DNA of 64,000 nucleotides from Hoplostethus atlanticus (Eukaryota; Chordata; Actinopteri; Trachichthyiformes; Trachichthyidae). The stretch lies in the NCBI GenBank assembly GCA_034670405.1, contig JAXDDX010000004.1, positions 12,561,001 to 12,625,000 of the forward strand. Reading direction: 5' to 3'. The position numbers were made by a program, and so were the translations under genes. Below are positions 1-64,000 of this stretch, piece after piece. Each line of letters starts with the position of its first letter. Within the stretch, counting starts at the first letter, position 1. Under the pieces are notes generated by a model. That model was given only the letters and a program-made list of their open reading frames with translations. It made no database searches and was not told the origin of the DNA.

Positions 1-290
1 TAGGCCAGTGGAGGCTTACATGGGGTTTCAGTAACCATTCAACTACCTCTGGGCACTGTAACGCCTTTTTTTACCCTACTTGGTGCACCACAGGACAATC
101 CAGGAAGTGTCAGATGAGTTGTCAACCACAGGACGGTGTACTAAAATGACTTTCGAAAGGTTGAAACTTTCCATAACAATCTGCTATGTGGCATTTATCT
201 GTATCTCTGACTCTATAGCTCTTTGTCTGTCCAACACAAACACTGAGGTTTCTGTTGTATTCACTCTTTGTCTGTTTCCTGTGTCCACAG

Positions 291-1157
291 CTACATCAGC
301 AAAGTAGACGTGCTTAAGATTCTCGTGACAGCCAATTACAAGTACATCCCTTCTCTGGATGACATTCTGGAGACGACCGCTGTCACGCGTCTCCGTAACC
401 AGCTGCTGGAGGCGGAGTACTACCAGCTGGCTGTGGAGGTGAGGCACACTGCAGTTCTGTTGGAGAATTTTACCAGCAACTTGGGCGGGCAGACTCCCTA
501 TAATCAGCCCGATTTAAAAGCTGCTTTGGTCGGTGAAAGATTAGTAGCTACCACGGTGCAACTGCTCCTCTGCGGTTTACAAGAGGATGACGTGTTCACA
601 TTGTAATAGGTTGTCTTTCTGCTCTGCTAGGTGTCTACTAAGAGTGGTCTGGACCCAGGGGGAGTGTGGCATGCATGGGGCATGGCCTCGCTCAAGGCGG
701 GGAACCTCTCAGGGGCACGGGAGAAGTTTGTCCGCTGTCTGAAGGCCCCGCTGGACCTCAACCAGCTCAACCTGGGTCCCTGTCTGCTGCAGGAGATAGT
801 CCAACACCTGGAGTCCACGGTTCGACCCACTCTGGCCACGGTAGGAAGACAGAGCTACAGTGGTAGCCATAGTGGTAGTCTCCCATCCTGCAGCTATCCT
901 GCATTAGTACTGCAGTGGTAGACATGCTAGAAGTCCTCCATCCTAACACACAGAAGGAAAATGTGTGTGTGTGTGTGTGTGTATGTGCATGCATGCCTAT
1001 TTTTTCGGACACACAAAAGAGAGACACAAACCTAATGTCTCTCACACAAGATAACTTTTGAAATAGTTCCTCATAGAAGTGGAGCAATAGTGCAGCAGTA
1101 ACAAGCATGCAATAGTAGCACCTTCTTCAAAAATCAGTTGCACACACAGAAGTGTAA

Positions 1158-1189
<32 letters not shown>

Positions 1190-1934
1190 CCTTTGTAAAT
1201 TTATTGAGACTCTATGTCAAGTTAAGACAATCAAATAGACTTTTGTGGTGGTGAGCTCTTTTCTGGAACATACTGGTCAGGAAGAAGCAGCTTTTCTCTC
1301 TTTGTTCCAGATGATGTGACTGGTGTCCTGCTGCTTTATTCACTGCTCTCTGCCACAGTGTTTCACTTGGTTCCAGTTATGTAATCCTAAGGGTTGTTGA
1401 GGTGATGTTGAGCTAGTTAAGGAAGTGGGACATGTGCACCACAGCTCTGAACAATGAAGTCCAGTCTTCATTGGCCCCATCGCTTTTGTGCCAGTGGACT
1501 CTTTCGTTGTTTTTTTTCCCCTCAACAACTGGAATGAGGAAGTTACACACTTGGTAAGTGTTGCAGTGCTTTCAGCAGCTTGCAGGATTTGAATTTGGTC
1601 AGCCCATAGAGTGCTTTGTTTTCAGGATTTTGTATTTTTTCAGCAATAGATAAATACATATTTGGTGTAAATGAGAAATATGAGAAATGAAATATGTCAT
1701 TTTAACATCCAAAATGTGTAGGAACTGTGTATATGTGTATGTGTATAACTTATGTTATTGGCTTTGGGGAGGGGCAAAATAATGTCAATCAGTTCACATG
1801 TACCTTAAACGAATACCTGCGAAATGTAACGTCCATTGAGGCTTTCCAGTTTTGCCGCGTTGAATTTCTTCTGTTGCACAATAGTACGTTGTACATTGAT
1901 AGAAATTCTGATAAGCCGAGGGCGCTGTTGTCAG

Positions 1935-1974
<40 letters not shown>

Positions 1975-4900
1975 GGGAGAGGGTTAGGGTTAGGGTGGTG
2001 AGCAACATAAAGTGCAAGGAGAAGAGGAGCGTCATTGAGAGGGAGATGTTGAGTGTTTCTTGAAGAAGTAGATAGATTGGTAGATAGATTTACTGATCCC
2101 CGGGGGGAAATTCTGGGCTTGCAGCAGCATAACAAAATATAAACTTCAAGGCCTAAATACAATAAAATACACAATAAACATGAAGTAGTACCAGGATGTA
2201 CAGCGGATGGATGGTAATAAGTTATAAGTATGAGGACTGAGAAGAGCAACTTGTGAATGGATGAATGGATGGTACATATATACAGAGTTAATGAATGGAT
2301 GTGAAGGGTGATGAAGTGTTAAGTGGTGAGGAGCAACACACGGCAGGAGAGACTTCCTGTCGCACCGTGGTGGGATCGGCCTATGGCTGAATAACCTCCG
2401 CTGCTTCACACCCACGGCGTGGAGGGGGTGGGAGACATTACCCATGATGGTCAGCAGTTTGGCCAGCATCCTTCTCTCCACCACCTCCAGCGTGTCAAGG
2501 TTAATTCCCACAACACAGCCAGCCTTCCTGATAAGCTTGTTTAGTCTGTTGGCATCCCCGGCCCTGGCGTTGGCGCCCAAACACACCACCGAAAAAAAGA
2601 TGACACTGGCCACAACCGACTGGTGCAGCAGAGAACTGCATAATGTATGTTGAAGGACCTTGAGCCTCCTCAGGTCCCAGGTACTTTTCGGACCACAGAT
2701 AGGCAATCCATCTGATTAGACACCACTTTTGAGCCAGTTGAAACAGTAGCAAGCATGGCCATTTATTCTGCTGTTACTGGACTCACAGGGGTTCAGTCTG
2801 GGGCGGGACTAATGCTGAGAGAAAGCTTTGCCAAGATTGTGTGGTCCTGTTTATCTCGGTGAATACAGGGTGGCACTAACCATGCCAGGGGTAGGGGTTC
2901 ACTTCCCACTGAAGCCACCCATTCTGAGTATATACACCCTTACAGTACTGTAAGGTACTGTAAGGTATCAGTATTTTGATGTTGTATTAAAATACAATTA
3001 AAAAGACCTCTGTAACCTGTGTTTTTGTACTTCTGTGTGTGTGCCTGTGTACTTGTGTGCCTGTTTGTGCGTATATGCCTCTGTGTATACATGTTCCTGT
3101 GTGTGTGTTTTGCAGGGATGCGGTGAGGACGTCTTGGCATCACTGCGGGAACTGGAGGAGGCCCTCGGTGAGGCCGGCCCAATGGAGAGACCAGACAAAC
3201 CAGACGGGCGAGCCCAGAACAGCAGCCTCCACCAGGAGTGTCTCTACTACCTGAACACCTATGGCACTCACCTGGCCCTGGTGAGCTTCTACATGCATCA
3301 TGACTGCATGATGGAGGCCCTGACACACCTGCTCAACAAGGTGAGGCTTGAGAGATAATCCAGAGAGATGCAGGGTGTGTTCATCCCAAGCATGCTTTGA
3401 ATGGTTGATCCAAACAAACAAACAAACACACCTAGATACCTGAAAATGTTTCATTGCTCCACTGACTGTATGAATGTAATGTGAACCAACTACAGGCAAC
3501 GACCCCAAAGTACTCTGGGTACTGTGGTTTAGTTGATGTCAGTTGACTACTGTTTCTATGTTCCCCATAGTTGATATGTTGCTTCTCTCCTTCAGGACTG
3601 CCCAGAGGAGGTGTTTCTGGAGGGTGTGCTGCAGCCCAGTCTGGAGCGGGGTCACCTGGGCATGCTGCAGGGTATGCTGGAGACCCTGGACCCAGGGCTG
3701 GAGGCATGCAGCCGCTACCTCATCGCCTCCTGCCAACTGCTGCAGCGGCGGGGATACTATCACACCCTCTACCAGCTCCAGCAGTTTATGATGGTTAGAG
3801 TGCTTAATCTTCATTTTTTAATAAAAAAAAATATATATATTATATTTTGATGTTTCGATTGATGCATGATGATCCATGGTTTACTTCCCACCCATTCCAC
3901 TCACTTTTTTACCTCTGCAGGATCATGTGCGGGCGGCCATGACGTGCATCCGATTCTTCACCCACGGTGCCCATTCATACCTGCAGCTGGGAGAGCAGCA
4001 GGTCTGTCGTTTGTTTTCTTTTTAACAGTCGTGCGATTGGCCACACGCAATTTCCCTGCTGGGATGATAAAGCTCACGTTGGTCCTGACCTTTTACTTTG
4101 ACCTTGAGCAGCGCTGGTTGGTCAGGGCCAAGGAGCACCTGAGGACATACCTGCAGGAGCAGCAAGGCCGCGGTGCCGGGAGGAGAAAATCTGCAGTCAA
4201 CTCCTTCAGGAAGATGATGTCCTCCAGTGATGTGTCCAGGTTAGAGGCTAGAAATCTGTGGAGGCAGAAAACCATATTAACCATTCGTTGGTAACATTTG
4301 GTCAGTCAACTTTTTTTTTTTTTTTAATGCCCCGAGCCTCTCCTGTGTTATTGTCTTTAGGCACATGAACACAATTGAGCTTCAGCTGGAGGTGACCCGG
4401 TTCCTCCACCGCTGTGAGACTGCAGCCTCCTCCAAGGCCGCACCGACAAGCACACCTTCCTCCAACTCCTCTGGCTCCAGCTCACCACCTACTCTGTTCG
4501 GAGGAAGCCCCATGAAGATTGAAGTTGCCTGCAAGGTGAGCTATTTCTTTATAAGCACTGTAAACTTACCTAAAGGCTCAGAGTGTAATAAAGCATGGTG
4601 CCCCTTCTTGAGACACCCCACTGCTGGCTTTGTTCATTTGGGACGGAGCACCTAAAACAATATTTTAGTTTGGTAATGTAAAGAGAATTGGAACTAAAAA
4701 GAACTAAAAAGAGTCTTTAAGACTAAAGATGGCTTGTTTTACATGTTAAAGTCATGAAAATATCTCAAATTTATATGACCACATAAATTGTGGATTGGCA
4801 CTTTAAATCGCTTTTACTTTTAAATTGATGATTAAAACGGAAAATGAATTATTAATTTCTATTATTCCAGGTGATGCTTGGAGGAAAGAATATTGAAGAG

Positions 4901-6536
4901 GGCTTTGGCATTGCATACAGAGTCATACAGGTATGGTAGATGGTCTTTGTCTTCTTTTCTGTCATCGTTTCTCCATAAATCTAATTCAGTTCAGATCAAC
5001 TCAGTTCTATACCCAGTAGACAGGCAGAAGCACTCAGAGCAACCTCTCCTTTACTGGTATAACCTGTGTACAAGGGCAAAAAAAGACGACAACAACAACA
5101 AAAACAGACGTGAGGAAAAACCCAGAACATGTCTGCTTACTGTCCAGTGGTTTTCCATCTAAAAGCTAGTACAGTATCTGTCTTCTCTTTCTCTTTCCCC
5201 CCTCTCACCCTCCTCCCTCCCTCCCCGCCCTAGGACTTCCAGCTGGAGTCCCAGGCTGTATACGTACGGGCCGGCCAGAGGCTCGTCCGGCAGAGGCAGT
5301 ACAGGGCCGTACGGCAGCTGCTCAAGTGTGTTGGCGAGTCAGGCACCGCCACCAAGAATGACTGCGATGCCCTTGTCCTCAGCTGCGTGTCCATCGCAGA
5401 TAAGAATCCCACAGATGTGAGTCACAGATGTTTTTCAGATTTGTAAAATGAAGATGGTGTGACCTGGCGCCACAGTGTCTGTCTGAGACGATGTTGATGA
5501 ATACTTTTGTTTTGCTTTATATTGATTCAGGCTAAGGAGTTGGAAAGTCTCATCCTGGAGACCAAGAGCACAGAGAACAAGGTAGTGTAGACTGCACAGC
5601 TTCCACCTTATTCTCGTCTTCACCCCTTCTTCACCCCTTCTTCACCATCATCTCCTCTCTTACTAACACCATCCTTTACGAATAGAGGTGCTCAAAAAGA
5701 AAAAAGACAAAGTGAGATGAGAGCTCCCCTTGTCGGGAATTGGTCCAAATGCCGTTGCGTCATGGCAGGGGGCGGAGTTCAACCTCCTTTTCTGGTTCAT
5801 TCACTGTACTGGGAGCAGTTCTCTTTCGGTTTTTCCTTTTTTAAATACACCAAAGCCACCGCCAACTCCTCACTCTGTCACATTTGTGTGTCTTTCAACG
5901 TCGCCATTGTTGTTTGGTTTTGTTTTTTTTCTGTTTCCGGCAACTTTATGACATATAAAGAAGTAAACGGAGTTCTTATTGAGGATACTGACAACGCTGT
6001 CCAGGGACATGTTCGCTGTTCTTTTGTCATTTTTTTCTTTCGTCTTTTTGAGTATAGCGTCGTCCCTCCTTTAACTTCCCCTTCACTCCATTCACCTTAA
6101 CCTTTCTCTTTAGTGAAGTCTGTTATTCTTCTTGATCTAGCTAACTCCATTCAGGTTCAAAGGGTGATTGCGCTTTTTGATATGATGGCCCCTAGACTTT
6201 TGGACTGACCTGCCCAAGGAGATCAGACTACCAAAATCAGTATCATCTTTTAAAGCTCTTCTTAAATGCACAATTATATACTTGCTTATGATTTTGCTCC
6301 TGTTATTGTTATTTATCTGTCTGCAGATTAAAGCCTACCTGCTGTGCAGCAAGCTGCGACCAGCGTATCTGCTGGCAGTGAAGCTGGAGCCGAGCCGGGC
6401 AGGCCCGTTGGTCCAGGAGGTCCTTCAGGCCGCCGAGGCAGCAGAGGACTCTGTGATGCAGAATATCTGTCGCCAGTGGCTGTCTGAACACCACAGCAAG
6501 ACCCAGCAGCGCCAGGGCCGACCCAACGCTAGGTGA
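291..6536 (+). CDS. zfyve26: ZFYVE26 (spastizin), C-terminal part, 11 exons
   Basis: Exons: 291-438, 631-840, 3116-3340, 3596-3793, 3921-4001, 4112-4239, 4361-4535, 4871-4930, 5234-5416, 5531-5581, 6327-6536 (stop TGA 6534-6536). All have AG/GT borders and compatible phases, giving about 556 residues. The first exon opens on the third base of a codon, so the gene continues upstream of the window. Recognised by recall of vertebrate spastizin from segments such as KYIPSLDDILETTAV, GVWHAWGMASLKAGN and LNTYGTHLALVSFYMHHD. The protein is a large PI3P-binding scaffold that acts with spatacsin and AP-5 in lysosome reformation and cytokinesis; loss of the human gene causes SPG15 spastic paraplegia. 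The FYVE zinc finger lies upstream and is not seen here. This part is helical-repeat-like and carries a Ser/Pro-rich linker in exon 4361-4535. Intron 841-3115 holds TG repeats and a LINE piece. Confidence 0.93.
961..1971 (+). repeat. three (TG)n microsatellites in a zfyve26 intron
   Basis: TG dinucleotide runs at about 961-983, 1158-1184 and 1937-1972. The third is followed by three GGGTTA-like units (1980-1996) that look telomeric but are too short to matter. Confidence 0.9.
2062..2760 (-). mobile_element. LINE fragment (L2/jockey-type), 3' part
   Basis: On the minus strand an open stretch (2146-2706) reads like the C-terminal end of fish non-LTR reverse transcriptase ORFs, with segments such as HQSVVASVIFFSVVCLGAN, GDANRLNKLIRKAG and LLTIMGNVSHPLH. 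The plus-strand left edge is a short GATA-type tail next to a CCCCGGGGGGAAATT motif, which is typical of the 3' end of such elements. It lies in a zfyve26 intron and is 5'-truncated. The clade is named from recall of similar fish sequences. Confidence 0.75.
2843..2945 (+). repeat. tRNA-like SINE head (degenerate)
   Basis: A tRNA-like stretch with an A-box-like segment near 2855 and a B-box-like GGGGTTCACTTCCC near 2891, followed by a 'tatacaccc' end. A second, better preserved copy lies at 57190-57290 and shares 'ggcactaac.atgccaggg'. It is a pol III-type SINE head in a zfyve26 intron. Confidence 0.45.
6085..6300 (+). mobile_element. possible LINE ORF C-terminal remnant
   Basis: Plus-strand reading around 6195-6270 gives a segment like 'W.DLPKEIRLPKSVSSFKALLK', the pattern seen at the C-terminus of fish CR1/L2-type reverse transcriptase ORFs. 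It is short, interrupted by stops, and ends just before the last zfyve26 exon. The match is from recall only. Confidence 0.4.
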
Positions 6537-8835
6537 TGACAGTCAGCCGAGCTAAGCAATATATAAGAAGCACTTCAACTGAAAAACAGAGTCTCAAATG
6601 CCATGAGCCGGGGGTTCATGCAGTTCTGGAAATGTATAGGGGGAAACCAGTTTATCAGGTTTTCAGGTTTTAGTGGCCTCACTAAGACTCGTATCGCCAA
6701 GCCACTAGCAGCAACATCACACTTAACACCAACCAAATAATTAAAATCTCATCAAGAAGTTAAAGAATAAATTGGTCCGTTGGTCAACTTAAGTATTAAG
6801 GGATGACAATATAGATGCCAAAATAATGATTGTGTCCCCGGTAGATCGTTGGCTCTGGTGCTCCATGCTAACACTTAGCATAGCATACACCATGCTGAGT
6901 GATAGTAGGTGACTAGCATGATCCAGACGTCTGACCTTTACCTGAGCTTTTATGGCCTGCAAATTCATACATTTTAAAAATGAATTATCTTTGACCCGAT
7001 ACAGTTGATATAGCCAGGTTTTTTTTTTTTTTAACTATTTCAGGTGAGCAACTGTGTGTTCATGGTTACATATTCATTCATATGGTTTTGGTATCTATGT
7101 TGGTCACTCAGGTAAGTTGACCAACGGGCTAATCTCCCAAAAACCTGGTGTATTCCCTGGTAATGTCTGGAGAAAGTGTGGGATTTGAAACTGAAAATGT
7201 GTAGGATGATAATCCACGAGGCTGCTGTGTGTGCAGTCTGCCCCTCACCTTAGAATAAACCAATCACCGCTGTGCTTTATTTCCTTTTGGGAAATATTTA
7301 GTTGGTAACTCATCCGTGTCGATGGAGAGGGAGCAATGTTACTACACCAGAATGGGAGCCACTATATGTAACAAAGCTGTACACCGATCGTTCTCCAGAC
7401 ATATCTGTAACTCAGTACTTATCTACGTATCTCCTACCTCAGCCAAAAGGGAAGATAACCTTCACTGACTGGAAAGCCTCTAACAATATCTGTGTTGTTT
7501 TTTATGTCCTTCCTATTCTTTGTTGGTAGGTTTTTATTCAGATGAAAATGTGACGACCTGTGAAACAACAGAGGTGTCACCCAGCCACATTCAAGCCTTT
7601 AGGAAATTGTAAATTTCAAATAGTTCTTGATGATGCTGTTTGGCTGAGTACCGGTCTGTTTCAAATGGTATTTGCAATACTTAAAAGGGCATTGAAGATG
7701 GCATGAGGAGTTTTTCAAAAAAACTTGGATGCAGAAAGGGACCTGGGTGTGACCTTAGAAACATCATTTAAATTGAAAATCAACTCGCCGGCTGGCTAGT
7801 TTTTATGTCTCATCTTCAGGGTGTGTGTGAAATGGTGTCTGTCACTACACCGACTGAACAGACTCCTAGTATCCTCACAGGTGGACGTTTTGGTAATGCT
7901 TGATAAGAATTTCCCCCGGCTGTCACTGATATGATATATGTGATCAGGCTTTTCACTTTGTTCTCGTAGGAGATGTGACCCGTATCTGTCTGAACTAAAC
8001 TAAATCCTCCCGTGAATCCGTGAAGGTAGACAAACACACATAAACAATCAAGTGAGTCTCAAAAAAGGGATTTCACTTTTGCCATATTGTTGTATTTTGA
8101 AGTGGATTTGGACGAAAGAAGTTACAAGCATTGTTGTCACCATGTAAGATATTTTCTAGGTCATATTACGTATTTCTTGTTTGTTTACATGACAATCACC
8201 TGTGTTACTGGAGCTGCCTTCTCAAGGACACCCGAGTTAGAGAGCAGGGCCTTTCAGAGCCTCTCTGATCACATGATCTGTATTACATCAGCTGTAGGTG
8301 CATTTCAAAACTGAAAAAGAAAAACTACTCACCTGCATTCTTCCTTCACAGCAGGGCTATTCAGTCATGTGTCAAGGAAGCCTGAGAGTCTGCAGGGTTT
8401 CATTCCAACCAAGCAGGGGATTTCACTGACTAGTTCCCTCTGCTCTGCTTGGTGTTGTGCTGTAGTGCTTGGTAGGAATGAAACCCTGCAGACTCTCAGC
8501 CCTCCACGGCACATGGTTGAGTAGCCCTGCTGTACGTTGTGAGTGTGGATGGGCAAGACATGAGAAGAAGCTATTTTAGTCTATTGAGATACACCCGTAT
8601 GACATTCTTGCACTCTGATCCTCCTTAACTTGGACTGTTGTCTCATCACTGCCGCACTTTATACTAATGAGTGATAAAAAAAAAAAATCTTTTGGGGAAA
8701 AAAGTGTAAAATATGTAATAATGTATAACTGCTTTAATGTTGCAGGTACAAAGACTTTTGAATCGCAACTGATTTCTCCATCCCTTGTAAAAGAAAAAGA
8801 AAATGGAAAAAAATAAAGTGTAATACTTGATGTAA
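6537..8835 (+). other. zfyve26: zfyve26 3' UTR with poly(A) signal
   Basis: Non-coding stretch from the stop codon to an AATAAA at 8812-8817. No ORF here resembles a known protein. It contains an inverted repeat (8350-8532) described separately. The UTR end is inferred from the signal; transcript data would be needed to fix it. Confidence 0.6.
8350..8532. repeat. inverted repeat (MITE-like hairpin) in zfyve26 3' UTR
   Basis: Left arm about 8350-8411 and right arm about 8468-8532. The core of each arm (TGAGAGTCTGCAGGGTTTCA and its complement) is perfect over about 24 bases, and the outer parts (CAGCAGGGCTA..CA) match imperfectly. The spacer is about 55 bases. It looks like a small non-autonomous DNA element. 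Confidence 0.75.
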
Positions 8836-9199
8836 GCGATGGCAGTGCTGTCCGGTTTGTTGAAATGAGGTCAATGACGATTCAATCTTCCTTTTCAGTT
8901 TGTTTTAACATTGAGCCATGTTGCTTGAAACCTGGCTCGTCTATAGATGTACATGTTGTGATTTAGAAGATCCTTCGACCAAAGAGCAGCCACTCCTTCC
9001 ATTTCTATTTGTGTGTACATGTACAGTCAGTGGTTTAAGTACTGAGACCACAAATAGTAAGTTGGTCTTTTTGCATGAAGGCCAGTAAACACCAAGAATC
9101 AAAAGGTGGCAGCAAAGAGACCAACTTTAGTGTACTAATCCAATTCTTATGTTGCTATATTTGGACAAACTTGAAACAATTACAAGCCGCCTTGTAATA

Positions 9200-10120
9200 A
9201 TATTTCCATTTATTTACATTGGATGTAAACATTCAACTCTGAACATGAAGGTAAGTATAGTAAAAGGCATGTTTCACTTTTGTATAAAACACCAACGACT
9301 GTAAACTCTTGGCAACCTTGCTTGTGGTGAATGCTGAGAAGGAAACAAATGGGGGGGGAAAAACTTGTATCAGTAAAAGAGTAGGTCCTCCAGGACTGTG
9401 CAGTTTGGGGGATGAAAGTGGAACATTTCTCTGCAAATATTGCAACGGCTGGCAATTCTGACTTCAGTCGGATGTGTTGAAAGTGGAAACTCCTCACATT
9501 GTTTAAAAATTACATGGACTACAATTTCACATTATCCATTATTGCAATTGAAGCAATAGCTTGTGTAATCATGGCACAGGAAGCTTTGATCGATCTAGAC
9601 TTCATCAATGTAGAAACATCCTAAACACCCTTACAATTCTTCAGAAAAGCTGGCACGAGATCAGTTTGTTTTGCAAATTCTGGGATAACTGAAGGAGAAA
9701 TTGAAAAACACAACTTCCATAAGGTGCCTCGTAATTGACCCTGGCTTGACCCTTCACAGTATCCTACAGCATTACAATACATTGAGTTGCTTTTTTTTGC
9801 CTACACTGTTTTCACATTGTGTCACAAAAATATATAATAAAGTATTTGTGGTTACATAGTAATACAGTTGAGTGGTTTTGGTTTGAGGAACTGTTCAGAG
9901 GTCCCGTTGTGTAATACCAAAATACTCAAGTTATTATAATGTAATTACTGCATTATTACACTTCACATTATAGTACCTCTTACATTTTTACCCAACCGCT
10001 GAAATCTCATTAGGTAAGTAACTTATAGTAAAGTACATCAAAACCATAAGGAAACAAATGAAATGGATAAATGATAAGGACTCCTTTGACTCTGAGATAG
10101 ACGGTGGTAGAACGGTGGAA
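9200..10120 (-). other. rdh 3' UTR with poly(A) signal
   Basis: Minus-strand AATAAA at 9209-9214 (TTTATT on the plus strand) ends a 0.9-kb non-coding stretch after the rdh stop codon. The zfyve26 transcript ends on the other strand near 8835, so the two genes converge with only about 0.36 kb between them. I see nothing else in that gap. Confidence 0.55.
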
Positions 10121-13100
10121 TCAGTTCCAGCCGATGCCGAGGAGCTCACTACTGGCCTCCCACAGCCTCCTCGCCGTCTCCTCGCTCCTCCCCTGCGGGG
10201 CAACAAAGGCAGGGGCGCAGTCGCTGGAACAAAGGGAGAACAGCTATCACATAGAGGCTAACGGAGGTGTTGCCATCACTCTGGGAGTAGCGACCTCATT
10301 TCTGTTTTGACTCGTCATGTGTTATTTCTCAGAAGGACCGACCTGGGCAGAAACAAACTCCTGAAGACGGGCTTGCTTTTACAAAACGGGCACTTGAAAA
10401 CTAGAAGAACGAAAGAGGGCTCGCTCACAAGATGGCAAAGGCCGGGCTAAATAATGTGCTCCTCGTCCTTTTTTTTAACTTTATGTTTACATTTCTGGCA
10501 ATTTACAACGTATCCATGGCAACCGTAGAATAAGCTTAGATTCCTAGATAGGCAACAGTACAAGCAACAACAATAATCCAATTCCCTATGAGAAAGATAA
10601 ATGGGAAATGTACTTCCAGAACCTGAAGTTTCAGCTGTACATTCAACACTTTTTAAAAGATATATTAGAAAAAATGTCTGCGTGTGTGTGTGGGGGGGTC
10701 TAATACCATGGTGTAATCTTTTGTCATCTACCTGAAGTGTTTCCCAGAGATGGAGTGAAGTTCCTCCGCCACGGCACAGTAGATGGTTGTCTGCGCCCCC
10801 TCCCGCGGAGTTTTCAGGAACATGGCGAGGATGGTGAAGAGTATCGTCATGAGGGTGGAGTGTCTGGTCAGCTCCGAGTTCACCGTCCCCGGATGCAGTG
10901 AGTTCACCGTCACATTGCAACCTGCAGGCGACAGACAGCAGCGAGGTCAGTTGTTCCTCTGTCTAATCTGCAGTGTGAGGCTAGCAATCACCAATAATGG
11001 TATTACAGTGGTATGTTATGATAAACCAATTGAGCAAATGTGAGGAACTCCTTTTTGTGTGTGCATATAGGGAACATTTTGCCATGAAACCCTTCATTTA
11101 CACATCTAGAGCGTTTAAAAACTGTCACTGTCGAGCGGTTGGGGCGTGTTGTTGATGCTCTATAGTTGTATTTATTTCCTCACACAGAATTCACCACTAA
11201 TCCTCTCTTTGTTACGACTCCAGGGCAGAGCAGGTCATCCGTCCTTTTGCCTCATGCTGTGTGTGTGTGTGTGTGTGTACCTTTGAGTCTACGGGCCAAC
11301 TCCCTGGCAAAGAGCACGTTTGCCAGCTTGCTCTGGCAGTATGCTAGCCCGCTGTTGTAGCTGCCTTGGCTCTGCAGGTCGTGGAAACGGATCCAGCCGA
11401 AGTTGTGTGCCAGAGAGGAGACCACGACGATACGGGCCGGCGAGCTGCGCTTCAGCAGCCCCATCAGGAGGGAGGTCAACAGGAAGTGCCCTGCCAGAAG
11501 TAAGGAGTGTTTCAGTGATTAGAGCCCTAATCTTGATTGTAAAAACAGACTCTCAGATTCTCTTTTTACCTGCATCATTTTTTACCTGCAGTACTTGAGC
11601 GGTGGATCCTCTCAGTCAGCAGGGATTCAAACTATGCATCTTTTTTATTTGTGACATAGAGGTTGCCCACCTTTTGAAGCTGATGTGAAACTTAGTGATA
11701 TAAGTCTATACTATATGTTATAGTCAGTAGCATCAGACTGATAACAACTGAAGATAACAAAGATCAGAACTATTCCAAAAATATTGCTGGTTTTGTTTCA
11801 TATTGTCATATTTCATATTGTCTTATGGCGATCATTCATTGGCCATCATGGCATCACCCGCGTTTTATTCACCACTACATAACTGTAAAGCAGTCTTTTC
11901 AAAAATTGGGTCAGGACCCAAAGGTTGGCTGAGGCTATTATATGTTGGCAAAGCCTTGCAGTGTCCTTACAGTGTAGACTGGTTAGGTTTAGTAGTAAAA
12001 TGGTCATTTTTGTTTGATTAGGCTGATCGGTTAGTCAACCAACCAACCAATCACTGCTCAGGCTGTTTAAGAGATCTACTCCATTGCTCCCAATAGATTT
12101 CAGTCAAGTCTCACCCAAGTGATTGACTCCAATCTGCATCTCAAAGCCATCTATGGTTTTCATGTAGGGACACATCATCACTCCAGCGTTGTTGATAAGA
12201 ATGTGAAGCTGGGTGACCTCTGAAGGAGAATAAAAACATTGCAATTGTGATACCTGTTATAGGAGTCTAAATCAGGGCTCGGTGGGAAGATGCATGCATA
12301 CCTCTGAGAAATTTCTGTGCGAAGGCTTGTATAGAGCAGGTATCTGCCAAATCGAGCTCTCGAACCTCCACTTGTGCACTGTGGCACATGGCACAGATAC
12401 TGGCTGCAGCCTCCTCACCCTTTCTCACATCTCGGCATGCCATTATCACCCGGGCTCCTGTCATGGAACAAATAGTCAGCAAAGGCAGCACTTAGGCAGT
12501 TTGGAGCAGACTGTGTATATTATTAAGAATCTGTAGTATTATCAGCTATATAGGCAGATGTATAAAACAATGAGGGATAATGCTGCATTGTCTCAAACTT
12601 GAGGAAATATGTATTATTAAATCCCTAGGTCACCCACATGAACAGCAACTACCAGTAAAGAGTGCAAAGGTCAACGCCACAGCACTGAATGTATGAAATA
12701 TTTGTCCCATCATGTATGACATGACACGTATGATTACCTTACAGGCATTTAGCAGACGCTTTTATCCAAAGCGACTTACAATAAGTGCATTCAACATAGG
12801 TAGGCAAGAAAACTACTAATCACCAGAAATCGTAAGTGCATTTCCTTCCTAAACAAGCAACTAAGAGCATAACTAGTGCTAAGGTAAAAGTGCAATAAGT
12901 TAGCTACCTACTTTTCTTAAACAAATGAGACAAATAAGAAAATCAAATGAGCAAGAGCTAAGACAAATAAGTGTATCAAATAAACAAGAGCCAATAAACA
13001 AGAGCTCATACAAATAATTGACGACAAATAGGCAAGGCTAATTCAGTGGCTCTCTGTTGTCCAGGTATACGTGGGGCCCAGAGCATCACCTCTTACTGCC

Positions 13101-13909
13101 AGATCCAGGGCGGTTTCCTTCCCAATCCCTGTGTTGGCTCCAGTGATGAGGACTGTCTTCCCATCCAGACGAGTCATAGACTTACAGACTCCTCCAGCCG
13201 CATATTTTCTGTTGAGAATCAGTGACCACTGGTTAACATTGTAACATCAGAGGGAGTGCATCAGCTTCTTTTGAATGACCAATACTTGTTCAGAAGTCAA
13301 TATGAGTGATGTGCTCAGTAGGCTGAACCCACGGATACCCGGGGTTCAATACTCACAGGGGAGTTTAGGTAATGATTAGGCCTGAACGTCAAGTCGTACG
13401 ACCCACGCCACTGAGCACGGCCGCCTCGTAACCAATCGCTCAGCTGAATAATGCATGCCGATATAACTCCGCCCACGCTCAGCCTCCTGATAGGCCCGTG
13501 CATCTCAGATGGGGACGATACCCGGCTCATCACTGTGCGAAACTCTAGCCTCATAATTTTGTTTCATTGATTGTATTCTGAGATTGTAAATCAGCGTTGT
13601 ATTAAATAATTGCTAATAAAAAAACACCTTTAAATGACGGTCAGTTCAATTCACCGGGGAAACAGCATTTCTTCCTAATGCGAATAGTCCCCATTATAAT
13701 AATTGCACCCTGCAATGTCCTGCCAACCAAGTACATCTCAAACTGTCTTCTCTCCGTGATGCAATATGATCATTTTGGATTCATATATGAATGAATGGAG
13801 TGTATTGATCAGATGCTGCTGTTGCTTCTTACCTTATATGGGGTGCAAATAAAATAATCAGTAGTGTCACCACTCCGAGGCCTGCGACAATTAATAAAAG
13901 CACCATCAT
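10121..13909 (-). CDS. rdh12: Retinol dehydrogenase, RDH11/RDH12 type (short-chain dehydrogenase)
   Basis: Seven exons on the minus strand in reading order: 13909-13833, 13208-13090, 12457-12302, 12219-12115, 11490-11281, 10921-10732, 10223-10121 (stop TGA). All phases fit, giving 319 residues against 316-318 in human RDH12/RDH11. The product is a microsomal NADP(H)-dependent retinal/retinol oxidoreductase. Visible parts: N-terminal hydrophobic anchor (residues about 2-22), cofactor motif TGANTGIG (about 48-55), NNAG, catalytic Ser about 178 and YCQSK (Tyr about 203, Lys about 207), and C-terminal [12 protein letters not shown]. Two adjacent ATGs open the ORF and the first is taken. Choosing between rdh12, rdh11 and fish 'rdh12-like' needs a phylogeny. 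The gene is divergent from vti1b and convergent with zfyve26. The exon 5 donor is followed at once by an (AC)n run. Confidence 0.9.
12734..12860 (-). repeat. fish LINE/SINE 3'-tail repeat copy (rdh intron 2)
   Basis: Contains AGCAGACGCTTTTATCCAAA followed by GCGACTTACAATAAGTGCA. On the minus strand this is the widespread fish retroposon tail. Related copies lie at 25599-25675 and 43085-43205 in this window, all in the same orientation. Confidence 0.75.
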
Positions 13910-14710
13910 GACACGGATTTTCGCTTTGCTCTCTCTTCCAGTAGGCTGCCACTGTTCTGTAGGCAGAACAGCTGATGTCAAAGCATAAAGGAGCGAGGCT
14001 GGTAGTGGGTGTCAGTGATACTCCTGTGAATCATGGGATTGTAGTTTCCGATGCCAGGCTAGTGAAGTACTGACTGCTGTTGATGTGCTTTCACATTTCA
14101 CATTAAGAATCCGTTCAATTATGGTTGCGATCTGTTTTTATTTATCAATAAATTTGTCGTTTTAACGTTTAAATACTAATAATAGTTTACTACTACTGGA
14201 TAACTGCATTGAATTCGTTATAACTGGGCAAGGAATATGTAATCTTGATTACATAAATATTAAGCGGTCAGATTGATTAATATTGTTGGTACGTTAATAC
14301 ATTTGACGTTTGGAATAGCGGAAATGTTACTATAAAATGGGTTATTTTAACACATAGAAACCTACATTCACCAGAATGCACTAATGAAAGCCGTCTACGT
14401 AGTGCCTGAATGAAATGGTCACTCCCGAGGTCCGTAAACGATTTTTCACCAATGTGTGTCTTTATTTGATCAATTGTATTTAAAGACGGAATTAAAATTT
14501 TAGTTGATATTTTAATTTTTAACAACATATATGGTGGATTTATGTGCATAAAACGTATTTATTTTTGATACCGAGTTTTAGGCACTCAACACTTGACCTG
14601 ATCAAGGACCCGGAAGAGTCCCGAGGAGCTGATTATCAACAAAGCATAGCAGCTAGGTTAACCTACATCAGTTATTGTAATTACGAATCAACCGTTGAGA
14701 TCAATGCAAA
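13910..14710. promoter_or_regulatory. divergent rdh / vti1b promoter region
   Basis: About 0.8 kb separates the two oppositely directed start codons. It must hold both promoters and 5' UTRs unless unseen upstream exons exist. I find no certain TATA or CpG-island signature; the sequence is AT-rich in the middle (14100-14560). Confidence 0.5.
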
Positions 14711-16882
14711 ATGTCGTCAGAAGAATTTGAGAAGTTGCACGAAATCTACAAGTCACTGTATGATGAGCTCAAGCTAATACCAGAACGGGCTCTGAAATGC
14801 TATGGAGGTAACCTTAACGTTAAACAGTTCATCTTAGTAGCAGCTAACGTTAGATAGCTAGCTAGCTAAGTAAGTAAGTAAGTAAATAACTAGCTAGCTC
14901 CGTAACAAGCATTTCGTAAAACGTTTTCTGTCTAGTAACTAACGCTTTTACTCTCACATCCGCAGAGGAGAGGAAGAGGTTGGTTCGAGTCTTCGATGAA
15001 AGGCGGGGAGAAGCTGAAGAAGTGGTGAGCTGCTCTCCTGATTGTGTTTGTTTTGGGGGGGTGATTTGTTACCTATGCATGGACGATGAGATTTGAGGTC
15101 CTCTGCCTTCATTGCCCTTGTTTCCTCGGGTGGGACCCACTCAGCTCTTGGGTGATGATGGATGATGGTCAGTGCACTCTGGGTGGGAATGACAGTAATA
15201 ACCTGTTGCTTCTTACATAAACATCCATCTCAGTGGCACTGCATCGTTATATGATTGAAGTTTTTTTCTTGTTGTCCATCTGCAGTTACAAGGGATGGAA
15301 CAAGAGTTGCGTGTTGCCCCTTCCACCTTCCGAAATGCCATGAGCACAAAGCTGGGCCTATACCACCGGGACTTGGGAAAGCTGCAGAGGGAGATTAAAA
15401 GCTCTGACTCAGGCTTTGGCTCCTCTGCCCGACCAGTGGAAGGAGGCCTGTATTCATCTCAAAATCAACACAGTGTGAGTGTGGGGCTGTTGAGTGTTTA
15501 ACCATTGAATTGACATTATTTACCAATATTTTACCAATATACAAAACGTTATTATTGACATTAGGATTAGAGCAATTGAGCTGATGTTGGGCTTTTATCA
15601 AATATCAAATATATCTGGGGGCTGTCAAAAGTAATTCCGTGAAGTGTAGGCTATCACAAACTGAAATGGAAGTAGACGAGGCAGGTTGACAACAGTTCAT
15701 CACAAAATAACTCCTGGAACACATCGAACATCACAGATTAACAATACAGTGTTTCAGAGGGTGGATTTTTCCTTTAACTGTAAATGCCCCAAAACGGTAT
15801 CAAACACTTTTTCATGCTTCTTATTTGTAATCTTTTGCCATCCTATGCAGACACACTTGCAGTCCCAGAGAGCCTTGCTACTCCAGGGCACGGAGTCTCT
15901 TAAAAACTCCTCCCAGAGCATTGAGCGAAGCCAACGCATCGCCACCGAGACGGACCACATCGGTACGGACATCATCGAGGAGCTGGGAGGGCAGAGGGAA
16001 CAGTTAGACCGCACCAGAAACCGAGTGAGTGATTACTATATAGGATGAGGTTGTTGATGCTTGATCCACCTGAATGGATTCGGGGAACATTTTTTAGATA
16101 CTTTGGTCACTTGGGTGAGTTATTTCTAAAAACATGTATGAATTTCTGACAAATAACTGAGCAGTTCGGGGGAAAGCTTTGGTACAGGTCAGGTTTGGGT
16201 CAATATGAATAGAATTGGTTGGGATTATATCAGGTCAATCTCAGGGCTGTTTCAGATTAAAGAAATAAAGAGACTGCACAGTTTTGTCACATCGTTCTCT
16301 GTCTTTCATTACCTGACAGTTGGTCAACACTGGAGAGAACCTTAGTCGAAGCCGTAAGATCCTCCGTGCCATGTCACGTCGGTAAGTGCTACCTCCGAGT
16401 AGGTTTGTACTGTTTCATTCAGTTCCTGTTGTCCCTGTGCTTGTAGTCCTGTGTTAGTTGTTATGTGTCAACAGCAAGACAACATAACAGACCCCTGCAT
16501 GAAGTTGAAGTTTGTTGATTTCTAATCGAATGAATGTTGATTTCTGTTGGGGTTTTTTTTCACAGGAGCTTGTAATTTATCTTGATTTAAAATAATTTAA
16601 AATCAATATTTTATCTCAAATGATAAATGTCTCTAGCGGTGTAAAGAGCAGGATCATGTCTAGGGAGCTTGCCCAGATGGGTCTTATTTTGGGTCTGGTC
16701 TTATATGACCAGCTCACTTGGTAAAGTGATTCTGACTAACATGTGAATTCAGCTTGTTCTTACTGTTAACTTCTCTTCTGTTTTGTAGGCTGATGACGAA
16801 CAAGTTGCTGCTAGCCGTCATCATTATAATGGAGTTGGCCATATTGGGTGCTGTGGTCTACCTGAAGTTCTTCCGAAAATGA
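14711..16882 (+). CDS. vti1b: VTI1B, Qb-SNARE
   Basis: Six exons: 14711-14807, 14966-15024, 15286-15474, 15851-16024, 16320-16381, 16789-16882 (stop TGA). Phases fit and give 224 residues; the human protein is about 232. It is a Qb-SNARE for fusion at late endosomes, lysosomes and the trans-Golgi. Visible parts: N-terminal helical region beginning MSSEEFEKLHEIYKSLYDEL, the SNARE motif from about SQSIERSQRIATETDHIG with the zero-layer Gln in GGQREQLDR, and a C-terminal hydrophobic anchor (LLLAVIIIMELAILGAVVYL) followed by KFFRK. The start ATG is the first in frame and matches the family N-terminus. It is divergent from rdh and convergent with arg2. Confidence 0.94.
15655..15740 (+). repeat. 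dispersed repeat copy A (vti1b intron 3)
   Basis: Shares GTAGACGAGGCAGGTTGA and CATCACAAAATAACTCCTGG with 22263-22345 in arg2 intron 7. Both are copies of one short dispersed element of unknown class. Confidence 0.6.
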
Positions 16883-18150
16883 GCAGTCTACACTGTCTGG
16901 AAGCAACATGAGCCACGCAACCAGGCAACGCCCCACTTCCCCCATCTTCTTCACTGACTATCTGGTTGCAATATTGCTGTCCTCCCGTATTGTTCGTAGT
17001 CTTTGTTCAGACTGGGAGTGTGTATGAGGACGGTAAGATGGTTCAGTCTTAAAGCGGACCTTTCCTGTGAGGGCTTTCTGCTCCACAGGCAGAAGAAGTT
17101 CATTTGACAAGTTGCTGAACCTGTTTGTGGACCAAACACACAGACGCTGTATTAAGAACCGTTAATTAATTGAAATTGAGAATTGCACTGTTTTATCAGA
17201 CTTTTATTGCCATCCCTCTGCCTCTGAGATGATGCCCTGTAGGGTGATGGAGGTTTCTGGACTTGTGCACTGGCTGCTACAGAGTCCAGAGCAGATTCCA
17301 TGTATGACGACCCACATGCTCCCACACATGGAATAATACAGCGGGAAGTGCATGTTTGTGACATACTTTGACTTAACCAGTTTGGCAGGTTTATGAATTC
17401 TCAAATTTGCGATAGTGATTGCAAAGTTCTGTTTGTAAGATTAGCTTTCAACATGATTATATTGCGCTGTTATGTTTATAGTACTGAACTATGTGTTGAA
17501 ATGGTCTTGCTTTTGTAGTGTCTTCATGCCCAGTTTCCAAATAGCTGCATTGAACACACTTTTCTTCTTTTATTATATGTGAGCCAATTCTGAGCACTGA
17601 GACCTGAATCCCAAATCTGCCAGTCAAAGAGATATGACTGTGAAAAATGTGTGGAAACTCTTAAGACAGATGCAATATATTTCACAGTTAATATATTACC
17701 CAATCACTGTATAATACAAAAATGACTGTTAGAAATAGACTTCAGCATTTCCTATTTTACAGTCTGTATGGTATTAAAGCTATTGTTGGACTTCTGCTTG
17801 AATTGTACCTGATATATCCAGGGAAGGTAAACAGGACAAAGTTAAAAACAACCATCCACTATGGAGCCCCAGATAAGGCCGTGTTAGTTCTGGGTAAACA
17901 GCATCTGTTACAATGGAATTCATTCTCAAATAATAGGTCATACGGTTATTTGTATTCCCGTACTCACTGGTCTGGCACACTGGTCACTGGTGTTTGTTTT
18001 TCTCTGGCATGGAAATCATGCCTCGCTGGTGTGACGTCTGGTACAAAAACATGTTTGGTCACTGGCTTGTCAGGAGCAGGTGTGGTGGATTAGATGGATT
18101 AGAGGCCTTTACAGTAAGATGTGCTGTCATCCTTAAAAATAAAGTAATTG
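16883..18150 (+). other. vti1b: vti1b 3' UTR with poly(A) signal
   Basis: A non-coding stretch after the stop ends with AATAAA at 18138-18143. No credible other gene lies in it. Confidence 0.55.
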
Positions 18151-18379
18151 TGTAATATAATGGAAGGGGTGCGAAAGAATTAATCCTTTATTTGTTTTAT
18201 TGTAATAACATACTTGAAGAGTTGCATACTAAAATGCTTTGTATCCATTTTGGAAAACAATGTTACCTGATGTAAATTATACAACATTTTATAAATACAA
18301 CTGATAATTTAAATTTAAAATGTTACTATTTTGTATGATGGCGTTTTAGGGCCACTGTTTAAAAGAAAAAAAATCTAGT

Positions 18380-19800
18380 CCTAATAGGGGAGACCAGGGC
18401 GTGTTGTAACACCGGGTTAGTTGTAACACTGTCAGAAAAGAGCTGCGGTGATGCCATCAGTATCGTACACTCCCATTTCCTTTTTGAGCTCAGGAGAAGT
18501 GGCATGTCTCTGTGGGCAACATTGTGGATTTTACAACCAAAAAACTGATTTTCAGGTAAGAAAATAATTTGTTTTTATCACAATTATTTTTTGCCGAGCA
18601 TTCATTGTATTGTAGATACGATGGTTTGACCTACATAACCTAAAGTAGCAGTTTCTCTAGTTTAAATTGATGCTTTGCATTCATGCTAACTTCAAACCCA
18701 CATGCTAAAACAGTTAGCTATGTAATGGCTGCTTGGGGTGGGGATGGTTGTAACAGTTACAACAGTTACATCCCCTTATGATGACTCAGAATGTCTTTTG
18801 TACTTTTCTCCTTTTTCCCAGCATGCCTAGGCAGTGGAAGCTTAGACAGACAGCGGTGTCCCTGCAGACATCCTGAGAAAGGCTGCAATTGAAGTCAGGC
18901 GGGGAAAATCAGTGAGATCAGTCACCAAGGCCCATTCCATCTGTCACGTCACATTGTACAGATATTGTAAAGCCTCACAGAAGCTAAGAGCAGAGGGTTC
19001 AAGTGAGCAGGCCCATGTAAGCTACCGCAGTAGTAAGAGAGCCTTCAGAGAGGCACAGGAGGAACTCTTAACCCCCGAGAGGTAAGAATGAGATTGGCCT
19101 AAATTCAAAATGGGGCACTTGATCATTGATTAACAGCTTTTCCGCAACAGTTGTTGTGGCTTGTTTATCACTGATTGCCCCAAGGTTGTACATCATTCAT
19201 GGGGGATAACATGTTTGCATCCCAGTTGGCAGTGGACAATAACTGTAAACACCCCCAGTCATGGGTTGCGAAATCCATGGCAGGATCTGACTGGTTTTCA
19301 GGCTTCATGAAACGCCATCAAAATCTGTCCATCAGAAGTGCACAGCCAACTAGTTTGTCTCGGGCCACAAGCTTCAATCTTCCAAATGTGGAGATATTCT
19401 TCAAGAAGCTTGGACATGTGATTGAGAAGCACAGCCTCTTCCTTGAAGAGGAAGAAAAGAAGAGGAGCACTGGAAAAAGTGTAAAAAAGAGAATCAACCT
19501 GCCGTCTGGAAAGGGTCAAAAGAAGAAAACAAAGCAAGAAAACAAGCAAAAGGCCCAAACCCAATGACCAAGAGGATTTTGACACCCCTGATGATGAGAA
19601 TTTCTGCATTGTGTGCATGGAACACTTTGCAAACTCAAGACCAAAAGAAGTGTGGGTCAAGTGTGTACGTTGTCAGTTGGGCCAAAGCCTGCACCCCAGG
19701 GGCAGCCGTCTACATCAACTGTGACAGTGATTGAACCCTTATGTGACACGCACATTCAGGAATACAGCAATTGTTTTTGTGCTAAATTTAAAGTTTTAGA
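18380..19800 (+). mobile_element. pogo-like (Tc1/mariner superfamily) DNA transposon remnant
   Basis: A first reading segment (about 18823-19081) resembles the psq-type helix-turn-helix of fish pogo-like transposases (GVPADILRKAAIEVRRGKSV) and needs one shift of frame near 18850 after its MPRQWK start. It ends at a good donor (GAGAG|GTAAG). A second open stretch (19175-19567) reads WVAKSMAGSDWFSGFMKRHQ and SLSRATSFN, the CENP-B-type DNA-binding region. It then passes into a Lys-rich segment. A different frame downstream (about 19575-19690) shows CIVCMEHF ... WVKCVRC, a Cys-pair pattern like the C-terminal zinc finger of related elements. The catalytic DDE domain is absent, so the copy is internally deleted. 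The left end starts near a GTTGTAACACC-rich stretch; no right terminal repeat was seen. Confidence 0.65.
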
Positions 19801-19989
19801 AATAAGTGTTTTTTTTACGCCACTTTACGAAAATAAAGTCATAATATTATGAGAATAAAGTCGTGATATGATGAGAAAAGTGTTGAGTAGCCTAATGCAA
19901 GCAGCAGCTTCATTGTTAAAATGGAAGTGGACGATTTAGTTAGATCATACTTTAGGATCATACTTTCATCATTAGGATCATTTAACTGG

Positions 19990-20443
19990 TGTTAGGAATT
20001 ATTTCTTGGTCGTGGTGATGAACGTAAGAAGAAAGCAACAACAAACTACGTCTCAGGATTCTATGAGTATTTAATACAGTTCAGCGCTGAAAGGGAGAAA
20101 TATCCGGCAGCATCTCTGCCTACGAGGATAATCTAAAGAACACCAAGCAGATACAGTTCCTTTATACAGATATCCATGTGATATTTTACATAGACCCTTT
20201 CATCCCCCTCAGCCTCTGTCTGTCATCCCTATATTAATTGAGTAGAGTGGAAGTAGTTCTGTCTCACCTTCCTCTAGACCTGTGAACACCATGTCTCCTG
20301 TGCTAATTTCCAATTGATCAACGGCAACCAACAGGCCTGTATTGTATTGTAGAAGAGGCCTCCAGACGGCCTTAGTGTATTGCATTTTAGTGTCTTGCCG
20401 AGACAAGGCAATCTTGCCTCGGCCAAATATACAATTCCCAACA
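19990..20443 (+). mobile_element. solo LTR-like fossil
   Basis: A 454-bp stretch opens with TGTTAGGAATT and closes with AATTCCCAACA, giving TG...CA ends with short inverted termini. It is flanked on both sides by CTGG, which fits a 4-bp target-site duplication. No internal retroviral-type coding sequence is present, so it looks like a solo LTR left by recombination. Family is uncertain (Gypsy- or ERV-like). The intact ends and flanks suggest it is not very old. Confidence 0.5.
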
Positions 20444-20454
20444 CTGGTATGTAC

Positions 20455-20602
20455 TAATTTGTATATTTTGTATATGTTGTGTAATTCTGCTTATTGTCCA
20501 GTGCTGTGTGCCTCCCTCTTGCTTTGTACACCCTCTTCTGCATAACTGCAATTTCCCCTCGGGGACAATAAAGAGCCACCTAAACTAATCTAATCTAATC
20601 TA
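20455..20602 (+). repeat. LINE 3' tail
   Basis: Contains ATTTCCCCTCGGGGACAATAAAG followed by three CTAAT-type units, the usual look of fish L2/Rex-type 3' ends. It lies inside the loop of the fold-back element. Confidence 0.6.
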
Positions 20603-20799
20603 ACAATGAAGCTGCTGCTTGCATTAGGATACTCCACACTTCTCATCATATCACGACTTTATTCTCATAATATTATGACATTATTCACGTAATATTACAA
20701 CTTTATTCTCGAAATATTATGACTTTAACTCTTCAGTTATACTTAAATAATGTAACAAGGTAGAACTGTTTTACACATGAACAAGAAATGTGAAGACCA

Positions 20800-21604
20800 A
20801 AATATTAACTCTTTATTTCAAATACACAAGTCATCCAGTGGTCACATCTAAGCCAACTGTATGAGATCATTCCAAGCTGAACTAGACAAGAGTTGTTGTT
20901 TTTCTGCCAGCATTTCAATTAGAACTATTGCACAAGAGGCCAACCGAAATGAACTGGGTATAAACAGCTTTCTAGCCAATTAATACTGATCAGTAATCAG
21001 TAAATAATCATATATAGTTAGTAAATACATACACAAATGTTCCATTGTCAAAATACAAAAGAAAACTAAGAAAATACAGTAACCAGAGCTGGTCCAAAAG
21101 TGCAAACACACCATTCCTACAATTTAACTGGCACAGCCACATAAAGTTTTGATTTTTGTCAAAGCAAGACAATGAGTTTATCATACTCTGAGGCAGGTTA
21201 ATTTTCTTGTAAGCCAAGCACATGCACAGTTAATGTGCGGCAGCAGTAAGTCATAACATATAGTAATGACGTTGAGTTCAAATAACTTAGTATTGCTTTT
21301 ACAAATTAGTTGTATCCCCATCAACAATTATATTGACGCAGGTTTTCCATATCGTGTCACAAAATCTGTTGTCTCCGTGACGACAATAAAAACCTTTTAC
21401 CTCATCTGTAAACTCCTTAAGCAGGTTTTCATGAATTGAGAAATAATTGAATTTTTCACAGTTTGACATAAAATTGTACAACACAAAAAGATGAGGAAAA
21501 ACATCACAGCTCCAGCTACGATTCAGTCTTTGCAGTCTTGTTTTCAAAGTTGTGGAATGCCGAGGGCTGATGTCCATAAAGTCTGTAGAGTCTGGCAGCT
21601 GTTC
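20800..21604 (-). other. arg2: arg2 3' UTR with poly(A) signal
   Basis: Minus-strand AATAAA at 20812-20817 lies about 0.8 kb after the arg2 stop. No other coding signal is convincing in this stretch. Confidence 0.6.
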
Positions 21605-24600
21605 TTAGAGGCAGAGCTGCTCTGTGTCCTCCTTCGTAGAGGGAATATCATGGATGGGCATATGAGCTCCTCCTCTCGTCTGTCCCAGAGACGACGCAAT
21701 GACGTCGACCGCTAGAGCGGCAGTGGCCTCCACGGCTTCGCGGCTGGCCCCCACGACGGGGTTGACTTCCACCAGGTCCATAACAGACAGCAGGCCTGCA
21801 CATCAACACAATCAGATGTTAGATACAAGGATGTCACAATAAGAGGTGAGGTCCTAGGTCCAGGTCTGCCTCCTCAACCTCTTAAAGGAGAACTCCACTG
21901 TAAAACATTTAAGTGTTAAGAAACAGCTGTTGGCGATGCTCAAAGTAAAACCAGCGCAGCTACAATGGAGTTTAAAAGGAGAAATATTTCATGGCTCTAA
22001 AACATAACCGGTAAACGTCAGGTTTTGGGAGAAATCCATCGTAGAAGAAGAGAGAGACCAATTTCTCCACCAACAGTGGCCTCAATAGACCAGAATGCAG
22101 CCACAAGACGTGTTTTGAGTAAGGAGCACGACTCTCACTTTTTCTTGACTGGAAAAACTCTCACCCCACTATTGCTCTCTCCACCTACATGTATAAGCCG
22201 CAGCTATAACCCAATGCAACATGTTCAGGCCCGTTCTCTGGGTTACATTCTGGGGAATCAAATCACTAACTGAAGTAGAAGTAGACGAGGCAGGTTGAGG
22301 TACACCTCATCACAAAATAACTCCTGGAATGCATCATCCCAGATGGCTGATACCTAACAGTGTAAAAGTATCTGAGGATGGATCTTAAATTCTCCCACAT
22401 TACATGATTAGTAGTAATTTCAGGGCATGTTTTCTCTTTCTTTTTTTTGACACACAAAAAGTATCTAAAAATGGTTGTTGCTGCCACTCGTCCTGTCATC
22501 CATACCTGTGTTATGGATTTCCTCTGTGATGTAGATGCCCTCCCTGTAGGTCAGACCTCCATTCACTGGTGTTCCTGTGGCGGAAGCCAGAGACGGGTCG
22601 AAAGCGTCGATGTCAAAGCTCAGGTGGATTGGTCGCTGTTTTCTGTTCAAGTGGGTGAGAACATGAACATGGACCTTTAACTCACACGTGTGATTACACC
22701 TACAATACCAGACACTGGTGAAAAGACACTAAAAACTACATATGTGTCGCTCTTATCAAAGTCACAAGTGCTGTAAAATGAAACAAACAAAGTAAAGGAA
22801 ACATTTTTCACTGCTGGCTCCATCAGGACCCACTCAGTAGTACAAAAATAACACAAGGCTATGTAACAGTACATTTATAACAATATAAATATATTGACAA
22901 TAATCACGTTATCACTCTACGATGTTACATAAATATACCTTGCCAGAAGATGGTCAAAAGTAACTTCCATGACCCTTTGGATGCCAAGTCTGTCAATGTC
23001 CCTCATGGTGAAGTACTGGATGCCCAGGTTCTTCAGGATGTAGCTATACCGAACAAAATGAATCAACATCAACGACTTCTCGCTTCCGTGGTGAGAAAAC
23101 AAAAAATGACCTGCGAGGTAAAAGATGTAAAATGATATTTGTTTTACTCACTACTCGCCGGGGTCGACATCCCGCAGTCCGATGTACACCAGGTCCCTGG
23201 AGGAGAGGAATGGCTTCATCCAGGAGAACCCTGGGATGTCTGGCATCTGTGGCGGGTGGTTTTAAATAAAGAATGTAAGCATCTCGACAGAGGGGAAGAC
23301 TTGGAGTATTCAGGCTATCCAGGCCCCGGGGCGTAGGAATGCCCTACATGAGGAGCTTAGGCTGGCAAAATGACCGCTTAAATCACAAGTTTACACAATA
23401 TATATGTACACTACTGCTCAAAAGTTTGGGGTCACCCAGAAAATTTCACATTTTCCATGAAAACTCACACTTTTATTCATCAAATGAGTTGCAAAATGAA
23501 TAGAAAATATAGTCAAGACATTGACAAGGTTAGAAATAATGATTTTTACTTGAAATAATAATTTTGTCCTTCAAACTTTGCTTTCGTCAAAGAATCCTCC
23601 ATTTGCAGCAATTCCAGCCTTGCAGACCTTTGGCATTCTAGCTGTCAATTTGTTGAGGTAATCTGAAGAAATATCACCCCATGCTTCCTGAAGCACCTCC
23701 CACAAGTTGGCTTGGCTTGATGGGCACTTCTTACGTCCCATACGGTCAAGCTGCTCCCACAACAGCTCAATAGGGTTGAGATCTGGTGACTGCGCTGGCC
23801 ACTCCATTACAGACAGAATACCAGCTGACTGCTTCTTCTCTAAATAGTTCTTTGCCCATTTTAATCTTTTCCTTTTCTTGGCCAGTCTCAGATATGGTTT
23901 TTGCTTTGCTACTCTGCCTAGAAGGCCAGCATCCTGGAGTCGCCTCTTCACTGTTGACGTTGAGACTGGTGTTTTGCGGGTACCATTTAATGAAGCTGCC
24001 AGTTGAGGACCTGTGAGGGACCTGTGAGGGGCCTGTTTCTCAAACTAGAGACTCTGATGTACTTGTCCTCTAGCTCAGTTGTGCACCGGGCAGGGGCCTC
24101 ACTTCTCTTTCTATTCTGGTTAGAGCCAGTTTGCGCTGTTCTGTGAAGGGAGTAGTACACACCGCTGTATGAGATCACCAGTTTCTTGGCAATTTCTCAC
24201 ATGGAATAGCCTTCATTTCTCAGAACAAGAATCGACTGACGAGTTTCACAAGAAAGTCATTTTTTTCTGGCTATTTTGAGACCATAATCGAACCCACAAA
24301 TGCTGATGCTCCAGATACTCAACTAGCCTAAGGAAGGACAATTTTATTGCTTCTTTAATCAGCACAACAGTTTTCAATGATCAATTAGCCTTTTAACACG
24401 ATAAACTTGGATTAGCTAACACAATGTGCCATTGGACCACAGGAGTGATGGTTGCTGAAAATGAGCCTCTGTACACCTATGTACATATTCCATTAAAAAT
24501 CAGTTTCCAGCTATAATAGTCATTTACCATATTAACAATGTCTAGACTGTATTTCTGATCAATGTAATGTAATTTTAATAGAAAAAAATTGTGCTTTTCT

Positions 24601-27600
24601 TTCAAAAATAAGGACATTTCTAAGTGACCCCAAACTTTTGAGCGGTAGTGTGTGTATATATATATATATGCCTTTTGATTTATCTTATTGTTCCTATGTA
24701 TTATTAGTCTGTTCTATTATTCCCTACTGGGAATTACAACAGCTTGTTTAGTTTAAATGGCACTCGTCAAGACTAAAGGTTTCCCAACGTCTTATCTGAT
24801 GTGTGTGCTAAGGCGTTAGGTAAACCTGAGAACAAACAACCTGAGGCAAGCTCTATTGAATCTTAGAACTGTGCTCCCCTCACCTTGTCTTGCAGCTCTT
24901 TGAGCATGAACGCCACAGGCTGGCCGTGGAGGTTCCCTGAGGGTGAAGTCGTGGGCGTATTCACATCGGCATGAGCATCCACCCAGATGAGACACAGGTC
25001 AGGACACTGCTGGCTGTGGCCTTCCACTGACCCCATAGCCAGGCTACGGTGGGAGCAGATCAGTCTTATAAATACATGGCATTCATTTCAGTTCAGTAGT
25101 CCTATTTATTCCTACAGGGTCATTTTTTATCCAGTGTGTTATTTATAGTTGTATAGTGTGTGCTGGCGGAATGATCTGGAGTAAGACTTCCAATGTGCTT
25201 GTACTTATCGCAAATGGCCAACAAATCTCTCTTGAACTCTTGAACTAATTTTCGTGGAAGCATAAAAAGGAACCGTGTCAATTGCATTGCATCAGTTCAG
25301 GCGTTGCTGCTCATGCAAGTATGATGCATGTTGTGCAACTATTACGTGCGGTACTGTCCAACTCTCTTTTGCAATAGTTACCTGTGATCACCACCCAGCA
25401 TGACGAGGGTGTGTCCAGCACCGACAGCGCGGCTCACGGCGCCGGACAGCAGCTTGTTGGCTGTACCGACTGTGCGAGGGAAGGACACATCCATGAAGGG
25501 TTCGTCCTTCTCAAGGTGGTGGAAGCTGAGGTCACCGAAGTCGTGGACGGGGTAGTCTGAGAGAAACAACAGAAAACCGACATGAATTCAGGCACATTCA
25601 CATTTTACACTTTTTTAGGCATTTAGCTGAGACACTTGTTCAATGCGGATTACAGTGAGTGCACAGGTAGGGGTTCAGTGTTTTACTCTTCAGCAGGACA
25701 GGTTGGGGGGTGTCGTGTGTCATTTACTCTTTTCATAATCTGGCCTTTTGAGACTGTAACTAAGATTAAGGGCTATGCAACTAAACCTGACTTGACTCTA
25801 CCTTCTACGGACTGAACAACCTGGATCACACCCCGCCCCCCCCGACTGACGAGGGCGGAGTCATTAAACTGGTTGTGCACTTTCCATTCGCCCCATTTCC
25901 CACTTCTGCTCAGGTTTCAGTCCGTGCAGGTCACCCTGTGCTAAATGGATAGAGGAATAAAGACTGGAAAATTTCCACTTAGTGTAGGACGAAGTAAACA
26001 AGTGATGTGATCCACCACGTGAGCCTCGATGGGGGTGTAGCATTACTCTGCTGATCTCAGGGGAACCAATGTGGCTCCTCACTGCCATTCGTAGATGGGA
26101 CAGGAATAGCCCTTGTCTTGCGATCGTGAGCAGGTGTTGCAGGACAATTCAAAAAGTGTTGGGGCGTCAGTTCTGTTCCTATTCAACCTGAAATACAGGA
26201 TTCCAGCCGATGAGAGTACTTTTTAGTGGTTAAAACTCAAATTAAAATTGGATTGTCATGAATGGATATTTTTCATTTAAATTGTTTGGATATGATGAAA
26301 AACAAAATCCTTGGCGACCGGCCCCAAGCTTAAAGAAGGGGACAGATTCCCATGTGTTAAGATGACATGGTATTTAGTTCGGTCAGGGGTTTGGTTTCCT
26401 CCGTTGTGCTCAGGTGGTGACATGGCAGCTGTGAATCCTGATATTTAATATTTTTTTCCACTGGTGCCAAATTGACATCAGGCCATCAGGAAGATGACTT
26501 GTAGCCAACTCATTGCTTCCAACTTCAGCTGATTAAGGACATTTCTGAAAGTGAGACAGCTACAATTTATGACTTGTCACCTACCCCTATGAAATGATTT
26601 TTTACATGAAAGCAAAGCTTACTATTCATCATTATTATTATTATTATTAAGTTATTAAGTTATTTGTTATCTTAAGACTTCATATCTGCCTAGAAAAAGT
26701 ACAATTTTACATGATATGATCAATTGTATTTCTGACAAATCAATCAATCAAAATAAATAAACATCAGGCAACTTTTTTTTGTGCCTACGGATCTTTTTTA
26801 TTTTAGTTAATATGCACAGTAATAAAGTAGAGAAGTAGAGCGATAAAAGCGCAGTAATAAAACACAATGATAAAGTCATAAAATTTGTGCAGATGAGATA
26901 AAAAAAACAAGGGCCTCATCACATTGCAAATGAAATAAAAGAAACAAGGTCTGTGGGAGGTCTGTGGCAGGAAGAGGTGGAGCTGTTGCGTAACACACGC
27001 AACAGCCGATGTTTATCTCTTGTCCAGCTGATGACTGGCCAGACACGCTAGGATTACCTTGCAAAAATGACTTGCACACACTCTGTGAAGTCTATTGGAG
27101 TCTATTTTACGGGCTCCACAGGAAGCAATGCTGATTTCCCACTCCATTTTAAGAAAACGTGCACAATGCTGTAGCATCATGAAAGATCATTTGGCCTATA
27201 ATGTTCCTAGGGACTTACAGTGCGTGCCTGCGGTACCCAATAGTGAGTTTATAGTGACCTTATCCCATTTTATAATATTTGTATCTCCTATGGCATCACT
27301 ATAATATTCCTATAGGGACTTGTAGTGTGTTCGTGGTACTCAATAATGTGTTAATAGTTATCTTATCGTGGTTTATGGTACTTGTATCTCCTATGTCATT
27401 ATTATAATACTCCTATATAGGCTTTTCACACTTGAATATGTTAGCCCAGGGTTAACTTTAACCCTGGGTTATAATAGCCCTGGGTTAACTTATCTCACGT
27501 TTCACACTAGTTTTCTTTAACCCTGGGATAACAATTGACCCCGGGTATTCAGTGTTCAGGATTTCACACTGTAAGCTTGTAGACCCCGGGTTCACGTTTA

Positions 27601-28818
27601 ATGCTAATGTTTAACTCGCTGTTACATTCTAACCCCACAACATTTCACACTATTGTTCTTAGCACCGCGTTTCGGGGATAGCACCACAAAAGCGGTGCTA
27701 ACCCTGCTTCGTTGCTCCACGTGTGAAGCTCCTTTGTTGGTTAGGAGTGGAATTTCCCATTCAGTAGCCATTTGGTGAGTTAATGCAAATAAAGACGGGG
27801 AGTCATCTTTCGTTTAAGGCAAGGCGGCTATTCAAGGCTAGTCAAGGCTCCCTTCAATGGCAGGCGTTCCCGTAAGCAATGAAGTGCTTTTTCGCGGCGT
27901 GACTCAACAATGACGACAGAGGATGGAAATAATCAGCAATCATGTTCCTGCTCCCTTCCGACCATGTGGCTCCACAATGACCCGCTAAACAGACATGTGA
28001 TTCCCCTGACGGAAAAGAATCACGACAATACTCTTATAATGACTTACAACGTGTCTGTGGAACCCAATAGGGAGTTTGTATTTATAGTTATAGTATTCCT
28101 AAAGGGATTTACTGTGGTGCTCAATAGTGATCGTACAGTACGTTAAGGCATTTTTTCATCTCCTATGGTATGACTGTAATATTCCTGATATGTAAAGTAT
28201 CCTTCTAAAATGTATTAGAAGTTTCTTAATTGTTTATTATATGATTTGGTACGGATCGGAAAGGATCTTTACCAGACAAATAATAAATGTACAACCTGGG
28301 TAAACGATAGCAGTGTTCATTTTGTCCTCTACTCTCTGGTACAACGGGTTGCATAAAACCGAAGGGATCAAGAGGAGGGATCAGCCTGTCTTATGCTACC
28401 CAGGCGAACCTGTAGGCTACTTCCATCCATAGTTACATAACACTATGTCACACCGGCTGCCCGTTTCTTTGTTTCACCTACCTAAATTTGAAAGTCTCTC
28501 GACCAGACCCGCGTCTCTGATGACTTTAGGACCATGCTCCACGCCTCTTCTTTTCTGGTAGAGATGAATAGAAACGAGTTAGGCTCTATCATTATTCTCT
28601 TTAGCCGGCGCGTTAGCCTGTTGGAATATTTACAACCACCTAAAAAAAAAAAAGGATGCTGCCCATTCAAATGACTAGTCAGGTTTTCAATACTTAGTTA
28701 TTTGTCTTACCTGTCCTTTGGAAAACGGGGCACCCAGAATAGCCACAGATTGTGCTCTGCTTTGTTGGCAGCTGAGCTGAGTTCTTAGAAGACGAAGTAG
28801 TGGTCCTCTCAAAGCCAT
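21605..28818 (-). CDS. arg2: Arginase-2, mitochondrial
   Basis: Eight minus-strand exons in reading order: 28818-28711, 28554-28482, 25556-25382, 25043-24884, 23246-23152, 23043-22939, 22642-22506, 21795-21605 (stop TAA). All phases close, giving 347 residues; human ARG2 has 354. It hydrolyses arginine to ornithine and urea in the mitochondrial matrix with a two-manganese centre. The N-terminus [16 protein letters not shown] is Arg/Leu-rich with no acid, like a mitochondrial presequence, which separates it from cytosolic ARG1. Metal ligands are all present: GGDHS (His about 118), DAHAD (Asp 141, His 143, Asp 145) and DIDAFDP (Asp 249, Asp 251). The C-terminal tail after GGAHM differs from mammals. 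Introns hold a Tc1 remnant and a minisatellite. It converges with vti1b and diverges from rbm25. Confidence 0.95.
21880..22345. repeat. dispersed repeat in arg2 intron 7 (copy B plus flanks)
   Basis: Begins with GGAGAACTCCACTGTAAAAC, a common fish repeat edge, and ends with the segment shared with 15655-15740. No coding capacity is credible. Class is unknown; a non-autonomous DNA element is my guess. Confidence 0.45.
23409..24650 (-). mobile_element. Tc1-like transposon, internally deleted
   Basis: Inverted ends CACTACTGCTCAAAAGTTTG / CAAACTTTTGAGCGGTAGTG enclose about 1.24 kb; the left end abuts TA. A minus-strand open stretch (23571-23951) reads [20 protein letters not shown], then [13 protein letters not shown], and jumps to [20 protein letters not shown]. 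The block that should carry the first two catalytic Asp residues is missing, so the copy cannot encode an active transposase. It lies in arg2 intron 4. The right TA is blurred by a TG/TA run. Confidence 0.9.
25599..25675 (-). repeat. degenerate fish retroposon tail (arg2 intron 2)
   Basis: A diverged copy of the tail at 12734-12860: GGCATTTAGCTGAGACACTT, then GGATTACAGTGAGTGCA. Same orientation as the other two copies. Confidence 0.5.
27197..28190 (+). repeat. tandem minisatellite, about 101-103-bp unit, split by an insertion
   Basis: Units start with 'tataatattcctatagggac' at about 27197, 27300 and 27401, and resume with diverged units near 28034, 28087 and 28171. Each carries GTGGTACTCAATAGTG-like and TATCTCCTATGGCAT-like blocks. 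The array lies in arg2 intron 2 and is interrupted between about 27418 and 28030. Confidence 0.65.
27421..27731. mobile_element. MITE-like insertion with AACCCTGGGTT motifs
   Basis: Short inverted ends GCTTTTCACAC.. / ..GTGTGAAGC enclose repeated CCCTGGGTTAA and palindromic GGGTTAACTTTAACCCTGGG motifs. There is no coding capacity. It sits inside the minisatellite of arg2 intron 2. The exact right border is uncertain; the insertion may run to about 28030. Confidence 0.5.
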
Positions 28819-29162
28819 TTTTGTGGCAATTCACTGTCAGTGTAGCCCAAATACAAAATGCAACGCCGACCAGAAAGTCTGATGAAAGCCCTCCCGGATG
28901 TTGCACTGATGCTACTGAGTGTGGGGTTGCACGGATGCTGACTGCCGTCTCGTTTGTTGAAGGGGCCGTTCTTATGCCGCCTACAGCTGCTTCAATATTC
29001 ATGAGGTGGTGAAAAGCAGTTTTATCACTCAGATTTATCCACAGAAACTCTACAACTCTCGTTTAGAAGTCATTTTATACATTCTCAGTGATGTCACTCA
29101 TCTATAAAGTATTATAAACCCAGCGATACATCCATTCCATATTTAGTGTCTTATATAAAGTT

Positions 29163-29532
29163 AAATGGCACACCTTCGGGTTAGCCAATGGAAAACGGCC
29201 TTTCAAGTGGGTTTGTAGTGAGGGCTGTCTTGTGAACGGATGTAGGCCAACTACTGTATTGAAATGTTTATTATGAAGCGCTCCTGTAATTTTGCCCTTT
29301 GCACATTTCTGCTGAGCATTGCCACTTTACATTTCACTGCACACCTCGTGTGTGTATGTGACAAATAAACTTCTTGAATCTTGAATCTTGAATCTTGAAT
29401 GGCACACCTTCGGGTTAGCCAATGGAAAACGGCCTTTCAAGTGGGTTTGTAGTGAGGGCGTGTCTTGTGAACGGATGTAAACCAACTACTGTATTGAAAT
29501 GTTTATTATGAAGCGCTCCTGTAATTTCGCCC
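29163..29532 (+). repeat. direct repeat pair flanking a retroposed 3' tail
   Basis: Copies 29163-29296 and 29398-29532 are nearly identical over about 134 bases (GGCACACCTTCGGGTTAGCC ... GAAGCGCTCCTGTAATTT). Between them lies a retroposon 3' end (about 29297-29400) with ACAAATAAACTTCTTGAAT followed by repeats of CTTGAAT. Confidence 0.85.
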
Positions 29533-30076
29533 GAGCAGCCTCCAGAACTTTCCACGGACGCAGCGAAATGGGGATTGGCAGGCATGTTTACTTATGGAGT
29601 TGACCTGGTTTTCTGTAGCCTACTCACGTGTCCAGAACTTCTGACTAAAACATATCTGATTTCATGACAAGCATGAAGACATCCAGCTTTAGTTCGCCGT
29701 GGATATACAAAGCATACTATTGGTGGTGTCTAATCCCCGGGCCCGTGTTAAACAGGTGCGCTGTGTTGTTTTTACTCAACATTTAGGGCAACATTTTCAA
29801 AGTATTTGTACTACTCAAGGATTTTTTTTTTTAATATAAAACTACAGAAAGAAGGCAAATATTCAACAATAGTTGCATGGTATTTTTCCGTTAAGCAAAA
29901 CATGTTGCTGACTAGCGACACAAAGTGGTTGCTACGCGACACATAACTACCGGTATAAATGGCGATGTACGTTTATCGGGTATTTTACAATGGTTTCAAA
30001 CTTGATTCAGCCAATTTATAATTTATAATTATATATATATATATATATATATTATATTAGAAATAATTTATAATTC

Positions 30077-30180
30077 CATAGACATATATACATGTATATG
30101 TATATATGTATATACATACATGTGATGTATATACATCACATATACATCACATATATACTGTATATACATGTATGTCTATG
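30077..30180. repeat. AT-rich palindrome upstream of rbm25
   Basis: Outer arms CATAGACATATATACATGTA and TATACATGTATGTCTATG pair imperfectly. A perfect 20-bp palindrome, TGTGATGTATATACATCACA, lies at 30121-30140. A cruciform could form. Confidence 0.7.
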
Positions 30181-30797
30181 TATAATTCACGGACACGGTC
30201 ATCGCGCAGGAAGTCGTTTTTTTTGGATATCTTAAAAGAGAACTCTTCCACTAACAAAGCATGAGCTCTGGCTCCCCCAAGTGTTCAAAAATGGTGACTA
30301 CGACAAACATTAATATCCCAAGATGCATTTCGAAAAGAATAGGTTCCAGTTGTTGGTGGCTACACGTTCTCTGCTAACGCACCGGGGACTGATATAGCGC
30401 TAACTTTCAAGTTTTTCTCTTTACTGTACTTCATGGGCCTATATTTGGATAGCGCATAAGAATATTTGCCACCGGCTATACTTAACACCTGACTACAGGT
30501 GAGTAAAATTATACAGGGCAGCTCTAGCTAACGTTAACTAGCAAGGCCATAGAGTAGCCAGGTAACGCAGTAGCTAGCGTTAGCTCAGTTAGCTAACGTT
30601 AACGTGGTAGATGGTTTGACTTTTTGACTAGGCAGACATACCACCAGACTAGCTTGGAAAGTTAGCAGTTTTGCTATCAAGCGTTAAATAACGACCTACT
30701 CAGTGTGACGAGTCTGTTATGTATCACCCGACCCAAACATAAGTAACGTCAACAGTTCTCATTTGGTCTTCTCTTGACCATCCTCTGTCTTCTGCAG

Positions 30798-33700
30798 GTC
30801 ACTGCATTCCTCAGGATGTCCTACCCCCCTCATCTCAACCGCCAACAGATTGGCATCCCGCAGTTACCCCCGAGGATTCCACCTCCCCAGTATGCAGGCT
30901 TCCCCCCGGCGGTCCCACCAGGTACTAAATACCCGAGTGGTCAAATCATGTATAGCTAAGGGCAGTGTTTCTTAAAAACAGCTACTGGACCCTTTATTAA
31001 AACGTAAAGGCAACACTTTCATCACCCAGTGCCACAGGTTTCTGTGCCCTGGCATGTCAGCACAGACCAGACAGGTGAGAGTGGTATTGCTGCAGAAACG
31101 AGGCCTTCATGTCTGTGTCAAGACTGTGACCAGGGCACTCACTTTTTGATTTTATATATGTGGGTAAGAAAGACTGGGTGATAAATGTGAACGCCGCTGT
31201 AAATTATCTGACACACTGTGCATGAGTAAGGTAATGCATTAATACACCTGTAGAGATAAGTGGATTATGGATACATTCTACCACTTTTGCTTTTTATAAA
31301 TGGATCTGCACCCAATGGACAAACTACAAACTACTGAAAAGGATGTCAAAGCATATCACTACATTTACCTGCATAGTAAACAAATAGAACAATCTCCTTA
31401 CCAATATTCTTTTGGGAAGCCTAGTTTTGGGTCAAGCGTTATAAACACTAACAATATTGCGAATATTAGGAGTTGTATAGACTATCACAGTGATTGTTTG
31501 TTTGAGTCGTATGTTTTGTTTCCACTTTCAGGTACCCCTATGATCCCGGTTCACATGGGTATTATGGCCCCTACACCCACAGTGAGTTAGAAACGTGTGC
31601 CTACTGCGTGCCAGCTGAAGAATCAGCTGTTCTGTATGATGTGCTATTCTTTGTATGATCAAAATACATTTACATTTTACATTACATCTCTTCTGTTGAC
31701 AAGTGTGCAGCTGATTCTAGGCAACATTTCATTGCTCATTTGTTTATTCTACAGTTGCTTTCTCTGGATTAGAGCACCACTTAAAAGTCTCCAATGTACA
31801 ATGTTATTGTAGTGATGGTGGCGTATGGTAGGTGTATTTTATTTGCTCTCCCTCTTCCCTCCCCTGTTGTAGGTCCTTGTCCCTACAATCTCTGTAGCAC
31901 AGAAGCCAATGGCTCCAAAGAAAGACCTGGGCGCAATCAGAGCCAAGGAAGCAGAGGACAGCAGTAGCGGCCCTACCACCACTGTGTTCGTAGGGAACAT
32001 CTCTGAAAAGGCGTCTGACATGTTGGTCAGGCAGCTTCTAGCAGTGAGTTGACCACACATGAAACGAGGATGAAATTATCTAAAATCTCACCTGTGTGTT
32101 GCATATGCCCAATGAAATAATTCCCCTTTTTTTTGTCCTCTCACAATGTAGAAATGTGGTATTGTTCTAAGCTGGAAGAGGGTCCAGGGTGCCTCTGGGA
32201 AACTTCAAGGTAAAAACAACACATCTATACTATGTGATAGCGTAGATTCTGAAGCTAAAATCTACCCCTCTGTTTTATACCCATTCCCTTGAAAAGTACA
32301 TCAGTGTTTACTGTTAACTGTTCCTCTTCTGAGTAATCAAAAGTTTTGTTGTGGTCTAACGTCTATGGCATATTCTATCTTTCTCTTCTTAACGTTTTGA
32401 AGCGTTCGGTTTCTGTGAGTATAAGGAGCCTGAGTCCACACTGCGAGCCCTCAGGCTTCTGCATGAGTTGCTGTTAGGTGACAAGAAGCTACTGGTCAAG
32501 GTAGATGCGAAGACCAAGGCCCAGCTGGACGAGTGGAAGGCCAAGAAGAAGAGTGCCAACGGGGTGTGTAATCCTGTTTGACTGCTTAGTAACAGATGAG
32601 AAGAACATTGCTCCGTTCTGGATAGTTTTCTCAAAACTGGTGAAAAGGTTCTGTGAAAATCCCTGTGATTATGTTGTTTGACATTCACCTTGATGACATC
32701 TGTTTTGTTTGCTACTCCCTCTCTCTATCCTTCCCTCTGTGTCTTTGCCGTTTTTTGGCTTTATCTTATAGGGAGCCAGTGGTGGGACAAAGAATGGGGA
32801 CGATGATGAGGAAGAGGTCCTTGACGAGGAAACCCAGCGTCGGGACCAGGTTGTGAAGGGGGCAATAGACGTCCTTATCCGAGAGTATGCCAGTGAACTC
32901 AATGCTCCCTCGCAGGACTCGGACAGTCACCCTCGCAACAAGAAGCGGAAGGAGAAAAAAGAGGAGGTATTTGCTAGCATATTGTGTGACAGAGTAACCT
33001 ACCACTCCCAGACATCTCCCTCGGTCAGGGCAGTAGGCCGGAGTCATTCAGGTGAAGAAACCGAGCACAGTTTGCTCTCTCCAGCTGTTCATACTACTTT
33101 GTGGTGTAAATCCTCAGAAGTGTCAATCACTAATTGAATCACTGATTGATGGGCGTAATTTAAGAATAGAATGACCCTTCCCTCATGACAGATGAATGGA
33201 CAGGCCCTGGAAAGTATCCAGTTGGCGAAAAATGGACAACTAAATGGATAGACACAAAAAAGAATCGTGAGCGAGGTGAAACGGTCTAATGACTGACCAG
33301 TGGGTATTGTGTTCATTGGACGGAGGCAAACAGATTACAAAAGGATTTAGACAACGCCCACCTCAAAAATGTTCTTATTCCCCGGTTAAATTGTTGAGGG
33401 TGAATCTCCCTTTAGGCTGCCTGGAAGATGTTTGGTTTCTGAAGTTGTAAACCCTATTTCATAACTGATACCTTGAGTTGTTTGTTTGGGATGGTTTGCT
33501 TGCGATTTGTAGGCGTGCACAAAGTGGTGATACTTATTTCTCATGCTGTAATCTGTTCGGTGTCTTATCTGTAGTGATCACTAAGTGTGTTTTTATCTCG
33601 TCTTATTCTCTTCTGTGTCAGGAGGATATTAATGCCATGGAGATGGAGGATGACAAGAGAGACTTGATTTCCAGAGAGATCAGTAAATTCCGGGACACAC

Positions 33701-36700
33701 ACAAGGTAATGAATTTACCTGCTCTTGTCACTCTCAAGTTAGGTTTTTGGAGAGAAACTACTCAACATTGTATAGTTTGAACATCCCCGGCAGCAACTGC
33801 AGCTGCAATTCATATAATTTATGGATGTAATGCCTCCATACAGCTATTCTCAGTTGCTGTCAAGTGGAGTTTAAAGGTCGTACACAGATTAGTCAGTGAT
33901 ATTCATTCTAATGGTAAAAGGATAGGAGACAATTGGAATGAATTCAAACATTTTATACCTTTTAAAGCCTAAGACTGTTCATATATCAGCCATTCACAGA
34001 TGGCTGTAGTTCAATATCTCCAAAATGGTTAGGAGTTGTCACTGTTCATAATGCTGATTTGAGACTAAAAGTTTTACCTCAGCGCAAGCTAAATTCATCA
34101 CACAAAGTGCATGGACGTAATGTTAAATTCCCTTTTAAAGCTAATCTATTGATTAAACCCCACCAATATGGTAGAGTTCATTTGGTGACTAAAGCAAGAT
34201 GAATCTCAGAGCTTTGGAAAAAGTTGCGAGGATAGGATGTAAGTATGAGCTTTCATTTCTATTTTACACATCCTGGGCGCTCCCTTCTGGAGGGCTTGCA
34301 AAGGGGCAACTGGCTCTCAGTTAGTTTCCACTAGCTGAGACTGACACCCACAAGGCCTGGTACCTATCAGTACCATACTAAGGTTTAGTAGCAACATTGA
34401 AAACAACAAAATGTTGGATTCATACATTAAGAATATTCCTGTAGTTTGTGGGTGTTTTTATTGACAGTAGATCAGCTGAGCGTGGTCAGCAATCTCCAGC
34501 CCTATCCATCACACTGAAATGTGACATGTTGTAGTCACACTCGGTCTGAGAAGGCCAGGGAGCTCAGTGAACCTCTGCAGGTCGTCAGATGATAAATGCT
34601 GTGTTTTGAGGAACACACACACAGACTGAATGAGCCTAACCACTGCAGCAGTTTGAACTGCAGGCTGTAACGTTACTAGAGCAGGGAGCGCCCCTCCACA
34701 GCACGCTGCGATCTGAAGACTATACAAGGTAAGGCCTTGTTGTGTTTGTCCTTTGTTTTCTTCTTCCTCCTATCTTATGTTTGTCTCTCTACTTCTTGTT
34801 CCAACTTTTGTTTCCCCCTCCTCCCCCCCCCAACTTCCTTAGTTTACCTATCAAGACACTGAGATATATATTGTTGTGCTGGTGAATTAGACTCAGAAGG
34901 ACGAAGCTGCAGGGTTCTTAGCTACGACATGGGCCATCAAACTGGTTTTCCCCACTGATACCTTAGTGGAATATTAGAAGGACAGGTAAGTAAAGGACAG
35001 CCAAGACATTTCTCAAGTTTTAGTACATCCATCTGGTGCTCTAAACAGGATAACCCCCGGACGCCACTAGACATACCTTAGATGTTCCTCCCCTGCTCCC
35101 TTTCCTTTGCGTCCTTCACTCAACAGGTGTTAGTCCCACATTCCAACACTGAAAAAAAAAAGCATATACAGTATTTATTTACAGCTGCTGGAGGAAGTTT
35201 GTTAAATCTGAGGGTTGTTTGAACTGTGGGCCTAACTCTGTTGAGTTGTATGTACATTTGTTGGGTTGGAGAGGCCAGATAGACACCAGAATACCACCTA
35301 CAGGTAAGACTGCTTAAATAATTAAATTTTCTTGTGACAAAATGGAATACATCTTATTTGTTTCACCGATAAATGTAAAGCCAAGTTGTTGATGTTGTGT
35401 ATGTGGATGAACTGTATTTAGATGAAACATCACAGGTATCGCTCAGGCATTTCTCCTCTTTATTTTGTCTTTACATTTGACCTGCTTTTCCTCCCAGACT
35501 TAGTCTATAGGATGTGTAGGGGCAGAGAAGCGCTGAAACCATAGTTCATCACCTGTAAGTTACACACCACCAGCTTGAACAGGATCCCTCTCTGCAGAGA
35601 CAGCTATGATTTTTGTTACGTTCACTAGTGAGAAAGAGGGCAAATGGTTATTGTTCAGTGTTTTAGATCCACCGTAAACACAGATGTTTTAGGTCACAAT
35701 TGCATAAATTTGTACTATCCAAATTTCTATCCCACAAGAGGCCACAGGTATTTTTCCTAAATGAGGTGTTCCAGTGCTGTGCAGAATCCCTGGCCTGCAA
35801 ATCCATTTGCGTATCAGGCTTTTATTTGAGTTTTTACACACTGGAAAAGAAATCAGGTACAGACGCTCGGTGGTTTACTATACTCCTGTACTATAGCAGG
35901 AGAGTACTTGTTCTCTGGTGCTTCCCCCCCCCCCCCCCCCCCTGCATCTCAGATGTCCATCTATAAAACACATGGGACCTGATTATGTCATTCACTTAGT
36001 CGGCTCTCTGCCACGTAAAGCTCATGCTTGCTGTAATCCACTTGGCACCCTTAGGTAAGACCGATCCAGCAAATGATGAAGTGGTGATCTGGTGTATAGT
36101 TAGAACCTGTTGACCTGAAGGTTCGAAGCAGACGTGACACTTGGCTTGTACTCATGATACATATGAGTTTTAACATATGCTGTTTGGTGGACGCTTTGAC
36201 CCCGAGTGCATTTTTAGCATGAATGGCCCAATTAAATGCCATGCTCTACGAATTGAACATAATTGAATGTGCATTTAATTTATCTACTTATTTAGCCACT
36301 TATTGTACCTGTTTATTTAGGGGGTGTTCAAACATTTTCTCTTCTCATATCTCTCGTATCAGTTCAAAAGCGTCTCTTTCCTGCGTTTGCCGAGCGCACA
36401 TTGATTTGGAAAGTGGACGGATATCGGCTTGACCAATAAATGTTCTCCTACAGCTTATTACATCAGAGCATTATCTCTGATCACCATAGAGCACGTAGTA
36501 ACAGCAGAGGACACGTTGACCTGTTACGTATATGTGGGGAAATCCATTCAATACTAGTGTATGTGGTAAGTGGGAGGACTGAATACTGGGGCCAGGACAG
36601 GAAACTAGCCTTTTTGTCTACAGGTAAACCCCCAGACACTTTTACAACTTTTCTTTAGTACATTTTTCCAAAAAGGATAGGAGCTTTAAATAACAGTGGT

Positions 36701-39700
36701 TGGTTACCTAGTAGAATATACACGCCGGTGTTCATTTCGGCTCCTACTGTAGGTACATGTCCTAACTTTGTTTTAGATACCTGTTGCTTGTTAGTCAGTG
36801 GGTCCTGAGTTGAGCAGTATCTCCGTTAAACCTGCTCAAGCACCAGAGCACCCTTCATGGAGGAATCATCAGGGCAGCCCCCCGCACCTCAAGGCAATGA
36901 GTAGCAGCAGTATGTGAGCATGGTTGACCCAGGGCCTGTAAACCACTTGTCATTATGTGTTTATTACCTGTTCTTTCATGCACGTTAGCAGATTTTCTGA
37001 ACTGCCTTTTTGACACTTTAAACTAAGTAGCTTATCCTCCCCCCCTTTCTTCCTGTTGGGCCCCTGCAGAAGCTCGAGGAGGAGAAAGGAAAGAAAGAAA
37101 AGGAGCGTCTGGAGCTCGAGAGGGAAAGGAGAGAGAGGGACAAAGAGCGGGAGCGAGAGAGGGAGCGCCGCGACCGCGAGAAGGAGAAGGAAAGGGAGAG
37201 GGAGAGGGAAAGAGACAAGGAGCGCGAAAGAGACCGGGATCGCGACCGGGAGCGGGAGCGGGACAGGGACCGCGAACGGGAGAGGACGAAGGAGCGCGAG
37301 AGGGAGCGCGAGAGGGAGAGGAGTCGCGACGTCAGCGAAGACCGCAGCAGATCAAGGTCAGTGAGAGGAGGATAACGTTTATTAATACTTTATTGATCTC
37401 CAGAAAAATTCTATTCTCACTTTACCATTTTATATATAGTGAAACCAGTGCATTAAAATCCAATCTTGTTTTCGACACTTCACCACCTTGCTAGGGCCAA
37501 AGGAACAACACGGACCACAACGGAAATAAGTCTATGACTTTTTTTTTTTTGTGTGTGCTACTGAGTTTTTCCTCAATGCATGTTTTTAAATGGAAACTAA
37601 TATTTAAACTGCACTAAAGCAAATTGCTATATGGTGTCCTGCAGAGAGAGGACCAGAGATGATAAGAAACGAGACCGTGAAGAAGATGAGGAGGACGTGT
37701 ACGAACGGAGGAGACTTGAGAGGAGGCTTAGGGACAAGGAGGCAGCCTACCAGGAGGTACGTTTCACATCCACCCTGTCATGTTTGAGCATGATGGGTTA
37801 CACACAATCTGACTAAATCTACTTTTTCTTGTCTTCTAAAGCGCCTCAAAAACTGGGAGATCCGGGAGAGGAAGAAGGCACGGGACTACAGCAAAGAAAC
37901 GGAGAGGGACGATGAGCGGCGGCGTGAAATGGTGAACATGAATGCATACCAGACCTGGGTCGTACCCTGTTGGGAAATAAGTTTTAGCATTTGTTTTATC
38001 CAACTTAAGAGTACCAGATCAATCAGACAATACAATGAGTTTTAGAGAGTGAAGACAGTCACAGCACAGTAATGGAAAGTCACTTTATCATACTTAACTG
38101 TTATCAACAACTTACCTGATGATAAATCGTCCTGATACAGTGAGCTCCAAGTGTGTTGAAATAAAGACTTAATAGTTTGCAAATACTATTTGACCCAAGG
38201 TCTGATGAAGTCCATCTTTTCCTATTTTTAACTATTTGTTGATTCTGGATGTACTAAATGTTATTGTGTGTTTAAATTCAGATGAAAGAGGCCAAAAGAC
38301 TGAAAGAGTTCCTTGAAGATTATGATGATGACAGAGACGACCCAAAATACTACAGGTGATACTACGCAAACTCAGGAGTGTGACATGATGTACATCACAT
38401 CGTATTTTCACGGTCTTAGGTTTTCTTTTGGACATGCATCCCCCATTCTACAGAGTTTACCATTCCCTGCTTTTTTTGTGTTGCTCATTTTCTTTCTCAT
38501 TCTTGACGCCAGGGGCAGCGCCTTGCAGAAGCGACTTCGTGACCGAGAAAAGGAGACAGAATTGGACGAGCGAGACCGGAAGAGGGAGAAGGAAGAGCTG
38601 GAGGAGATCAGACAGAGGCTTCTAGCGGAGGGTCACCCCGACCCTGATGCTGAGCTGCAGAGGGTGAGTCCACCTGGGTCGTTGAGAGGATGGCGTAGTG
38701 TTTTTTCCATGGATCTGTAACGTGGGCGCTCACAGGATGTTGCATTCCTCTAACTGTCCTGTTTGGTATGTGTGTGTTTTGTGGATTGAATTTATTTGAC
38801 ACATTTCAGTTCATAACATATAACAAAATAAATTATTCAGGATAACACAATAAAGCTCAAGAGTTTATTTCCATCGTTGTCTTTGGGGAAGATGGAAGGG
38901 GTTCTTTATTTATTTATAGTGTTTTTTGCAGTACAGGTGCAACACAACTCCCATTTGTCTATTGGAGATTTTCTCTCCTTGCTTTCTCAATCCAAGTCCT
39001 GATGCTGTTAGTGTCACCAGTCCCCAAAGATGATATACATATAAATGAAACTGGAACATGATGATTCAGAGTCTACTGTGATGGGATTGCTTCATATAAT
39101 GGGTCATGTGTATATTTGTAAAGATGGAGGAGGAGGCAGAGCGCAGGCGGCAGCCCCCATTGAAACTGGAGCCCGAGGAGGACGTGACCCAGGAGAAGGT
39201 CCACAGGGAGCGGGAGAGGGACCGGGATCGGGACCGGGACCGCGACCGGGATCGCGATCGGGAGAGGAGGGGGTCAGGAAGGCCAACCGAGCCGATGCCC
39301 CGAGGCCCACAGCCCCACTCGGACGACGATGTGGAGGAAGGGGAGGATGATGACTATCACGATGGTGAGGACTCGCAAGACGCCAAGCCACATCTAAAAC
39401 CGACATTGCGACCAATCACTACTGCTCCCTCGGTGTCTTCGGCCAGTGGGAACGCGACTCCAAACACACCCGGCAACGAGTCTCCCTGCGGCATCATCAT
39501 TCCAGGCGAGAACTCCCCTGAGGTCCAGCCTCCCGAGGAACACCGGCCTAAGATTGGTCTCAGTCTCAAACTGGGTGAGTGCAGTGGCAAACTAGGAATT
39601 CACGGCATCCTATCAGTATCCTTGCTTTGTGCCAGACTAAACTGACTGTCCTCCTTTTTCTACTCCAGGTGCCACTAATAGTCCTAGCCAGCCTAACGCT

Positions 39701-41215
39701 GGGAAGCGCAAGAAGCTGGCGACCGTGGATAGCGTTTTCAATAAGTTTGACGATGAGGAGGCCGATGAGCAGCCTCGCAAAAGGAAACTGGTGCCTCTGG
39801 ACTATGGTGACGACGACAAGAGTCTGGGGCTGGATGGGGCGGAAATTTCAGGGGGCAAAGGCAGCATTAATACGGAGGAGAAACGCAAGCACATCAAGAG
39901 CCTGATTGAGAAGATCCCTACTGCCAGGCCTGAGCTCTTCTCCTACCCCCTGGACTGGACGATGGTCGATTCGGTAAAAAGACTGTTTTTTATAATGATC
40001 TTCAAAAAGCTGAAGAGAGTAATTTAATGTTGCTTCTCCTGTTCTGATCAATAGAAATGCATCCATCACATGTCTAGTATGTCTTCTACTTGGTTTCACA
40101 GCCTGTCAGTGGAGCTGTAGTTCTAGTTCCTTCATGGGTTTATATCAGCATGTTGCCATGACCGTGCTTATTTATTATGACGTATTCAAATTCTTCTTTC
40201 TGTAGACTCTGATGGATCGCCGCATCAGACCATGGATCAATAAGAAAATTATTGAATACATTGGCGAGGAGGAAGCCACTCTCGTTGATTTTGTCTGTTC
40301 AAAGGTTCGTGATCATCCACTCCGATCTGAGGATAGTAACTTGATACTGAATTAGTAGTGACGTTTAGTTTAAATTGTTGCTCCCTTTGGAAAACATGAT
40401 GGTATCTGAATGTATCGTTAGTGATTCCACGATTCCTCTCTGCCTCCTGAATTTTGAGGCGTAGCAGTGAAGTAACTGAATCTTGTTTCTTCTCTCCCCA
40501 GGTGATGGCACACAGCACCCCCCAGGGTATTCTCGATGATGTTGCTATGGTGAGTAAAACCTGGTTGGGTCACAGAGCTAAAACCTGGTGTTTACTCGTT
40601 TTAGATTATTAATCTATTGGGATTGCCATTATTTGAACCTGTTGGGATTAGTTCTGTTCAATTCAAACCGCATCTCAAGAAGGGATATTTGGTGTGCAGA
40701 CAGGGTTTATAGTACAAAACATAAAAGCACAATAAAACACAAATCGGCAAAATATACACCCACATAGACCCGCATGAGTTGATCAGAGAAGGAGTCAATA
40801 GCTTGATGCAGTGGAATAAAAGGTCGATCATCATTGCAAAATACAAAATCTTGTAAGATGCTACATCATTTCATGTGCAAATTAATAATGTAATTGGAGT
40901 CGAGATAAATTAGTCCCTGCTTCCTTTTACTTTTGAGTTGAGACAATCTAAACCAATAAAGCCAAAAAAAAAAAGTAGTCTTTCAGGATATTTTCAGGAA
41001 GCAACAAGGTGAAAACCTGCCAAACCAGTATTTCACATAGCAAGTCAGATGGAGTCCTTTTATATATCTAATGGGTTGTCAGATGTAAAACGTTTATCAC
41101 TAACTGATCTATTTATCCACAGGTTCTCGACGAAGAAGCAGAAGTCTTCATAGTTAAAATGTGGAGGCTGTTGATATATGAAACTGAAGCCAAGAAGATC
41201 GGTCTAGTGAAATAA
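30798..41215 (+). CDS. rbm25: RBM25, RNA-binding splicing regulator (RRM + RE/RD-rich + PWI)
   Basis: Start ATG at 30816 (MSYPPHLNRQQIGIPQLPP). Coding exons: 30816-30921, 31532-31581, 31873-32043, 32152-32209, 32403-32563, 32772-32966, 33622-33705, 37070-37356, 37645-37756, 37842-37931, 38282-38355, 38513-38663, 39124-39574, 39669-39973, 40206-40304, 40502-40549, 41123-41215 (TAA). They give 844 residues; human has 843. A non-coding first exon ends at 30498. Visible domains: Pro-rich N-terminus, RRM near residues 87-165 (TVFVGNI; AFGFCEYK), a long Arg/Glu/Asp mixed-charge region from exon 37070-37356 on, and C-terminal PWI (RPWINKKIIEYIG). The protein binds pre-mRNA and U1 snRNP-associated factors and changes splice choice in speckles. 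Intron 33706-37069 is unusually long and is treated separately. The exon 32966/33622 junction lacks a short block I recall in the mammalian protein. Confidence 0.96.
33706..37069 (+). other. rbm25: rbm25 large intron 8 with candidate cryptic/poison exons
   Basis: At 3.36 kb this is by far the longest rbm25 intron here; the others are mostly well under 1 kb. Candidate exons with AG and GT borders: 34581-34728, 34843-34985, 35185-35303, 35498-35554, 35953-36054, 36454-36565. Donors: AAG|GTAAGG, CAG|GTAAGT, CAG|GTAAGA, CCT|GTAAGT, TAG|GTAAGA, GTG|GTAAGT. Several acceptors have strong pyrimidine tracts, for example before 34843 and 35498. Entered in phase 0, each meets a stop. No transcript evidence is available. 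Confidence 0.45.
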
Positions 41216-41610
41216 AGACCAGATTTCCCAGAGGAAGACGACCATATTTTCTGTCTCTGGCGCCTTGTTCCCTACAAACAGTTCTACTATCCATAGTTAC
41301 CGGCCCGGCGGACTGTTGAAATGGGCCCATACACCCCACTCCATTCCATCAGCAAGGAGCTGCTGCCGTGTATGTGTGTTTGCAAGGGAAAGCTTGAGCT
41401 GTGAACAACGAAGTGTTTGCACAAGCTCATTGCAAAAATTAAGTTTTGTTGTATTGGGTCCTTTGTTGATACTGTTGAGGCAAAAGCCAGAATTGCATTT
41501 TACCCATCTGTTTCCCAGTGTGTTGGACACATTCTGCTTCAATTCACCGTTGTCATGTTGAGGCACCGCTCCTTTGTGTGAACTAATAAATAAAATATGC
41601 CTTTTTAGGA
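41216..41610 (+). other. rbm25: rbm25 3' UTR with poly(A) signals
   Basis: AATAAA at 41585-41590 with an overlapping second copy at 41589-41594. Another AATAAA (41211-41216) overlaps the stop codon itself. The UTR is short, about 0.4 kb. Confidence 0.65.
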
Positions 41611-42340
41611 AACACGTCTCTTATTTCCCCATTGTATTTTATGATCTATTACAATTAGATAGTAGTTAGATTTGGGTTGTTTTAAGTGCAGATGTCATTT
41701 AGAAATGGTTTAGTTTGATTGACATCGTCACTAGTATCTCTTCCATAGACATGTCTATGTATCTCTTCTACCACACATCAGACATTCCGTCATCTCTAGC
41801 GTGCTGGTGGAAGAGCCGCGCTGATACGTGGCAAGTTAGATACGACAGGCTGGCCTCAGGGGACGAAGCGTGACCCGGAAGTACTTTTCTTCAGCATCAA
41901 ACAAGTGAAGAGCTGTTAGCCAGTTAACTGCTAGCCAAGTCGGGCAATTCCAGTATTATTTTTGACAGGTGCGCCCGTTATGGCTTCGTGATCCCGATAA
42001 ACTATGCGGGAAATCCGTACTTTGCACGTGAAGGTTAGCGTGCAAGGGGCCGTTAGCAATTTTTGAGAGAGTACGAACAACTACCAGAGCCAGTTAGCGT
42101 AATTTAGCTGTGCTAGCCCGGCCAGAGGCTACAACGTAGATAACGTGAATGCTAGGTTAGCCAGGTAGCAACGTCCCAAAGGAAGGATTGCATAACAAAT
42201 AACGTTAATAGTCACAGTTCATGGGATGCAGTTTAGCTAGGTACACCGCGAGTAGCACTACGGGTCTGTGTTAAAAGTTTTAGGTTGGATTTCAAGCTTT
42301 AGCTTAGCAGTAGGTTGGACAACGAGAGACGTCTGCAGTT
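41611..42340 (+). promoter_or_regulatory. slc39a9: slc39a9 upstream region and 5' UTR
   Basis: About 0.7 kb between the rbm25 poly(A) site and the slc39a9 start codon. It is free of ORFs of interest and richer in GTTAGC-type motifs and CpG from about 41810. The transcription start is not fixed; no TATA box is evident. Confidence 0.4.
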
Positions 42341-45300
42341 ATGGACGATTTAACCTCGATCAGCCTGCTGTCCCTTTCGATGTTGGTGGGATGTTATGTC
42401 GCCGGGACAATACCTTTAGCAGTCAACTTTTCAGAGGTGAGTTGCTAGTAACAAGCAGTGCTTTGCTCGAGCACTTCCTGAAAGGATGGACAGTCCAGCT
42501 AACGTGGACAAATTGTTGAACAAACCTCATATTTCCCATTTTCTAGAGAGGTAAAAGTGAACCTTAACCTCCCTTAAGAAAAGCAATGGCGATTGCATCA
42601 TAAACTATGCAATGTTATCAGATTATCTACTCAATAGTTTGTGATTAGATGGCATGAAAACAGACTTGTATTGAAGCCTTGCTTGTGACTTTTGCTCCTC
42701 ACCAGGAGAAACTGAAGCTGGTCACTGTGCTGGGAGCAGGGCTGCTGTGTGGAACTGCACTAGCTGTCATCATTCCTGAAGGGGTCCATGCACTCTATGA
42801 AGAAGTCCTAGAAGGTAGAGAGCTCAGCAAAACACTGTTTCCCAAGTTTATTTCCCCAGGGACCCTGCTTGTGTGTATACTGGCATCTCTTTTAGCTTCA
42901 TCCAGTGAAAGATTTAGTGTCAGTCTCTTTTACTTATTCCACTAAAAATAATCGGAAATCTGAAAAGGTTTGGATTTCAACAGATTACTGATTAGATCAT
43001 TTGATTATTTTTGCTACTGGGTAATGGTTTCTCTCTTATACAACTCCTATACTTCAAATTCACTGGGGTGCTCCTGGGAGCTTCAGGAACACATTACATT
43101 AGCAGATGCTTTTATCCAAAAAAGCGTCTGCTTACAATCCACTTACAATAAGTGCATTCAACATAGGAAGGCAAGAGAACTACTACTACACCAGAAATTG
43201 TAAGTGCAAGCGCAAGGCTTGATCATAGCCCGGCGTTAGGAAGGACCTGTTCCTATTCAGAGCCTGAGACACCCATCCCCTCAAGGGTGGAGAGGAGGAT
43301 CTGGTGGTTCATCGTGTCAAACGCTGCAGACAGATCCAGGAGTATCAGGACAGAGGAGGGAGAGTTCGCTCTAGCAGCATGGAGCGACTCTGTCACTGCA
43401 AGGAGGGCCGTCTCGGTCGAGTGACCCACCTTGAACCCGGACTGCTGGGGGTCCAAGAGGTTGTTCTGGTGGAGGTACAAGGACAGTTGACAAGGACAAA
43501 TAACAACAGTTAGGCCTGAAGGTGTGGCTACCAAGACAAACTGAATAAAGCACTAGTCCTGCAGGCAGTCTAAGTACAGCTAATAGCAACCTTATGAGCA
43601 AGAAACATATACTCAGCCTATTGTAGATGAGTCAGCAGTTCAGAATCCCTCCAGAAATACGAACACTGCAGCAGAGTACAGTAGAGCAGAGGATGTAGCA
43701 GTTTGAACGGTTTGATTTCTATTCAAATAGAACAAAGTTCGACAAGCAGTGGTGGACTACAGAGACTGTTGACTGCCTATCTCTGTTACGCAACAAACAA
43801 CAAATCGAAACCAAATATTTTCAGATTATCTGCGTACTACATGGTTCTCATACAAGAATGTCTTAAAGGGGGGGTATTGTACTCATTTTGGGCTATTTAA
43901 ACTGTTCCTGGGGGTCTTTACAAGACGTTTGTGAAGTCTATATAAAAAAAAAATCCTAAAACCAGCTTCTGTGGTGTGTTTCAGTCTCTCATTTTCTCCA
44001 TTGTAGAGAACAGGCTGTTTTGAGGGCGTGGAGGTTGTATGTAATGAGCACTGCTCTGATTGGCCGCCTCACTCACGGCGTGAGGCGGCCAATCAGAGCA
44101 GTGCTCATTACATACAACCGACACGCGATCGCCTGGCGGAGAGCAGAGCGCTCATGCTAACCATGGCGGCCGCTCCAGAACCAACACTGAGACCGGACAT
44201 GTTTGAGCCGGAGTCTGACCCAGAATGGGAAGAGGCAGCTGAGGCGGTTCCACTTAGTTTCTCAATGATAACAATTCTGTGTAATATTGTACTTTCGTGC
44301 CTTGTGTTTGTGTATGTGGATGTGTGAGCGACACTCTCTGCTGTAGCCGGTCTGTTTATGGCTCATGTCCATAAGCTTATTGAATACAACTTGCAGACAA
44401 GCTAGGATTGACAATTTTGTTGAGCCAGTTAACCAATATATTATTGGATGCAACCTATTTGCATCCAAACAGCGCAGCCAAACAACCAAACACGATTCTA
44501 CTAATGGTGGCTAAAGTTTACCAAGCCTGACACGTTCGACAGACTTATAAAACAGACACTGGTCCCAACAAATACCTTTAAGATGAGTCCTGACTCCAAC
44601 CAATAACTTTAATTTTACTTTACTTTACTTTTAATGACTCCAGCTTTAGTTTTCTCTCTTCTTCCACGCCCAACAAGCCCGTGGCTAGCCCCGCTAGCTC
44701 GTTAGCTAACCAGCGGTGAATATACTAACCAGACTAATTTGGTAAATTAAATCAAAACATGGTGACACTTACAGATTCCAATTTTGCAGATGGGTCACGT
44801 ACCTTATGAATTGCTCCATCTTTAAGCTTCAATTTAGATGCTAATCCTGCCGTTGCTCAAGCAGTCTGAGGACTGATCATCACACACAGAAAAAACTGTA
44901 GCCGTTGCCGTTAAAAATAAAATGAATCCACTCTGTCCTGCATTTTCGCGTGTTGGGAGACTGTGCAGGGATCTATGTTGCTGCCTGCATCCTACAAAAT
45001 AATAACTGGAGTTGATATATCTCCTGATATGTTGTTTTAGCTTCAGTCGTCGCAAAGTAATGGTGCATTCCAGTGTACTCGGAAAAAATGGCGTCCGAAT
45101 GTGATATGCGCCGATTCTCTTCACTAATGGCGCTGTAGTAGTTGATGTTGAGTTTAGATGCTTGTAACATTCTGAGACTTACCATACAAACATGAGTTTG
45201 CTGCGGGCGATTATGTTTTCCCGAGCAGATGCACTGGAACACATTTAGATTGGAAGTTAGGAATACCGACTCTGAATTATCGATTTCCGAGTACAATGGA

Positions 45301-47625
45301 ATGCACCATAAGCAACGGCTTGCGGCGCTGCCGTGAGCTGCATTTTGCAACAACGTAAATGGGATTGGTTGTTCACCTGGGCGTGGGCATGCTCTGAGAG
45401 GGGCTGGATTAGCCCCTTATGACGTCCAAAGGAACCATTTTCTGAAACGGGCTGTTTTTCTCCTATCTTTGGCACCGTTTTGGGAAAAAGGAAAATACAG
45501 AAAAACAGGTTGACTTCCAGATTTCAAATTTTCTCAGCTGCTTAGGGAAGTAATTTCCTGTGGAACATGTATAAGCGCCAGGAATAAACCGTTTTCCATA
45601 ATATGGGACCTTTAAAATAGTGTTTTGTGTTTTTATATGGATTTGTGATGGTCTCTATGCTACAGCAGGGACTTTGTTATTGATGTGCTTATGTGTGTTT
45701 GTTGTCTAACAGTCTGTCTGCCTCGCCCCGTTTTCTTCTCACCTGTGTGTCCCCAGGTGGGCATCATGCTCACGGGCAGGTGGCGGTTGCGGAGGTGTTG
45801 GAGCCAAAAGGAGAGGCAGACACAGCCCTGGGGGCCAGCGGGGAGCATGGCCACGGCCACGAGCAGCTCCACGCCTACATCGGAGTCTCCCTGGTCCTGG
45901 GTTTCGTCTTCATGCTGCTGGTGGACCAGATAGGCAGTTCCCATGTGCACAACAGTGACGGTCAGTATTGCGTGAAAATAGCACAAAGATAAAAGTGTCT
46001 GAGGCACCAATTTACCAATTCACAGTTCCTGTTGTAACTGTCCCTTGTTCTATTAAACCTGGCCTGGATGTTATACTCACCATCAGCACTGAAAAGTTTC
46101 AAAACCTTTTTGAGCAGCTGATTGCAAAATGTTTAAAGGTCCACCAACGTGTAACGGTACACAGGTCTTCGTCAGTGTGGAGATTCTGATCATTCTGCGT
46201 TTTTCTGCCACGTTGTAAGAGTTTGTTCATCGTTTGAATCCGTCTGACTTGTGATTGTCACCTTGTTTAGACCCGGAGTCAGCTAGGATTGCCTCCTCGA
46301 AAATAACCACCACCTTGGGACTTGTGGTCCATGCCGCCGGTAGGTTTGACAACTGATTTCACGTTGTGTTAGTGAGAGAATCCTCCAAGCAGCTCCTTCA
46401 CTGAATCCCCTTCTTGTCTGTTTGGTCTCCAGCTGATGGCGTGGCGCTCGGAGCTGCTGCCTCGACCTCCCAGACCAGCGTTCAGCTCATCGTCTTTGTG
46501 GCCATCATGCTGCATAAGGTGACTCAACAAAAGCCTTTACCTTTTTATTGTGTATATATTGTATTGTATAGTTTGATTTACTTATTTAGATTTTTGTTTT
46601 TCCTGTTTCTTGAGAGTTTCTTTTAATGAAATGTATTGTTATATTCAAGTTAAACAATGTATATACGTGTAAAACTGTGTTAACCCTCATGCTATCTCGT
46701 CTGCCAGGCCCCAGCAGCTTTTGGCCTGGTATCTTTCCTGATGCATGCTGGGCTGGAGAGGAACCGCATCCGCAAACATCTCCTGGTCTTCGCCCTGGCG
46801 GCGCCCGTGCTCGCCATGCTCACCTTCTTAGGCCTCAGTCAGGTCAGTCACTGAGGAGAACGCTGGCTCAAGATCTTTTAGCTTAAAACTTAAATATCCA
46901 ACGTTTCTCCTTGAGGCATTGTAAGTACCGCCCTCATCCCCCTCAGTTGGGCAAGTTCAAGCCCCAACACGTTGAAACAGCATCTAGTCTGAGGCTGAGC
47001 TAACCGGCACCGTTGAAGAAGCAGACGGCGAACACAGCCAGTCTGCAGTAAAAGAAAAAAGCAGTGCTGACGTTGAGTGGTTTTGAACGGGTCTTGTCTG
47101 CTGCTCGTTTCGCGTCTCTGTACTTTCTTTTCTTACTGTTTTCTGTTGTTGTTGTTGTTGTTGTTGTTGTTATTGTTATTGTTATGACTTTCCTGCTCCG
47201 TGGCTTTTGGCCTCACCTTGATAGCCACAACCCAGCTCAGCCAATTTAAGACAAAATGGTGGGGATTCAGTCATGTACACACAGGGTCACAGACACAGAC
47301 TCATCATATATAATACATTTTAAAGTATTTGATATGTCTCATTGTAACCGTCAACCATTTAACCCTCTGTCTGTGATCTCTCCCCCCTCAGAGCAGCAAG
47401 GAGGCCCTGTCAGACGTCAACGCCACAGGCGTAGCCATGCTCTTCTCTGCCGGGACCTTCCTCTACGTGGCTACCGTTCATGTCCTCCCTGAGGTAGGGG
47501 GTGGCGGCCATAGCCACGCTTCTGCAGGAGGGAATGGAGGGAAGGGACTGAGCAAGGTGGAGGTTGTAGCTCTGGTGCTGGGTTGCCTCATCCCCCTGGT
47601 CCTGTCTGTCAGTCACCACCATTAG
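42341..47625 (+). CDS. slc39a9: SLC39A9 (ZIP9) zinc transporter
   Basis: Seven exons: 42341-42436, 42706-42814, 45757-45960, 46271-46339, 46433-46518, 46708-46842, 47392-47625 (TAG). Phases close, giving 310 residues; human has 307. It is a multi-pass ZIP-family transporter of the Golgi/plasma membrane that moves zinc into the cytosol; ZIP9 is also reported as a membrane androgen receptor. Visible parts: [20 protein letters not shown] (first membrane segment), [10 protein letters not shown], His-rich loops ([21 protein letters not shown]), the ZIP metal-site helices [12 protein letters not shown] and HKAPAAFGL, and a C-terminal HSHA loop followed by a last hydrophobic segment. Intron 2 (2.9 kb) is packed with mobile DNA. 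It is co-directional with rbm25 and plekhd1. Confidence 0.96.
43085..43535 (-). mobile_element. LINE fragment: reverse-transcriptase piece joined to 3' tail
   Basis: Minus strand reads [20 protein letters not shown] and [19 protein letters not shown], the RT palm region of an L2/jockey-type LINE. Directly downstream on that strand is the tail with GCAGATGCTTTTATCC (43100-43200), so most of the RT and 3' ORF is deleted. It also shows that the tail copies at 12734 and 25599 probably come from this LINE family or a SINE sharing its tail. It lies in slc39a9 intron 2. Confidence 0.8.
43863..45615. mobile_element. TTAA-flanked non-autonomous DNA element (piggyBac-like?)
   Basis: Both edges are TTAA followed by AAGG on the inward strand (TTAAAGGGGGGGTATT at left; complement of the right edge TTAAAGGTCCCATATTAT). 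TTAA targets are typical of piggyBac, and fish carry repeats starting AAGGTCCCATATTATG. Inside is a perfect 80-bp palindrome (44033-44119). A short reading stretch after 44154 has [18 protein letters not shown] but no transposase was found. The terminal match is short, so the class is tentative. Confidence 0.45.
44033..44119. repeat. perfect palindrome, 40-bp arms, 7-nt loop
   Basis: Left arm 44033-44072 and right arm 44080-44119 are exact inverted copies as read by eye. They include CTGCTCTGATTGGCCGCCTC, whose ATTGG is an inverted CCAAT box on both arms. The loop is TCACGGC. Confidence 0.95.
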
Positions 47626-50490
47626 ACCCGGAGCTGTGGAACGAAGGAGGAGGCTTGCAGGGAGTAAGCAAGGTGTACAGGGATAGCGGCCGAACAGAGA
47701 CCTCAAACATCATGGATCTAAATGTCTTATTACTTGTTATCTGTCGATGGCCTGCTTGGACCAAGCTTGCTCTAGTTGTGGGGACATCTTGTGGCTCAGA
47801 GCTGAACTCAAGCAGAATGAACAGGGATGCTGAGGAAATCACAAATCGCCGTGACGACAGCAGCAACCCTCTTCTCAACCACAAACACACACAAAGACGC
47901 GTTGTGTCCCGACACTGTTCGTGTGACTTCATATCGCTATGTACATTCATTTATTCCACCAGAAGTGTTGATCCTTTTTTAGAAAGGCCGAGGTCTAGAG
48001 ATCAGAGGAGTCTTGCTTCAGTGTTTCATAAGCGTTTCCATGATCTATCTACATTCAAAGAACCATCCCTGATATCGTTCGTGATGTTTAACTAGTTGGC
48101 GGTTGCATAGTGAGATTTAAAATGTCTTGATTGATCTAGAAGGCAAAGTAAATGTTGTTTATCATCGTAAGGATTGGATACCTCTCACCGATCATCCAGA
48201 TGGATTGGGCAGGCCTAACTGAATGCTTACGTGCCATAGTAGCTGAGACAAAACCCCCGAGAGACATCGCCATGACGACGTTATTCTTACTGCTAGTAAA
48301 GGATGATCCTTATTTATTTTCTTAGCAGCACAGCTCTTTGTTTCTCTGCTATGGGAAGCGGAAATGCTCCTACATTTTGCTCTGGTGGTCTTATCCTATT
48401 GAAAATGTAGTTGCCTGGTAAAACCTTGAAAATGGCTGTTGAATATCGGGGATTTAGCAGCCATTGTGGCCTGTAGACAAAACACGTTGTTCCCTGGCCT
48501 GATGGGAAGCCAAATGATGGATGTTGATGGTGTTTTTTTTCCTGTGACCACATCCCAAAGTTCTTAGTCCAGTCAGCTCAAGCCCAAGCCAACACCCTAC
48601 CAGCCTCAAGACATCACCTTTAACAGCCCCTTTTTGTTTTACATGTTAACTTTCTGGATGTTGTTTTGTTTTTATTTGACATTATATTAGAGGTTACAGG
48701 AAAAATTGTATAGAGAGATGTAATAGTTATTTTGAGGTGGAGGGCTACGTCATTCTGAATAAGATGCCTGGACATGTAGGGACCATTGGCTCAGCAGTAG
48801 AATAACATGAGAGCTTATAAAGGATTGGACCAGAAGGATTTTTAGCCCTTAAGCTCCTTTTACTCCTCATCAATAAATCATACCTGAGCAATAATAATGT
48901 AATTGTTACATAAATTGAGGGTAAAATCGCTTCTTCCTCCGGAGTGTCGGGAAACGGGGACGGAGATCAACTGTACATAGGGTTCACCTTCATATCAAAG
49001 CGGCTGCTATGTGGAAAAACATATCGAGACGCTCTTGAACGCAGCCCTAGCCCCGCCGCCCCGCTACCAGTTAACAGTAATACATGGAACCTGTTGGTCC
49101 GTTACTGTGTAAGTAGGCTGTTCTTTCTTCATCAGGGCAGGTGGGCGGACATCGTGGGTATTACTGTAACTGATCCTGCTCAGTGCAGTGCTCACATATA
49201 TGTACATGTATGTAAGTATGTATGTAGACTGTACAGAATAACTTTTTCTTCCACGTTCATCATGCTCTCTGTGTGTGAGATGGAATTTCCCACTCATAAA
49301 TACATGCTCTCTTTTTCCGGGGGATAGATGTGCTGTGTGCTGACGGACGGGAAGCTGTCGTCGTTTTATGTGGAGTTTGAACTCGAGGGTTTTTACACGT
49401 GACTTGTCATTTCATAGCTTTCAGAAACACCCATCACTTTAAATCTACCCCCACACTGAGATACGGAGGGGGTGATGCATGCAGACCATCAGCTGCATGG
49501 TTATTTTTTTTCTGGGAACTGTTGTGAACAACTATGTGCTTTCAAAGGGAACCCCCCCCCCCCCCCCCCCCCCCTTATGTTAGAGGGCCCCCAATATGTG
49601 CCATTTTATCTCCATTTGTACTGTAAGAGAACGTTGGGTCAAACTCCAGTTAAATTTTGCCTTATCAGCAAACAGACTTCAGACCTGGTCAACATCGTTA
49701 GGGTCCGCTGGTTCGATTCACCAACACAACTTATTTAAACTCCCACTGCTTGCTACGTCACCCTGCAGCAGCAGTATGTTTTTGTGGCAGAAGATGAAGG
49801 AATAGCCGTGCAAAGTCCTTGGCAGATCAGATCAGATCAGTGTACATTTATCAGTGGATCCTAGCAATTCAGAAAAGGTCTGAAGTCATGAGGTGTGTAT
49901 GTGTTTCCTATGAGCAAAGCAACATTTAAGGTCCCATATTCCCATGATGTGCTGTAGCTCAGGATTTATTTGTTGCAAATAAATATAATGTATTTAAAAG
50001 GGAATTCATCGAATAAATTTGAAGACTAACAGTCACAATACTGGACCCTGATTGGCCTGCTGAGTGGAGGCTTTCCAGTTCAAATGCTGCAAACTGCCCT
50101 GAGTTGAACCAACCAGGACCAAGTTCAGTTGTGACGTGTTCACTGGACCTGCCTGTAGAAACGGTGGCTTCTTGAAAACCATCCTAACGTCTTTGATCAT
50201 ACATGTATGTGATTCTGCAGTTTGACGTGACGTTTTCTCCCAAACAAACAGAAGGAGAACAGCATGTTCTGGGCTGGTGGGAAGGTTGATGTTGAATGAG
50301 AGGAGTTTAGTGTGTTGGGTGGCGTGAATCTTTGTGATAGGTTTCTTTTTTTTGTGGTGGGGGGGGGGGGGGGTGGGGTTGCGTTTCTTGTCATTCCATC
50401 TGCCTTATTTCCATGTTTTGATTGTGACAAGCAGTTGTAAAGCAATGTGTTTTATGACAATTGTATTAAAGTTTTTTAACTGGCGCAATC
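47626..50490 (+). other. slc39a9: slc39a9 long 3' UTR
   Basis: About 2.85 kb from the stop to ATTAAA at 50465-50470. Earlier AATAAA motifs near 48870, 49977 and 50013 could give shorter forms. It contains homopolymer runs of C (49552-49573) and G (50360-50372). No credible second gene was seen. Confidence 0.5.
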
Positions 50491-61041
<10,551 letters not shown>

Positions 61042-62050
61042 GAGGTGGGGCGGAGGGAGGGAGGGAGGAATAAGAGAGAGAGGGGAGAAAGAGGAGAAAG
61101 AGAGTTCGAAAGGAGGAGGAACGGTCCTTAGCTTTACCTCAGCGCATCGCAGTATGAAGTCATGTGACACCTAGAGATCCGCCCCCAATCCCACCAGTAA
61201 AATATCTATTAGATGTTGCATTCACTGACTGTTGTAAAACCTAAATAGGTGACAGCGGTTTGCAGCACCTCTTATGGATTAGCTTGGGGCCCCTGTGGGA
61301 GCCCTTTTTCCTTTTTCTGATTTGATTTAGCAAAGATCTAGATATTACTTCCTAGAAAAAGGGTGATAATAATGAAACCTACGCCAGGAATATCTGTTGT
61401 GTCAGTAAATGATCCCATTGTGTTATAGAAAATAACAAACAAGTAATGAAATAAGAAAGTGTTCCAGACTTCCTACTTCATCAGGGAATCCCAGACCACA
61501 ACTAAAGAAGCCATAGTGTAATATTACTTGACACTGTGAAATACAGTATAAACAACTAACAATATATAGATCATAATGTGTAAACAACCAGATGGTCAGA
61601 GTGTGTTACTTAGTGTTTCTAATGTCTGAGACGTTTTCACTACTTTTTGAAGAAATATTACTACAGTAGATTTGTGCAAACAGTTTATAGTATTTCTTTA
61701 GCAAATAACACAGACGATGCAAGTCGATCTTGAAAAATGTTTGTTTTTATTATTCTGGTGTTTGATTGTATGCACAGACTGTGTCCTTTTGTTAACAGAG
61801 TTGTATTGTTGGATTGATGAAGATGTGTATCTGACCCTTCAGCAGTTCATCATTGCTACATATGAAAATATGTTCTTGTATCGTAACTCAATGTATGGAA
61901 GCAAGCATTTAATGATAATGTACAAATGATAAATGAACTTAACTCCAGTAGTGATGCGGAAGAGAAGGGATTAAGGAACGTAACATTTGAGTTGTGTGGA
62001 CTTGAACGACATGCCTTGCTGTTAATAAAGCTGTCACTGAACCTTCTACA
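61042..62050 (+). other. plekhd1: plekhd1 3' UTR with poly(A) signal
   Basis: About 1 kb after the stop, ending at AATAAA 62024-62029. Begins with a purine-rich GGGAGG/GAGA stretch. Confidence 0.6.
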
Positions 62051-64000
62051 TGTTACAGCTGTCCTTGATGCTAGTTAAAGGCTAGAGCTTCCTCTTCCAG
62101 CCTCCCAGTCTCAAACCCTGCGCTCACCGGCATGACAGAGGACCCTGATACCGAATGAGACAAATCAAAAGTAAACTCTTGACTTGGACCAGGGTTTGTA
62201 TTTCGGTCAGAGGAGTGAGTTTAACGGGCGTGTCCAACTCTGTCACATAGAGTTTGATTCCAGCTACAGTAGAAGGGCTCAGCAGAGGATAACGTCATCA
62301 TGCTCTCGTTCTCCACCGGGACCTGTGGTAGATAAACAAGTATGGTAAGTGGTGGTGGTGAATGTGAGTCGGGGTCGATTTACTTTGAAATTTATAGTTG
62401 TGGTCCTCAGTTCTCATTGGCTGAGTCACATTTAGACCATTGTAAAACACTCTAATGCAGAAGTCACCACTCATACTGGTACTTATGTGTTGCACTTGTT
62501 TAGCTACTGTTCAAAAATTATATTGCTTGGCAGAAGAATAACATTTGTTATTATTTCATTAATAAAAGATTCATTTGTGTTCTCAGCTTTTTAATAAAAT
62601 TGTTTCATAAAGCAATAAGCCACTGAATGCTTTACAGTGAAGCACGGCTTCTCATGGTTTATCGCTTCATCAATTCACTCAATTCAGAATGTAAAATGAA
62701 ATATAGTTTTCATTCTGGATAATGGACATATAGGTATATAGGTTGGATGTGAGAACATTTTTATGGCAAAATATTTTTGGTCAGATGGTTAATGGTTAAC
62801 TTGTAGATAATTCACTTCCTGTATCGATTGATTGGAGGTCATTTGACCCTCAACCCTGATACACACAGCAGATGTGATTTTTAACACATTGTGGTATAGA
62901 TCTGATTTTTCAATGGCAGTCTAAACAGGAAAAGCACATTGAATCACATTTGAGCAGAAGGTTAAAATCTGATTTTCGCAGCCAAGGGTCTGCAGTATTG
63001 CAGAAAGAGAACTGAAAAAACTGCTCATGTTTTCTCTACTGAGGTTTTCTATTGTCATTTACATTTAGATTTCCACTGTACTTCAATGTGTTCTACTAGG
63101 GGGCGTCTACTGTAGTTTTTATTTAGATTTCACTGCACTTAAAAATAATATTTCCTGGATGTGCAAATGCACCTTTTCACTCACCATGATAAATACCCAC
63201 AAATCTGCCATCTCATCCCTCTAACCCTCCATCACCTCCCCTATGATTATCTGGTGGGAACAGCGTGGCTCCAGTCAATGCTGAGCTAAGCCTGTTAGTC
63301 CCCCGTTAGCCTAATGCTGCATTTCAGTCATTTGGGCTTTTATCTCAGTAGTGGTGAGTGTTAGCAGGTATCAAACACGTGACTGTCTGAGATGCTGGTC
63401 TCGGTGTAATTGCTGAGCAGAGTAAGTTGGCCACAGATCAGATGGCCAGTGGCTGACTCTGTAGGTCAAGGTCTTAAGGGATTTCTCCCTGGAAGAGTGA
63501 GGAGGAGGAATGTACAGTTAGCAGAACCGCAGTACTTTTTCTGCCCAACAGAGATATATATATATCAATACAGCAAACTGATGAAGTGTTTTTCCAGTAT
63601 CGCCCTCTAAAAAACTGGCAGAATGTGCTGGTCTCCTCTGTCAGAGAGCCAGCCCCCCACAGGCAGCCCCTTCATATTCCCACACACTCTGGCTCTCTGC
63701 TCAGTCATTCAGCTCCCGATTACTATCGCTATGGTAACAGCTACATCTGAGGGCAAAAAACCCCATGTGTATCTCCCTTTCCTTTTTTTAAATCTGAGAT
63801 TGTAGGATTAGCGCAGCCAGAGGCCTTTAAAGCCTGTTGTTGGCTAGTATGTCAGCCCCGAGTGTGCATGCATGTGTGGCTGTGTTTTGATGACGAACAC
63901 AGAAAAGCCACCGCAGCTACTGCATGTACCTGTAATCAAGAGCGCAATGAAAACCGAGAGCATACCTGTCTACCTTGACACAGTCACAACCAGACTGTTT
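62051..64000. other. intergenic, nothing recognised
   Basis: No ORF looks like a protein, and no clear transposon ends were found. A short imperfect duplication (ATTTAGATTTC..ACTG..CTT) lies near 63065 and 63123. Confidence 0.5.

Follow-up and report, generated by a model that had tools for sequence, protein, structure and literature searches.

Intron 8 of rbm25 probably forms a conserved module for unproductive splicing, perhaps one for intron detention. We put the probability of this reading at roughly 0.6, on the strength of a comparison with a second rbm25 copy that is present in the same genome. Within the intron we distinguish a well-supported predicted poison exon (E4) and a putative 5'-splice-site element (E0), next to five further candidate exons. 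The features are listed in Table 1 by their position in the window (the whole stretch of DNA analysed, 64,000 nt). The numbering of exon 8 presumes one non-coding first exon.

Table 1. Position of intron 8 of rbm25, its flanking coding exons and the elements discussed in the text.
Feature	Position	Strand	Remarks
Coding exon before the intron (exon 8)	33622..33705	+	phase 0 end; donor AAG/gtaatg, score 7.4
Intron 8	33706..37069	+	3364 nt
E0, conserved non-coding block	34093..34312	+	87% of 222 columns identical in second copy
E0 invariant core, 64 identical bases	34183..34246	+	ends at eighth base of GTAAGTAT donor sequence
E1, candidate exon	34581..34728	+	conserved in part
E2, candidate exon	34843..34985	+	donor context 14/15 alike in copy, in order
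E3, candidate exon	35185..35303	+	donor context 10/15 alike in copy, in order
E4, predicted poison exon, 57 nt	35498..35554	+	stop at codon 2
E5, candidate exon	35953..36054	+	without detected counterpart in copy
E6, candidate exon	36454..36565	+	without detected counterpart in copy
Next coding exon, KLEEEKGKK...	37070..37356	+	phase 0

Intron 8 is the longest intron in both rbm25 copies. The remaining 15 introns between coding exons of the gene measure 85-655 nt; in the second copy intron 8 spans 2771 nt and the other introns about 95-527 nt. A trait of detained introns is found here, as intron 8 outlengths its neighbours and contains cryptic splice sites, with five donors scoring at least 9. 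By the same donor matrix, which was built from vertebrate frequencies, the host donor of exon 8 is about average for the gene (mean of 16 donors about 6.8). A nested coding gene was rejected, as five ORFs of intron 8 lacked a Pfam match at E ≤ 0.01.

The duplication that gave rise to the two copies appears to be old, as dated from silent sites alone in two sequences: 30 of the 74 fourfold sites shared by the copies are identical, i.e. silent sites are saturated. Exon 8 is identical at 73 of its 84 bases. Outside the exons, whole-gene blastn yielded three matches at E < 1e-3, all of them in intron 8. These were E0 (4e-70), E4 (7e-16) and E1 (2e-4), the last of which is listed at 1.9e-4 with blastn set to E ≤ 10, appears also with a shorter query and is absent at a setting of E ≤ 0.1. 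The next best non-exonic match anywhere had an E-value of 0.33, and the best match of a reversed-sequence control 1.2. The MAFFT alignment was unreliable past about 34731, and local alignments were used instead. Five of the six strong donors in intron 8 of the copy pair in order with donors of the window.

E4 lies in a conserved block (35478-35581, 78% identity), and its acceptor, donor, length and stop were all kept in the second copy. The exon measures 57 nt in each copy, with acceptor scores of 9.6 in the window and 10.9 in the copy, and a donor score of 6.9 in both. When E4 is placed between the flanking coding exons, an in-frame stop codon follows after its first 3 nt, TAG in the window and TAA in the copy, and the frame with E4 included ends at residue 276. 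Ten coding exons follow downstream, so that this stop lies far upstream of the last exon junction. CGGGCA, the motif bound by RBM25 in Bcl-x, is found in neither intron 8 sequence, which speaks against the module reading.

The best conserved element of the intron is E0, which contains the donor GAT/GTAAGTAT after 34238. A sequence-only reading of the window had placed GTAAGTAT at 34242; its actual start is 34239. The longest run of identical bases between the copies amounts to 64 nt in E0, versus 16 nt in coding exon 8. Near E0 neither copy has a credible acceptor, with scores of at most 3.4 and 2.0 across the stretches scanned, and this too speaks against the module reading. E0 occurs at just two places in the genome, which rules out a repeat origin. 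An exact search of prokaryote and viral collections with the E0 core, uninformative about vertebrates, returned 0 matches. A shared RNA fold of E0 was dropped, as the copies fold differently. In each copy, GC-rich stretches of E0 and E1 are complementary to one another, and there is a single matching change between the copies. Long-range pairing of E0 with E1 is nonetheless not claimed: for the window, 25 of 300 shuffles gave a duplex of equal quality, so that its energy is nothing unusual, while for the second copy 3 of 300 did.

E0 might not be a splicing element at all, but a U1-restrained intronic poly(A) site, or an enhancer that happens to hold GTAAGTAT. ATTAAA is indeed found in E0 of both copies (at 34152 in the window and at 3873 in L029, the second copy). 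Furthermore, U1 controls a conserved poly(A) site within intron 3 of the CstF-77 gene, according to the available excerpt of PMC3708835; there, too, a long intron of an RNA-processing gene holds a conserved poly(A) hexamer together with a U1 site. This likeness is drawn from sequence alone, and the host donor of rbm25, unlike that of CstF-77, is not weak. Moreover, ATTAAA also occurs elsewhere in both intron 8 sequences, whereas the 64-nt run begins 3' of the hexamer and ends exactly with the donor. We consider this explanation unlikely. It is possible, though at well below even odds, that intron 8 acts as a decoy: E0 and the other strong donors would recruit U1, would rarely be spliced, and would slow the removal of intron 8 or detain it in the nucleus, with inclusion of E4 as a by-product or as part of the decoy. 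The length of the intron, its strong donors with weak acceptors, and the conserved donor of E0, which lacks a good acceptor, all fit such a role. According to the accessible part of PMC12017769, decoys that are bound and seldom spliced are known for OGT intron 4 and others, OGT intron 4 likewise being a long intron with cryptic splice sites whose host gene codes for a regulated factor. However, the OGT decoy has weak splice sites, whereas rbm25 intron 8 has strong donors and one complete exon, E4, which has a good acceptor and resembles a normal exon.

The sequence-only reading had interpreted six stretches of intron 8, E1 to E6, as an array of candidate poison exons. Their borders are correct when taken as the first and last exon base, and AGGTAAG occurs four times within 33706-37069 as described (34727, 34984, 35302 and 36053). 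Its chance expectation had been put at about 0.2 on one strand; genome-wide counts (35,373 forward and 34,684 reverse in 632.8 Mb) give 0.19. The cluster of strong donors in intron 8 is not ordinary. We compared it with 206 half-overlapping windows of 3364 nt, taken from the 64-kb window and from 17 stretches of 10 kb at arbitrary positions, two of which contain 2500 masked bases. None of these 206 windows had at least four AGGTAAG, two had as many donors scoring at least 9 as intron 8 (five), and eight had as many scoring at least 10 (three). In Markov controls, five donors scoring at least 9 were reached in 4-7 of 500 runs, and four AGGTAAG in 0 of 500. The reverse strand of intron 8 has one donor scoring at least 9. 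Acceptor-donor pairs are ordinary, since 30 of the 206 windows reach the seven pairs of intron 8. Each of the six candidates does have an in-phase stop, 3-45 nt past the end of exon 8, as had been proposed; such stops are unremarkable, and by a rough estimate most sequences of similar length should contain one.

Conservation above the intron background, evaluated in the second copy, was found in full for E4 and in part for E1, of which the donor end (34684-34731) is conserved and the acceptor end (34564-34601) less surely so. E2 and E3 retain only their order and a short donor context. Neither is significant alone (11 and 114 of 193 controls, respectively, were as good at 20 bases), and their local alignment scores fall below the 95% level of the null, so that conservation is at most suggested, and for the donors only. 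No counterpart of E5 or E6 was detected in the copy. Both splice sites together are thus conserved in none of E1, E2, E3, E5 and E6, which have acceptor scores of 5.5, 6.3, 4.5, 9.2 and 3.8, respectively. Because E4 alone is fully conserved and E0 is conserved as well, the array of six becomes one well-supported predicted poison exon plus a putative donor element that lies outside the six.

That all six candidates are chance pseudo-exons is highly improbable, even though the ordinary number of acceptor-donor pairs and the missing counterparts of E5 and E6 point in that direction, because E4 and E0 are not chance matches at the E-values given above. Chance may well account for E5 and E6, and possibly for E2 and E3. 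We also consider it very unlikely that the candidates are exons of a separate sense lncRNA within intron 8. The exon-like units all lie on one strand, as such a transcript would have it, but an Rfam search of 33500-37400 gave no match at E ≤ 1, and E4 keeps its stop in the host frame.

RBM25 works at 5' splice sites. Returning to the unproductive-splicing module, we infer the following course for the usage of E4, the decay of its message and the feedback on rbm25. When E4 is spliced in, perhaps with other cryptic exons, the frame would end after 276 codons, and the resulting message would be degraded by NMD. U1 snRNP could stay bound at E0 and the other strong donors for want of a productive partner, and intron 8 would then be removed slowly or detained. 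A negative feedback is likely because RBM25 is U1-associated and aids 5'-splice-site use: with increasing RBM25/U1 activity the intronic donors would be used more, leading to less RBM25. The available portion of PMC7733475 places RBM25 in one group with LUC7L3, PRPF39 and U1, and it reports more retained introns in their own transcripts for seven of ten proteins. RBM25 is not among these seven in that portion, and its absence counts against the module reading.

A more specific and rather doubtful version joins this feedback with the decoy idea and sees intron 8 as an array of decoys through which the gene for a U1-associated protein senses U1. Here E0 would be a donor without an exon, i.e. a dead-end 5' splice site that binds U1 (with RBM25/LUC7L3), and it would be kept base for base because U1 must bind. 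The ordered strong donors downstream and E4 would cause rbm25 message to be lost whenever U1/RBM25 activity is in excess. If this version is true, solitary 5' splice sites would be the main readout of a splicing-factor feedback. The usual picture of poison exons leaves E0, a long invariant donor element without a nearby acceptor, unexplained.

Poison exons of splicing-factor genes and their feedback are described in the accessible parts of PMC4379411 and PMC10477243. As far as these systems are described there, E4 resembles the poison exons of SR genes and exon 2b of RBM39 in being non-coding, in carrying an in-frame stop, in lying within an intron of a gene for a splicing factor and in its conservation between gene copies. 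In comparison, rbm25 intron 8, known from its sequence only, has in addition a conserved donor element that lacks an acceptor. Moreover, the RBM39 loop acts via a 3' splice site, whereas RBM25 acts at 5' splice sites. Chlamydomonas RBM25, of the same gene family, has a splice form with a premature stop according to the available excerpt of PMC7534427; that algal form arises from an alternative 3' site, and the likeness is by description only. Neither a poison exon nor a decoy was described for vertebrate RBM25 among the open-access matches listed, in the parts available; one may be shown in subscription papers or genome-browser annotation. With E4, for which exact junctions are given, the conserved candidate poison exons of splicing genes would extend to the gene for a U1-associated 5'-splice-site factor.

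Some further features of intron 8 were considered. When the rest of the intron was searched for repeats against 270,559 bases, of which 16,303 were the second copy, nothing further matched at E ≤ 0.01. Recursive splicing at 36624, where a strong acceptor abuts GTAAAC, was rejected, as the site has no counterpart in the copy. E6 sits in a stable hairpin (36440-36580). Exon duplication within intron 8 was rejected as well, since only three short families of direct repeats (16-23 nt) are present. One of these families consists of the donor contexts of E3 and E5, which are alike at 13 of 16 positions.

The rbm25 gene is complete in the window, and its 17 exons, placed by homology and splice-site fit, give an open frame of 844 residues. 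The predicted product contains RRM and PWI domains (Pfam), and a segment corresponds to the PWI chain solved for RNA-binding protein 25 (3v53). Intron 8, a numbering that presupposes one non-coding first exon, is 3364 nt long, in contrast to 85-655 nt for the other 15 introns between the 17 exons.

In a search of the same genome, contig C11 was found to carry a second rbm25 copy (stretch L029). The copies share 220 of 260 residues in seven coding blocks, yet just 30 of 74 fourfold sites. Silent sites have thus reached saturation, which marks the duplication as old; the pair presumably originated in the teleost genome duplication. With lengths taken from alignment borders, the counterpart of intron 8 was by far the longest intron of the second copy (2771 nt, versus ~95-527 nt in the other eleven measured). 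The gene region 30001-41400 was compared by blastn with L029, which ends within the exon matching 39669-39973. Three non-exonic matches had E<1e-3, and all three fell in intron 8; the next-best match had an E value of 0.33, and the best match of a reversed-sequence control 1.2.

Intron 8 of rbm25, its conserved blocks and the candidate exons E1-E6 (window coordinates)
Feature	Position	Identity	E value	Basis or context
Intron 8	33706-37069 (+)			phase 0; between exon ending ...SKFRDTHK and exon starting KLEEEKGKK
E0	34093-34312	87% over 222 columns	~4e-70	blastn vs second copy
E1 donor end	34684-34731		~2e-4	third blastn match to second copy
E4 block	35478-35581	78%	~7e-16	blastn vs second copy
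E1	34581-34728			candidate exon
E2	34843-34985			candidate exon
E3	35185-35303			candidate exon
E4	35498-35554			candidate exon
E5	35953-36054			candidate exon
E6	36454-36565			candidate exon

The sequence-only reading had proposed the six candidates as an array of poison exons or a nested non-coding transcript. The E4 block contains the whole of the fourth. In both copies E4 is 57 nt long, with a good pyrimidine tract and AG at the acceptor (scores 9.6 and 10.9) and the donor ACCT/GTAAGT (6.9 and 6.9). Its second codon is a stop in each copy, TAG in the window and TAA in the second copy. If E4 were spliced between its neighbours, translation would stop after residue 276, leaving ten coding exons downstream. 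A stop with many exons still downstream is the classical setting for NMD, and E4 inclusion would truncate RBM25 and expose its message to such decay. E4 is a well-supported candidate poison exon, with predicted use in splicing and predicted decay of the message.

The best-conserved element of intron 8 is E0, a block outside the six candidates whose GTAAGTAT donor had been mentioned just in passing, and at 34242 instead of its true start at 34239. The 633-Mb genome was found to contain E0 twice, once in each rbm25 copy. The longest uninterrupted identity between the two E0 sequences spans 64 nt (34183-34246), versus 16 nt in coding exon 8, and its 3' end coincides precisely with intron base 8 of the donor GAT/GTAAGTAT. 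No good acceptor was found in the scanned stretches upstream of this donor, the best scoring 3.4 (34060-34239) and 2.0 (L029 3780-3961); farther upstream, acceptors of 7.1 and 7.6 are present in the second copy and none of at least 6 in the window. Three roles are conceivable for E0: it may supply exon 8 with an alternative donor, form an exon of very weak definition, or serve as a platform that binds U1 and is rarely spliced. The third role agrees with the decoy exons described for detained introns (PMC12017769). E0 might represent a variant on the known stop-exon theme. A stretch GGGCGCTCCC in E0 (~34274-34284) is complementary to GGGAGCGCCC in E1 (~34684-34694), with a matching change (C and G) in the second copy; long-range RNA pairing is possible, but the window energy test was not significant.

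The remaining candidates received graded support. The acceptor end of E1 is less surely conserved than its donor end (local score 28, against a null 95% of 22 and a null maximum of 29.5). The second copy's intron has six donors of at least 6.5, five of which pair in order with the E0-E4 donors of the window, sharing 14, 10, 14, 10 and 13 of 15 context bases, respectively; the counterpart of the E3 donor fits the window donor of E5 slightly better (11/15). In an order test on the six donors, 12 of 720 permutations were as good. On the other hand, in an ungapped test of 20 context bases, 11 (E2), 114 (E3) and 188 (E1) of 193 control sites did as well. In local alignment, E2 and E3 scored below the null 95%; both are therefore graded as suggestive. 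No ordered counterpart of E5 or E6 was found in the second copy's intron, and these two may be chance sites. Hence, of the six-exon array, E4 is well supported, E1 partly, E2 and E3 are suggestive, and E5 and E6 are unsupported.

The signal noticed in intron 8 is real. Its six border pairs were correct on re-reading, as were the four AGGTAAG motifs and their chance expectation of ~0.2. An in-phase stop is present in each of E1-E6, as claimed; by our estimate, most stretches of this kind would contain one anyway. We scored donors with a matrix built from vertebrate frequencies, and compared intron 8 with 206 intron-length, half-overlapping windows on both strands, drawn from 17 arbitrarily placed 10-kb stretches (two partly masked) and the rest of the window, genuine exons included. 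Intron 8 has five donors scoring at least 9; at least five occurred in 2/206 control windows, and four AGGTAAG in 0/206. Markov sequences derived from intron 8 reached five in 4-7 of 500 cases, and its reverse strand has one. Three of its donors (11.2-12.7) outscore all 16 genuine rbm25 donors (3.4-10.0). The acceptor-donor pair count is ordinary (matched in 30/206 control windows), and acceptors are weak to middling (E1 5.5, E2 6.3, E3 4.5, E6 3.8). Taken alone, the window locus shows a moderate donor excess.

Stop exons are frequent in splicing-factor genes, with events turning over between paralogs (PMC4379411); RBM39 autoregulates through one (PMC10477243), and an alternative splice reportedly introduces a stop in Chlamydomonas RBM25 (PMC7534427). 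Among the open-access listings and passages searched, which exclude most subscription papers and all genome-browser annotation, we found no report of a vertebrate RBM25 poison exon or decoy; E4 therefore counts as an addition to this class. RBM25 is grouped with LUC7L3 and others as U1-associated (PMC7733475), so that negative feedback can sensibly be inferred: RBM25 would promote use of the intron 8 donors and lower its own message. For the intron 8 elements generally, we infer splicing use, decay and feedback. Neither copy has CGGGCA, the motif bound by RBM25 in Bcl-x, in its intron 8.

At 36608-36632, a strong acceptor (11.0) abuts a donor GTAAAC (7.5), resembling a zero-length or recursive splice site. 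Of seven pieces folded, one forms a long hairpin at 36440-36580 that encloses E6 (z -3.69, matched by 0/200 shuffles). The hairpin may be what is left of a small mobile element; the other DNA compared contained no further copy.

Elsewhere in the window, a UnaL2 LINE 3' element (12739-12793, minus) is the sole Rfam match at gathering score. An open frame of 157 aa (23571-24044, minus) resembles a piece of a Tc1-type transposase. Neighbouring open frames resemble arginase and SLC39A9 (~22465-25087 minus; 42658 onward plus), and together with rbm25 they are reminiscent of the human 14q24 gene order. A long AGT triplet array of ~292 units with 75% matches occupies 59937-60814.
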